64,000 nt of DNA. It comes from Macrophomina tecta (taxonomy: Eukaryota > Ascomycota > Dothideomycetes > Botryosphaeriales > Botryosphaeriaceae). The notes under the pieces are model-generated. The model saw only the letters and a program-made list of their open reading frames with translations. It did not search any database and was not told the DNA's origin. The stretch is from NCBI GenBank assembly GCA_024180945.1, contig JAKSGN010000002.1, forward strand, positions 1,612,001 to 1,676,000. Reading direction: 5' to 3'. This document shows, in pieces, positions 1 through 64,000 of this stretch (positions are counted from its first letter, which is position 1; each line of letters begins with the position of its first letter). Position numbers and translations under genes: made by a program.

Positions 1-713
1 TGTAGTCCGGGCTTGTTGTCTTGACCTCCAGGATGTTCTGCATTATGAGCTCCTCGTCGTCGCATTTCGACTCGACAAATAGCGTCTGGATGCCCTCGGC
101 GTCGCAGCGCTCCTGTATCCAGCGGCGGCGGCCCTTGGTGCTGTTGGTGGCGTCGAGAATGGCGACCACGCCTTGGCCGGCGCGGAACCACTTGACCATG
201 TCGCTAACGGCGGCCTCGGCGGCCGCCTTGCGCAGGCGCTCGCCCTCGGGATTGCCGGTGTCGAAGAAGTCGGCCGACGGGGTGGGCGTGGCGGTGCGGC
301 GGTACTGGCCGACGTTGAAGGTCTTGGCGCCGATGGACAGCCAGTGGAGGTAGCGTACGACTGTTTGTGCCCGTTGCCTCTGTTAGCCCGGTGTTCTTCT
401 CTGCGTCTCTCGCGACAATCAAGTGACGCCCCCACATTCCTCATGCCACCGCCCCCAGCGCCTCCCCCCACCTTGCTCACGAGAGCCGCAGCCGAGCCCC
501 GCGAACCCCAGTCGCCTCATCTCCAGACCGCGGGGACTCACCTTTGGTTGCAATCAGACTCTTGCCGCGGGCGGGCAGGCCGACCATGACGACGCAGATC
601 CGAGTGTCCTCGGCCTGGACGCCAGCACCGTTAGTTTTCCTGTTTGGGCGCGCGAATTCGCCCGGAGGCACTCTGCGCATTTCTTGCTTGAAAACGCCAT
701 TCGTCTCGGCCAT
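1..713 (-). CDS. 6-phosphofructo-2-kinase / fructose-2,6-bisphosphatase, 5' part (runs off the window)
   Basis: The kinase half makes fructose 2,6-bisphosphate from fructose 6-phosphate and ATP, a cytosolic regulator of glycolysis. Exon 1 is 713-542 and exon 2 runs from 360 past base 1. The intron 541-361 starts GTGAGT and ends CAG, and the phase is right: the split codon gives Val in KSLIATK-VVRYLHWLSIGAK. The P-loop GLPARGKS sits about 40 residues from the start. It is followed by the substrate-binding stretch with NVGQYRR and by DATNSTKGRR, both typical of the 6PF2K domain. The ATG at 713 is preceded by a pyrimidine-rich leader and is followed by a short disordered N-terminus before the kinase domain. 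The phosphatase half lies outside the window, so it cannot be said whether this is bifunctional or kinase-only. Confidence 0.93.
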
Positions 714-3268
714 GATGGGCGGCGGGATGGAGGGAGAGAAGGACGGAGAGGAGAAAAGGGAGCGAGGAATGCAAAAAAGAGCAGCGAGAAGGCGCGAGCT
801 TAAGAAGGCGGCGCGGGGCGAGGAGGGAGCGGCGGGTCTATGTGTAATCAGGAGACGGCGAAAGGAGAGGGCGCGGCGGGCCGAGCTGGGTGCGGCTGAT
901 GGTCCTGGGTCGCGCGGTGGAATTGCTCGCCCCGAGACGCTCACGAGGGTCAATTGAGGCGCGCGCTCGGGTTGGCTGCTCTGGCGGGCGGGGCCTCTTG
1001 CGGGATGGAGGATGTGCAGGCGTGCGGTCCAGCAGCGGCGCCCTCGAGCTTTTTTGGGGGAGCAGTTGCGGTGGCGGAGGCAGTGTTGGGCGGGCGGCAG
1101 AGGCGATCGTGAAAGGCGGTAGGAGGGAGAGGTGAGGTGGAGAGATTGGGAGGGAGGGAGAGTCGGGTTAACTGGGCGCGGGACAGCGTGGAGCTGGTGA
1201 CGGCGTTTGTGGAAGATCGATCTAGCTCGGCACAAGCTGGCGGCGGGCGGCGGGCGGAGACAGGCGCGCGTGGGCTCTGGTTGATCGTCCCCCTCGCACA
1301 TGTCATGCAAGCAGCCAGGCAAGCTCACCAGCACCAGCTATCCGCCCGACCGCCCCGCAGCCCCGGCTCCTGCGCAGCCGCAAGGCACTGCCGCTGCCGC
1401 TGACTCAGCACTGCCGCGGCCGCTGTCCGCTGTTGTTGGCGGCAGTGGTGACGCAGGCGAGGCGAGTGACGTGCTTGTCGACGAACTCCCGGGCGTGCTC
1501 GAGCTGCGGCGGTGGGGCCGCCGTGAGAGCGCGCTGCATCATTTCTGTGGGACTCCGGCCGCGCCCTGCTGCCTCTTGATGGGGCGCGCGGGCCCTGCGG
1601 GCGGTTGTCGAGCTGGTCATTCACCATTTTTTTTTTTTTTCCCTTTGGCTCTCCTTCCTCGGGCGTGGTCGTGTGCCTCGGAAAGCTCTGATGCGCGCCC
1701 GCGCGCCCGGCCAAAGTTCGCCGACTCTCGGGAGAAGGCTGCTGCAGCCCACCGCGGACTGAACCCTGACGCTTCCGGCGGGAAAAAATATCTCCTTCGT
1801 TGGTCCGCAGGGAGAAGTCCAGAGCCGAACGCGCGCGCCATCGCCGCTCTCTTTGCTCTTCCGCCCGACACAGCACACAAATAGTAATCAAAGGGGCGTG
1901 CAACGGGAAACCATGTGGACTGGGAGTCAAACAACTGCGCGCAACACTCACCATGCTGATGCTGTAGTTGATCGCCCCCGAATACCCGCTGCTGCCCGGC
2001 CTCGCCATCGCCATTTTCCCCTTTCTTCCTCTTTTCCAACAGACCGTCCCTTTTTCCGCAAGTCGCGCAACTCGGTTTCCGATGTTGTTCGTGTCCTGGG
2101 CGGCGGCCCAACAGTCCTGAGCTCGAGCTCGCAGGCACAGAAGGAAAAAAAAGGTTCCCCGGAGAGAAAGAGGCCCGAGCTTTCCTTTCTGGTGCCTGAC
2201 TGACTGACCGGTTCGTGTCCCGCGCCCGCGTCAGCTGCTGCTCCTGCCTGCCCTGGGTGCCTCGAGGCAAGTGATGCCGCTTCCTCTTCCGCGCGGCGGC
2301 GTATATGTAAGGTGGCAGCGGCTTCGCGGTCTGGACTCGTCGGATGGATAGGGGGTTCGAGAGGTGCCCGCAAATTCCACGCAGAGACAGAGGGAAGCCG
2401 ACCACGCCAACACTCGGCGCACCGCCTAAGGCTGCCTTTTGCTGAGTCTCTTGGTCAGGTTCCGCCGTAGCTGCGGGGGCCGGATGAATGCGTGCTGGTC
2501 GAGCGTGCGGGACCTGGGTGGGCGGAGAGCACGACGCGGAGCTGAAGGGTGATGCTGAGAGATAAAAAGCCAGTCGCTCAGGCTGAATGACTGACGCGGT
2601 GCCCGCCGCTCGGTTTATCTGAAGAAGCCTAATCTTTTGACGGATTGCTCTGACGCATTGCGCGACCCAACAGCCAGGGAAGAAAGACCAGGGAAAACCA
2701 ACAGGCTGCGCTGCTTCTCCTCGCTTCCCGCCCTCTCTTATCGCCCACCGCAGCACGGCGTATCAAGCTTGCAGAGCGCCTGCCCCCGCCAGCCAATCGC
2801 ATCCCAGGAATGCGTGCGTGTGTCACTCGCGCAAGACGCCTCGACATTCTTGCTCTTCTCAACGCGCCCCAACAAGCTTTCCCCGACGTGTTTCACTCCC
2901 AAAAGCCACATCGCAAACCATCAATCCAAAGTTTGGAACGCCCCGGCGTCGATGGGTATCCAGCTATGCTATCTACAGAGTTCTTTGCCTGTGCCCACCA
3001 AAGAACCACGCACGGCAGCAGAAGCCAGACCACCCACCGTCAAAAGAAATGTCCCTCCACCATCGTACACCTCAGCCCAGCTGTCCTCCCGCGCCCAAAT
3101 GAGTTGATACTAAGCAATACCATTACCTTTTCGTCTTGGCCGTGGCTTTGCCATCATCATGAGCTCGTTCAATAAATCAAATGAAAATCCCAGGCTCAAG
3201 CCAGCGCCCGTACATCCTAAGATCGGCCTCCCCCGCTTTTGTTATCCGGTTTCCTTTATCGTCTCGTT
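714..3268. other. Long intergenic / 5' leader region
   Basis: This 2.5-kb stretch lies between two minus-strand genes. It is very GC-rich and pyrimidine-biased, and open frames overlap in every phase without any recognisable domain. It probably holds the promoter and leader of the phosphofructokinase-2 gene and the 3' flank of the Rxt3 gene. One weak minus-strand gene candidate inside it is listed separately. Confidence 0.5.
1405..2014 (-). CDS. Weak candidate: small multi-exon gene of unknown function
   Basis: A short open stretch of 21 codons starts at ATG 2014 and is followed exactly by a GTGAGT donor at 1951. It encodes a Gly/Ser-rich start that reads GSSGYSGAINYSIS. A second coding-like stretch ends at a stop near 1405 and reads PPPQLEHAREFVDKHVTRL and onward. 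No connecting exon was established and no family is recognised. This may be noise in a GC-rich leader; transcript data would settle it. Confidence 0.2.
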
Positions 3269-6200
3269 TCAAGCCACTGCCTGCGCCTGGCCCATCCTCA
3301 TCCCTTGCGACACCTCTCCGTCAGCTCCGTTCCTGTGTCTCCCGCCACCGCTGGTCAATAACGCAACCAGGCTTTGCGCTGCTGCTAGCCTCTCCCTCCT
3401 GGCTGCCCCATTCCTCTCTTCGCCTCTCTTAGTCAGCTCGTCATCCACCCATTCCACTCGTTCGATCTTATAGCTGCATCCTTCGTGCCGCCTCCGAGTA
3501 TGGCTTTTGATGCCATAGCAGACACTCCCCTTGTACTCTGTAAGACAAGGAAGAATCGTCACTGTCACATGGGCATCGAATCCAGTTGGCGGTGGCGCGG
3601 GATGCGCTGGCTTTGACTCCAATGCTTGAGCGGGGTCCGCTTCAGAGAGCGGCTCGCTACCACCGTTAATGCGTGGGTCGAGCATGTTGACGTCCACGTC
3701 TTCGGGCCACGCACCGCGGATCCAGCCAGAGTGAACGGCAGCAGCTACCACGTCGGAGTCGTGCGTGTAGATCTCTGAGCCCCACAGTTGCCGGCTGACA
3801 ACAATCACATCTCGCTGTCTCTCGCTCAGGTAATACCGCGGAACACGGACTGTGAGCGTACAATTCTCCTTGCCCGAGTAATCAGGCAGCGCCGACGGGA
3901 TCGTGCGGAACCCGTACCTGTCGTCGATACTGGTATTCCTCGACGGCGGCGGTGCTGTGGTCGCTTCGTATACAACGCTGCCTAGATGATAGCGTGGTAG
4001 GCCTTTGACTCTATCTAGCACGGCTTGGCTGTTGATCTCAACGACGGGTTTAGTAGCCGGTACCGGAGGAACGCTGGCAACCCTTGGTGCGTGATGGTGG
4101 TGATGGTGGTGGTGAGCAGGATGAGGAGCGTGGTGATGATGGTGATGGTGATGTGCCGGTGGTACGATGGAAGGAACGGCCTGGCCCTGGGTTCCGTTCA
4201 TTTTGTTGAAAGAAGTCGGAGTCGTGCTGACCTGCTGATTTGCGATCGCAACATTCTGTTCCTCTTCCGGACGGTGATGATGACTACATACGGTTAGCCG
4301 CGAACTTTAATGGAGAGATGAGGAACGTACTGATGACTGTACAAGTGGTGATGGTGATGGCCTGGATGGTTGTGCTTCGGACGTTTGGAATTCCGCTGGC
4401 CCGCAAGACTGGGGGTTATCCTTCCATCATTGCTATCACTTTCTAGCCTGCCTTCTTCATCTTTAATCTTACGACTCCTCCTTGCACCGCGAGACCCAGT
4501 TCGTCCAAGTGGGTCCAAGTCGCCAGAATCGCTGTGGGCCATCGCATCTCTGTTCTGAGGGAAAGGACTCCCTCGTGTTGGTGTTGCAGAGCCATGTGGC
4601 GCGCTCACAAGGCCACTACCCAACCCTGAGAACATGCGTCCGAACTCATTCTTGATGCTCGGGTCTCCACCAGGAACGACAGGCTGCGCCTGTGCACCCT
4701 GTACAGCCTGGGGCAGAGGCGAGGCGCGACCTGTACGTCTTGATTCTGGACTAACTCCTAAAAATGAGCGAGACTTCTGCATCTCCTCACCTTGTGGCTT
4801 GGGGTGATATTCGTACGATGAAGACCTCGGTGCGTAGCCGTTGTGGCCGTGTGGATGACCGGCGGGGTCGTTACGTCTCCGATCCATGCTACTCGGATCC
4901 GAAGTGGGTGGGCCCTGATATTGTTCGGCCACTCGCCTCGCAGAGTCATGAGCCAACGCAAATCTCTGGTGGTTATCCGCTCCAGATCCGTGGGCGCCCG
5001 GAACCCCCCTGCTCATACCCATCATAGAGCCTGATGCTGCACCGGGTGTGCTACGCGCTCCATGCTGGTAGGGATCTCGAGATTCCTCAATATGATGCTG
5101 AGCGGTCTCTCCCGCCACGTGTGACCTGGGTTGCGGGTGCCAGAACAGACTTCTCGGTGGTTGTTGACTTGTTCCAGGCTGCGGCTGTGACCCACCAGTC
5201 CGTTGCCTCTCCGGAGCATCGAAAATGGAATGAGAAAGCGGCTGAACCGTTGATGGACGGTCCCTGCCACCGGTGTCTAGTCGAGAGGTATCTCCAGGAT
5301 TGGAAACACCGGGCCTTCCCTGATACACAAGGTCTTGTGTTGCCCTCCGCTCCTCTTCCGAATGTCCAAAAAAGGCTCGTCTAGCAGTGGCCGCATCGTA
5401 TGTCTCTCTTGTTTCGCCCTGAGTGGAAGGAGGATGGTGGCTAGGCTGGCTGTTTGGTCTTGGAGGCGCAGAAGACGCGCCCGGGCGGAAATCAGCACTG
5501 CTGGGTTCACTCCTCGAAGGCTGGTGGTGATACGGAGTGCTTGTTTGCACAGGTGCCGGCTTATAAGATTGTGACGAGGGGCCCACGGCCTGACGTTGCG
5601 CATCTGGCGAAGCCGTGGGTGGTGCTGCGAATGACCGAGGAGGTGAACCAGAGGTGTAGGCGGGACGGTCCACGGATCTGCTGGCTGAAGGATATTGATC
5701 GGGGGTCTCTGGTCGTCGATATTGCGAATACTCCATTCGGCCACTGCCGACTAGGCCTCTGCGAGGGGAGGGTGGCTGCATGGAATTCATGCTCGGCGAT
5801 GGCGCGGTAGTTGAAGACGGAGGGGAATAGTGTGATTGCGACTGGCGTGAGGCAGCCGCTGACTCAAAGCCGCCCATCAGGGAGGAGATTGACATGTTGC
5901 TGCTCGGTCGCGGGGGGCCCACCAGGCCGGGCAAATCACGGCCAGTGGAGAAGGGTGGTGGAGGGGGCCCTCGCTGGGTGGCATAGTGAGGCAGAGGGCT
6001 GCTCTGCTGAGGAGACGAGGGTGGCGGCATGTGCCGATTGCTGAACGAGGGGGGCGGCGGAGGGGGATCACGTGCAGCGGCTGCGGTGAAGATTAACGTT
6101 GATGAGTCGAGGAGCTGGCGTGGATCAGGGGCTGTGCGACAGGACACCTACCAGCGTAATATTGTGGAGGACTGGCGCCGCCAAGAGATCGCCGACGTTG

Positions 6201-7312
6201 CGAGTCGAAAGCGTAGGGAACGTGCCCGGAGCCATTGGGGCCCTGGGTGAGGTTGGGGGGCGGCGGCGGCGGGGCCGAGTTCTGGTGCGGACGGGTAGTG
6301 GTGGTGTTGGAGGACGACGGCGTCTGCTGCGGTTGCTGCGAGCTCTGCTGGTGCTGGATTTGGGCGTCGTGGGCGTGGGGCGTTCCTGCTGTGTCCGAAC
6401 TTAGCGCGATCTCATCCGGCGGAAGCATGCTTAGCGTGCGCAGGGGTCAAGGCCTAGCGTGCCGCGCCCGCGGGTGCGGGAGCACAGGAGCGAGCGAGCA
6501 ACGCACGCTGCTCCTAGAGCCAAAATCGCCGCCACTGACTCCGATCCCACCCCATGGCAGACGGAGAGCTGTGCGCTGATGCGGCGACAGCTGATGTCTG
6601 CAGCATGCGGCGTGCTGTGAGGTGGCAGAGCGGGGAAAGCCAGGGGTGGCGCGCAAGCAGCGGGGGCCAGTGCTTGCACGCCTGCAGCCGTGAGAAATCA
6701 CCCTCCGCGACATGCATGCAGTGGAGCTCTGCTGAGGCATGAAACCACGCGGCTGGCAGAGCCGATATGAGCTGTCGTCTCGAGCGTCTGAAGCGCGCCG
6801 GCCCGTCGCGAGGCAGTCAGACGCAATCCAGGATGCTTGGCGGCGCGTCCCTCGAGCTCTCAGTGCCAACGCTGTCTCATACACGTCCAGAGACAACAAT
6901 CATCGGCCCTGGGTGGCACCGGATCCATGCAACGACGTCCTGCGAGCTCTTCAGGCCCCCGTGGCGGCGCGTTTCGCGTGTGTGCTGTGTGCGTGCTGTG
7001 TGCGTCCAAACTCCCAGAAAATAGAGAAGGCATACCGTTGTTGCTCCCCCAGCCAGGTGCTGCGCTATCTCGACCAGACATGGTGTAGCTCCCCCGGCGC
7101 TGGGTGGCCGCGGGCAGGAATGGGTCGCGGCGCTGGAAGGGATCGGAGAAAGGCACGTGGACGGTGGGCTGCGAGGCCTGGGGCTGCTGGTACTGCGGAT
7201 AGGAAGGGTGCGGCGGCGGGGCAGAGGTGGCGGGCGGGTGGTGATTGGGGTTGTGGATAAGCGGTCGGTCTTGTGGCCGCGGCGGAGGACCTTGTGACTG
7301 TCGCGCGTCCAT
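3269..7312 (-). CDS. RXT3: Rxt3, histone deacetylase (Rpd3L-type) complex subunit
   Basis: Rxt3 is a nuclear, non-catalytic subunit of the large Rpd3 histone deacetylase complex that represses transcription. Four exons were read: 7312-7036, 6388 (or 6385)-6152, 6080-4331 and 4283-3269. They give about 1091 residues with consistent phase at each junction. The first three quarters are Pro/Gln/Ser-rich and look disordered. The conserved Rxt3 domain lies in the last exon (about residues 795-980). It includes LPRYHLGSVVYEA, a TVRVPRYYLS stretch, RQLWGSEIYTHDSDVVAAA, WIRGAWPEDVDV and a late block CYGIKSHTRRRHEGCSYKIERVEW. His-rich runs lie just before this domain. Intron 1 is 650 bp, long for this genome, and ends in a tandem CAGCAG acceptor. 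Family assignment rests on the C-terminal domain; the N-terminal exon is less certain. Confidence 0.87.
4091..4163 (-). repeat. CAT/CAC trinucleotide tract encoding two polyhistidine runs
   Basis: On the minus strand CAC/CAT codons dominate this stretch of the Rxt3 gene. They encode two runs of eight histidines separated by an Ala/Pro/His spacer. A third His run lies across the exon 3 to exon 4 junction. Confidence 0.9.
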
Positions 7313-8168
7313 GGCTAGGTAAGCGGTGGAGCGAAGCGGTGGGCTCTCGGCGAAGAGGTATACGTTCGTTCAGAGGAGGGCGTGCTGCATGGCGGCAGTA
7401 GCAGCAGCAGCAAGCGGGATGGACAGCGGTCGCGGGCTCGCGGCCGGGCTGGTGTTGAGGTTGGAGGGACGGGCGTAGGGCGCGCTTGAGGAGAGGAGCT
7501 TTGCAGGGCCGCTAGAGATGGAACACAAACCAGCTAGTAAACGCGGGCGCACAGGATCAGAGCCACACGGCCCGTGCTCTCCGCACCCTGGCACGCAGCA
7601 GCCGGGGTCAGAGTCGCGCGCTGCTGTCGGCCCGCTGGGAGCCGCGCCAGAGCAAGCAGAAACGGGCGCCCAAGCTACGTAATGACCTAGCCCTGCTTGG
7701 TCCCGTCCTTGTCCTAGCCGGCCATCTCCCTGTGACAGAGACGGCGGCGCGCCTGGTGCCGCTGCGGTACGGTGCCTGATGATCATGCGTGCGGGCGGGC
7801 GAACGAACGAACGGTCAGCCGCCCGCCGCCGTCGCCAGTGCGCACGCCGCCCGCTGCGAAACGTCCACGTCTGCGCTCTCGGTGGATCGCCGCGCTTCAC
7901 CGGCCCTCTGTGCTACCCCGGCCCCCTGCGACTCAGGCGGTCAACCGCGATACCTACCAAAACAACGGCCCGTCTGCTGCGCGCGCTTCCCCATAGCGAC
8001 CCCCCATAAAAAGGCTAGCTACGCGCTTGACCTGCCGCCCACGTCCGCCCCGTCGCACCATTCCCGAAGCCAGATGAACTGGCAATCCAGCTCGCACGAC
8101 ACGTTCCTGCTGCGCAGCGCCCGAGCCGACTCCCTCGCCTAGACCTCACCGCATCACTGCCGACGCAA
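7313..8168. promoter_or_regulatory. Divergent promoter region between RXT3 and CLN3 genes
   Basis: The two genes are transcribed away from each other and share 856 bp. The stretch is GC-rich with CAG/CTG-type short repeats near 7390-7420. No open frame here resembles a known protein and no clear TATA box was seen. Confidence 0.5.
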
Positions 8169-9795
8169 ATGCTTCCCATGCCCGGCACTCCAGCAGCATC
8201 ATGGGCCGTATACAAGGCAAAGCTTACCTCCGCCTTCGAGGGCGCCAACCCACGCGTCTTCGCCGCCTTCTGGCTCTTCGGTACGCCGCAGCCCCCACAG
8301 CCAACACTACCCTCAAGCTCGCGTTCATCTCGCTCCCGTCTCGTCCAGGTCTCCTAGCTGACTCTTCAGGCCTCATTAATAATGTCCTATACGTGATCAT
8401 CCTCTCGGCCGCCGTCGACCTGGTCGGCCCTGCCGTCCCAAAGGGCGTCGTGCTGCTCGCCGATGTCGTCCCGTCCTTCATCACCAAGCTGCTCGCGCCC
8501 TACTTCATACACAAAGTGCCGTACTCTGTCCGCATCTTCATATTCGTAGGCCTCTCGACCGTGGGTATGCTGTTGATAGCCCTCACTCCCGCGACACGCG
8601 ACGGCGGCGCTATTGGCACACGCATGTTGGGCATCATCTTCGCGAGTCTAAGCTCTGGCGGCGGAGAGCTGAGTTTCCTCGGCCTGACGCATTATTACGG
8701 ACACTTCAGCTTGGCTGCCTGGGGTAGCGGGACCGGCGGTGCTGGGCTGGTTGGAGCCGGTGCATACGTGCTTGCGACCACCACCATCGGCTTGAGCGTG
8801 CGCACCAGTCTACTCGTGTTTTCCTTTCTGCCCGTGATCATGCTTGCGAGTTTCTTCTTGATTTTGCCCAGAGGCCCGTTGCAGGTGTCCAACCAGGCCG
8901 AATATGAACAGCTGGAAGCCGACGAGGACGCTGGGGAAGACGGCCTTGAGGATCCGCTAGAAGAGAGCGACGGGCTTCTCAGCACCTCCATGATGTCCGC
9001 TTCTGGCCGAAGTTTTGCATCCTTGCAGTCAAGACAAAGCAGGATCTGGAGCAGCGTGCGGGCTAACCTAAACCGTGCTAGGCATCTGGTTGTCCCCTAG
9101 TAAGTGATGCGTCCTCCCTATTCGTCTCAATCATGTGAGGGCAGTTCGTTGCAACAATGTGCGAACAAAGCTCTAATTCAATTGCTGTACTCCACGCCCA
9201 ATGCGACTTTTTGTAGTGTTTTGCGTCATACGTCACCGCCGGTAAGCATGAGGCTTTTCTTTGCTGATCCAGCCCCTCGCGTCATAGCATGCTCCCTCTC
9301 CTTCTCGTCTACATTGCCGAATACACAATCAACCAGGGAGTGGCGCCGACCCTCCTCTTCCCGCTGTCATCCAGCCCCTTCTCCGAGTATCGCGATTTCT
9401 ACCCCACATACAACGCCATATACCAGGTCGGAGTCTTTCTGTCCCGCAGCTCGACCCCGTTCTTCCGCATCCACCATCTCTACCTACCTTCGTTCCTGCA
9501 GATCGCCAATCTCGCATTGCTCACCGCTCACGCCGTGTGGGACTTTATCCCTTCTGTCTGGATCATTTTCTTGATTGTGTTCTGGGAAGGCTTGCTGGGT
9601 GGGTTGGTGTATGTGAGTACGTTTGCCGAGATTACGGACAATGTGCCCAAGGGCGAGCGCGAGTTCAGTCTCAGTGCCACGAGCGTCAGTGATTCGGCGG
9701 GCATCTGCGCTGCAGGGTTCTTGGGCATGGCGTTCGAGGTGTGGTTGTGCGACTGGCAAGCTTCACACGGACGGGATTATTGTCGCAGGACATGA
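8169..9795 (+). CDS. BTN1: Battenin / CLN3 (BTN1) vacuolar membrane protein
   Basis: CLN3 family proteins are multi-pass membrane proteins of the vacuole or lysosome linked to pH and arginine homeostasis. Exons are 8169-8280, 8370-9099 and 9288-9795, giving about 449 residues. The introns of 89 and 188 bp have GTACGC/CAG and GTAAGT/TAG ends. Junction codons restore the family signatures [19 protein letters not shown] and the [19 protein letters not shown] stretch. Other matches are the [15 protein letters not shown] loop and the late block [21 protein letters not shown] hydrophilic acidic loop of about 60 residues lies mid-protein, as is usual. The ATG at 8169 gives a short cytosolic N-terminus of about 30 residues. 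An in-frame stop right after the exon 2 donor shows the second intron is needed. Confidence 0.95.
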
Positions 9796-12023
9796 GAGTA
9801 TTCAATACCCCTCGACTGGATTCCTCCTATTGGATGTCGGTTCTGGATTTTATATTCATTCATTTCGTGCGTAGTGGTTCCCGTTCAGTGAGCGTTTAGG
9901 CACTCGACACGACGCAGCTTTAGGCTACGAGACCGTTCCTGTCAAGGTGCACCCAGCCATTTCGGGAAATCAAGCGTATATGGAGGATGTTCATCCTCGG
10001 AAGTAGTTCGGCAAGGTGTGCAGCAACGTCGACCAATAGGACCTGACGCATTTCATGCGAAGGGAATCTTCCAGAAAGCCTATGGAAGATGTCAATGCCC
10101 CCTGTTTGCTTGCACAGCGCCCGACCAGCTTCCCGGCACCCACATCGGCTTTGATGCTGTCGCCCGGCTGGATGAGGAAGCATCTGGCATTCACTTGATA
10201 TAGGGACAGCCTTGCTTAGAGCCGTCAGGTATGTTCTTGACACGCTGTATTGAGGGGAACTGGTCGCTCCTTTGACCGTGTCGTCTTATATTCGTGAGAC
10301 ACGTTGATGGGCAATCGAGCGTTCTCTGATATTTGGTTCAGAGGCTTTCTTGCGTCTACAAGAGTCATGGTGCTTGGAGGTACAATAGACACGTCCCCCT
10401 AGTCTAGGAGGCAGGCACTCCTCGATACATTCTTTTCTCGCTCACAGTCTGCTAAAGTAGAGCCTGCGCATAAAATTGTCACACGCAACATCTAGACTCG
10501 GGATTGACTAACTTCTCTCGCGTCAACACCCTGAGGAGGTACAATAGAGCGGCATATAAATGTCCTTAAATTAAGTTAAGTGGGATAGTATATGTCTTGA
10601 AATTGATGCCACGCGATGGTTCAAGAGGAGTGAGGAGAAGCAGCTCCGAAGAAAGTGCTATCGATACGCAGTGTAGTTCTATACGAGGGCCTGAACTGGA
10701 TCTTAACATTCTGCCATCACTTGAACGACCTACACTACTAATTGATATAGTAGGAACCAAGACCGGATAGCAATGATAGCCTGCTAAATTTCTCGGTCCT
10801 TAAGGTAAAAGCTGGAGTCTCTGCGTGGCCTGCCTCGGCGGCTCAGTCAAGCCGTCAGAGAGTTATGGACTGCGCTAGTGACGACCCAATTTCGTCCCCA
10901 CTTCCTCCTTGTTCCTTTTTCAAACGGATGAGCTGGGTCTGTAAGTGGGGTTTCTGACTTAGAGAAGGCCTCAGACGTGTGGTATTTGTAGGGGAACGGG
11001 TATGCATCCCTTAGAAGCTCCGTCAAAGAGAATGTTTGGGTGCCTTTCGCATTTTCATCACCTAGGAGATGGAATTCAATTCTGCTAGGTCAACTGGCAA
11101 CACTTAGTTTTGTAAGAGAACTTGGTGAACTCACAAATTCGAGAACATCTCTGGAGTCACCAACGGAACACTGAGAGCTACGAGCTCGATTCCTCGGGCT
11201 GGAGATGGCATACCGCTTGTGAAATCTCTGTAGCAGGCGCAAGTATGCGGAGATCTGGATGGCGGCCAGCGTTCTGGAAAAGTGAGGCGTGAGGGCTCGG
11301 ATGCCAGCCAGAGAACCCTTGGTCTTGGCGTGCGAGACGGCATCACACTTCAAAAGTCGACCGAGCCGGTGGCGAGACAGCAAGCGGCGGGGAGCATCAT
11401 GAGAGTTATTAGCATGACTGGGGAAGGGCAGGAGAGCTCCAGTGGGATATCTCGCAGCCATGCGAGCCGGGACCAGGCTCTGCGGGACAAGGAGCGGTGG
11501 GAGAGTGGGACTAGAATGAGGGGCAGCTATAGCTGTGAACAGTGGATACCAGGGCACTCGCTGCGGCGGGAAGAGGCTGGCAGCTGGCGGCTCGTGTCGG
11601 AAGGGCGGCGAGATGGGTTGTTGTCGGCGTCTTATGGTTGGGTTCGGGCAGATAGAGGCGGCGACGGGCGCTGGCTGCGGCCCGGATCATCGCCTCGCCC
11701 GCCACATCGAGCACCTTCAGCCAACGTCCCGTCCGCCATCGCAGCAGTACGCATTCACCAGCAAAAGAGAGGGTAGCCCTGCACGTGCAACTGCCCCGCT
11801 AGCGCCAGACCCTGACTTGCCTCATCTGGTCGGCTGCTCCCTGCTGCGCTGCCCGCAGACTCACGACATAAAAGAAGCCACCGACTCTCCTTGTCCGACC
11901 AAAACTCTGCACCTCCCCCAACAGCCTTCGACTGCCTTCCAACGCCTTTCCACAGGCTCTCAGTCGCCCTTGCAGCCTCAAACACTCAGCCTCCACCCAC
12001 CCGCTATCTCAGCACCCGCCAAC
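9796..12023. other. Intergenic region, AT-richer in its first half
   Basis: About 2.2 kb without a convincing gene. Around 10240-11100 the base composition is more AT-rich than the flanks. From about 11700 the sequence becomes C-rich on the plus strand, as expected for the leader of the gene starting at 12024. One weak minus-strand candidate is listed separately. Confidence 0.5.
11090..11557 (-). CDS. Weak candidate: short uncharacterised protein
   Basis: An open frame of 155 codons starts at 11557 and ends at 11090. Near its end a GTGAGT donor is followed within about 40 bp by a CTAAG-like branch site and a CAG, so the true 3' end may be spliced. Composition is Arg/Ser/Leu-rich with no domain recognised. 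It overlaps what may be the promoter of the next gene. It could be spurious. Confidence 0.2.
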   Translation of the reverse strand: MPWYPLFTAIAAPHSSPTLPPLLVPQSLVPARMAARYPTGALLPFPSHANNSHDAPRRLLSRHRLGRLLKCDAVSHAKTKGSLAGIRALTPHFSRTLAAIQISAYLRLLQRFHKRYAISSPRNRARSSQCSVGDSRDVLEFVSSPSSLTKLSVAS

Positions 12024-12906
12024 ATGCCCTGCGAGATTGAAGAGCACGCCGGCTACCACAACTGGCCCGAGCAGGGCGACCTGCGCATCTGGCCTTGTGA
12101 GCGTGCCTGCGACTACTGCACCTACCAGGCCCGCGACTCGTCTGCACTCCGTGCCCATGTCCGTGATGTACACCAGCCTGCCAACGCTGACTTCCCCATG
12201 ATTAACATCCTACCCGGCCTGAACCGTCCTCCCGTCTTGTAAGCTGCCATCCTCGCCCCTCACCTCGCCATCCACCAGCTGTTGAATCTTTTTTGCTGAC
12301 CGAGAGCTCAGCGACCCTATGCTTCATGGCACTCCGCCGCGCCCCTCGCGCGAGGCTCCCCACCCCTATCACCTCAGCCCGCAGGAGGTCGACGTCATGG
12401 TCGACCAAGTCGAGGACAGCTTCGAGCCCGAGCACTCAGACCAGCAGCAGCAACCCACCGATGGCGACCCCCAGGACGACGAGTATCACGACGGCCCGAG
12501 CAGCAGCGCAGCCCGCGGCCGCCGCATCCAGTTCACGCCCAAGGCCGCTGCCGCCGCCGAGGAGAACGCCCGTAAGCGTAAGCGTGGCGGCCAGCGCATT
12601 CCCGGCGAGATCTTCCCCGCCCGCATGCCCAAGCCCGCCAGCCGTTACTCCCACCCCTACGGCCCGTCCCGCAACGGCGGCGGCTATGGCGCCGGTAACA
12701 TGGCCGACATGGTCCGCGTCCGCGGCCCGCGGCCTCGCGACCCAAACCGCTCTGCCGAGGACGATGAGGACCTGGTGTCGTGGTTCAAAAGCAACATCAA
12801 CGGCATGTTCTACCTCGGCCACGCCGCTGGCCTCAGCCGCCGCGAAATTGTCCAGTCGTGCCAGGAGATCGTCAACACTTGGACCTTCATTGACGAGGAT
12901 GACTAG
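12024..12906 (+). CDS. Small protein with one C2H2-like zinc finger
   Basis: Two exons, 12024-12238 and 12312-12906, are joined by a 73-bp intron (GTAAGC to CAG) with matching phase and give 269 residues. The N-terminal exon has CDYCTYQARDSSALRAHVRDVH, a C-x2-C-x12-H-x4-H arrangement fitting a single C2H2 finger. The middle is acidic and Gln-rich, then basic (ENARKRKRGG), suggesting nuclear import. The last 45 residues (DLVSWFKSNINGMFYLGHAA and following) look folded and helical. The ATG at 12024 was chosen for its context (CAACATGCC); the frame stays open upstream to 11535. The exact family was not recognised, so a DNA-binding role is inference from the finger. Confidence 0.75.
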
Positions 12907-15085
12907 AAGCACCACACACCCTGACCTCCACCATCTCAGTTAAATTTCAACTGCTCGGCACGGACTGGACGTGCATCCTCGCCCGCACTTCCCTGACTGG
13001 GCACTGCCACATCGACACCCTCCGGGTATTGTTCAGTCCCTCCCCGAGCAAACCAACATTCGGACCTTCCTTTGCTGATTTTCTTATCATGATGCGCGAT
13101 TCCCCCAACAATGGTGTAGCATTTGCAGCGATTTGGCTTTTTTTTTTTCTCTTTTGATTTTGTCTTCTGTTTTCTTGTTTTTGCACGACAGCAGGTAAAA
13201 AAGTCCGTAGCGTTCGGCCGCACAGGACTCTCGCCATGGCGGAAAGCATGGCGGAAACATGGTCGTCGCCTTTTCTTTTCTTGCTTCTGCGACGGCGTAA
13301 CGGAGACGGATTGCGGGTACTTGGGAGTATTTAACGCTCCAGTTGACAATCTTGTTCGTCCACTAATTGGGCCCCACGATAAAGGAAGGGAAGCTGACAG
13401 CATATCATTCACACATGGTCAGGTGCTTTTTCGGGTACCATGGGCTTCGAGGGTCGGCATCACCGGGCTATAACGGGGCATTTGGCGGTGCCGGTTTAAG
13501 GATACTTAAGTGCAAAAGTTGATTTTCTGGCGCTATATTGCGCTTCCAACAGACTAAAATTGAACGCAAGTGCCTGATGACTCCCGCCGCTTGATTTGAT
13601 TCTACGTGCACTCTAAAATTGCCACGCCTGATCGTACCCTCCCATTTTCTATCGGCAATACGTCAGGGACACTGTAAGCCACCATAACCGCCCTTCTTAT
13701 CCGTGAATGTCCTGTACCCTCTCCGCAACAGTAACTGTCTACAACCACTCTCTCCTCTGCACGTATTCCACAAGCACCACAACTGCCGCAGCTACCAGAT
13801 GGCTCTCAACACATTGGAATAGGGCAGAAGCAACCTTTCCTTGCTGCTCCAGTCACCCCGGTATCGCCAAAGGTGTTATACGTGAGCTTTCCCAACGGTT
13901 ACAGCAGTGTACTGGTGGAGCTCTGCAGGCTGCCGACGTCGCGTCGTGCGGGAAGCCTGTTTACTAGCCTGTCTGTCTGCAACTTTGGCCGTCGATTTTT
14001 TGCTTCTTGCAGTTGGCTGTGTAGTCAATCCCGTGCTGGGCGTGGGGGGTTCATGACGGGCTTGGCGCGTAAGGTCCGCAGCACAAGGGATATGCGCGTC
14101 TCGTGTTCGACCACCGCGCCGTGGCATGGGGGATCCAAGGCATCTGGGAGTGACGTGCAGGTACCGGTTGTTTGGGCTGGCGGGGGGAAAAGGTATTTGG
14201 TTCGGATTTTCCCCGGGGGGTGGGGTGGTGTGGATGCCGCGGTGGTCGTGGAGGAAGAGCTTGCCGCTGTCTTGGCGTCTGCGGCAGCGCGTTGGGAGTT
14301 TAGATGTGGAAGCAAAGAAACGGCGCGGCGGTGGGGCTTGCTCGGCTTGTCGGTACTGAAATGCAGAAGGGGCGGCGGACTGCTGGCGAGGGGAGCTGGC
14401 GGCTTGTTCGGGTGACCGAGATGGTCTTCGGCTTGGACTTTCGGTGGATATAGGCGCTGCGATGGTCGCAGAAGATGGACGTGGAGCTATTTTCGAAACA
14501 GCTGCGTCTTGTGAGAGCACTAGAAGAAGGGAAGGCGTAGAGACGCTCCGGCGCTATCAAACTACTCGAAGGTGTTGTAGGAAGGATAGTGAGCTGCTAG
14601 CGAGGCCGCGACGAGTCTGCAGGCTTGAGGTAGTATGTAGATGGGGAAAGGAGGCTGAGTAGACGAACGCTGAGAGGGGAGGCAGAGGGAGTTTTGATAT
14701 CGAAGTCAGAGAAAGTTTGGCCTACTTCGGTTGTAGCCTGCCGCGTTGCGGGACGCCCGACGCATATTCCAGCTCCAGCAAGCTGCTTCGGTTGACGGCG
14801 TCACTTCATTATTCGACGAGCACTCCGAAATCGTTGCAAGTGGTTGTGGCCAGGCTCGGATATCCTTCGATGAGGGACTTCGGAGCCCAGAATCTTTACG
14901 GATCGCACGGAAAACACAGCGCATGCCTCGCTGCGCATGCAGAGGTCACAGGCGGCATTGATAGCACAGCAGCTGGCCCTTGGGTATCCTCTTGGCTCAG
15001 AGATTAGTTCATTGAGATTCCATTACAACTATAAGTTCCCGTGTAGTGCCAGCCTGTAACTTAGCCCCATCCTCCGAGCGCTCCA
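12907..15085. other. Intergenic region
   Basis: About 2.2 kb between convergent genes. It contains a T-rich run near 13140. A coding-like minus-strand block at 13876-14560 is listed separately. Nothing else is recognisable. Confidence 0.5.
13876..14560 (-). CDS. Weak candidate: basic, Pro/Ser-rich protein in competing frames
   Basis: Several minus-strand frames are open here at once. The longest (14520-13876) codes for 214 residues rich in Pro, Arg and Ser, including a patch AEQAPPPRRFFASTSKLPTR that could suit a mitochondrial presequence. A second frame (14315-14025) has a more ordinary composition, ending in HETRISLVLRTLRAKPV and a short tail. A spliced gene using parts of both is possible, but no junctions were established and no family is recognised. 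Confidence 0.22.
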
Positions 15086-16449
15086 TCATGTCGCCTCCGG
15101 CTGCTTCACCACGAGCCAGCGGACACAGTCAAAGATTGCCCTGAGGATATCCGAGATGTTCATGGCATCCAAGAAGGCTGGGATGGGATTGTGAGACGGC
15201 GCGATCATCAAGCTGGGGTCCTCGAGGCCCTCCTTCTCTCCGTTCTCCAGCTGCCGCGCTCGGATGTTCTCGACGGTGTAAGGCCTCCACGGATATGCCC
15301 ACAGATGGAGAACGGCAAATACCATGGTCTCAAAACAGAGAATGAGGTTGGGCAGACCGACTTGGAGCGTCTGGATGGAGATGGTGGCCGTGGGCTGGAT
15401 TGGGGATTTCTCGCTGCCGGCCAATATATTGAAGAGCGCCTGAAGAGGTCAGTTGCGCTCTGTGGAGGGGACGGAAGGATCGGCTAACCTCTTGCATGTA
15501 GGACAGGCCGATAACAGTCTTGATGGCGAGGAACTTGAGAAATGGACTGTAGGGTCCGAGCGACTGTCTGAATTGCGTGTAGAAGTGGAAGAGAATGGAC
15601 ATTGCCACCGTCAAAGAGATGGTTTGCGTCACATTGAGCTTTCGTTGTTTAGCTTTAACGCCATGTGTCAGCGCCAGTTGACTTACGTAGATGTGCGCGT
15701 AGCTCAAGCTGTTAGACTCAGCACAGAAAACTCCTGCAGCTTCGGTGCCCAGCGTGATGATGGATACAATCAGTTTCACAAATGTGTACTGGAAGATGGA
15801 TAGGCACACAACCTGCTGATTTAAGCCGGAGCAAGGCAGAAGATGGGAGGTGGAGTCTTACATTGATGTACTTGGACCAGCTCGTTGCGGGTTTCGGCGG
15901 GCCGTTCCACTCGATTGCAGCACGGCGCTTTTTCAGGCACTTGGGGCGAGGGATCCATGGTTTTGGCTTTACATGGGTGAAAGTGTCTTTGAAAGTGTTC
16001 AAGTCGGGGGCCAGGAAGTGGCACAGCAGCAAGAAGAATGCAGCAAGCACGATTGCCTCATAGAACTGATGCGCAGTCTCCAGATAGACATGGAGTTCGT
16101 AGAATTTTATGGACAAGAAGGCCGTAACGGAAAACACCGGGACCATGAACAAGATGCGGAGGATGCTGCATGGACAATCAACGTGTGCTGCGCTTGGGGA
16201 CGGAACGAAGACTAACTGTTTCTGTTCATTCGGCCTAGTGTAGTTGGTCGCATGACGAAGACTGAGATAAAAGGAAACGAGGCATGCGAGCCAAGTGAAG
16301 AGAAAAGCAAGATGGATGCTGATGTCGTGGAGGCGGAGGCCGTGGAGAAGATCTGCTTCTTGGACTAGAGAGGAATCAGCCTTAGCCGTCGGATCCACGC
16401 GGAGCTGCAGCTTACTTGGCTGGTTAAGCCTTGCATCGCAACTGACCAT
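15086..16449 (-). CDS. TMEM184 / DUF300 (organic solute transporter alpha-like) membrane protein
   Basis: Six exons were read: 16449-16416, 16364-16217, 16165-15862, 15812-15687, 15638-15489 and 15439-15086. They sum to 1116 bases and 371 residues, and every junction is in phase. Introns are tiny (48-51 bp). The family signatures are RPNEQKHILRILFMVPVFS across junction 2/3, then FYELHVYLETAHQFYEAIVLAAF and CHFLAPDL. Later come FQYTFVKLIVSIITLG and YTQFRQSLGPYSPFLKFLAIK. About seven membrane segments are evident. The acceptor of exon 4 could also be 3 bases earlier. The 51-bp first intron keeps frame if retained, so it might be unspliced. It shares a 547-bp promoter region with the Zn2Cys6 gene. 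Substrate is unknown. Confidence 0.92.
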
Positions 16450-16996
16450 CGTTCAGAGCGGCAGATGTTCGATTGTGACCGGGTAGTCTCTTTCTTCCTT
16501 TCTTTTCGTCCAGCTGCCCTCTCAGAACAGCAGCGGGATGTCTGTAGTGTAGCCTGAGGTCGTCTACGCGTCAAGTGGAATTGGCGGCCAGCACAACGAG
16601 TGAAGCGCCAAGGGGAGGGGGTCCATTTTAAAGTAGGCAGGGCCATCGAACTGCCTGAGACGCGGAAGCGTTGCAAGGCTTGTAGCTGCGATTAGCACTG
16701 TCTCAGTCTTGGCTCGTCGTCGAACACGAGCAATACACTGCTTCAGCCTCAGTGCGCAGCTGGCCGGACAGGACATCTGCAACCTGGGCGCCGGCTTAGC
16801 TTGGGGCTGTGTGAGGCACCCGCATTCGCCCAGCCCGCTCGCATTCTCAACGGCGCACGTATAATTGGCCGGCACGCCGCGGCCTGCAACATCGACACCA
16901 CCCCTTCCGCCCTCCAAATCCACCCCGGCTTCGGCCCCCGCAGCGCGCAGAACCGCCGGCGGACATATCAGACTTCTCCCGGCGACACAGGAAGCT
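16450..16996. promoter_or_regulatory. Divergent promoter region between TMEM184 and Zn2Cys6 genes
   Basis: 547 bp between two start codons pointing away from each other. Short open frames cross it in several phases but none carries a domain. No TATA box or obvious repeated operator was recognised. Confidence 0.5.
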
Positions 16997-18644
16997 ATGC
17001 CGCCCACCCGGATCGGCCACAAGAAATCCCGGTTCGGCTGCACGCGCTGCAAGCAACGGCACGTCAAGGTCCGTCAGATCACGTTGCACCTGCCGCGCGC
17101 CTAACACACGGTAATCTCGATTAAGGAAGCAGTGCGATGAGCAGCGTCCGTGCGGAAACTGTGTGAGACACCAAGCAGAATGCAGTCTTGTCCTCGCTAC
17201 TCTGTCTCCTCCGACAACCGCCGGCCCCGGGCCATCTCCTCAGTCTTGCCGGCGCGGTTTCAAGCGAGTAACACCGCTTCCGGTATGCTTTTCAGCCGAG
17301 CACGGTCGCATCATTTCAGAGATTTTGGCGTTGAAGCGCTGAACTACGTCAAGGCCGCTGATGCCGGAGTTTAGAAGCGACCCGCTCATCCTGCTCCCCG
17401 CTGCCTGCTCCACCACCCAGCACAACCTCGCAACAATCGGCCGCTGTTTCATCCCCTCACGAACCTTATTCCATCAAGGCCAAAGTCCTGTCTATTCGGG
17501 AAGCTCTTGTTGAGCTGACCGCGGACGTGGAGGCCTTTGAACGACACAATCGAACCCCCAGCAGCGATCGCCAAGACGTGGCCGCGAACAGCCGTAGGCC
17601 ACCTGATGGTTTGATAACAACCCCAGAATGGCTGGGCGATATGCGCCTTCTCCGCCACTATATCTCCACAGACGGCCTCTTTCTATCACGCGAGCCCCGC
17701 CAGCAAGAGCTGTGGCGCACAGTCGTGCTCGACCTCGCCTTTACTCACGTGAGCTTGCTCGAATCTTCGACCCACGAACGGTGCATCTAACACAGCACAA
17801 TCAGGACTCCTTGATGCACGGGCTGCTTGCACTGTCCGCCCTCCATATGGCCCATATCCACCCGGAAAGCAAACGCCAATACACCTCCCAATCCGCGCGG
17901 CACCAGGACATAGCCCTCTCGCGCCTGCGCAACGGTCTCTTCGACATTTCCGAGCACAACATCCACGAGCGCTTCCTCCTCGCCTACCTCGTCATGATTT
18001 TCACCTACTACTCCATCGGAAACCCGCTCGAAGCTGACCACCGCCTGACAACCCAGGAGCTCGGCCAGTCACTCTTCCTGGGCCAGGGCATCATGAGCAT
18101 GATCTCCGTGCCCAACAACTGGAACTGGATGAAGTCCGGCCCCCTCGGCATTGTCCTCAACAACGCTCCCCGCATCACCGGCGTCTCCCCGATTGGGAAG
18201 TTTGCCGACCGAATCGATCAGATAGTTTCGCAGCTGATCATGCCCCTGGCTGGCTCGCCTGAGATGTCGCACGCCCGCGCCTCATGCATGGTCGGCGCCG
18301 ATGCACTCAAGCGCGCCTACAACTCGCTCTTAAAGTGCGGGCGCGAGGACTCGGCGGCTATTTGGGCGTGGCCGGCGACCCTGCCCTCGGATTTTAGGGA
18401 CTACGTCTGCTCGAACCATCCAGTGGCACTGATCATTGTGGGGCATTACGCGGCTTTGGTACAGTGCATGGATGATCGCTGGCATTTGTCCGGCTGGAGT
18501 CAGAGGACCTTCTTGGCGTTGGAGGAGGCGCTGGATGAGGATCGGAGGGGTTGGCTGGAGTTTGCCAGGGCGTTCAAGGCGGAGGATTTGGACGCAGCAG
18601 TTAAGGAATATGAAGAGAGGGAGTCGAAGGCGAGCTCTAGCTAG
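16997..18644 (+). CDS. Zn2Cys6 fungal-specific transcription factor (UPC2-like)
   Basis: A nuclear DNA-binding regulator. Exon 1 is 16997-17068 and exon 2 starts at 17133. Their junction completes the binuclear zinc cluster CTRCKQRHVK-CDEQRPCGNC and a sixth Cys at RHQAEC. A clear later intron 17749-17804 (GTGAGC to CAG) joins the block ending LAFTH to DSLMHGLLALSALHMAHIHP. This is the start of the fungal transcription factor domain seen in UPC2-type regulators, and the last exon (17805-18644) codes for 279 residues. The junction between exon 2 and the exon that is open from about 17375 is unresolved. Canonical donors at 17268 and 17283 do not match the phase of the acceptors at 17374 or 17420. 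Either a weak donor is used or there is a frameshift. Targets are unknown. Confidence 0.82.
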
Positions 18645-19591
18645 CGCTCGCTACGAATAGAGGCGCGAGGATTGGTAGACATAATGGAAGATGAGGCAGT
18701 GAAGGAGGGGTGCGCATAGTGAGAGATTGAGGCAGAATGCGGTATGCCTCTTGCCGCGTATGTGAGTATTATTTTGCTCTTGCTCTGCCCAGGCAGGTCG
18801 ACTCTATTTACCCTTGGAACCAATGTAGTCTGCTCCAGTATTGGTTGATTCCCAGCCATCCGACCTTCAAGCATCGGATTTTTTGTCCTGTTTACCGCAA
18901 ACCGCGCGACTTCACATCGATGTATACACTTAAACCATCTTCTATTGGACGCCTCGACCAATGTCTCAGCGGTAGCCAGGGGCTTGCTTCGTTTCATGGA
19001 TGTCCGAATGTCGCAATCTGTCGATCAACAGCTTCTCGGGGACACCTCCGGAGTATCACAATGCTGATTGGTCGAGACTCGGGCGCATCGAGATCACTAC
19101 AAGAACTTCGTCAGATGTAAAACCTGCCTGCAAGAAGAGAGCACGAAGTACGAACGGCTTGCTCATCGATGAAGTGGCCCACATTACAGTGCTCAGTCCC
19201 TCGAACCGCAGCGTCAAACTTTACCACAGCATTACGCTTCTTAAGGCATGGTGAACAAAAGAAATTAGATTGTGATAACACTATGTCTATATACGTTATC
19301 GTGTCAGGGGACCATCATCCTCCAGATGTCCTTTGCCGGCAGTAAAAAGAAGAAAAAGGAGAAGAAGAAGAAGAAGAAGAAGAAGAAGAAAAAGAAGAAA
19401 AAAAGAACCCCTCCCCCCCTCCTTTTTTTTCGCCAATTAGCTTGCCCGTTGTTAATCTGTAGTGTCCCTCGTCCGCGCCACCTGCCATTACTACCGCCGC
19501 CACGAGGATAGCATCTGCTCTTCCTCCTCGCCACTCCACAATCCGGCACCTATTTTCCTTCCCCCCGACCATCGTCCCCAGCACTGTCTCC
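18645..19591. other. Intergenic region between convergent genes
   Basis: Roughly 950 bp holding the 3' ends of two convergent genes. Apart from the purine-rich microsatellite listed separately nothing is recognised. Confidence 0.5.
19342..19407 (+). repeat. GAA/AAG purine-rich microsatellite
   Basis: An uninterrupted purine tract made mainly of AAG units, followed after 19407 by a C-rich and then a T-rich run. It lies in the 3' flank of a minus-strand gene. Confidence 0.95.
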
Positions 19592-20626
19592 CTACCGCTT
19601 GTCCCAATCTTGCATGCGCAGCTCGAACAGCATGGCGGCGAACTTGGACACCGAGTTCTCCGTGTCCCACAGCTGCTGCAGCAGGTCCGGCCGCTGGCTC
19701 TGCATCACGATGGGGTGCCACTGCTGCAGGATCTTGAGCGACAGCTCCAACGCCTCGTGCTCGATGCCGATGGCGCACGCCGGGAAGCAGCAGGGCTCCG
19801 TCTCCCACGGCGCGGGCTTGTGCGGCTGCTGCTGGTCGGAGAAAGACGAGGGCAGCAGCGCCGGGAAGGTCGGCGTGACGGGCGTGGGCAGGCCAGCGAA
19901 CGAAGCCACCGCCGCCCCCGCCGTCGTCGTCGTTGTCGCGCTACTCGTCGTTTGCCGACCTGCTCCATTGCCTCCAAGCGGCAACCCCCCGCGCCGGAGC
20001 GCGGCCTGCTCGTCATACGATTGCTGGTGCTGCTGGGGCGTGGACTGCAGCGGAAATGGCCGGCTGTCGGCTAAGGTGCTTATCGATTGTGACGCGGGCG
20101 TGAGTGACGGCGGGCTGCAGCTGACGATGGTGTTGTAGTTGGGCGGCGCGCAGGCGAGTCCCGGGGCTTGGCAGAAGAATTGGCTTTCGTGTGATGGTGC
20201 CACGGCCGCCGCTGCTGACCGATTGGCGGGCGCCTGAGAGGTAGAGGAAGGGTATGTCGTCATGATAGTGCCCATCTCGGCGCTTCCACAGGCGTCGGCG
20301 CATTCGATTGGGAGGCCCTCCAGCCACGCGGAGAGGTCGAGGGGCGTGGTGGTGGTGGTGGTGGTGGTGGTGCAGCAGGGGCCGTCGCACGCGATGGTTT
20401 CGATGTCGAAACCGAAGCTCTGATTCGTAAAGGTCGTGATTTGTGGTGTGAGAGTGATGTTGCCGTAATTGATGGCTGGGAGCTGCTTTTCCAGTGATAA
20501 TCTGGCGGGCGGCGGCGCGCGCTTGAGGCTCCGGTATCCGCTCTTTCGACTTCCATATGATTCTGAGCGGTCGTTGGCGGCCGTTAGGCGGCGCTTTCGG
20601 CTGGAGGCGTTTTTAGGAGGTGTCAT
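19592..20626 (-). CDS. Uncharacterised protein with basic N-terminus and low-complexity middle
   Basis: A single 344-codon frame. The first 45 residues are strongly basic (SSRKRRLTAAND, GSRKSGYRSLKRAP), which suggests nuclear location. A run of nine threonines follows a CDGPCC stretch. The middle is Ser/Thr/Gln/Pro-rich, and the last 70 residues look helical, with IGIEHEALELSLKILQQWHP and LFELRMQDWDKR at the very end. That layout (basic start, disordered middle, helical end) resembles the regulatory halves of some fungal transcription factors that have a zinc cluster, but no zinc cluster is visible here. No function is assigned. Confidence 0.62.
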   Translation of the reverse strand: MTPPKNASSRKRRLTAANDRSESYGSRKSGYRSLKRAPPPARLSLEKQLPAINYGNITLTPQITTFTNQSFGFDIETIACDGPCCTTTTTTTTTPLDLSAWLEGLPIECADACGSAEMGTIMTTYPSSTSQAPANRSAAAAVAPSHESQFFCQAPGLACAPPNYNTIVSCSPPSLTPASQSISTLADSRPFPLQSTPQQHQQSYDEQAALRRGGLPLGGNGAGRQTTSSATTTTTAGAAVASFAGLPTPVTPTFPALLPSSFSDQQQPHKPAPWETEPCCFPACAIGIEHEALELSLKILQQWHPIVMQSQRPDLLQQLWDTENSVSKFAAMLFELRMQDWDKR

Positions 20627-21563
20627 CGTTGATTGTTGGCGTCGATGGTGACGGACTAAAGTGGCAAAGGGCGCTGCGAATGATCTAAGGATCGTGCCGG
20701 GACGAGTGAAGAAAAACGAAACAAAGAACTGTGAAGAATATCACCAACTGATGAGCATGTCACACGCTAGCGGTCCTCATGCCAATGCTACGCAGCTGAA
20801 AGAGAAGGACTGTTGGAGAGAAATTAATATATAGCAGCGTGCTTGTTGCAAAACAGCACGCACGGAATAAACAAAAGGGTATCGTGAGAGCGCTCGCTAA
20901 GGCCGATCAAACAGCACCATTAAAGACAGTGCTAATCCGGATGTTAATCAGAAATCAATACTCAGCCCCCCGGAGCTATCCTTATTCAAGGTGTCTGTTA
21001 TATTGGTGTGCGTATCTTCCTATATCTGTGCCTCCCGTATGATCTGCGATCTTCCAATTACCGTGGTTACCAGCGTTCTACAGTGGGGTTTGGTTAGAGG
21101 CCCGGCCAATACCAGCAGCCGAATGCGTTGCAATTCCTCACTCTAACTAACTAATCGGATGATGGTCGTAAGGAAGCTTGAATCCCCCACAACGTACCGG
21201 GCGCCTGGTCAACTGGTGGCTCCTCCTGCGGAATTCGTAGCAAGGGGGGCTGACTTTGAGCTGACTTGCTTGCACCGGCAAATCCCAAAGGACCCCGGCG
21301 CGCCGTCAAGCAAGAGATCATCGATCCGCAGGCCAGTTTTCGGACTTGACAAACTGCTCAGTGCTGGCCGTGTGTAAGCGAAGAAGCCATGGCTGATGGC
21401 GAGGGACAAGCGATGATCCACGCACCGCCGCGTGTTCTCCCGCCACGCTTTTTGCCGTTGCGCAACAAACCCTAATTGGACACGCAGAACCCCGATCTCG
21501 CGAAAGGCCATCATACAGTCTTTGAGCTGGTGGCTGAAACTAAACGCTTTTCTGTTATGCAGC
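20627..21563. other. Intergenic region
   Basis: About 940 bp upstream of one minus-strand gene and downstream of the next. The part at 20700-21060 is AT-richer than its surroundings. No gene, repeat or structural RNA was recognised. Confidence 0.5.
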
Positions 21564-22573
21564 TTACAAACAATTGAACTGGCGGCCGGCCGGCAACACC
21601 CGCCGCAAAATTTGCCTTTGAGCCCGCTGCTCTTCCACCATCATCCTGACCGTGCTCTCGAGCTGACGCTGATGCTTTGCGATTTGATCGACGTCAGCGA
21701 CAAGCCTCTCGTTTTTGTCCACCGTGTCCTCGATTGCGCGCTTCACGTTGGTCTGTGCTGCCACGAGGGCCTGAAACAAAAGCCGATGGTCTTCGCGATC
21801 CTCGGCATTCCTCGCCAGTGTCGAGACGACAATGGTGATTCCGTTGATCAGTGTTTGTATACTGGCCGACATGTCTGCGATTGCCTCTTGCGTGCTTTGT
21901 ACGTGCTGGGACAAATGATCAAATGCTCCAGAGGAGGAAGTCTTCGGCGTTCGAGCCCCCCGCTGCTGAGTCGAATTGTCGGACACGGTGCGCATTTCCG
22001 GATGTCCGGGTTTTATGTCAGTGCCACGCTCGTGGCTCTTCTATATCCGAGAGTTAGCGTCAGGCAACCTTCCGAAAGCTCAAGAATCAGTTGAATTACA
22101 ACGGAGCACTGAAGCTCAAGCGCAGCATCCTCGTAAATAGTTTCCAGACCCAACACTGCTCGCCTGCGTTTCTGTCTGCGGGAGGTGCCATCTTTCGCAG
22201 GCCTCGCCTGATTCCACTTCCGGCTGTCTCGCTCGCGCGAGTGTGTGGATCCGAGGTGGCTCACCGCGTGTATCTTTGTAACCCGTCCACTCGTCTCGCG
22301 ATCTCGCTGCGTCGTTACGACCTCTGCTCTGCCGTCTCGAATCTTCAACTCAATTTGGCTTTTCGCCATTCCGTATTTCCCTGGTGGCGCTGCCGTATGA
22401 CTAGTAACTTTCAGATCATCAGCCTGTGTGTGTGTGTGTGTGTGTGTAAGCCTCAGGAACTCGTCAATACCTTGGCGTGATACGGCTCGGTTCTCGCATA
22501 CCCCAGCTTGTGGATGCAAGACCTGTTGCTCTGCACCACGTGCCTCTTTTGGGTACTTCGGCTGCGGGGACAC
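21564..22573 (-). CDS. Uncharacterised coiled-coil protein
   Basis: Exon 22573-22100 and exon 22040-21564 are joined by a 59-bp intron (GTAATT, branch GCTAAC, ATATAG) in phase. An additional in-frame 78-bp intron at 22501-22424 is likely: it starts GTATGC and ends in the CA repeat as CACACAG, and removing it keeps the frame. With it removed the protein has about 290 residues. The N-terminal half is basic and Gln/Arg-rich. The C-terminal 120 residues form a predicted coiled coil, for example EDREDHRLLFQALVAAQTNV and ENERLVADVDQ-like heptads (DKNERLVADVDQIAKHQRQL). No family was recognised. Confidence 0.6.
22425..22447 (+). repeat. TG/CA dinucleotide microsatellite
   Basis: Uninterrupted TG repeat on the plus strand. 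On the minus strand it reads CA and runs directly into CAG, so it may form the 3' end of an intron of the coiled-coil gene. Confidence 0.95.
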
Positions 22574-23831
22574 CGATGGCGGTAGGGTAATGGGAGGTGG
22601 ATTGCAGTAGCTGGGAGCCTGTTTGATGTATCTTCAATTTCCGCTTTTTGGCGGGGTTGCGGCCATCAAACTCACTGCCATGCGGTGGACCTGCACTCCT
22701 CGATACTTTCTCAGCCTGCAGGATGACTCCTCAGGGCTTGCATTAGCCAGCTTCCTGCTCTGTGTAGGTCGCGAAGGATCCAAAGTGGCGCGGTTGCTGC
22801 TCTTGTAGATCATCGGAGGTTTGTCCGGAATCAGGGCGCACAACGATGGCCACTAAACTCTGAGGCAAACTCGATAATAGAAAATCCAGAGATTCCGGAT
22901 ACCGTTCTAATGTAAATATGTGTAGCCTGAACCTGGATGATAGTGCCAGTTCTATCTACTGCAGGTTGAACTGTACGGACATTGCCCTTCTCCGTAGTAA
23001 TTCCTGCCTTTTTTTTTTTTTTTCCTTTTTACGAAGGACGAAGGGCGTAGGTTTCTTTATCGAAGGGAGCTATGGGAGCATATAGCTTAGAGTCCTGTTC
23101 CTGCCACGGCTGTATCCTCTACCTCCGATTATTGGATGTGGAATACTACTGCCAATTGTTGATGGAGCGCTTCAATACACACGATTTTGGTGGTGACCCG
23201 GAAAGTCGTGCTCCACTCTCGCCACACAGAGCTGTTTCCAGCCGCTTCACGCCGGCCACTCACAACACTAAGGCGTCATCAAAAATCCTTTATGCGCCCT
23301 GAGATCCCAAGGAAATATTTCCCGCGAGTCGAAGGGGCAACTTCCAAGTGAAACTCTCTCGGAACCTTACCGATCACTGCTATTGGCTATTCTCGGATTT
23401 AGGCCTGTAGAGACACGGACACAGTCCAGCGAATAACGTCCCACCGACACTTCCCGCGTCTGTGCCACTATAATATTTCTATAGTCGGCGTAAAACTCGC
23501 CCTTTCATTGGTGCGCATTCAGCGGACATTACCAACAAGCTACTCGTCACTCCACATGAGTGGAGGGATACACGGAAAAGACAGTTTTGTGGAGAAAAAT
23601 AACAAAAAAAAAAAAAAAAAGGTGTGAAGAAGGCGCCGCCACGCAACCAATGATTGGTCCTCGCCCCGCGCGCAGTGCGCCGCCGCATGCCGGCGGACAG
23701 ACCGCCATCAAACGACCTCTGCTTCCCTTTTCTTCCACGGGGTTGACTCGCTAAACGAACTGGTCCGCACTTTGCCGCCGCCATGTTTCCCCAAATCCCC
23801 TTTCCCCTCCACCCCTCGCTCCACGCACTGC
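22574..23831. other. Intergenic region with homopolymer runs
   Basis: About 1.25 kb. A T run lies at 23011-23026 and an A run at 23605-23621. Minus-strand frames at 23479-24126 overlap the next gene in another phase and are treated as shadows. Confidence 0.5.
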
Positions 23832-24980
23832 TCAAAGCATTGATGCTCCGGCCACCACTGCTGTCGCGTGACCGCGCACCAGCGCGTGCGGACGGACGGG
23901 CCGCGGCGCCTGGATGATGGGCCGTCGGCTCTCGTCCCTTCGAGTGTATTTTGGCGAGTCCGCGCGGACAGCAGCGAGCCTCTTCTTCGGCGCCGCCGGC
24001 GGAGACGGGAGCTTGCGGGCCGGCGCGTGCGGTACCTTCGGCTGCAGAGGCGGATTCGCCTTCTCTGCGGGGGCAATGCCATAGTGCCCTGGCCGGTAGG
24101 GGGCCGGATGCCCGGGCCGACACCACGCATCGGCGTAATGTGAGCAGGATGGCCTCGGATAGTCGCCCAGTCCGGGCGGCAGCGGAGGCCAGATGCTGGT
24201 CATCGTCACATCCTCTGCCCGCCGCTCGTTCGGTATCTTCCGAGCTATTTTGGGAACGGCAGAGGGCATTTCGCGCTGCTGCGCTGGCTGGGCCTCGTGC
24301 GGGAACTCAAGGCAGCAGTGCGGGTATTGCCAGGCGGGCTGAGTTTCAAGGACCAGGCGTGGACGGACTTGTGGCTCGGCTGACGCCAGGTGTAGCCGAG
24401 GTCGGCCGGGAGATGTCTTGCCCTCTTGATAATAGTGGCTCTTTGGTAGGAAGTCCTGCGAGTCCAGGCGTGGGTATCCATTGGGCGCTCCATAGCAGAC
24501 TGCGGGTGGCTCCGGTTCAGTGTTGTGAAAATTTGGTTGGTAGACACGCGGAGGTGGCAGAACGAGAGTTTCTGAATAGGCCTCTTCCAATGGGCTCGGG
24601 AAATGAGAATCGCGCCTCCGCTCCTTCTTCACCAGTATGTAGCCGCCGTCCATTGTGAGCAGAACGTCGGGTAGATTCCAGCAGCGCGTCCAAGTAGATG
24701 CCATTTCGATCAAGTAGTCTCGAACCCAGTCCTCAAAGGATATCTTGTCTTCTCGGGTATCGCAGCGACCTTCCAGTGCAGCAAGGGCTTTCGCGCGGTG
24801 CCACAATATATCTTCGAGCTCTTTCTCACCCGGAAGCCCGCTGGCCGTTGAGCACATTGATGAGATAGTTTGGAAGGGAGGTAAGAACGGGGATCTTTGC
24901 ACGAAGATCTCAAGGATCGCTCTAAGTATTGTGTCTGAGCATGCCTGCTCAGAAGACGTAATGTGACCGTAACACGTCAT
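23832..24980 (-). CDS. Uncharacterised Pro-rich protein
   Basis: A single frame of 382 codons. Residues 1-130 look folded: two acidic helical stretches (GEKELEDILWHRAKALAALE, then EDWVRDYLIEMASTWTRCWN). The rest is Pro/Arg-rich and probably disordered, with tyrosine-proline motifs such as YRPGHYGIAP. The start may instead be the Met at residue 42. No domain is recognised and no neighbour suggests a role. Confidence 0.55.
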   Translation of the reverse strand: MTCYGHITSSEQACSDTILRAILEIFVQRSPFLPPFQTISSMCSTASGLPGEKELEDILWHRAKALAALEGRCDTREDKISFEDWVRDYLIEMASTWTRCWNLPDVLLTMDGGYILVKKERRRDSHFPSPLEEAYSETLVLPPPRVYQPNFHNTEPEPPAVCYGAPNGYPRLDSQDFLPKSHYYQEGKTSPGRPRLHLASAEPQVRPRLVLETQPAWQYPHCCLEFPHEAQPAQQREMPSAVPKIARKIPNERRAEDVTMTSIWPPLPPGLGDYPRPSCSHYADAWCRPGHPAPYRPGHYGIAPAEKANPPLQPKVPHAPARKLPSPPAAPKKRLAAVRADSPKYTRRDESRRPIIQAPRPVRPHALVRGHATAVVAGASML

Positions 24981-25328
24981 TAAAACTGCCGGGCGCTCCT
25001 ACGAGAGGCTGGTCTGGCTGCTTCCAGCCCGTCTGTAGATCATCCGATATCGATTTCCACTTCATCGGTAGCGAGGTCTCGAGCAGCGAGAAGGTTGGGT
25101 ATATCCAACCACCCCCGCAGTTTGACCGGAATGCTTCTAACTATTGTATAAATTGGCGAGCACGATCTTAGCGATCATAAAGAACGTGCTATATGAAGGC
25201 GATCACAGAAAATTACAGGTATGAGGCGCCAGCCCTCCAACCTCCGCGCAATGCTCCCTTTTCTCAGACGGACACCGGGTCCATCCAGCCACTTCCGGGA
25301 ATCTACCGCACACTGCAAGTACGAAGGC
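24981..25328. other. Short intergenic gap
   Basis: About 350 bp between two minus-strand genes. It would hold the terminator of the glycosyltransferase gene and the promoter of the downstream unknown gene. Nothing distinctive is seen. Confidence 0.5.
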
Positions 25329-27360
25329 TCAGGCCTTGCAGAGTAGAAAGCGATGAGCTATGAAAAAATTGAAAACATTCAAGACCAAGATGGGTATGAT
25401 ATTCCACCACTCGAGGCCAAGCAAGATCCTGTAGACGATTGCTGCAATGAGTGCCGATTCCCATACTATCAACCATCCCCAGGCGAGGATGCGCATGTTG
25501 CGGTACTTGTTGTTCTTATGTGCCTTTGCGTCTCCAGAGGGAGCCCAGGCCAGGCCGTTCCCAAAAAGCCGGTCTTTGATGGCGTTGAGGTACGCGTACT
25601 GTTGGATTACCATGACGTATTGCACATTGAGGCCATATGACGCCTTTGCCCAAAATCGGAGGCAGATGACTCCGTACAAGATGCTAGGAACGGCGAAGGC
25701 GAGATTGTAAAACTTGAAAAATTCAGGCCGAACCCACAAGAGCAACATCCCTGGAAGCGGGTTGATGAAGATGCTAAGGGATAGCGCAGAGTAGTACATC
25801 ATGCCCGACAAATAACATACTTTCTGGATGAAAGAGAGCTTGGATCTCCAGAACTCTGGGTTTGTGAGGAGAGTTGTGGAACCCATGCACCAGCGCATTT
25901 GCTGGGAGAAAAACGCGCGGGGATTGTCAGGGCAGACGCCGGCAGCAAGACACAGAGGAACGTACTCGACCGTCCACCCACGGTCAACAGCCCCAAAACC
26001 AGTGTGGACATCTTCGGAATATCCGATCTCTGCAGTGCCGCCCACCTCAGCCAGAGCTTCACGACGGTACACGGCATTGCTGCCCACGCAGATCGAGGCC
26101 CCCCAACGGTTGCGGTTGACCTGAACAACGCGGTAGAAAAGCTCTTGACAGGCGCCGGCACCCTGCTCCACCCATGTGTGCTCAGGCAAAGTTCGGAAGA
26201 ACTGAGGAGACTGGACGATCGCACTTTTTGGGTTGCACAAGTGATGCGGGAGAAGCTCGCGGATAAAGTCCGGACGTGGGCAGAAGTCGGCATCGAAAAT
26301 GACGAAAAAGTCACCGGCAGTGCGTGAGAAGGCCCAACGGAGGTTGCCCGCTTTCTTCAACCTGGGTCGGTCATCCCGTACCATGTAGGTGAAGCCGTAC
26401 TGCTGAGCCAGCCTCTCAACAGACTCCATCGCACCGTCATCCAGAACGTACACGCGCAGCTTGTCTTTGGGATATTCCAGGGCCCGGATATGCTTGTACG
26501 TATTCTCCAGGATTTCCAAGGGCTCCTTGCAACAAGGCAGATATATGTCGACAGTGGGCGCATTCGCTTCTGTTATGGGATAGTCCTGGAGAAGCTTCTC
26601 GTGATTCTTGAAGTCCCAGTCTCTGCCGACGATGCCCACCAAGTAAGAGATGAAGAGATAAAGCTGTAGCAGGAATGCAAGGACTCCGAACCAGGCAAAG
26701 TAGACTGAGGACAGCACAAAAAGCCACATTCCAGCGGAAAGACTCAGGAAAGAGACACATCCGATGGCGTAGAGTGGTATCCGGTTCGTCTTCAGGTAAG
26801 AATACTTTTCTGTGTCGGTGGGACAGTAGGGAAGGACAAGCGGTGGCTCCACTCGCGGTGCGTAAATGGCAAAAAATTCCTCCTTGATGCGAAAAAATCC
26901 ACTTGTAGGCGGTTTTCGAATATCAGTACCGCTCTTCTCCTTCTCAGGTTCAACAACTGCAGGGGAGACCGCTCTGCTGATGTCAATTTCAGATCCTGAA
27001 GGGTCGGAGAAGGCAGAGGTAGGCGAAATTTCGGGGAGTGAAGGTTTTGGTACCTGCGTTTGTCAATGGGCTGCCTTTCTTAGCTACTGAGTAGTTACTT
27101 ACGAGATCGGGCGGACTGCTCTGCGCAGCTCCATTTTCTGTTATGCTCTCGATAGTTGCCCTCGTACACTCTCCCGCCTCACTAGAAGCTTCTGATCCAT
27201 GGATGGATTCGCTCGCTTCTGAACTTTCCCCTGAGGTGTTGGGTGATACGGGCATAGAGTCCAGACGTTGACGCTCCAAAGGAACCTTTCCCGGCATAGG
27301 CCCCGGGGATTCTCCATGCGAGGCCAAGCTGACCACGTTGCTGGATATCTGCTGAGCCAT
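25329..27360 (-). CDS. Processive family-2 glycosyltransferase (cellulose-synthase-like), membrane protein
   Basis: Such enzymes polymerise a sugar from a UDP-sugar and export the chain across the plasma membrane. Exon 1 is 27360-27103 and exon 2 is 27053-25329. The 49-bp intron (GTAAGT to CAG) is in phase and the protein has 660 residues. The first 150 residues are Ser/Glu-rich and cytosolic. Two membrane segments follow (about 180-230), then the GT-A catalytic domain. It has YVLDDGA (about 289-294), FDADF (about 339-343), GYSEDVHTG (about 430-438) and QQMRW (about 470-474): the D, DxD, ED and Q-x2-RW motifs of processive GT2 enzymes. Four or five membrane segments close the protein. The product polymer cannot be read from sequence. 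The divergent neighbour is a UDP-glucose dehydrogenase, pointing to UDP-sugar use. Confidence 0.93.
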
Positions 27361-29058
27361 CTAAAGTGATTTAGATCAACAGAAACACTGATTTGGAGGT
27401 AGTATTTAGATACCTCAAGCGGAAATGGAGCACTTGTGGAGGAAAGAGTTATTCTGCGCTTTCTCGGGGATAGATATCAGAGTAGCATCTCTCTTTCGTG
27501 ATAAATGTTTCGAAGGGTCGGAGTCAGCCTTCACTTAAGGCGTCATTTTGAGTGCGGGACAGAAGGGCATGTGTCCTCAAGTTTGGCTGGGTGCTTCATA
27601 TCTTTGCGGCTTCTCCGATTTTGCTTTCCTGTTTTTTACTCCGTTGCAGTTGATCGAAGGCTCATTCTGTTCATGCTCCGAGCGGCGCAATCTCCACTGC
27701 CTATTCCCTCTTCGTATTAGTTCAATATTGCGGTTCCTGTTGCTCTGTTCTTGACAACGTGGCCGAGCGAGCCAAGAGCGGGATCCGCAAGTGCTCGAAT
27801 CGCCCACCGATCGCATGATCTGAGAAGGTACCGCATACTCGGTAGCTGTTATAGGGCCCAGTATGTGATGCAAAGCCTGTGCGTGGTTCTTGCTGAGACT
27901 TTAACATCCGATTGGGTCGCTTGATCAACGCCACGTATTGTCACTTCTCCTCTTGTGCAATAGCACTCGACCTCGCCGTAACGACGTGACCGAGCTCAGT
28001 TCTTTTTTTTTTTTTTTCTTGAAAGCGCTGAGGAGACATAGATGCTAGTGGCGAATTAGCCTTAAGCTGGAAGAGCTGGGAGACGAACGGACGAAAGAAA
28101 CCTAACGATATACGTGCCCGATGATTTTCAGCTGTTTCTGCATGACAGGCCATGAATCGCGGTACGATCTCGCGTCCGATGGGACATCCGATGACACGCT
28201 CGCTTGTTAAATTCAGCCTTGACGAAGCATAGCACACGTGTGACTGATCTCGCCTGAGCCCCGTCAGCTGTGCGTAAGCAGAGCTGGGCAACCGCAAGGT
28301 GGGCCCGCGTATCGAAACCTATACAGAGCGAAGCGGCCCGATTCGCCCCACTACTCAAAAAGTCGCCCTTTAGGTCTCACTAATTGTGATTGGTTGTCCG
28401 TTTACTCAAATGCCTGGCCTATAGCTCCATTAATTGCGAGCCAAACGCCTCTACCGAGTACGGATCCATCGGCTATTCCAAAATCCGAGACATGCTCCCT
28501 TTTCAGCCAGTCAAATGGCGTGACGTCGGGTTGAGCGCCATGAACTTTGACAAATCTCGGCGAGGACAGTCTATTGAGTTGGCAAACAACCTCTTCTGCC
28601 GTTATTTTCCAATGGAAAACGGCTTTGTACTGCATTGACTAAAAATTTTATCCACCCGTCCTTTGACCGGCAATTCCGAAAGCATCGCGAAACCGAAGGG
28701 TGGAGATAAGGTTCCGTGGCAAAGAACAGCCAGAAAATTTTGAACGGACACATGGCCGCATCTGGCTGCGGAGGCTCGCATCGACGAGCTTGATTGAGTT
28801 CCGACAAGGAGTCTAGCACTGACGTGAGGATGGAGCCATCAGCCAATGGCTTCAGTCAGTCCCACAATCCCGGAACACCTTCCACCGTGATACCGCTGTG
28901 GAGGCGAGGATAGGATGGGTTTTTGGCGTGATATGCTGAGGATAAAAGGCTCTAGAGATCCGGAGCCAGAAAAACCTCTGAGCATGCGAAGCCTACTACT
29001 TGTTTCATGTCATTCGTTCCTTGACGCATCATCCATTCCACATCCTCACCTGCTCATC
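27361..29058. promoter_or_regulatory. Shared 1.7-kb divergent promoter region of GT2 and UDP-glucose dehydrogenase
   Basis: The two start codons point away from each other. The stretch has a T run at 28003-28018 and no convincing open frame. A TATA-like element for the dehydrogenase is listed separately. Confidence 0.6.
28941..28948 (+). promoter_or_regulatory. TATA-like box of UDP-glucose dehydrogenase gene
   Basis: GATAAAAG lies about 117 bp upstream of the ATG at 29059. Its position inside the longer open frame that begins at 28915 argues that 28915 is not the true start. Confidence 0.5.
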
Positions 29059-30828
29059 ATGAGTTCTTCACCGAGCAAAGATGATTACTATTTCTCTTCC
29101 ACTAGTGGAAGCTTTTGTTCATCCCCCGTCTCTGTTTCCACTCCCATAACACCTCCTGATCCAGAGACGTGTATGCTTCCGACCTCTGGTGGGAAAAAGC
29201 AACAGCCCGACTTCATTGTGCCGCACACTAAACGCCCAGTTCTCAGTGTTTGCTGTGTCGGTGCAGGGTTTGTGGGCGGTCCGACTGCGGCTATCATTGC
29301 ATACCACAACCGAAGCATCCAAGTCAACGTGGTGGACCTGGATGCAAGGAAGATCAGAAAGTGGAACTCCGCGCATCTTCCAGTGCACGAGCCCGGGCTC
29401 CAAGACGTAGTGCGCGTCGTAAGGGATGGGTGCGGGGAGGTTGGAGGGAAGGAACAGCGAAAACCTAACCTCATATTCTCCACAGACGTCATTGGTCACA
29501 TATCCTCCGCCGACATCATATTTCTCGCCGTGAACACGCCAACCAAAGAGCGTGGTCAAGGAGCCGGACGGGCCGCCGACCTGAGTGCCCTGGAAGCGGC
29601 TACGCGCTCTGTGGCGCTCGCGGCCAAACCCGGCGCCATCATTGTGGAGAAGAGCACCGTCCCGGTCCGGACGGCGGATGTGGTTCGCAGGACACTTGCC
29701 CTGCACCGCCCTCAGGAACACTTTGAGGTCTTGTCCAATCCGGAGTTTCTTGCCGAGGGCACAGCTGTGTCTGACCTCATGAATCCCGACCGAGTTCTCA
29801 TTGGCTCAGCTCCAACCATGTCTGGCGCGGCTGCTGCGGAGGTCCTGTCAAGTGTCTACGAAGCCTGGGTTCCTCGGGAGCGTATCTGCACCACGACGCT
29901 TTACAGTTCGGAATTGACAAAGCTCACCGCCAATGCAATGCTCGCCCAGCGCATCTCATCCATAAATTCCATCGCGGCCGTTTGTGAAGCAACTGGGGCT
30001 GATGTGCACGAGATCGCCCGAGTCGTGGGCATGGACCACCGCGTTGGTTCGCAGTTCCTCGGAGCGGGTGTGGGCTTCGGCGGATCCTGTTTCAAAAAAG
30101 ACATATCAAACCTGGTCTACATCGCAGAGTCTCTGCATCTTCCGGCGGTTGCCGCATATTGGGATCAGGTGCTGAAAATGAATGAGTGGCAACAAACGCG
30201 CTTTGCCGACCGCATCATCAACTGCCTCAACGGCTCCCTCCGCAGGAAGAAAGTCACCATCCTCGGCTATGCGTTCAAAGCAAACACCAATGACACAAGA
30301 GAGACCCCAGCCGTCGAGGTGATCCGCAAGCTGCTCCCAGAGTCGCCCAAGGAGATCGCCATCTACGACCCAGGATGCAACACTCTGGATGTCATGAACG
30401 GCCTTCAAGCAATTTTTGGTAGCGAGGCCGAACACATCGTCCCATACAGCGACCCTTACGCGGCGTGCTCAGGAGCGGCCGCCCTGGCAATTGTCACGGA
30501 ATGGGACCAGTTCCGGCTCGGGACCCAGAAGAAACAGGCTGCTGGCGGCCTCAAGGCAGCAATGCCGCAATTGATGCGCGCAGCCGTCGACCGCAATCTC
30601 CGCCCAGATCTTCCTTGCCCGGACGACTGCAATGATTGTCTCCAGGGATCTGTGCTGAAAGCTGCGCCTCAGAGCATTAGCACGTCGCAGCGCTTGGACT
30701 ACCGTCGCATCGCTGGCGCGATGCAAACGCCGAAGTGGATCTTCGACGGCCGTGGGGTGATCAATAGAAGCAGCCTGGAGAGATTGGAAGCTGGGTTTGT
30801 CTTGGAATCTGTCGGCGTCGGTAATTAA
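29059..30828 (+). CDS. UDP-glucose 6-dehydrogenase
   Basis: Oxidises UDP-glucose to UDP-glucuronate using two NAD+ in the cytosol. One uninterrupted exon encodes 589 residues. The Rossmann motif is VGAGFVGGPTAA (about residues 67-77), with the acidic end of strand 2 at VVDLDARKI. NTPTKE and GAIIVEKSTVPV follow. FLAEGTAVSDLMNPDRVLIG and ELTKLTANAMLAQRISSIN come next. The catalytic cysteine is in GVGFGGSCFKKD (about residue 343), followed by the UDP-binding C-terminal block with GYAFKANTNDTRETPA. The frame is open upstream to ATG 28915, but that extension contains a TATA-like sequence and the ATG at 29059 follows a C-rich leader, so 29059 is preferred. It is divergent from the GT2 gene. A retrotransposon begins 88 bp after its stop codon. 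Confidence 0.95.
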   Translation: MSSSPSKDDYYFSSTSGSFCSSPVSVSTPITPPDPETCMLPTSGGKKQQPDFIVPHTKRPVLSVCCVGAGFVGGPTAAIIAYHNRSIQVNVVDLDARKIRKWNSAHLPVHEPGLQDVVRVVRDGCGEVGGKEQRKPNLIFSTDVIGHISSADIIFLAVNTPTKERGQGAGRAADLSALEAATRSVALAAKPGAIIVEKSTVPVRTADVVRRTLALHRPQEHFEVLSNPEFLAEGTAVSDLMNPDRVLIGSAPTMSGAAAAEVLSSVYEAWVPRERICTTTLYSSELTKLTANAMLAQRISSINSIAAVCEATGADVHEIARVVGMDHRVGSQFLGAGVGFGGSCFKKDISNLVYIAESLHLPAVAAYWDQVLKMNEWQQTRFADRIINCLNGSLRRKKVTILGYAFKANTNDTRETPAVEVIRKLLPESPKEIAIYDPGCNTLDVMNGLQAIFGSEAEHIVPYSDPYAACSGAAALAIVTEWDQFRLGTQKKQAAGGLKAAMPQLMRAAVDRNLRPDLPCPDDCNDCLQGSVLKAAPQSISTSQRLDYRRIAGAMQTPKWIFDGRGVINRSSLERLEAGFVLESVGVGN

Positions 30829-30916
30829 GGGCAGGTGTAAGCTCGATGGCGCTGGTTGTTGTCGGCCTAATTCCTTGATCTGTTATATCCATTGTAGTAA
30901 TCCATTAATGCGAATA

Positions 30917-31144
30917 TGTCAGACTATTTTGCCTTATTGCTACAGATCAGCATCTACTCTTTGCCACCTCCTCACTACTCCTCATCTTCACAAGCTTCGG
31001 ATAGCAATATCGGCTTCTATTCTCCTCGGTTATTCAAGCACTCATTTATGTATATAAGCAAAGCATACCTACCTCCCTCTCAGGAGACAGGCAGAATCTA
31101 CTCTCTTTCTGACCTCACTACTCTTCACTCACCCAAATTCAACA
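30917..31144 (+). repeat. 5' long terminal repeat
   Basis: 228 bp, TGTCAG at the left end and TTCAACA at the right. It contains a TATATAAG promoter element near 31051, so transcription should start within the LTR. Confidence 0.97.
31051..31058 (+). promoter_or_regulatory. TATA box within the 5' LTR
   Basis: TATATAAG, 95 bp before the right edge of the LTR; the same element is in the 3' LTR at about 36155. Confidence 0.6.
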
Positions 31145-31156
31145 GTTATGAGCCCG
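31145..31156 (+). other. Putative primer binding site, complementary to the anticodon arm of initiator tRNA-Met
   Basis: The bases right after the LTR read GTTATGAGCCCG. Their complement, CGGGCTCATAAC, contains GGGCTCATAAC, the anticodon stem-loop of eukaryotic initiator tRNA-Met with anticodon CAT. This implies priming by a half-tRNA, as known for Drosophila copia, not by the tRNA 3' end. Confidence 0.6.
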
Positions 31157-31380
31157 GGGAGCGCCAAGACTACCCCACTTCTAAGCTCTTTGCTGATCAA
31201 CTCGTCTACTCAAACGAGTACTCTTTACTGACACGCAACTGCTGTCAGAACTGCGGCTTCTGTCCGGTTACAGGCTACGGCGACTGAACCAAATACTCTC
31301 AAACCGGAGCCACGCTGGCTACCACCACTACTCGGATCCAACTGGACCAACGACTTCGACAATTACTACTCACTGACAAC

Positions 31381-34300
31381 ATGGGAGACTCTACTAAGTC
31401 CCACATTCTCACCAAGTCTTCGGACTGGAATCACTGGCTATTCTTAGTGAAAGGAAGAGCTCAGAACACTGACATCTGGGGCCTCGTTGATCCTTCACTA
31501 ACAACCAAACCCGAGGGCACTCCAAAGCCCACGAAACCAACCATCGAGGGCACTGTTACTGCTGACAAGAAGCTCACCTACGACTATGAGATGAGCAACT
31601 ACCGCGCTGACTATGCACTCTACGAGAAACAACAAAAGGCACTTGCTGATCTTGCAACCTACATTCAGGACTCAATTGCTACAAACCTACTGCCCTACAT
31701 CAGCAACACCGATTCTGACAATCATCCCTGGACCTACTTGACGACGCTCAAAGCCAAGCTTGCACCAACCAATGAAGCCACCGACCTAGAGCTTGAGCAG
31801 CAATACAACCAGCTCAAGCGAGGACCAGTCAACCAGAACATCGAGAGATGGCTTCAATCCTGGGAAGAAGTCTACACCAAGGCAAAACAACGAGACATTC
31901 CTCAAGTTAAAGACGACCGACCAGTTAGAGATTTCCTCCTCTCACTTCGAGGCATCGACTCCACCTACTCTCAGATGGAACTGCATATCTTACGAGGCCA
32001 GACTGACAAGCCATCTCTTCACAAAGCTGTTGAGGACTATCGACAACACCTACGGATCGAAAATCTCGAGAAACCCTCTAAGTCTTCGAAACACTCAGCC
32101 TTCCCAGCCACTTTCAAGGGCAAGGAACAGGAAAATAACGACAAGCCACCTTGTATCTGTGGTCTCAATCACTGGTATAAGGAATGCTTCTACTTGAACG
32201 AGGATATACGGCCAAAGCACTGGAAACCGAATAAGGCTGCTCAAACACGTGTCAACGAAAGACTCAAGGATCCAAAAATCAAAGCAAAAGTTGACTATGC
32301 ACTAAATCGAGAAAGAGAAAGACAACCTGGATTCCAATCCACTACTACTGCCAACAGTCAAAGCAAATCTCCTTCAATCGAAGTCGCCTCATTCTCAGTC
32401 ATTAGTCACTCTACAAGAAGAGCCAATACCTCTCTCCAATCATCCTGGATTCTAGACTCTGGAACCGATCATCACATCTGCAACAGCTTTATGCAAGACA
32501 GATTCACACAAACCAGAGCTGCTGAACCAGATGAATACCTCACCTGCGGAGAAACCACTGCACCAATCACGGCCTACGGAACAGTTACCGTGAATGTCAA
32601 GACACCATCTGGAAAGGGCCATATTACTCTCCAAGACGTTGCAATGTCCCCATCTTTCATGGCCAATCTTATATCACTCGACAAAGCTCTCGAAGCAGGA
32701 ATTGACTGGAATCCAAGGACTGGCACTCTCAGCAAAAACAACAACACCTTTTGCTTCACTGAACGACACAATGGTCATTTTTATCTCGAGCGCAACGTAG
32801 CAACTCTCCAAGCTCACTCTTCACTTATTGCATTACAACCAACTGCTTTCGCAACTAAAGCCGCACAGATCACCAACTGGCACCAAATCCTTGGCCACGC
32901 TAGCCAGGAAACTCTTCAACACCTCGAAGAATCCACCAAAGGCACCAGCATCACTCCATCTGATCAACCACTTCAGCACTGTGAGACCTGCGCTCTATCA
33001 AAGGCTCACCGTCTTATCTCGCGATTACCAGACAAGGAAGAAGAACCGTCACAACCCTTCTCGCGCGTCACGTTCGACCTTCTCCAACTTACGCCAGCTT
33101 ACAACGGAGATAGATGGACAGCCCATTTAGCCTGCTCTTCATCAAATTTCATCCTCCCATTCACGTATCGACACAAATCAGACACCGCTGAACTGGCCAT
33201 CTACGGACTCAAAATCATCAAGATACGCTACCATGGCAAAGTTATCTTCTTCAGAACTGATGGAGAAACAACACTCGGAAATACCTTTCTCTCTTATCTT
33301 ATGGACCATGGAATCACACTTGAAACTTCAGCTCCAGCAACACCCGAGCAAAACGGACACTCTGAACGCTCAGGGGGTGTACTTCTCACCAAAGCACGAG
33401 CCATGCGAATTGGAGCCAACCTCCCAGAACGACTTTGGCCTGAAACCATCAGAGCCGCCGCCTATATCCACAACAGGACTCCACTCAAGAAACTCAGCTG
33501 GATCACTCCTTTCGAGAGAGTCACTGGCAATAAACCAAATCTCTCTCACCTTAAGGCCTATGGATGCAAAGCCTACTCTCTACGCAAGGACCTCCCACGC
33601 ACGCACAAGCTTGCTGAACGAGCTTTTATTGGATATCTCGTTGGATACGACTCAACCAACATCTTCCGCATCTGGATTCCAAGCCAGGATAAGGTAATAA
33701 GGACCAGAGACGTCACCTTTGACGAAACGAGCTTCTACGACCCTACCGAAACTGATATCGGCAAAATTCTTGAAAAAGAAGTAATTGAGACCCTCAATAC
33801 TCCTAATCTACCATCAATCTACGGTCTCATGCCTCAGGAAGAATCCGAATCCTCATCCCACTACGAAGGAACAAACGACGCTCAAGCAACCATTCAATCT
33901 CAAGCTGAGAAAGACTCGTCTACCCGTCAATTACCAACACCTTCAGAATCAGTGGAACCCCAAATACAAGCTCTCGTGCCACAAGAAGCTATGGAGCAAC
34001 AAGAACAAGCACAAGAACAAACTGAGCAACGACTTGGACCTCTGCTACCAGCTCAGTATGATACTCCACCACAACCAGGAGCTGCTCCAGGCAACAGAGC
34101 ACCAAGAGGAGCAGATATTGCAGCCGATATCACTGAAGAAACGATCATTCCTGAGAAAAGCTCAAGAAGTTCAAGAAACCAGAATCCAAATTACAGCAAT
34201 GATCCTTTTAAGAAGCCTCGAAAACCACGGAAGGAAGCATACGCTGCAACTCTTGCTCAAACTCAAGTATATCCAAAGTCAACCTTCTACAACGCCTTTT

Positions 34301-35934
34301 CAGCTGCAATTCACACTCCAAGGCCGACAACTACACTCCATCGAGATAATCTGCCACCAGAACCAAAGAATTTTGAGGAACTCCTCAATCACCCATTCGG
34401 AGACAGATTTATGGACGCACTTCTCGAAGAAATCAAGAAACTTGAGCAAATCCGAACCTGGAAACAAGCTCTAGCTACTCAGGCACACGCAGCGAAGAAA
34501 CAGATTCTTCCACTCACCTGGGTATTCAAATACAAGTTCGACGAAGAAGGCTATCTTATCAAGTTCAAAGCGCGACTCTGCGTACGAGGAGACCTTCAAT
34601 CGACTGCTCAGGATACCTACGCTGCCACACTCGCTGCACGTATCTTCAGAGGACTTATGGCAATCATGGCCGCTTTCGATCTTGAATCAAGGCAATACGA
34701 TGTCATCAATGCGTATCCACACGTGCCAATCGATGAAGAAACCTACTGTAAACCACCACCCGGCATGAAAATTAAGGACGGACTCGTTCTCTTACTCTTA
34801 CGAGCACTCTATGGACTTAAGCAGTCGCCAGCTCTCTGGCAAAAGCACTTGTCAACGACACTTCAAAATCTCGGCCTTACTGAAGTGCCAGAAGCTCCCT
34901 GCCTCTTCACGAACGAACATATGATCCTATTCTTCTTTGTAGACGATATCGTCATCATCTATCATAAGGATCACACCGCCTATGTCGACGACTTTCAGCG
35001 CAAGCTCTTCGAAATCTACGAGATGAGATATCTCGGGGAAATTCAGTGGTTTCTAGCCATTAGGATTATCCGCAACCGGAACGAACGCAAACTCTGGCTT
35101 TGCCAAGACTCATACATCTCGAAACTTACTGCCAAATTCAATGTCAAAGAAGACTCGAAGCGCTCAGTTCCTCTCCCACCTGACGAACCTATCACTCAGA
35201 ATCCTGAACAAGCTACAGAGCAAGATATCTACGTCTACCAACAGAAAGTCGGATCAATCAACTACGCTGCAGTCCACACTAGACCTGATATCGCTCACGC
35301 AGCATCACGACTCTCTGAACACTTGCAGAACCCATCAGCTCAGCACCTTCATCTGGCTCAACGAGTTCTCGAGTATCTGGCAAGTACTCGAAACTACGCT
35401 CTTACTTTCTCAGGCTTTACTCAGTCTACCAAAGATCTCTTTATTGCCTCCAGCGATGCCTCATTTGCTTCAGATATTGACACCAGAAAGAGCATTCAAG
35501 GTTTTCTCTTTCGACTCTTTGGAGGACCTATCGACTGGAAAGCAGCTAAGCAACGCACTGTCACTACGAGCAGCACTGAAGCCGAATTACTCGCACTCTC
35601 AGCCACCGCCAAGGAAACTATTTGGTGGGAAAACCTCTTCAAAGCAATCGATTTCTCTACTGGACATCAGACAAAGATTCAGTGTGACAACACTCAGACA
35701 ATTCGCCTACTTGACGAGGAAACTTATAAGCTCATCACAAAACTTCGTCATGTTCAAATCCACAGCCACTGGCTACGTCAGGAAGTACAAGAAGGCAACA
35801 TTTCAATCTCTTGGACTCCCACTGCAGAGACAATTGCAGATGGACTCACTAAACCTCTCAACAAACAGAAACATCAATACTTTCTTCAACAAATTGGACT
35901 CGAAGACATCACTACTAAATTGCAAGATAACTAA
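31381..35934 (+). CDS. Gag-Pol polyprotein of copia-type retrotransposon
   Basis: One frame of 1517 codons with the copia order Gag, protease, integrase, reverse transcriptase, RNase H. Gag has a variant zinc knuckle, CICGLNHWYKEC (about residue 258). The protease site is WILDSGTDHH (about 358). The integrase zinc site is WHQILGHAS with HCETCALSK (about 500-535). The integrase acids fall in VTFDLL, FFRTDGE and NGHSERS (about 565, 624, 660). Reverse transcriptase has KFKARLCVRGD, YDVINAYPHVPID, LYGLKQSPALW and FFVDDIVI (about 1060-1190). RNase H has SSDASFASD, STEAELLAL and CDNTQT (about 1358-1440). No ribosomal frameshift separates Gag from Pol. The ATG at 31381 follows a 236-base leader after the LTR. 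Confidence 0.96.
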   Translation: MGDSTKSHILTKSSDWNHWLFLVKGRAQNTDIWGLVDPSLTTKPEGTPKPTKPTIEGTVTADKKLTYDYEMSNYRADYALYEKQQKALADLATYIQDSIATNLLPYISNTDSDNHPWTYLTTLKAKLAPTNEATDLELEQQYNQLKRGPVNQNIERWLQSWEEVYTKAKQRDIPQVKDDRPVRDFLLSLRGIDSTYSQMELHILRGQTDKPSLHKAVEDYRQHLRIENLEKPSKSSKHSAFPATFKGKEQENNDKPPCICGLNHWYKECFYLNEDIRPKHWKPNKAAQTRVNERLKDPKIKAKVDYALNRERERQPGFQSTTTANSQSKSPSIEVASFSVISHSTRRANTSLQSSWILDSGTDHHICNSFMQDRFTQTRAAEPDEYLTCGETTAPITAYGTVTVNVKTPSGKGHITLQDVAMSPSFMANLISLDKALEAGIDWNPRTGTLSKNNNTFCFTERHNGHFYLERNVATLQAHSSLIALQPTAFATKAAQITNWHQILGHASQETLQHLEESTKGTSITPSDQPLQHCETCALSKAHRLISRLPDKEEEPSQPFSRVTFDLLQLTPAYNGDRWTAHLACSSSNFILPFTYRHKSDTAELAIYGLKIIKIRYHGKVIFFRTDGETTLGNTFLSYLMDHGITLETSAPATPEQNGHSERSGGVLLTKARAMRIGANLPERLWPETIRAAAYIHNRTPLKKLSWITPFERVTGNKPNLSHLKAYGCKAYSLRKDLPRTHKLAERAFIGYLVGYDSTNIFRIWIPSQDKVIRTRDVTFDETSFYDPTETDIGKILEKEVIETLNTPNLPSIYGLMPQEESESSSHYEGTNDAQATIQSQAEKDSSTRQLPTPSESVEPQIQALVPQEAMEQQEQAQEQTEQRLGPLLPAQYDTPPQPGAAPGNRAPRGADIAADITEETIIPEKSSRSSRNQNPNYSNDPFKKPRKPRKEAYAATLAQTQVYPKSTFYNAFSAAIHTPRPTTTLHRDNLPPEPKNFEELLNHPFGDRFMDALLEEIKKLEQIRTWKQALATQAHAAKKQILPLTWVFKYKFDEEGYLIKFKARLCVRGDLQSTAQDTYAATLAARIFRGLMAIMAAFDLESRQYDVINAYPHVPIDEETYCKPPPGMKIKDGLVLLLLRALYGLKQSPALWQKHLSTTLQNLGLTEVPEAPCLFTNEHMILFFFVDDIVIIYHKDHTAYVDDFQRKLFEIYEMRYLGEIQWFLAIRIIRNRNERKLWLCQDSYISKLTAKFNVKEDSKRSVPLPPDEPITQNPEQATEQDIYVYQQKVGSINYAAVHTRPDIAHAASRLSEHLQNPSAQHLHLAQRVLEYLASTRNYALTFSGFTQSTKDLFIASSDASFASDIDTRKSIQGFLFRLFGGPIDWKAAKQRTVTTSSTEAELLALSATAKETIWWENLFKAIDFSTGHQTKIQCDNTQTIRLLDEETYKLITKLRHVQIHSHWLRQEVQEGNISISWTPTAETIADGLTKPLNKQKHQYFLQQIGLEDITTKLQDN

Positions 35935-36008
35935 CCACTATTCTCTACTGCTTTTATTGTACACTCGACGCTGCTTCTACTATCACGACCCTCCCAAGCG
36001 TACACGTC

Positions 36009-36020
36009 GTGAAGGGGGTG
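36009..36020 (+). other. Polypurine tract of the retrotransposon
   Basis: GTGAAGGGGGTG directly precedes the 3' LTR, the expected place for plus-strand priming. Confidence 0.75.
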
Positions 36021-36248
36021 TGTCAGACTATTTTGCCTTATTGCTACAGATCAGCATCTACTCTTTGCCACCTCCTCACTACTCCTCATCTTCACAAGCT
36101 TCGGATAGCAATATCGGCTTCTATTCTCCTCGGTTATTCAAGCACTCATTTATGTATATAAGCAAAGCATACCTACCTCCCTCTCAGGAGACAGGCAGAA
36201 TCTACTCTCTTTCTGACCTCACTACTCTTCACTCACCCAAATTCAACA
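36021..36248 (+). repeat. 3' long terminal repeat
   Basis: 228 bp, matching the 5' LTR at every base compared, and followed by the GAATA target duplication. Confidence 0.97.
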
Positions 36249-37633
36249 GAATACCAAGTATTTTTTTTCTCTCTAATTGTTTTTGCTTACTTTACCTCAT
36301 ACGCGACAGATACTGCGAAGATATTTGTCTTCGGATGACTGGGTACTACATGTGAATGTGAACGGTTAGAGGAAACCCGGTTTATTGCAATTTGGAAACT
36401 TCAACGTAGTTTGCGCAACACAGTTAAGCTTCATTAAGAGCCGCTTCAAATAAAAGTTCATGCTCAATTAAGCGCTTCCGTCGAGTAGCTTCGGCAGGCG
36501 GAAGTTCCGATTGGTTAGATGGAAAAAAAAAAAAAAAAACCCAGGAACTCGTCGCCTGCTCTTTTCACTTGGCTTGATACGCACAAGGGGCATTCGTGAA
36601 GTCAGCTTGGCTTCTGTGCTAGAGGACAGAACTTCTTGAATATATTATAGGTGGGATCTTCTAAGGAAGAGAGAGAGAAGTGGAATCTCATCGCCTTCGT
36701 CAGAGCTAATGGGTCTGTTGTCAGCCTAAGCTCCGGGCCACCGTACCTCAGCTATATGATTTCTTGCTTTGAGCTGTCTCCATTTTATCGACTCCTTGAA
36801 TCAGAATGTCTCGTGCGCCAGAGCACCGGATTGTTATGGAAAATTTGATCAGAGACCACTTCATCACTACAACTGCCCGTACGCCGTATAGGATACAACG
36901 TGGCCGGATGTGTACAAAGCTTGAGCATAAATTTCCATCTTCGCCGACGATAGTGCTATGCAGAAGAGATACGATGCACACAGTAGGAGTGATTTTACGC
37001 ACTATATCCCGACAGCATCTAATTTGTAGCCGGTTTACTTAGCCTGCAAGCCGGTGGGCCTTTCGGCTCTTGAGATGGATTTACGAGGCTCTTCCCGGTG
37101 TTTGGGGGAGGTCCGCGTAGTTATTACCCTTTTTGGCCGGAGTGGATCCTGGTCGCTGCTCCGAGCAGGATCCGATAGGCACATCAGGGGCCAACGAACA
37201 TCATAGCCTGGTGATGATGGCATTGTTGGAGGTAACAGTGGGTGGGCTCGGCCGAATCGGTATTCAATATAAGACACCTGTCTCTATGTAGAAGACGATT
37301 TTTGGGTGGGGAGGTAGCTCGAGCATGCACGAAAGATGCGTCATCATTCTTTTCCCCCGCAATTTGCAGATCCCGAGGCCGACAATCAGTAAAAACACTG
37401 CCGATCGGTCATCTGCAGTCAGATCTCTCGACCGAGAACGCCTTATCGGCATGCCCGCACTACGAAAAACCGACGTATGCTTAGGCACGACGGCAGAGAG
37501 CGTTCCGGGGCGATCGTGGGATTGAGCTTTTATAGGCTCGCGGATTCTGCAAGCCTTGAGCTTATTCTTGTATATTTCTTTGCTTGACAAACTCTATATC
37601 TTGGTTCGCCTTAACGTATGACAGCGACCAAGC
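36249..37633. other. Intergenic region after the retrotransposon
   Basis: About 1.4 kb. Its first part is the displaced 3' flank of the UDP-glucose dehydrogenase gene. It has an A run at 36522-36539. The rest is promoter sequence for the P450. No gene is recognised. Confidence 0.5.
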
Positions 37634-39466
37634 ATGGCGATTGGCGCTTATGTTCTCCTTTTTGCGTTGGGTGCACTATTCATCCAATCATTGTTACGGA
37701 CATTGTGGTCTCCATTGAGGGCCGTCCCGGGGAGTTTTTGGGCTCAATTTACGCGTCTTTGGTATCTCAAAGAAGTATGGGCTGGAACGTTCCCGCAGAC
37801 AAATATCGAATTACACGACAAACATGGTGGGGCTCGTATTGCCGCACCTCGGCGTATTCCTCTCTGAGACGATCTAATGTCGATAGGTCCAATTGTCAGA
37901 ATTGCGCCAAATGAATATTCCGTTGATGATCCCGAGGCCATTAAGATCATCTACGGACACGGAACCGCTTTCACCAAAGGCCCATGGTACCGCGCCAGTC
38001 AGCCACCTCACCAAGCGAACTTATTCACCCTCAGTGACCAGAAACGACATGCTGAGGAAAGGCGCAAGTTCGCCTCTTTGTATGCTATGTCGTCACTTGT
38101 GACCATGGAGCAAGCTGTGGACCACTGCATCGAATGCATCAAGGACAGGTTCGCAGAGATGGCACGGCAAGTAAAGCCATTTTCTGCAAGCTTTCCGCTG
38201 GTTGGCCCTGTAATCGCTGATTTCCTGGAAGTTCCAAAGAGACGTTCGACTTGCAATGGTGGATGCAGTGCTTTGCTTTTGACACAATTGGCGAAATATC
38301 GGTACGTTCGCACTCTGCCCTGGAACAGTCGAGTCAAGGCAAGGGCATTGCTAAGGCCCTCAAAGGTATCTAAGCGATTCGGCTTCCTAGATGCTGGAAA
38401 AGATCCCCTTAACATCATTGACGGAATTGATGGTTTTCTGCTCTACGCTGCGCGCGTTGGGATCTATCCCTGGGCTCATCCACTCCTCTTCAAAGTCTCG
38501 TCTTTACTCGGGACGAACGGATTCTCACTTGCAGCGAAGTTTGCAGTGGACCAAGTCCATGCTTACAAGCAGAACGTTCAAGGTGAAACATTCCTGGCCA
38601 AAGCACTGCGCGTCCACCAAGAGCAGCCAAACAAGATCTCGCAAGGAGACGTTTTGAACATCTGTCTGATGAACGTTATGGCTGGAAGCGACACAACGAG
38701 CGTCAGTCTTACCAGTGTTATATGGCAGCTGTTGAAGAACCCAAGTGCTCTTCAAAAGGTGAGTAATTTCCCGTCATTCATGCCCCAAGGCTGACGCTTG
38801 AGTAGCTACGCACAGAGGTAGATGAGATGTACAATAGCGGCGCCATAAAAGAAACCGTTGTTTTTGCCCAAGCGCAGAAGATGTCGTATCTGCAAGCGGT
38901 CATCAAAGAGGCACTGAGGATGCACCCTGCCACAGGCCTCCCAATAAGTCGCGTGGTGCCTAAGGGAGGTGCCACAATCTCCGGTCGATTTTTCCCTGAA
39001 GGCGTAAGAGTCCAATCTTAACGATTGCTGCAGGATTCAATACTGAAAGGCATCTAACAGACTATCGTCGGAATAAATGCATGGGTTGCACACTACAACA
39101 AGCAAGTGTACGGTGACGACGTCAGTGAATTCAAACCCGAACGTTGGCTGGTTAGTAAGGAGGTCGAGCAGACTCTGGAGCGGTACTGGATACCTGTAAG
39201 CCTCCCCCTTTTTCCTTTTTTTTCTTTTTCTTTTTCATGGTCAAGCTTCGGCTAAGCACACTCTGTAGTTTGGACATGGGTCGAGGACTTGCATTGGCAA
39301 GAACATCGCTCTCATGGAGATCTCAAAGATTATACCCCAGCTGGTTCGACACTTTGACTTCTCTTTGGTGGACCCGAATAAGGAGCCGGAAATGCACAAC
39401 GTCTGGTTTGTGAAGCAGAGGGGAATTAAGGTTTCCGTGAAACTCCGCGAGATCAGCCGGGCCTGA
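37634..39466 (+). CDS. Cytochrome P450, pisatin-demethylase-like
   Basis: A haem monooxygenase anchored in the endoplasmic reticulum; substrate unknown. Seven exons were read: 37634-37826, 37887-38170, 38242-38301, 38366-38758, 38806-39003, 39061-39195 and 39269-39466. They sum to 1461 bases and 486 residues with all phases matching, so the gene looks complete. A hydrophobic N-terminal anchor is followed by a Pro-containing hinge (LRAVPGSFWAQF). The C helix region precedes the QWWMQCFAFDTIGEI block. The oxygen-binding I helix is MAGSDTTSV. The E-x2-R pair is in KEALRM (about 345-348), followed by FKPERW. The haem loop is FGHGSRTCIG with the ligand Cys at about 429. These last motifs are like those of fungal P450s related to pisatin demethylase. 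Such enzymes act on plant phenolics or in secondary metabolism; no biosynthetic partner is visible nearby. Confidence 0.92.
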
Positions 39467-41478
39467 ATTTTGTTGCGCCTCCCCGTGGTGGAGGAATCCG
39501 TGGCGTGGTATGAGGGTAACGCAACTCTAGGACAGATGCGAATATGTTACGGCCAGTCGTCATGCTCATGTTTACAATACCTTTTGGAAGGGCGACAATA
39601 AAAGTAACGCCGAGGAGTTGCACCATCGGCGCATGCCGGCAGTACCGATAATTACGCTACTATACCCCCACTGTCGCATGAAAAACACTGTACTTTACCC
39701 AGGACGGATTGTTCTTTCATGCTATGGAGGCCAGACGAGGGCGATGTAAACTGCGCCTACCCTCGGCGCTCCGTGGCAAACAGGGCTTGGTGGGCATACC
39801 ACACTGAGCACGAGCCTCCCCGGTCGAAGCTTTTTGGCAAGCTCAGCGGTACATTGCAGAAAGTCAAATGAAATTAAAAGGAAAATCTCGATCGCACGCG
39901 GACTGGCCCTACGCCGAAGTCTTTGATCGTTTTCATTTTGAAAATGCCTCCAGCAACTTCAAGATAGGCAAGGCCAAGTTCTTTACCGCAGAAACCCCGG
40001 AAGGTCGCAGCAAAACTGGAGCAGAAGCTCCAACAGTCGCGAAAGAGTTGGTGCAGGTGATTTTTCTTCAGCTGGAAACGCCGTTACTAATGCATTTGTG
40101 CTGCGGCGAATCCAGCCCACTTGGCAGGCACGCTTCAGACATCGGCCGCATCCCCATCTGCAGGGAACCGTGGTGGAAGGTAGGATTCTTAAGGCTGTGT
40201 ATGAAAGGCTCTTTAGCATCGCCTCTTGATCCTTTGCAGGCATTGCTTGAGATGAAGTTGTCAATCTAGGATTCGGCGCGGCTGAACAGCAGGATGGGAC
40301 ATCCCGTCAGAGTTGTACAGCGCGCACCAACTTCATTATCTTTATACAGGATGTTCTCAGCGCCATAACTTAATACTCCCATTGTAGGACCACTTCTGTG
40401 ATTGTGTCCGCTGCTTCCCATGCCCTGCAGCTAGCCCGTCACTAAGACGTGATGCCAAGAAAGAAGCATGTTCGACCGAACTTGACCAGGGCATTGCTGA
40501 GCTTGGTCACTTCTCATGAGATGCGCACCCTCTGCTTGGATTATTTCCATATCACGCTGATATTTCTTTCCAAAGTTATTGCGGTATATGGGCCCATAGC
40601 CCCGATGAGGTCCTACTTCGGTGAAGAATCGCAATGCTCGGCGGAGCATTGTAGCCAACCGGCAACCCAGCGGCATGCTCATTGGCAAGATCATGGGTCC
40701 TAGCATCACATCCACTCTTGAATGCAACAGAAGGATGAAGGAAAAGATGGAATGCCGTCGTACAATAAGAGGGCAAATGCGCGGCCACTCCGATCCGCTG
40801 CCTCGTGTGACTTACAGCTGGCAATTCCAGGAGAGAGTCATAAGGCAAAAGCGTCTCGCATTTGGAAAGTTTGTATGTGTCAAAACTACACGGAAGAGAA
40901 TCCTGGCTGCTGTCTCCATCTTAAACCAGGCAGTCTCGTCCGCGAATCCTCCATGGCACGGATCGTTATAATTCGAATCACCAGATCTGTCAGCCACAAC
41001 CGGTCATTTTCGACGCTTCAGCTTTATTGCGTTCGATACAGCAACTTTCCATCGACCGGCATGAATGAGACTGTTTTACAACACCCGGACAATTTGATTG
41101 ACCGAGTGACGATGAATCAAACAGCGTATGAGATTAAAATCAACATAAGTCTCAGAGACAGGCTGGGCCCATTACCTGTCAGCATATGAAGACTAACCTA
41201 CGCGTTGTGGCATAATTACGCTCGGGACGACAGCGTGATCATCAGCCAAGGTTCAGACCGGCTTTCGAATGAAGACTTCGATAAACTCGGGAGGAATTGG
41301 TGAATAGATACAGCGGGAACCCTTCGGGAACACACTTTTGGGTAAGTCATGGTATTTACACAGTGTCATGAGCTACCTCTGGCGGGCGAACGGATGTTGG
41401 TTTGGTGAATGAACGTGAGAACTCATTACATATTGAAGGTCGGCGACGTATGACTAAACGACATCACAGCCCATAACT

Positions 41479-42057
41479 TTGGCATGGAAAAAAGTGGGCC
41501 GAAGCTGCCCAGTACCCATTCCACGGAATCGGAATAATCTCCAAAGATCGATACTTCATTATCTCTGGATAGCTTACCAGGCGGCCAACACCCGGTTGAA
41601 ACAGTCTGCGGAATATCTATCAAATATCAACGGCCCAAAGAACATGGCCCTTGCTGGCATCGATCAGGTAATTGAGCGACCGAGGAACCCTTTCGCATTG
41701 CAAAAGCTGATTCCATCGTTCAGTATCTCGATCATAGGCGGTCTCAGCGGGGACTGTGAAGACTTCACTACAAATAGGAAGAGGCTAGAGCTCAAGGCTA
41801 TCTTAACTGAGTTTGACAGCGCTCACCTCACGGATTGTATGAATGCTTTAAATGTAATGCTTTCGTATACGAAATCCAATGGCAATCAATCGTTTGGCTG
41901 GACGATACCGGGTCCACGGCTTGAGGACTCTATTTTTCACATTGTCCCTCAGCTTGCAAACACATCGGATCCCGTCATTCGCATTAGGAGGGACGTGGCT
42001 TTGAAAGATATGGCCGAGGGATATACTAGGAGACCAAAGAAGGGGGTGGGAAAGTGA
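41479..42057 (+). CDS. Weak candidate: 192-residue uncharacterised protein
   Basis: An uninterrupted frame with balanced composition, for example NPFALQKLIPSFSISIIGG, RKRLELKAILTEFDSAHLTD and DPVIRIRRDVALKDMAEGY. The internal ATG is not in a strong context and no splice sites were needed. The absence of other open frames over the same stretch favours a real or recently lost gene. No family is recognised. Confidence 0.35.
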   Translation: MAWKKVGRSCPVPIPRNRNNLQRSILHYLWIAYQAANTRLKQSAEYLSNINGPKNMALAGIDQVIERPRNPFALQKLIPSFSISIIGGLSGDCEDFTTNRKRLELKAILTEFDSAHLTDCMNALNVMLSYTKSNGNQSFGWTIPGPRLEDSIFHIVPQLANTSDPVIRIRRDVALKDMAEGYTRRPKKGVGK

Positions 42058-42804
42058 TCACGGAAGTCTGTGTTCGCTGCATTTCTGTTTGGCCCTGGCA
42101 ATTTTGCTCATCGCACCGAAGTGTTTGTAACGATTGCTCGGCAAATGTTGTCCCTCGAACACCGACCGAGAATCAACTTCTTCCAATTCGAGCCTAGACA
42201 CCCATGTGGATGTTTATGATCCTATGGGATTCTAGCGATGTCTGTTTCACAGTCTATTTTTCGCGAGCCGGAAAGCTGGACTAAATGGGAACGGGCATGA
42301 GACGTCTCCATGACAACACTACCTGACGTGGCGTACAGCTGTGTGGTTTGGCGTTCCTTGAAGTGGCTGGCCGACGGGGGGTCCCAGCCTTGGTGTTGTT
42401 GGACATCGCCCTGCGAACTAGGGCGGGTACTCTTGCGCGCGCCCTCTCTCGAGTGATGGGCCCAGAACGCCACCAAAAATTCGCACCCCCGCGTATGGAA
42501 CGACCAGCACAGTAAGAAGGTTAAAGACCAGAAAGCTGGCTGGGTTTTACGCCACCGTGGAAACGGGCCTCAAAACATCTTACTCGATCCGTGTCTTGCG
42601 TGCCCGAATTGGAAAGACGAGGAGGGCCCAGCCACCTTTGTCCAGTAGAATTGCACCATAATGTAGAGAAGCTGTCTATACACATTGATTGTCCTTGCGA
42701 TATGGTCCCATTGTACATATCGGTCATAGAACTATAGTAGCGAACAGTATTCGTTTCGTCCCAGCCTCTAACGACCATCACCGCTGCTGTCAAAGTGATG
42801 GGGC

Positions 42805-42813
42805 TCTATTTAA
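42805..42813 (+). promoter_or_regulatory. TATA-like element upstream of the chitinase-glucanase gene
   Basis: CTATTTAAG, about 87 bp before the ATG at 42900. Confidence 0.45.
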
Positions 42814-42899
42814 GCATCATCAACTGTACGTGGTGTGTTAACAATCCTCAGCCATTTGCTTGACATTTACGTGCCTTCAAATGTCAATAGCCTTGGAAA

Positions 42900-45800
42900 A
42901 TGCTTTTCTCGAACACTCGTACAACTTTTTCTCTTGCTCTGCTGACCGTTTCACATGGTGTCGAGGCCGGTTTCAATGCCGCAGCCCGGGACAATGTCGC
43001 CGTATACTGGGGTTGGTCTACTTTCATGAACGTGTACCACTTGACACTGACGATCTTCCAGGACAAAATTCTTATGGAGCAAGCAGCGGTAGCTTGGCTC
43101 AACAGAGGTTATCGTCCTATTGTGCAGGTACGGATGGCCCTTACTCACATGACAAAATAAATACTAATAGGTTGGACAGACCCCAATATCGATGTACGCA
43201 GACTTTTGCATGCTCTTATCTCCAAGCTGACTCTCTGCTAGATAATACCACTGGCGTTTATGACGGTCATCACCGACTCCTACGGTCAGCCTCAGATAAA
43301 CTTTGCCAATCAAGGCAATAAGTGTACCGTCTTTTCTGGAACTGCCTTGTTCTACTGCTCCGAACTCGAGTAGGTCTTTTGAGCATCCTGTCCTCTTCGA
43401 TGCTGAAATATTTTCCAGAGAGGACATTACCACCTGCCAACAGACATATGGCAAAACTATCACCCTTTCCATTGGCGGCGCAACGTACAGTGAAGGTGGC
43501 TTTAGCTCTACTTCCGAGGCTCAGACCGCTGCTGAGCTGGTCTGGGCCACTTTTGGTCCCAACCAAAACAAGAGCATCACTTCTGATGGTACTAAAATCT
43601 ACCGCCCCTTTGGAGATGCGTCCGTGGACGGCTTCGATTTCGACTTTGAGTCAACTGTTTCCAACATGGCGCCGTTCGCTCAGGCCTTGCGAAGCCTCAT
43701 GGATGCAACAGAAGCCACAGACGGTAAGCACCGTCTCTTGACAGCAGCACCCCAGTGCCCTTTCCCGGACGCTGCGGACGATCAGTTCCTCTCTGGTGCG
43801 TTGGCTGTTAAGATGGATGCTGTCTTCGTCCAATTCTACAACAACTACTGCGGCGTGCAGAGTTTCGTCTCCGGTTCTTCGACCCAGAATAATTTCAACT
43901 TCGAAGCGTGGGACAAGTGGGCAAAGTCAAGTAAAAATCCAGCAGTCAAAGTGAGTGACATAACTCAAAGCCTCTTTGTTCCAGGGGCTGACCGATCCAG
44001 GTTTTTCTAGGTGTGCCAGCATCTTCTACTGCTGCAGGATCCGGATACCTCTCTACGTCTGCGCTGAAGCCGATCATTGACTATTGTATGACTTTTCCAA
44101 GCTTTGGAGGCGTCATGATGTGGGACGTCTCACAAGCATATGCGAACTCGGGATTTCTGGCTGCGATAAAGGTGCGCATGGCCTCCGGCGCAGGTGACGC
44201 ATCAACTTCAAGCTCTTCCAGCATCAAAAGCCAGGCTGCTGCCTTGACTACTCCTTATAGCTCAAGCTCGTCATCGGTAGTGATGGGATTGATATCGAGC
44301 GCCATCAGCACGCCGAGCCTCGATACGCGAGCCACGTCGAGCGACACTTCCACCAGTTCGTCAGAGCAAACAACGGCAAAAGCATGTACACCTCGAGCGA
44401 ACAGGACTTCGACTGCTTCCTCTACTTCGACTGCTTCCTCTATGAGTATACCTGCCGTGTTGAACAATTCAAGCGGGATAATTTATACAAGCCAGATGGT
44501 ATCCAGCACGCCTACAAACAGCTCTGCCGCTACTTTTTCTACCGCAATCGCGGTTCTCTCTTCCAATGGAACTTTCACCAACTGGAATACCTCCCAGATC
44601 AATTCAGGCAGCCTCACGAGCAGTCCGGTCCGAAGCCCTGCAGGATACAACCTCACCGCTGTACCGACGCCGTATTCTACTACCACGAACGTGTCACTAT
44701 TTACTACACCTTTGGCATTACCATCACGCTATAGGCCTACTTTCAACGTCTCCACTACGGGTTTAAGCCTTCCCAGCTTCAACCTTTCCACAGGATTGCC
44801 AAACCGGATCAGCCTCAACTTTTCCACCGGATTTTCGAGCCCAACCAGTTTCAACAATGTTACTCGAGATCCCATATCGACAGCTGTGTCATCCAGCGCC
44901 ATCCTCCGTTCTACAGCTCAGTTGAGTGGGGCCGAATTAGCAGTGAGCTCATCTGGCATATACCTGAACGCGACAGCAACCATGACTCCTCGAACCAGCG
45001 TGTCAGCGGTTTCGACTGATGGCCACTCTGAAATCATGGAACCTTCTAGATCAGCGGCACCGACTGCTTCGTTCACTCTGATAGCAGCCTACAACAGTTC
45101 ATCAACTGCTCCGAACAGATTCACCTTTTTTGGCAACACGACGTTACCTGCCGCTTCAGCTACACCGAAACCAGGAAGGCCATCTTCGACATGGAGTACG
45201 CTTAGCGAAAATAGCTCAGCTCTTTCATCAAATATCTCAAAATCCCACAATACCACGTACACAGATACAGCCCCGCATACTGTGACAACCACAGAATCAA
45301 CACGCAATGCAGTCCCTCCAAGTTCATCCGCAATCGTAACCTTCGGCTCGTCAGGCGTACTTGGCACCTCGTCCTATAGAGGGACCTCAACTGAGGGCGG
45401 TAGGAGCTCGGAAGTTCTGTTGACGCAGAACTCTACTGGGACTTGGACTACTTCGAATCCCCCCATGCTGTTTTCCAGCTATGCCATTACCGCTACGGCT
45501 TATTCGACATTCGCGGGTGTTTCTGGAACCAATGGCACTGTTGGTGCATCTCAAGCTCTCAGCCCCACCTTAATGGTATCTATGCAGACTTCCGCGTCAG
45601 CAAAGGCTGCTGGGGCCTCAACAGGATCAAGTGACCTACCGAAGCCGTCCCTTGAAAGTGAACCTCATAAAGTGACGGTTTCGACAAATCCTGGGAGTAG
45701 TGGTGTGTCATTTTCCACGGTGTCTTCTGTAGGACTCGCTGTGACAAGTGGCTCCACGTGGTCAGGAGTGTCCTCAAATACGACCACCAGTGCCACGCAC

Positions 45801-48779
45801 TCTATCAGGACGTCCGGTGTCCCTGAGATTCCTATCAGCACCACTGGCGCTATCAAGGGAGCCAATAGCTCAACACCATCCGGCGGAATCTTCCAGACTG
45901 GTGTGGTATCCAACACATTGGGGATCTCGACCTCCCTCGTAACTGCAACCTCTTCAAGTGTCATCAGCAATTCCGCACGGATATCAGTAATTACCAGCAT
46001 AGTCACAGTCACGGAACATGCACCAGGCGTTTGCTCTAATACATATAGCCTATCTGCCGTAGCGACTATGAGCAGCGAGAGATATATCGCTACCGAATCT
46101 CCAGCGACCACCGCAGCCAACACACACTCCAGCACCCTGGAAATTCCAGGAAATGCGCAGACTTCCGTTTATACTTCGAGCAAGGCAATCCCATCCACGA
46201 GCAGCACATGGCCCGGCACCCAGGTGATCTCTATCGAAAGCCAGGTCACACCTACGACTCAGACTCCTGTCAGTACACCAAGCACAACGGCTCCGCCCAC
46301 CACCTCAGCCCCGGTCACGTTAGAGCCATATCCGCAAGTGACCGTCCAGCCTCCATGGCCCATTCCTCCAGTGGCAAACACAACTTCAGCAGTTGGTGAG
46401 TAAAGCAACAGAAAGTGTCGCGGACTCTCTCAACAAAACACTGATAATCTCTCTTCCAGTTTCCTCACCGATCCCGGTCAGCACCTGTGCCAGTAACTAC
46501 ACCTACTCCGCAGTACGCCTCTGCAATGGTAAAGACTGCAACAATAGCATCGCCTCCACGAACATCTTCGCCGCCACCTCCGACGATCCCCCTCCCTCCA
46601 ATATCCGCCGGCGCTCCGACCACCCGGTCTCCCGCTCCGCCATCTCCGCCGATACGACCGGGCCACTGCATACCAACAAGTTCTACGCCAACTTCTTCCT
46701 CTCGGAGCAGGCCTCAGGCACATGGACGCACCCATACTCCCTCAGCTGGGCGTCCGACAGCAGCGGCGCAGCGCAGAGCCGCGGCCTCGCCATCTCACAC
46801 ATCGACCGCTCCCAGTTCGTCTTCGGCGACACGACCGCGCACAACTCATCCCGCTACTTCTTCGCGCCGCTCGGGATCCAGTCTCTCATCCTCTCCGCTG
46901 GCGAGCTATCCTCCTCCACCACTCTCCGCGTCTCCGCCCCGACCGCCATGTCCGCCAACATAACCCTCGCGGCGGACGGCGCCTCCCTCCCGCTCATCAC
47001 CTTCCCTCTCGTGCAGGGCATGGCGTACGTGACGGGCGTATACCGCAATGCCACGCCGCTGGTCGAGAGCAGCGTCTACTTCCGCAGCATCGAGGGGCCG
47101 GTCAAGCTTCACCCCAGCAGCAATAACAACAGCGCAACCATCAAGTACCGCGCCCTCCTTGAAGACGGCAGAACCTGGCTGATCTACGCCTCGCCCGCGC
47201 CCGGCTCCGGCTACCCAGTCCTCGCCCTTGCCAACACCACGCGCCTTTCCGGCCCCAGCGGATGGAACGGCGCGATCAGCGTGGCCAAGCTCCCAGTCAA
47301 CGGCACCGCTGACGACGAGGCCATCTACGACAGCGCCGCGGGCGTCTACCCCGTGGGCGCCGAGGTCTTCGGCAGCGCATCTGGCAGTACGGGCACGTAC
47401 GGCTTCAACTTCACCAGGGGCGGATACGCCACTTCCAGCGCCAGCCCGCTCCTCATGTTCGCGCTGCCCCACCACGCGGCGAGCTTCGACGCAAGCACGG
47501 CCGGCGGCAGGACGAGCGTAACGCTGGCAACGACGACAAAGGGCTACGCAGTCGCGTACCGGGGTGACGCGTGGACGATGCGCGAGGCGCTGGCGGCAGA
47601 CCTGGGCTTCGCGCCGTACTCGGCAGCGAAGGGGCAGAGCGTGACGGCGCTGTCGGCGGGCGCGGCGTGCGCCGTCATCGACGCAGCGGCGGCGGAGCTG
47701 GCGCAGGACGTGGGCGCGCAGACGGCGCTTGACTCAATGTACTTCAGCGGCAAGGCGCTGGCCAAGTTCGCGGCCGTCGTGTACGCGGCCAACGACCTGG
47801 GCGGGAGTGCGGAGCTGGCGGCAGAGGGGCTGAAGAAGCTGAAGGCCGCGTTCGCCGTGTTTGTGGATAGCAGGCAGCCAAATCCGCTGGTGTACGACGA
47901 GGTGTGGGGAGGCGTGGTCTCCAACGCCGGGTATGCGGATGCGAATGCCGATTTTGGGAACTCGTACTACAACGACCATCACTTCCATTATGGATATTTG
48001 TGAGTTCCACCTCTTCTCCCTGCTGGGATGTTTTGACTGACATGCCGCACAGCATCTACACAGCCGCGGTCATCGGTTATCTCGACCCGACCTGGCTGGC
48101 TGCCGGTACCAACAAAGCCTGGACCAACATGCTTGCCCGCGACTTCGCCAGCCCCGTCCAAAACAGCCACTATCCCTCCAGCCGCAGCTTCGACTGGTTC
48201 CACGGGCATAGCTGGGCTAAAGGGCTCTTCTCCTCGGGCGACGGCAAGGACCAGGAATCCTCGTCAGAGGACGCCTTCGCGTCGTACGCGCTCAAGATGT
48301 GGGGCAAAGTGACGGGCGACGCCGCCATGGAGGCGCGTGGCGCCCTGATGCTCGCAATACAGGCGCGCAGCTTTCAGTCGTACTTCCTGATGACGCGCGA
48401 CAACACGATCCAGCCGCGCGAGATCATCAACAACAAAGTGTCCGGCGTGCTCTTCGAGAACAAGGTCGACTGGGCCACCTACTTCGGCGACAAGTGGTAT
48501 TACAAGGAAGGCATCCACATGATTCCTGTGCATGTCCCTTCGGCGCTCATCCGCACCGCTGAGTTCGTGGCCGAGGAGTACGACACTTACATGTCGGGTA
48601 GACGCATCGACGAGGCCGAGGGCGGCTGGCGCGGCATCTTGCAGGCGAACCTAGCGCTTGTCGATGCGAAGGAGGCGTATGACTATTTCGCGAGCGCCAA
48701 CTTCAGCACTGAATATCTGGACGGCGGAGCGAGCAGAACGTGGTATCTCGCCTACACTGCCGCTCTGGCGGGTTTGTGA
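42900..48779 (+). CDS. Secreted GH18 chitinase fused through a Ser/Thr-rich linker to a GH81 endo-1,3-beta-glucanase
   Basis: Eight exons were read: 42900-43011, 43062-43127, 43171-43193, 43242-43369, 43419-43950, 44001-46395, 46460-47999 and 48053-48779. They sum to 5523 bases (1840 residues) with correct phase throughout. A signal peptide (about 1-23) precedes a class III chitinase domain to about residue 350. Its signatures are NVAVYWGQNSYGA, ITLSIGGATYSEGGF, DGFDFDFE with catalytic Glu at about 187, MDAVFVQFYNNYCG, and VFLGVPAS with the late WDVSQAY. Residues 355-1085 are Ser/Thr-rich with many N-glycosylation sites and contain no stop. Intron 6 (GTGAGT to CAG) joins phase 1 to phase 1. 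The GH81 domain follows (about 1135-1840) with TNKFYANFFLSEQ, YYNDHHFHYGYF, SFDWFHGHSWAKG, SSEDAFASYALKMWG and a C-terminal GGASRTWYLAY. Both catalytic domains look complete. Two separately transcribed genes remain possible, but no second promoter or start is evident. Confidence 0.88.
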
Positions 48780-49375
48780 TGATGATTGGCCACGGCAACC
48801 TCGGGAACGCTTGGTTGGGAATGGATTCGGATTAATTGCCGTGAGGGTATTCATAGTTGTCGTATGTAGATATGCTCCTGGGTAGTAATGAAAATAATGA
48901 GTCTTTGTAGCCTCTGCACATTGCTTGAAGGACCGCGACGAAATCAGTTAAGACGATACTGCGTACCTCATAAGCCATCCCGAAGGGAATCAGAGGAGGA
49001 AATTCTCAGATGCCACGTTCCAAGAATACATGCTGTTGCTCTACTTCATTCGCAAAACTAAACATGCCAAGCTCCCTCTCACTTTAGTCCACATACCTTA
49101 AAAGATCCTCTTGTGTAACTTCGCGGTCTGATACTACACTGCCGCTTATATTGAGAGTTTGCTCGTCTCTATCGTGTTTTCGATTGCTGCCGACTGCATG
49201 CGATTAATACATGGAGCTGCATCATACCCTGTCCAGTAACCAGTAAGGGTATTAACAATTGGTGGACTGGCGCAACCAAGCACTGCCATATACCCAGACC
49301 TCTGCCATGGAAGCGGTCCTTTGAGTTGTGGTGCTGCTGTGACGCTGGTGTGGGGTCGGCCATGTTTGAGGCTCT
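48780..49375. other. Intergenic region between convergent genes
   Basis: About 600 bp, AT-richer than the coding DNA around it. Nothing recognised. Confidence 0.5.
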
Positions 49376-49759
49376 TCAACTGTCGTCTTTACTGGAGCTT
49401 GGGGCCGAGGGAAGCGTTGCGTTGCTTCCCGAGTTTCTCCTAAGCCTTCTACGAAGCACACGCTTTAGTAGCGAAATACTGCATTTCTTCATTGTGTTGC
49501 GGAGTCGAACAAGCGGCTGTTCGCTGCCATTTCTGGGTACAAGTATTAGTATAGTCGGCCGATAGGACTGTTCATTCGCATTGAATGTGTCATGGACTGT
49601 CGGGTCCTGTTGAGGAAGAGGCTGATGGCGGGTTTCGCGAACGGGAATTCTCGGCTGATAAAGTGATTGACTGCCATTATTGGATGTGCCCTGGAAGGCC
49701 GAGTCCGGTTGATCACACTGCTGATTGCTGTGGTTGTTGTTGTTGCGATGAGATGCCAT
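49376..49759 (-). CDS. Weak candidate: 127-residue Asn/Gln/Ser-rich protein
   Basis: The frame begins with an Asn/His-rich start (MASHRNNNNHSNQQ) and has a basic centre (NTMKKCSISLLKRVLRRRLRR) before a Ser-rich tail. A GTACCC sequence after RPTILIL might be a donor. No domain is recognised. It lies downstream of, and on the same strand as, the methyltransferase gene. Confidence 0.32.
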   Translation of the reverse strand: MASHRNNNNHSNQQCDQPDSAFQGTSNNGSQSLYQPRIPVRETRHQPLPQQDPTVHDTFNANEQSYRPTILILVPRNGSEQPLVRLRNTMKKCSISLLKRVLRRRLRRNSGSNATLPSAPSSSKDDS

Positions 49760-50499
49760 GTTGGACTGAGCAGACAGTTGAATATCGCTGTAGGTGGCTT
49801 CCGAGAAGACATGTGGGATCTACCTCTAGTCAATCGACATTATAGAGCCTATCCAATAACCGTACTCCTTCCAAGTTCGTGAAAGCGCTTCACATGGCTA
49901 TACAATTTAAAGAAAGTATGGAAATGGATGAAAACCGCAATATTCCCCACAGCCTAAAATACTCACCATAGCATCACGTTCAGGTCAATCATGCTGTCTT
50001 CCATGAGTATAAATAGGTATAGCGTAGGGCGCGAGTGTCGGACAATACTAAGCCGAGCAAGGAAAGATAGATGGCTGTAATGATCTTGCAGCACGAACAG
50101 ATAAAGTCTTCCTGTGGTAGCAATAGCTAGCACCTTGGACACCCACAAGAAATCAATGTGTGCAATTTCGATATCTTAAGAATACGTTTCCGGACGGTGA
50201 TTCGCGTGCTTGCACTTACTATGTTATATCACTGTCCAAAAAATGACTTTGGGATAAGAGTGGCTGGTGAGTAAGACTGTTCCATAACGTTGAGTAGAAA
50301 GTGGGGTTTCATAAAATTGAATATGGAGATTGAAAGAAAAACAGGCTTTAGTGGCGCGGGCGAAGCATGAAGCAGAGAATGCGGAAGCCGCGGTTGAACT
50401 GAGGGAAGCCGCAAACCACCGAAGTTGTAGAGGTTCCAAACATTGTTTCTCGGCAATCCATGCGTCTTGCAAGGGCCAAATGCATCTGTCTTCTATAAA
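49760..50499. other. Intergenic gap
   Basis: About 740 bp between two minus-strand frames. AT-rich, with no gene, repeat or RNA recognised. Confidence 0.5.
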
Positions 50500-51750
50500 T
50501 CAATCCCGGCCATTGACCCTCCTACCAATAACGTAATTCATGTAACCGATCGGCCAGGTGTGCATTTCTCTTCCGCCTCTGAACACCCATCCCTCAATCT
50601 CAGCCGTGCCTGTCTCTTGCAGAACCTTTTTCAGCTGACTACCCTGCGAGCTTTGTAATGTAGCTTCTAGGCTTGGATCGACCAACGTCATGACTTCCAG
50701 AAAGGTCCGCGTCCGCAGGCTACTGACGAACCCGTCAAACGACAGCGTGAGGGGAAGTATAGGGCAGATGTAGGTAAAAACCAGTTGCAATGGGTCTTTC
50801 CAGAACCAGAAAATGGTGACGACGAACGTAAGCCAGAAGTCCAGGAACATCATCAATAAGGACGCCAAACGGCGGTCTTGCAATTCAATGATCGCGAAAC
50901 CATCAGAGGTATCAAGAGTAGATGTCAGTACTCTGCGGGCTAAATCGTCTGGAAAGTGGTGGAACGCCAGGCAATAAAGACGAAAGACCCGAGTGTCGGA
51001 GCGGCATTGCGCTTCTGAGTCGTTCGTAGAGGTCGTGGTGCTGATGACAGCTGCAGGGGGATTTGTGGCATCAACGGCCTGTGGGAAGTATCCCAAATTC
51101 GCGCTCTGTGCTGACGCGGCCATCCATGCATCGATGTGCGGCTTGATATCAGTCAATGTGAATGGTATGGGCGGCTTCTGCTGTTCCGCTCGCTTTTTGT
51201 TCACGAGCCTCTCAATGACGGGAACCGGGCCTACATGCGGTGGTCAGGAAGCTAGGATCAGGACTCCACAGGGGCAATGGCACAGCTGACCTCCTCCACC
51301 AGAGCAGAAATCAACGACAGTGAGCTTTGAGCCTTCGACATCCCTGATCTCGTCAAGCGCCTTGACGATCAGGTCGGCAGCCATATCGGCTGGCGAACTC
51401 TGCTGGATGATAGGCAATCGATGTGTCCATTCGGCAGCGAGCATATCTTGGCAGCGACGGCGGAGGAAAGATGGGAAGCTAAATGATCAGCAATGTAACG
51501 TTTCTTCTGGCAAAGGAGCATACACACATCCATTGGTCGCAGATTTCAAACAATCGGCAGGGTTTGGTGGTGACGATGGGGTTCACCGAGTGCACCGCCG
51601 ACAAGAACCAGTTGTTCAGCTTCCTGAGACGTGACGGGGCGGCCGAAGGCGAAGATGGATCAAGAAGCGGTGTTTCTTCAGCTGCCAGGTCATCAGCACC
51701 AATGGATGCGGCATGGCCTTTCGTATCCTAGACTGACCCGCTTGTGACAT
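50500..51750 (-). CDS. SAM-dependent methyltransferase-like membrane protein of fungal type
   Basis: Exons 51478-51291 and 51230-50500 are firm. The first exon ends at 51528 and begins either at an acceptor at 51727 or further upstream, so the N-terminus is unresolved; ATG 51750 is in another phase. The introns are GTCAGC to TAG (59 bp) and GTGTGT to TAG (49 bp). The glycine motif VVDFCSGGGGPVPVIERLV fits the SAM-binding loop of class I methyltransferases. It is followed by PFTLTDIKPHIDAWMAAS, RLYCLAFHHFPDDLARR and SDGFAIIELQDRRLASLL. Two hydrophobic segments after that (FLDFWLTFVVTIFWFW and VFTYICPILPLTLSF) suggest membrane attachment. The end matches the family style with SSLRTRT and HTWPIGYMNYVIG. 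The substrate is unknown. Confidence 0.78.
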
Positions 51751-53020
51751 GGTGAGGGGGCTAAACGGCTCCTCCCGGTGGATCTGCGAATAGGCGCCCC
51801 AGGCTAGGAGTGGTCTCGCGAGTGCTGTCGTTTCTTGGCTCCGAGCTCGTTGGGTTCTGGCGAGAGGCTCTCAGCGCTCAGAGCGTGCTGCGGCGTGATA
51901 AGCGCCCGGACGTCGTGTCCGTGGGCTGGGGTCAGTGTTCCTCTCGTACCTGCGTCGAGCGAAGCGCGTATCAGTAAGCGCCCATGGAGAATGTCATGCC
52001 GGCCGCGCGATTCGTTGATGAGGACGTGAGGGCCATGGCGACGCCAAAAAGCCCGCGGGGAGTTGAGGTGTGATGGCCCATGACTCGCGCGACTCTGACG
52101 TCACTTACTCATGCGCCCTTCCAGTGACTAATCACGTCCTCATCTGCATCCCCCCCGCGACATGCTCTCACGGGGCGCGAACCCCTAAGAAGGGGCGATT
52201 CTCGTAGCCGAAGGCCGTGGCTGTCGCGTTCTCCTGGTTCTCAATTGTTTCCCTGTCCTACAAAGACCTACCTCCTAACCTGCAGCCGCGACGCACGCCT
52301 GTGTCACTTTGCGCATGCGCAGCCTTAGCATCACCTTTGTCCCTGGTCTGGCTACTCAGCGATGAGTCTCAGTTTACGACTACAACCCGCTTTGTTTGCG
52401 CGCTGTCTCCAGCTTCACCGCTGGCTCTTCCCACGACCCTGTTCCATAAAGACAATCGTCCCGAACATTATCCTCCAGGATCCGGGCTTACAAGGTAGCA
52501 CTATCATTTCCAAAACAAAACAGAAACTCCACCAGCGTAGACAGAGAAGGAGGCACCTCAGCTGTGTCGCCCAAACCAGGAACTTTGTTCAGCTCACACG
52601 CCACCTCAACGGCCTTGGACGAGCAGTTACGAACGTACCCGTTTGTGCAGCTCTATGTCTCTCTGCCACTCACTCTGATGTCAGGACCCACTCAAGATAT
52701 GCGTATTGAGCTAATGTCAACCGTCGGGATAGCTAGTTCCATCAGCAGAACTAGTGCAGAGGCGACATCGGCTGAAGCGACACTGTCGTTGGTAATGAAA
52801 GACCTGTCTGGAAGCTATTTTACGTGTTTTTGTAGCGAGTATCTAGCCGCAGAAAATCCTTGATACCATGTGATGATTCTACTTCACCATATTCCGAAAG
52901 GTGGCATCAACTAACGCATCGCAAGAATCTGGTGGTTCATCTCTTAGGTCTCAGAGCCGTTAATTACCTTACTTGGTCATAACTGTGATATCTTCATTCT
53001 GGGGCTACGCTGGACGTTTC

Positions 53021-53084
53021 AACTGCCAGCGCAGAATCTACCAGTTCCCTTGGTGCTAGCTACGAACATTCCGCGCTGGCAGTT
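53021..53084. repeat. Perfect 12-bp inverted repeat
   Basis: AACTGCCAGCGC at 53021-53032 is the exact reverse complement of 53073-53084, with a 40-base spacer. It could be a protein-binding pair or a chance stem-loop. Confidence 0.7.
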
Positions 53085-55738
53085 ACAATTGCTGCTTTAC
53101 TTACAAACGGTACAAGGAAGTTGACAGTCTCGGAACTTTTCTGGACAAGCGTGACGAGTGGCCGGGAGGCAGATGTACCGTCTACTTTAAATAGCTGCGA
53201 CCGAATCTTGAGCTTTTACATATACTTCACTCTCGAGCTTCCACAGCAGGATATCCGCCGCCTTCTATATTTGTACCGTCCACGTCCAGATGGCCTCTTC
53301 GATCGCTTTGAGCAGGCTCTTTGCTTATGCATGACCATGCGGGAATACTATGGTCAGCCGATCACTACGCCCTGGAGTTGCATGACATGCATGAAGAAAG
53401 CACGAAGCCCAATATTGATGCCAGTTTGCATCCTCGCCCCACTGCAAATATATTGCTCTAACAGCCGAGACTCGTCTACAGTCATCGTGGCGAAGGAGTG
53501 GATGGTCAGGGGCGAACTACGTCCAGCTGAGCGAATACATATCCTCGCCTCCGCAAGATCTGCGGCCCGAGCCAGAAATAGAAAGTTCATGCACAGGACA
53601 GCTTACCGTTTCCCTGAAACGGAATGGAGCCTTGGTAGGCAGGATGTAAAGCAAATCCTCTCTCACTCAGGGCTTCAGAGAAGCATCACTGCGCAGCGTG
53701 ATCGGCAGCAAGAGAGAAGGACTGGCTGAGACAGAGCTGGAACTGCAGAATACGACGAGGAGAAGCACTTGCAAGATAACGCGAACCGCCATTGCGACCG
53801 GGCCTCGCATTGAGCAAGCAGAGCTGCCCGTTTCGGTCCTGGCCATGCTGCCGGCTGACCTTCCTAGGCCCAAAAAGCACCGCGAGTCTTCCCGATGCGG
53901 ACAGCGAAGACTGGCACGCCACGCTGCAACGCTCTCTACACTCAGGCCAGCTAAGCCCAAACTGTCTTCATCTCCCGCAGAAAGAGCAGAACACGAGCCG
54001 CTCTGACGCACGGATTTTGTCTCTCGTTTCCCGTAGGATTGATCGCCCTCTTCCCGCACACAAGTGGGGGATCCTCGTCAGTAATATTATCCGTTATGAA
54101 CACAATTGCGTCGCGTGGGGAGGGGACCCGTGTTTCGAGACTCGAGACCCATGAGTTTTTTTTTCGTATCAGATTAGCGGGCGAGCAAGGCGAACATCAC
54201 CACGAAACCCCGGAACAGGAACGAGTTAATTGAGATCTTCGTGATGCTTCACAGACGCCCAAACGCTGTTCACGATCGTGTGCCTGGCCCGAAACTCTCT
54301 TTCCTTCGCAATCTGCCAATCCCACGTGGCATTTCCGCGAAGCTTTCCTCTCCTGACTGGCGGTGGCGCCAGGAACTGAAAGCGGGCAGTTATCTCCGAC
54401 CCGCCATCATCCGCGCGGCCTGAGTGCCGGAGGACAGGAGGGTGACTGATGATTACAAAAACAAAAATTTTTCTCACTAAAGCCTGAGACAGTGGCCGGA
54501 AAAAGATTAAACACGAGGGAAACCTGGAGAGGGTAAAACTCCGGGTTGTTTCGTATTCACAAAGGAAAAGAAAGACCGTCAGTGTCGCGGTGGAGGAGCA
54601 GGCTGATACACTCAGTGCCGGCAAGAAATCTCGTGCTAAAACACCGCGGGGTACCAAACACGCCCACCGTTTCTCGTTTCTGGAAACTGGCAACTCTATA
54701 CTCGTAATGGTCGGCCGCGCAAGCTGCGACAGCCAGCCTAGCTTCTCTTGTATCAGAACCTGATGCGACTGCAGCAGCCACGATGAAACAAGCGACCAAG
54801 TCGCGTCAGAGAGCGCAAAGAAACAGGCCAGCTGGCATAAGCGGTCCCAGGGAGAAATCACAGACGGGACGCAATGGCCGACGAAGCGGCGTGCGACCGC
54901 CTTTCCGGACAGCAATCGACAAGGGGCGCCAGGGAACAGGGGGGTGCCCTGTGGCCCGCAAGTTCGCCGCGCTATAATAGGAAATAATCTCAAGACCATT
55001 TCCAGCCGTCCGCCAATCGCAATGCGCGACGCCGACCGTCTTTTTCTTCCCTCCCCCCTCTCTGACTTCCCGGGCTATCTACCGCTTCCCGGCTCTCCTG
55101 TCAGTCTTTCAGGCGTGCCGGCGGTGGGCTTGAGGTGTCGAGACCAGACACGACCGGTTCCGCGATGCGCCTGAAGGGCCAAGCAACGACGGCCAACCCA
55201 TGATCAGAAGTCGGTGAGATGGGCTATGACTGGCAGCGGCGTGCACGCGCGATATACGAGGCGCGCGCTCCCCCACGACTATCGATAATGCGCCAATACG
55301 AGGCTTGCCTTGCCTGCCGCAGGGAAAGGAAAAAAAAAAAAAAAACGCAGTGTCCACTACACGCACAGAGGCAAAAGAAGGAGCGTGCCACACAGCTGCG
55401 AAGGGGGTGTGTGCGTGTGAGCGAAGAACGCCATCCGTGCGCCCACCCCGTCACCACATCTCACCTTTCCTTTTCTCTCGTTGTGGAGGAGAAACCGGCA
55501 TGGCCCTTGAAACGAGGGACGGCGACCTTTCCGCATCGAGCTGGCGTTTCCGCATGATGTCGCAAGCCTCCCCAAGGCGGCCTTCCGTCCTTCTCTCTCG
55601 TCCAACGCATCCGCCCCGCCCGCCCGGAAACGACTTGCGTCTGGAACGAGTTCAGCGCGAGGGGGAAAGGGAAGAAATTACGCAAAGCAGGCATGGGTCC
55701 AGGGAAATTGCGGAGCAGAATTAAGAAAGAGTGCAGAT

Positions 55739-55756
55739 GTGTGTGTGTGTGTGTGT
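55739..55756 (+). repeat. GT dinucleotide microsatellite
   Basis: Nine GT units in a gene-poor region. Confidence 0.9.
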
Positions 55757-56595
55757 TGCAATTGCAAACACACCTGCACACAAGCCAGCCATGATGCACA
55801 CCACCTTCGTATTAATCCACGCCGCGCATCAAGCAACGACGAAAAAAATTTTCGCGTCTCCCAGCTACGAGTGTTATCCACTCCGGCATTGACATTATGA
55901 ATGCGCGCGCACGCATTCCACGACTAGCGCAATGAAACGCCCATCTGGATCGCGATAAGGCTGATAGTGTGATTGCCGGTACGAGGATCTCGAACAGTCC
56001 GTCGTGTGCCACATTTGTGCAGCACCATTGCCTCGCTTCATCCCGCCCGTGTCCGGTTGGGAGCTTGGCGCTGAGACACACGCCATCACTGCATCGCGCA
56101 AGCATCTGGATGCGCCGTGGCGTACGAAGAGATTTCAGGTCCGAAGACGCGATCATATTACATGGTCTAGTTCATATCCGTCCCAACAACAACCCTGCGT
56201 CTATCGGCCATCAGCCACGCGACGGCAGTACAGAACTTGGAGCCTTCTTGTAGAACCACTTTGATTCCCAAATCCATCCATTCCACCCAAGAGCGCAGTA
56301 AGCAAACGTACAGAAGGATAGCTCTCTCCAGAGCCGTGGTATCATACGAATATGGAACAAGAAACAGAACACGAAAAAAAGAATTAAACGAAGTATGGCC
56401 CAGCCGCGTTGGCGCTAAAAGAAACCCGATGACTCCAATGACAATGCATGTGATAAGTGGACGTGACGTTGGTCGTGAATAACGTCAATCATGCGCGCCA
56501 GAACCCGTGATAAAATGCCGTGTAAAACACCAGAAGTAAGATGCGTCGCTAAATGCGTGGAGAATGCCTCGGTCGTGTCTTTGCTCGACGTTTCG

Positions 56596-57681
56596 TCACC
56601 TGCGGTCGTCCTCGACACTGCTGGTCGGACTGGTGACGCTGCAGTCGTCGCTGGCGTCGCTCTGCCGCCGCTCTGCGAACTGAGCGAAGCGTTGCTGGCA
56701 GGTCAAGCGATCCTGGTCGGGATCGCTGTCAACCTCGTCTTCCTCGCGAAGGTATTTGGCGTCCAGCTCCTGGCCATCAATCGGCCCGAGCGTCCACTTC
56801 CACTCGCGCCTGCGCTTGCGACGTCCGGCGACTGGCGTCTCGGGACACGAGTCGCTGTCGGACTCGGAGTCGGAAGGCGACTCGCGTTTCTGACAGCGCG
56901 CGCGCTCGGTGGAATGGCGCTGGGCAGTGGCCGAGCCGGCTGGCTTGGAGATCTGCGTGTCCAGCTGGACGGCCGTGCGAGATGGCAGGGTGGAAAGGGT
57001 GGGCAGAGTGGTCTTGGTAGGTGCGCTGACGCTGGGTTCACTCTCGGTTGCGTTGCTCGTGTCCAATGCCAGCGAGGAAATGGTGGATGAGGACGACGCA
57101 ATGTCCGAGTGGGCCATGGTGTACTTGGTGGTGACGATCTCCTCGGTTAGGTTTGCGCGGAAGCTGACGCGCTTCGCGGCCGGGAACATGGGGCGGGAAG
57201 CCATGGTGCGCTTGTGGACGGGAGGAAGAGGGCTGTTGGAGAGGATGCTCTGCACGTTGTGCGGAAGCTTGTAGGGGACCTTGCCCAAATCGGAGCCCAG
57301 AGACGAGTACGAGGAGGCCGAGGTGGTGGAGTTGAAGGTTGAGGCTGAGCTGGGCGTGTCTGCCTCGGGAATCACGCGGGTGGACCAAGGCTTGGAGTCG
57401 GAAGCGGACAGAGGCTGCGGCTCATAGCCGTTGCTGAAGGTGTTGCGGGCGGTGGGCGAGACGGCCGAGAGGGTTTCCAGGCGTAAGCTCGAGCCCTTGC
57501 CGAAGGTGCGGTGCTGGGCGGTGGTGGTGTTGAGCGAGAGCTTGGGGCGGCGCGGCGCAGAGGAAGGCTGAGAGACGGGAGCAGACTGCGGAGCCTGCAC
57601 AGCGGGCGCCTGGGAAACCTGGGCGGCGGTGGGTAATATGGCCAGAGAGGTGGTCATGCTGGGCGGGTGGAGGGCGATCAT
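56596..57681 (-). CDS. Ser/Thr-rich conserved fungal-type protein with an RVSF phosphatase-docking motif
   Basis: A single exon of 361 codons from ATG 57681; the frame is open upstream to 57903 but that part is Arg/Pro-rich leader. A later Met at 57657 is also possible. Ordered-looking blocks are RPKLSLNTTTAQHRTFGKGS, SAVSPTARNTFSNGYEP, YKLPHNVQSILSNSPLPP and FPAAKRVSFRANLTEEIVT, followed by TKYTMAHSD. Near the C-terminus come a basic segment RRKRRREWKWTLGP and acidic EDEVDSDPDQD. KRVSF (around 57160-57174) fits the consensus for binding protein phosphatase 1. The chain otherwise looks disordered. It may be a regulatory subunit of PP1, but this is inference from one short motif. Confidence 0.65.
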   Translation of the reverse strand: MIALHPPSMTTSLAILPTAAQVSQAPAVQAPQSAPVSQPSSAPRRPKLSLNTTTAQHRTFGKGSSLRLETLSAVSPTARNTFSNGYEPQPLSASDSKPWSTRVIPEADTPSSASTFNSTTSASSYSSLGSDLGKVPYKLPHNVQSILSNSPLPPVHKRTMASRPMFPAAKRVSFRANLTEEIVTTKYTMAHSDIASSSSTISSLALDTSNATESEPSVSAPTKTTLPTLSTLPSRTAVQLDTQISKPAGSATAQRHSTERARCQKRESPSDSESDSDSCPETPVAGRRKRRREWKWTLGPIDGQELDAKYLREEDEVDSDPDQDRLTCQQRFAQFAERRQSDASDDCSVTSPTSSVEDDRR

Positions 57682-58245
57682 GGGACAGGCACTCGTGGAT
57701 GCGGTAGCGGGTGATGGTGGGATGTATGTCTCTGGAGATCGCGATAAGGCGAGGGGCCGATAGAGACTATATGGGGACAGGCTCGTATTGCTGCGGAGAA
57801 CAGGCCGGCGGTGCGTCAGGTGACGGGGCGGAGCGGGCGCAGGGCAGAGGCAGCGGCGAGGCCAGGCGGCGGTGGTATTGTATTGAGATAGCGTTTGAAG
57901 CAAGCTTCTCGTGGTGGGCGGGCGGGCGCGAAAGTTAATGAATAATGGAGGGAGCGGCGCTGGTGACGCGGCGCCTAACGCCTGCGCGCCGAGCCAATCC
58001 TGGCGTGTGCCTATAAATAAAAATAGCTACCGTACAGGCACAACCAGCGGCGATCCGTTGGAACAAGGAGCTCCAATCGCAACCCTGGCCCGCCGCAGAC
58101 CCGCTGCCGACTCGCGCACAGGTGGCAACGCATCCTGCGCGCCCGTTTTTGGCTCCGCACCGACGCGCCCACGCCCGCGCTCCTCTCAACACCGCATCTT
58201 CCCCTCCCCGCCTAACACGAACCCCCAGCTGCCAATGACGTCGCC
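57682..58245. promoter_or_regulatory. Divergent promoter region of the RVSF protein and polymerase genes
   Basis: About 560 bp between start codons pointing away from each other. Very GC-rich, with one TATAAATAA-type element near 58011-58019. That element is a candidate TATA box for the polymerase gene. Confidence 0.5.
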
Positions 58246-60868
58246 ATGCAAGCGCCGTCCGTGAGCGCCCCGCGCCGTCCGTGAGCGCCCCGCGCCGCCG
58301 CGACGACCGCGTCGTGATCCATTTTGTATGTTGTTGGTGGCTTGGCCTGCTCGTAATCCGCCATGTCGCCAAACGCGCAACCCGACCCGAGCCCGCCAAC
58401 CTTCTCTCTTTCGGCCGCACGCGTTATTTGCCAGCGGGCACTGACTCCGGCCCCAGGACTACGATGCCTTCTACTGCGCTGTTGTTGAGGCCGACAACCC
58501 TCAGCTCAAGCTGCTGCCGCTGGCTGTGCAACGCAAGTCCCCGCCCGTACACACTGCTCCCTCTCCTCCGCTGATTGCGCCTCGCCTGCCTGCAGAGAAG
58601 CAGATCGTCGTCACGTGCGTCCACCCCCCCCCCCCCGGTCAGCGCGCTCTCGTCAACCCGAATCCGTGCTGACGGTGGATTTGCTGTAGGTGCAACTATG
58701 AAGCCCGCCGCCGAGTAAGCCAGTGCCCGTCCGCCCTCTGTCGGAGCCGCGCTGAGAAGCAAAAACCAAAAAAACAGGGCTTGCATAAGCTGCAACTCAT
58801 CAAAGAAGCCAAACGCCTCTGCCCCGACCTCGTAAGGCCGCGAGCGCTCCCGTCTCTGCAGTGCGGCCCGCCCATCTTGCTGACGGGCGTGTCTCAGGTC
58901 ATCGTCTTAGGGGAGGATCTTACTCGCTTCCGCAATGCCTCCAAGCTGCTCTATCGCTTTCTGCGCCAGTATTCCTGGAACGGCCGGGTCGAAAGTAAGT
59001 TCGGCTGTTGCTTTCTCGCGTCCTTTCCCCCAGATGAGCGCCGCTTTGACTTTTTTTGACAGGGCTGGGTTTCGACGAGGTCAGAGAAATTAACCTTGCT
59101 GTTGATTGCCTTCTATCAATGATGTTCCGCTTTCTCCCTGTCGTTCCTGCGCTAACAAGGGTGGTGTCGCCGGCAGATATGGCTAGATGTGACCGATCAG
59201 GTCGACTATAATCTCAACCTGCTCAACCCCCACGACCTTAAAAACGCCTTTTTCTGCTTATCCAAGGACGACCCGACCCATGGGTTTGCCTTTGACGCTA
59301 CCCGCTTTGCGGGCAAGACCTTTCCTGCCTCCAGTGAGCTGAGTAATGACATCAGCCAGGATCCGCTGCGCCTCCGCCTCCTCGTTGGCTCGCACCTGGC
59401 GCAGTATCTCCGAGCCGAACTGGAACAACAGAGAAACTATACAGCCACCGTCGGCGTTTCGACCAACAAGCTCCTCTCCAAGCTTGTCGGCAATGTCGAG
59501 AAGCCCGACGGCCAAACAACCTTGCTGCCGCCGTATGCCCGCACTGCGATTGATTTCATCGATGCTCATGCTATCGGCAAAATCCCGGGCATCGGTTTCA
59601 AGCTTGCGCAAAAGCTTCGTGCGTCTGTCCTCCAACGGCCGGCCGCCTTCTCCGATGGGCTCGTCGATGGCGGTACAGAGGAAGCGGTGACGGCCGGTGA
59701 CGTAAGGAAGCACGTGAGAGTAAGCGCCGAGAGCCTGGAAAGGACTCTGGGAGGCCCCGGATCGCCTCATGGAATCGGCGCCAGAGTTTGGGGGCTGCTT
59801 CACGGCGTGGATGATTCGGAAGTTGGCCAGGCACGCGACGTCCCTAAGCAGATCAGTATTGAAGACAGCTACATCCGGCTAGATACGCTCGACGAGGTCA
59901 CTAAAGAGCTGAAGATGCTGGCGCTCAGCCTCGTGAGGAGAATGCATCTTGACCTGCTCGAAGATGGGGAGCGTGACGAAGAAGCTGAGCGAGACTCTCG
60001 CCTCGGCCTAGAGATCTGCGCACCTACTTCTCCGCTTTTGAATGCCGAAGAAATCACAACGACAGCAGCTCGGGTCAGAACTCCTGCACATCAGCCGGTC
60101 AGGCAGCGTTGGATCGCACACCCCCGCACGCTGCGCCTGTCGACGCGTCCGCGTTCGCCCGTGGATCTCGCTACGAACACCCGCCCACGCACGTTTGCAC
60201 GCATATCGAGGTCTGCTCCTCTCCCTAATTTTATCTTCAGTCTTACTACTCCATTCGACTCACTCGCCGAGCGTCTTGTCAATGAGGCACTCCTTCCCCT
60301 TTTCCGTCGACTGCACCCAGAGAAAAGCGGATGGAACCTGAGTCTTGTGAATGTAGCTGTGACCAATATGGCAGATTCTGCGGGAGACGCTAAGACCAGC
60401 AGCGGGAGAGACATCGGCCATATGTTCAAGAAACAAAATGAGGTGTTAAACCAATGGAGAGCTGCAGGCGGACGGGTCACACCAGATCCCGGCCACGGAG
60501 TCGTGGCCGGAGATGCCGACAGCGGCGGAGACGGCGATCTGCCCGATCTTGCTGCATCTCACGAGCTTGCCACGCAGCACTCTTTTTTGAGCTCGCATTC
60601 TCCTGGCCCGAAATACGCCGAGGATAAATATGCCGCCGTTGACGCGCGTCATACGGGCTCAGAAGACCTTCTTGTTCCAGGCGTCTCATCTCAAGACAGC
60701 CGCGCCACGCTTGGGGATGGCGGAGTTGAGCTCGGCTGGGTCGATGAGGCTGAAGAAGACGGCGTCCGGGATGGGACCGAGACGCATTCGGTTTGTGAAA
60801 TTTGCGAGGCGCTCATGCCAACATTTGCTATGTCAGCTCATGCGAGGTTCCATGCGCTGCAGGAATAA
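58246..60868 (+). CDS. Y-family translesion DNA polymerase, iota-like; start region disrupted by a 20-bp duplication
   Basis: Bypasses DNA lesions in the nucleus. Exons were read as 58246-58325, 58457-58532, 58596-58614, 58690-58714, 58778-58831, 58898-58994, 59063-59079 and 59177-60868, including micro-exons of 19, 25 and 17 bases. Phase agrees from the second exon on. Exons 1-2 join as VVIHF-DYDAFYCAVVEADNPQ (first catalytic Asp). Then come LAVQQKQIVVTCNYEARRRG, LHKLQLIKEAKRLCPDL and LGFDEIWLDVT (second acidic pair). The little-finger part has PYARTAIDFIDAHAIGKIPG and IFSLTTPFDSLAERLVNEAL. The C-terminus has VCEICEALMPTFAMSAHARF-H, a C2HH finger like ubiquitin-binding UBZ. The first coding stretch is out of frame with the ATG at 58246 because of a tandem duplication. 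No other in-frame ATG was found after the upstream stop at 58236. Confidence 0.87.
58252..58291 (+). repeat. Exact 20-bp tandem duplication in the first exon of the polymerase gene
   Basis: Bases 58252-58271 are repeated without change at 58272-58291, followed by a 6-base partial third copy. As 20 is not a multiple of three, the ATG at 58246 reads into TGA at 58282. With a single copy that ATG would be in frame with the catalytic exons. Confidence 0.93.
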
Positions 60869-61763
60869 GAAACGGATGGCGCAGTGGACATTCTTCGCGC
60901 GAGTTTCCTCAGCCACTGCACATGCTGGGATGCCGCGGTTCTCAGTCTCTGCTGCAGCTTTTCTTTCTTGCTGAGCCATGCCGCCATGTCTAAGCGCCAA
61001 GCGACAATGGATCCGGGCGTAAGTAGACGACATATCTATACGTACTGGCGCCCTATTAGCGGGGGCAGATCCTGCCTATTCACATGCAGCCCTCTCGGAA
61101 CAGAGTGCCACTAATGGTGATTGCTTATGCCCCCCCGCCCCCCATAATCCATCTCTGCTTCTTCGTAATCGGTCATCCCACGCGTGCATAGCGTATTGAA
61201 CTGGCGCACCAATGCCAGATATTTCTCCGGCAAAACGGCCTTACGGTTGCCGCCGTCCTCCGTGCCCTGCGACGTAAACGAAAGTCTCGCGATGTACCCG
61301 AACCTCACGTGTGCGATGGCAATGTCTCAGACGGCAGGAGAAAGAAACGCACGACAGCCACCAGAACGCGTCACGCAGAAGCTTGACTCATCGAACAGGG
61401 GGAAGACGGGCTAAATGTGGAATGTAGCTGACCCGATGTCGCTACGTCACTTTGTCACAGCTTCAGCCTTTCCCGTCATGCCCCTCAGCACAATGCTACT
61501 GTTGCCGCAGCCTCCCACGTGAGCAATCGCCCAGAAGGCACCTTCCCTTTCGGAATCCCGATCTAATCAACGAGACGTGCATACTCTCGCATAAGAATAG
61601 CCGCAGAACAATAAGCCGTTGGGCGCGCGCCTGACTATGGTTGGCATAACATTCGATCTGTTCCGATGATTGTTGTTCTTTCCCTTTCGTTTCCCCGTTC
61701 GAAACTCTGGTGGGCGAGCAGGGAATGGAAAAAGTTGTTGCCGCTGTACGGCCCTCTTTCTTT

Positions 61764-61791
61764 GCATCCATCCATCCGTCCATCCATCCAC
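61764..61791 (+). repeat. ATCC tetranucleotide repeat (imperfect)
   Basis: Tandem CATC units with one substitution (GTC) in the middle. Confidence 0.85.
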
Positions 61792-62404
61792 CCCTGTGGC
61801 AGTGCTAAAAGGGGTGAGATCGACAAAAGACCAACACCAGCTCTCCGCCCTCTCGTTGGCCAGCGCCCGTCCCCCACCTCTAGCCCTATCAGGCAACCCA
61901 GAAGCACTTTTGCCCTTGTGCATCCACCCATCCCCCCTCGTCCGTTCGGGATTGCGAATCTGGCTGCACAGCTGTTGGCTTACGTCCGTGGGCGCGCCCG
62001 TCTCATCAACCGCCCCCACAAAATCTTAATCTTTCTCGTGCTCCGTCCGCGTGTGCGCGTGTCGCAGGATGCGTGGTAGAGCTGCCACTCACTCAATCTT
62101 TTGCGTCTATTTGCTTGCTTCGGCGACGCCGATCCTACCATTTTCTTGTTGCTATTTTGATACCAAGCCGCTCGTGTGTTGCGGCTCTATTTTCCTCTCC
62201 GCTCATCGTCCGTTGCGACTCGCTCGCCTGCATGAGAGAGCAAGAGATCTCTTTTTCGGTCAGGCCGCACCGCACCGTATCGCGTCCGTGTTCAAGGCCG
62301 CCCACTTCGTCATTCGTGTAATCACCCGCCCTGCCTCTGGAAAACAAAAAGCGAGCACGGTTCGTTGCGACGAAATAAAAAGCCTCATGCTTTTCTTTTC
62401 CCTC

Positions 62405-62440
62405 TTTTTTTTTTTTTTTTTTTTTGGGGGGGGGTGGGGG
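62405..62440 (+). repeat. Adjacent T and G homopolymer runs
   Basis: Some 21 T followed by about 14 G broken once by a T. Such runs are prone to length errors in sequencing. Confidence 0.9.
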
Positions 62441-62754
62441 ACTCGCAGGGACTGTGCTGCCAACCACTTTCCCCCGCCAACACTCGATCGTGGCTCGCCA
62501 CGCTTTGGGGCGCTCGTCGTCGTCGTCATCACGGGGCTGGCTGGTCGACGGGCTCCAACCGCTCGCTCTCAGCATGTTCCTTGTCTCCATCTCTAAATCG
62601 GACGTCCCAATTTTCTTTTAGAGTTCAATCGTTCTCCGCTCCCTTAACCGAGGCCAGGCCTTGGTTTCTTGACACGCGAGATGTGTCAGGGAGGTACATA
62701 TATGTGGGATGCAGCTTTTGGCTCGCGTTATCTGTCATTAAGCCCATCTATTTT

Positions 62755-62774
62755 CCCCCCCCCCCCCCCCCCCG
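62755..62774 (+). repeat. C homopolymer run
   Basis: About 20 consecutive C, length uncertain for the same technical reason. Confidence 0.9.
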
Positions 62775-63695
62775 CTCGTGGGACGCGTCTCAAGGGTTTG
62801 GGGCCAAATCATCTGGCGCTAACAATAACTTATCACTGCAAGCGCATTTGCAGAGGTTTGCCATTGGGCACGCCACGGCCGAACGAAAAGATGGAGCGAC
62901 TATTCTATTCTTGCGCCAGGGCTAGGTAGTTATTTCCCGCCCGGTGCGTTTCGGCTGGAATCCCGATGCAAAAGGAACAACACGCTCGGTGGACAGGCAT
63001 CAAATTTAACTGAATAATAATAAAGGGTGGCAGACAACAAAACCAACATTGAGTTGCGGCGGGGTCCCTTCCAGCACGTGGCGGGGTCCCTGCGTTGCGG
63101 ATGGGTCGCAGGTAGAAGAACAAAGTGTGAATCATGAGACAGGCTTCGTAACGGTCCTTCTCCGCACGTTCTATTTTCCTTCCACGCAGGGCAGGGGGCA
63201 GGGACATGACGAGAGCTCAACGGTCCGATAGAGCATATTTAGAATCAGGGCCTGATGATCGCCATTGTTCCCGGAGAGTTAAGCCGTCATGGCCTGTTGC
63301 AGCACTTGTCGCCGCTCGTCCCTGCATGTGTGGCTGTTTAATTGACCCTTTTTTTTAAGTCATCGGCGGCGGTGGTGGTGATGGCACCCGTCGACACATG
63401 GCGGACAGTGCTTCACATAGACGACGTACCTAAAAAGCGGCATATTTTTAAAGTTTGGGGGATGTGACGTCAAGCTCAAAAATCGCTGGCGCTGATTGAA
63501 CTTCGGGGAAACCCTGCGACAAGGTTTTGTTCGGGGGAAGATGAGGGCGTTTTCTTCGTAGCTTCAGGATAGACGCGGGTAACTTTGTTTTCTGCCTATC
63601 AGAGATTTGAAACCGTGCGGTAGACTGCCGATGAAAGCTTAATGGTTGGTTTGGATGGTTTGGGTCGACTTACAAATGATGTGGTAAGCTGCTGG

Positions 63696-63932
63696 TCATG
63701 GCTTTGGCATCAGTTCGATATATTGGGATGTTAAGCTTGAACTGGGTGGGAGTCGGCAGATACCTACCGAGGATATTTTGCTACCCTCTGACTCGACGGA
63801 GAAACCTTTAACGGATTGAACTGAGTAATTGATGTTGTATTGCATATCATAAGCGTGAGTAAGTCCCGGTGGGATTTCAGATAGGAGAAGCTTTGCATTG
63901 AACAGGGCACCGTTCACTCTGACCATTGGCAA
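63696..63932 (-). CDS. Weak candidate: short or first exon of an uncharacterised gene
   Basis: A 78-codon frame from ATG 63932 with balanced composition (VNGALFNAKLLLSEIPPGLT, HAYDMQYNINYSVQSVKGFS). A GTAGGT donor follows SEGSKISS at about 63766, and CTTAAC plus CAG follow within about 70 bp, so a spliced gene reading towards lower coordinates is possible. No matching second exon was found and no family is recognised. Confidence 0.3.
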   Translation of the reverse strand: MPMVRVNGALFNAKLLLSEIPPGLTHAYDMQYNINYSVQSVKGFSVESEGSKISSVGICRLPPSSSLTSQYIELMPKP

Positions 63933-64000
63933 AACGATACAACAAACACTTCAGTATCCTATCCCCAATACCTCTCCAACAACCATACTCTATTGATTTC

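Follow-up and report, generated by a model that had tools for sequence, protein, structure and literature searches.

A predicted in-frame fusion of a class III GH18 chitinase to a GH81 endo-beta-1,3-glucanase in Macrophomina tecta

In the window, a stretch of 64,000 nucleotides from contig JAKSGN010000002.1 of the plant-infecting fungus Macrophomina tecta, we considered a gene of eight exons on the forward strand (Table 1). An initial annotation had placed a GH18 chitinase, a Ser/Thr-rich region and a complete GH81 domain in one reading frame, and this was confirmed by the splice model. The exons sum to 5514 nt, a multiple of three as had been claimed, and their translation yields 1837 open codons followed by a single terminal stop, without any internal stop. 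The computed mass of the encoded chain is ~191.5 kDa, a value that leaves out any processing. All seven introns have GT-AG borders and lengths of 48-64 nt, and a YTRAY-like branch site is present in six of them, the exception being intron 43370-43418. The borders given earlier for the intron that precedes the GH81 part (intron 6) also agreed with the splice model.

Table 1. Coordinates of the gene model and its features (positions within the window).
Feature	Position	Strand	Details and basis
Whole gene model	42900..48779	+	8 exons, 1837 aa; splice model and translation
Exons 1-4	42900-43011, 43062-43127, 43180-43193, 43242-43369	+	splice model
Exons 5-8	43419-43950, 44001-46395, 46460-47999, 48053-48779	+	splice model
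Signal-peptide-like start MLFSNTRTTFSLALLTVSHGVEA	42900..42968	+	aa 1-23; hydrophobic stretch; alignment with mature Chit33 chain starts at aa 23
GH18 class III chitinase domain	42966..44177	+	~aa 23-343, exons 1-6 spliced; PF00704; 7zya match
Catalytic motif DGFDFDFE (DxxDxDxE)	43627-43650	+	aa 177-184 (D177, D180, D182, E184); aligned with 7zya motif
Ser/Thr-rich linker	44178..46395	+	aa 344-1082, wholly in exon 6; composition, sequon shuffles, open-frame simulations
Exon 6 3' end, like pre-intron N-terminal exon of GH81 paralog L023	46029..46395	+	VC.N ... TLExYPQVTxxxPW; local alignment
Intron 6	46396..46459	+	phase 1, GTGAGT...CTTCCAG
GH81 endo-beta-1,3-glucanase part	46460..48776	+	exons 7 and 8; PF03639, PF17652; 4k35, 5xbz
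GH81 residues D1588, D1643, E1664, E1668	47974, 48192, 48255, 48267	+	spacing compared with ScEng2
Intron 7, within GH81 part	48000..48052	+	splice model

The modeled start of the chain is hydrophobic (Kyte-Doolittle mean of 1.5 over 11 residues), and the putative signal peptide was called from this hydropathy together with the Chit33 alignment. When residues 1-355 were scanned alone, PF00704 was found at aa 33-295 with 68.9 bits, compared to a curated cut-off of 29.6. The best PDB match of the chitinase half was Chit33 (Endochitinase 33, 7zya), with 307 bits over aa 23-338, and lower scores were obtained for 2uy2 ENDOCHITINASE (179 bits), which we take to be ScCTS1, and for AfChiA1 (138 bits). 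Chit33 (7zya/7zy9), presumably a Trichoderma enzyme, has the catalytic motif in common with the Macrophomina chain, but its solved chain comprises one domain of 303 residues, whereas the Macrophomina chain adds the linker and the GH81 part. ScCTS1 and AfChiA1 carry Ser/Thr-rich tails, and ChiA is GPI-anchored. They share with our gene product the succession of a class III GH18 domain and Ser/Thr-rich sequence, but they are more distant by score, and the Macrophomina chain has its GH81 domain as C-terminus, where inspection by eye showed no GPI-type tail at the chain end TWYLAYTAALAGL. The earlier assignment of this half to the Ser/Thr-tailed, often GPI-anchored class III chitinases was therefore given up on these two grounds; judged by its sequence, the chitinase half is a Chit33-type class III GH18 endochitinase. 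As a side observation, Pfam did not report the GH18 domain when the whole 1837-aa chain was scanned, and did report it for aa 1-450 and for aa 1-600.

The region that follows had been described as roughly 730 Ser/Thr-rich residues free of stops, which proved accurate: the linker measures 739 residues, with 39% Ser+Thr. Both the openness of exon 6 and the number of N-glycosylation sequons in the linker exceed chance. All 798 codons of the exon are open, with a best run of 338 in 1000 first-order Markov simulations. The linker contains 23 sequons, whereas 2000 residue shuffles gave 13.0 on average and never more than 22. The codon-usage score was uninformative and gave no support to the linker frame (-0.114 in the coding frame, -0.102 in another plus frame). 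Used as a query against its own genome, the linker matched only itself.

A long Ser/Thr-rich linker would also suit a single translated chain that is cleaved in this region once secreted; the two enzymes would then act apart, and the fusion would only equalise their amounts. In the available text on A. fumigatus ENGL1, this GH81 enzyme has 974 aa by its gene, but the isolated glycoprotein was of 74 kDa, which suggests that it is trimmed (PMC3627985). Heavy glycosylation, if present, would however shield the linker. We consider such cleavage somewhat unlikely, and it would be compatible with the one-gene explanation that we favor below.

In the glucanase half, the GH81 N-terminal domain PF03639 was found at aa 1137-1470 (368.2 bits, profile positions 1-322 of 323) and the C-terminal domain PF17652 at aa 1481-1828 (507.2 bits, profile positions 3-349 of 349), and the structure matches 4k35 and 5xbz both scored ~324 bits. 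The catalytic residues given for ScEng2 in the part of PMC3627985 at hand are D518, D588, E609, and E613. The last three are fitted by D1643, E1664, and E1668, with spacings of 21 and 4, and D1588 is probably the counterpart of D518, although the D1588-D1643 spacing is 55 compared to 70 for D518-D588. The half resembles the fungal GH81s (AfENGL1, ScEng1/Eng2, SpEng1; 4k35, 5xbz) in having both GH81 Pfam domains and the three residues with ScEng2 spacing. AfENGL1 is described as a signal peptide with one GH81 domain (PMC3627985), whereas the Macrophomina chain has a chitinase ahead of this domain. For Alternaria, the accessible part of PMC13305652 describes one GH81 protein of 727 aa and another of 968 aa. 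Translation of exon 7 revealed no in-frame ATG upstream of the conserved TNKFYAN block, and the GH81 part therefore requires an upstream exon.

That upstream exon would be exon 6, which carries the GH18 C-terminus, the linker, and a 3' GH81-type segment. Its 3' end was aligned with L023, a stand-alone GH81 paralog with its own start and a Ser/Thr-rich first exon, and the local alignment score of 101 narrowly passed the maximum of 100 in 500 shuffles. The TLEPYPQVT..PW segment ends exon 6, and L023 has a phase-1 intron at the matching place; a further GH81 paralog, L024, contains YPQV and lacks the intron. Because the segment before intron 6 matches the pre-intron exon of L023 and the intron phase is the same, intron 6 is probably the GH81's own intron. 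The joint presence of a GH18 C-terminus and a GH81-type segment in one exon is the strongest evidence of a real fusion. Among the loci fetched from the same genome, neither the two other GH81 genes nor the four further class III GH18 genes show a fusion.

Third-position G+C is 0.504 in exon 6 and jumps to 0.855 in exon 7. This step is consistent with two histories for the joined halves, but two genes are also conceivable, with a chitinase gene that ends in exon 6 and an overlapping or adjacent GH81 gene that has its own promoter and a start in the linker. Such a start is offered by the in-frame ATG at 44496, which precedes a moderately hydrophobic stretch whose score of 1.85 is above that of the modeled start but below the 2.2-2.4 of three paralog starts. 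The stand-alone organization of L023 is consistent with two genes as well, but exon 6 is without a stop to terminate the chitinase, and the same combination has been predicted in another Macrophomina genome. We therefore regard two genes as very improbable.

Splicing could also yield mixed products, with chitinase-only chains from most transcripts and little of the full fusion. A candidate splice at 44172-44280 would give a chain of ~341 aa ending in AAIK, similar to the four fetched class III GH18 paralogs, which end shortly past the domain, and from the sequence intron 6 may be kept, in which case the GH18-only chain would end after 1084 aa. Retention is however possible for any short intron, and hidden introns in exon 6 are not beyond chance, because four candidates were found compared to a simulated mean of 3.3 (maximum of 14 in 200 simulations). 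A predominance of GH18-only transcripts is thus unlikely in our view. It is quite improbable that splicing acts as a switch, such that retention of intron 6 or use of the early splice gives chitinase alone and removal of intron 6 gives a chitinase-glucanase; if true, splicing would set glucan cutting relative to chitin cutting in the Macrophomina lineage.

The GH18-GH81 architecture is already known as a prediction from the same genus and is not a new combination, because the available text of a survey published in 2017, which covered 2,284 GH18 proteins from 218 fungal genomes, lists one such protein, Macph1|905 of Macrophomina phaseolina MS6 (PMC5428031). This entry was likened to our gene by its domain listing, which has the same two families with GH18 written first; it is a domain-scan entry, for which no functional data are given in that text. 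That the genome analysed here belongs to Macrophomina was borne out by the published MpSyk marker, whose two primers were located 163 bp end to end, one matching exactly and the other with a mismatch. The ITS primers MpKFI and MpKRI had no match, but this negative carries no weight, because the assembly gave no 5.8S rRNA match either. The accessible text of the 2012 M. phaseolina genome paper mentions GH81 once and contains no mention of GH18, chitinase, or glucanase, and that of the 2019 M. phaseolina genome paper mentions neither GH81 nor GH18 nor chitinase. The literature searched yielded no functional work on a GH18-GH81 fusion, and searches aimed at a bifunctional GH81-chitinase or at paired GH81/GH18 domains returned no papers.

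An accident of assembly or prediction is unlikely, since the sequon-rich exon 6 is unbroken, homology flanks intron 6 on either side, and the combination was listed earlier in another Macrophomina genome. The sequence, the homology on either flank of intron 6, and the same-genus catalogue entry together give good support to an in-frame GH18-GH81 fusion.

In most fungi, the load on the wall is borne mainly by two polymers, chitin and beta-1,3-glucan, and the chitinase Cts1 takes part in yeast septum dissolution. We think it likely that a single Macrophomina gene at this locus encodes a secreted wall hydrolase with two heads. Most likely, it arose by an in-frame fusion that put a class III chitinase gene upstream of the Ser/Thr-rich N-terminal exon of a GH81 gene, and the GH81 intron would still divide this joined exon from the catalytic part. 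The gene would be transcribed as a single mRNA and secreted as a single glycosylated chain, whose linker may let each head reach its polymer. The predicted enzyme may couple chitin and glucan cutting, and it might loosen walls where both polymers coincide, i.e. at septa, during branching or autolysis, or in the walls of other fungi. The available text of PMC3627985 assigns septum dissolution in three yeasts to Eng1-type GH81 enzymes; a morphogenetic role is weakened by the A. fumigatus engl1 mutant, which shows no phenotype according to that text.

Single chains that cut both polymers are very rare, as indicated by the one GH18-GH81 protein in the accessible text of the 218-genome survey (PMC5428031). 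A natural fusion suggests that in filamentous fungi, too, the two activities coincide in place and time. It also represents a natural design for a wall-lytic enzyme that is open to testing. GH18-GH81 fusions may be under-counted in surveys, because a whole-chain profile scan can overlook a class III GH18 domain that stands before a long Ser/Thr-rich linker.

The initial annotation had proposed a single gene of eight exons read in one frame, and this model held: the exons total 5514 nt and encode 1837 aa with a lone stop at the end, all seven introns are of the GT-AG type (48-64 nt each), and six of the seven contain a YTRAY-like branch site. The GH81 part is complete, as had been stated, with both Pfam GH81 domains at aa 1137-1828 (368.2 and 507.2 bits), and a Pfam GH18 match was obtained at aa 33-295 (68.9 bits) when the piece aa 1-355 was scanned alone. 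With hmmscan, GH18 went unreported in the full 1837-aa chain, whereas it was reported at 66-69 bits in shorter pieces (aa 1-355, 1-450, and 1-600). A full-chain scan can therefore overlook a GH18-linker-GH81 architecture, and similar fusions may be under-counted in domain catalogues.

Coordinates of the fusion gene, its junction, and neighbouring features
Feature	Positions	Strand	Remark
Glycosyltransferase frame	25332-27062	-	GT2 / cellulose-synthase-like
UDP-glucose dehydrogenase frame	28891-30825	+	
Ty1/copia-like element	31288-35931	+	long frame; RVT_2, gag_pre-integrs, SH3_retrovirus matches
Fusion gene	42900-48779	+	eight exons
Exon 6	44001-46395	+	
Candidate splice	44172-44280	+	in exon 6
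In-frame ATG	44496	+	in linker
Intron 6	46396-46459	+	phase 1, 64 nt
Exon 7	46460-47999	+	
Exon 8	48053-48779	+	

Between the two domains lies the region that had been described as Ser/Thr-rich and free of stops (the linker, aa 344-1082), which indeed comprises 739 residues, 39% of them Ser or Thr. All 798 codons of exon 6 are open, compared with a longest run of 338 in 1000 Markov simulations, and the five other frames of this exon contain 35, 21, 60, 46, and 13 stops. The linker holds 23 N-glycosylation sequons (mean 13.0 and maximum 22 in 2000 shuffles), and as a query against the own genome it matched only itself. The conserved C-terminus of GH18 is encoded at the beginning of exon 6 and a GH81-type segment at its end, which argues that both parts belong to one gene.

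A search of the own genome returned three GH81 matches and 17 GH18 matches, several of the latter being exons of a single gene; five of the 17 were assigned to class III, as judged by match position on the profile. The fusion was compared with the two other GH81 loci (L023 and L024) and the four other class III GH18 loci in stretches of 6-10 kb. The GH18 query had no match in either GH81 stretch (that of L024 ends within the gene), and the GH81 query had none in the four GH18 stretches, where the frames, read unspliced, stop at most ~35 residues past the domain end. Identity to the fusion was 55-61% over 243-304 aa for the GH18 loci and 47-61% over 106-634 aa for the GH81 loci.

In L023, the pre-catalytic exon ends TTLELYPQVTTGVPWHRI ahead of a 170-nt phase-1 intron, and exon 6 of the fusion ends VTLEPYPQVTVQPPWPIPPVANTTSA(V) before its own phase-1 intron; from this shared arrangement, intron 6 is probably an old GH81 intron. 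In L024, YPQVLGYPWP stands in a frame that runs on into GH81 without an intron at the corresponding place. The linker aligned to the L023 pre-intron region with a score of 101, reached in 0 of 500 shuffles, but with the best shuffle at 100 the margin is thin, and the match is mostly carried by the YPQV motif. Third-codon-position G+C jumps across intron 6, from 0.504 in exon 6 to 0.855 in exon 7 (0.814 in exon 8). Both high and low values occur in this genome, as seen from L023 (exons at 0.54 and 0.62) and the GH18 locus L026 (0.83); the step fits halves of separate histories and is silent on the date of joining.

The locus of this predicted gene may also give other products. A GH18-only product may arise if intron 6 is kept, which would bring a stop two codons on and leave GH18 plus the linker as a chain of 1084 aa, or through the candidate splice, which would end the chain at the GH18 edge; the four candidate splices in exon 6 are, however, to be set against a simulated mean of 3.3. 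Likewise, GH81 may be started internally at the ATG within the linker, where a hydrophobic stretch scores 1.85 versus 1.5 at the model's own start, but the starts of three paralogs score higher still (2.2-2.4). The fusion chain may, finally, be cleaved later.

For the fusion chain itself, the GH18 half aligned over aa 23-338 with Endochitinase 33 (7zya, Chit33) at 307 bits, with DGFDFDFE retained, and is closer to it than to the endochitinase 2uy2 (179 bits), which we take to be ScCTS1, or to AfChiA1 (138 bits). Chit33 was also nearest to a 250-aa piece of the GH18 paralog L028 (195 bits), the one of the four GH18 paralogs to be searched in this way. The GH81 half matched chains 4k35 and 5xbz, presumably from Rhizomucor, at ~324 bits. 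PMC3627985 numbers the catalytic residues of ScEng2 as D518, D588, E609, and E613, and the spacings of fusion residues D1643, E1664, and E1668 equal those of the last three. D1588 is probably the counterpart of D518, though the spacing is 55 rather than 70.

The presence of both activities in one predicted chain would fit chitin and glucan being cut at a single site, in a coupled or co-delivered manner. The chain may be secreted intact, and its linker may be glycosylated. Cts1 chitinase is active in yeast cell separation, like Eng1. According to PMC3627985, GH81 Eng1 enzymes have a part in cell separation of S. cerevisiae, S. pombe, and C. albicans, and an A. fumigatus engl1 mutant is without phenotype.

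The architecture, which the initial annotation had suggested seeking in relatives, turned out to be listed already: in PMC5428031, a survey of 218 fungal genomes gives one GH18-GH81 protein among 2,284 GH18 proteins, Macph1|905 of Macrophomina phaseolina MS6, and one sentence names a potential chitinase/endo-beta-1,3-glucanase. The present genome was placed in Macrophomina, as M. phaseolina or a close sister, by the MpSyk marker for M. phaseolina (primers from PMC6934584): the forward primer has one exact site in 54.1 Mb and no further site at one or two mismatches, and the reverse primer, with one mismatch, lies on the opposite strand so that the pair spans 163 bp. Given the shared genus, the fusion gene is very probably Macph1|905 or its orthologue, the two being likened by genus and domain pair. 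No functional study of a GH18-GH81 protein was found in the literature searched, whose scope excludes most subscription papers. The architecture is thus real, rare, and catalogued before, with a putative function.

The ITS primers had no site in the 54.1 Mb assembly, but 5.8S rRNA gave no match there either, and the assembly thus seems to lack the rDNA array. About 7 kb separate the Ty1/copia-like element from the fusion gene, which lies downstream of it. Elsewhere in the window, the glycosyltransferase frame adjoins that of UDP-glucose dehydrogenase, a pair that could yield a uronic-acid polysaccharide.
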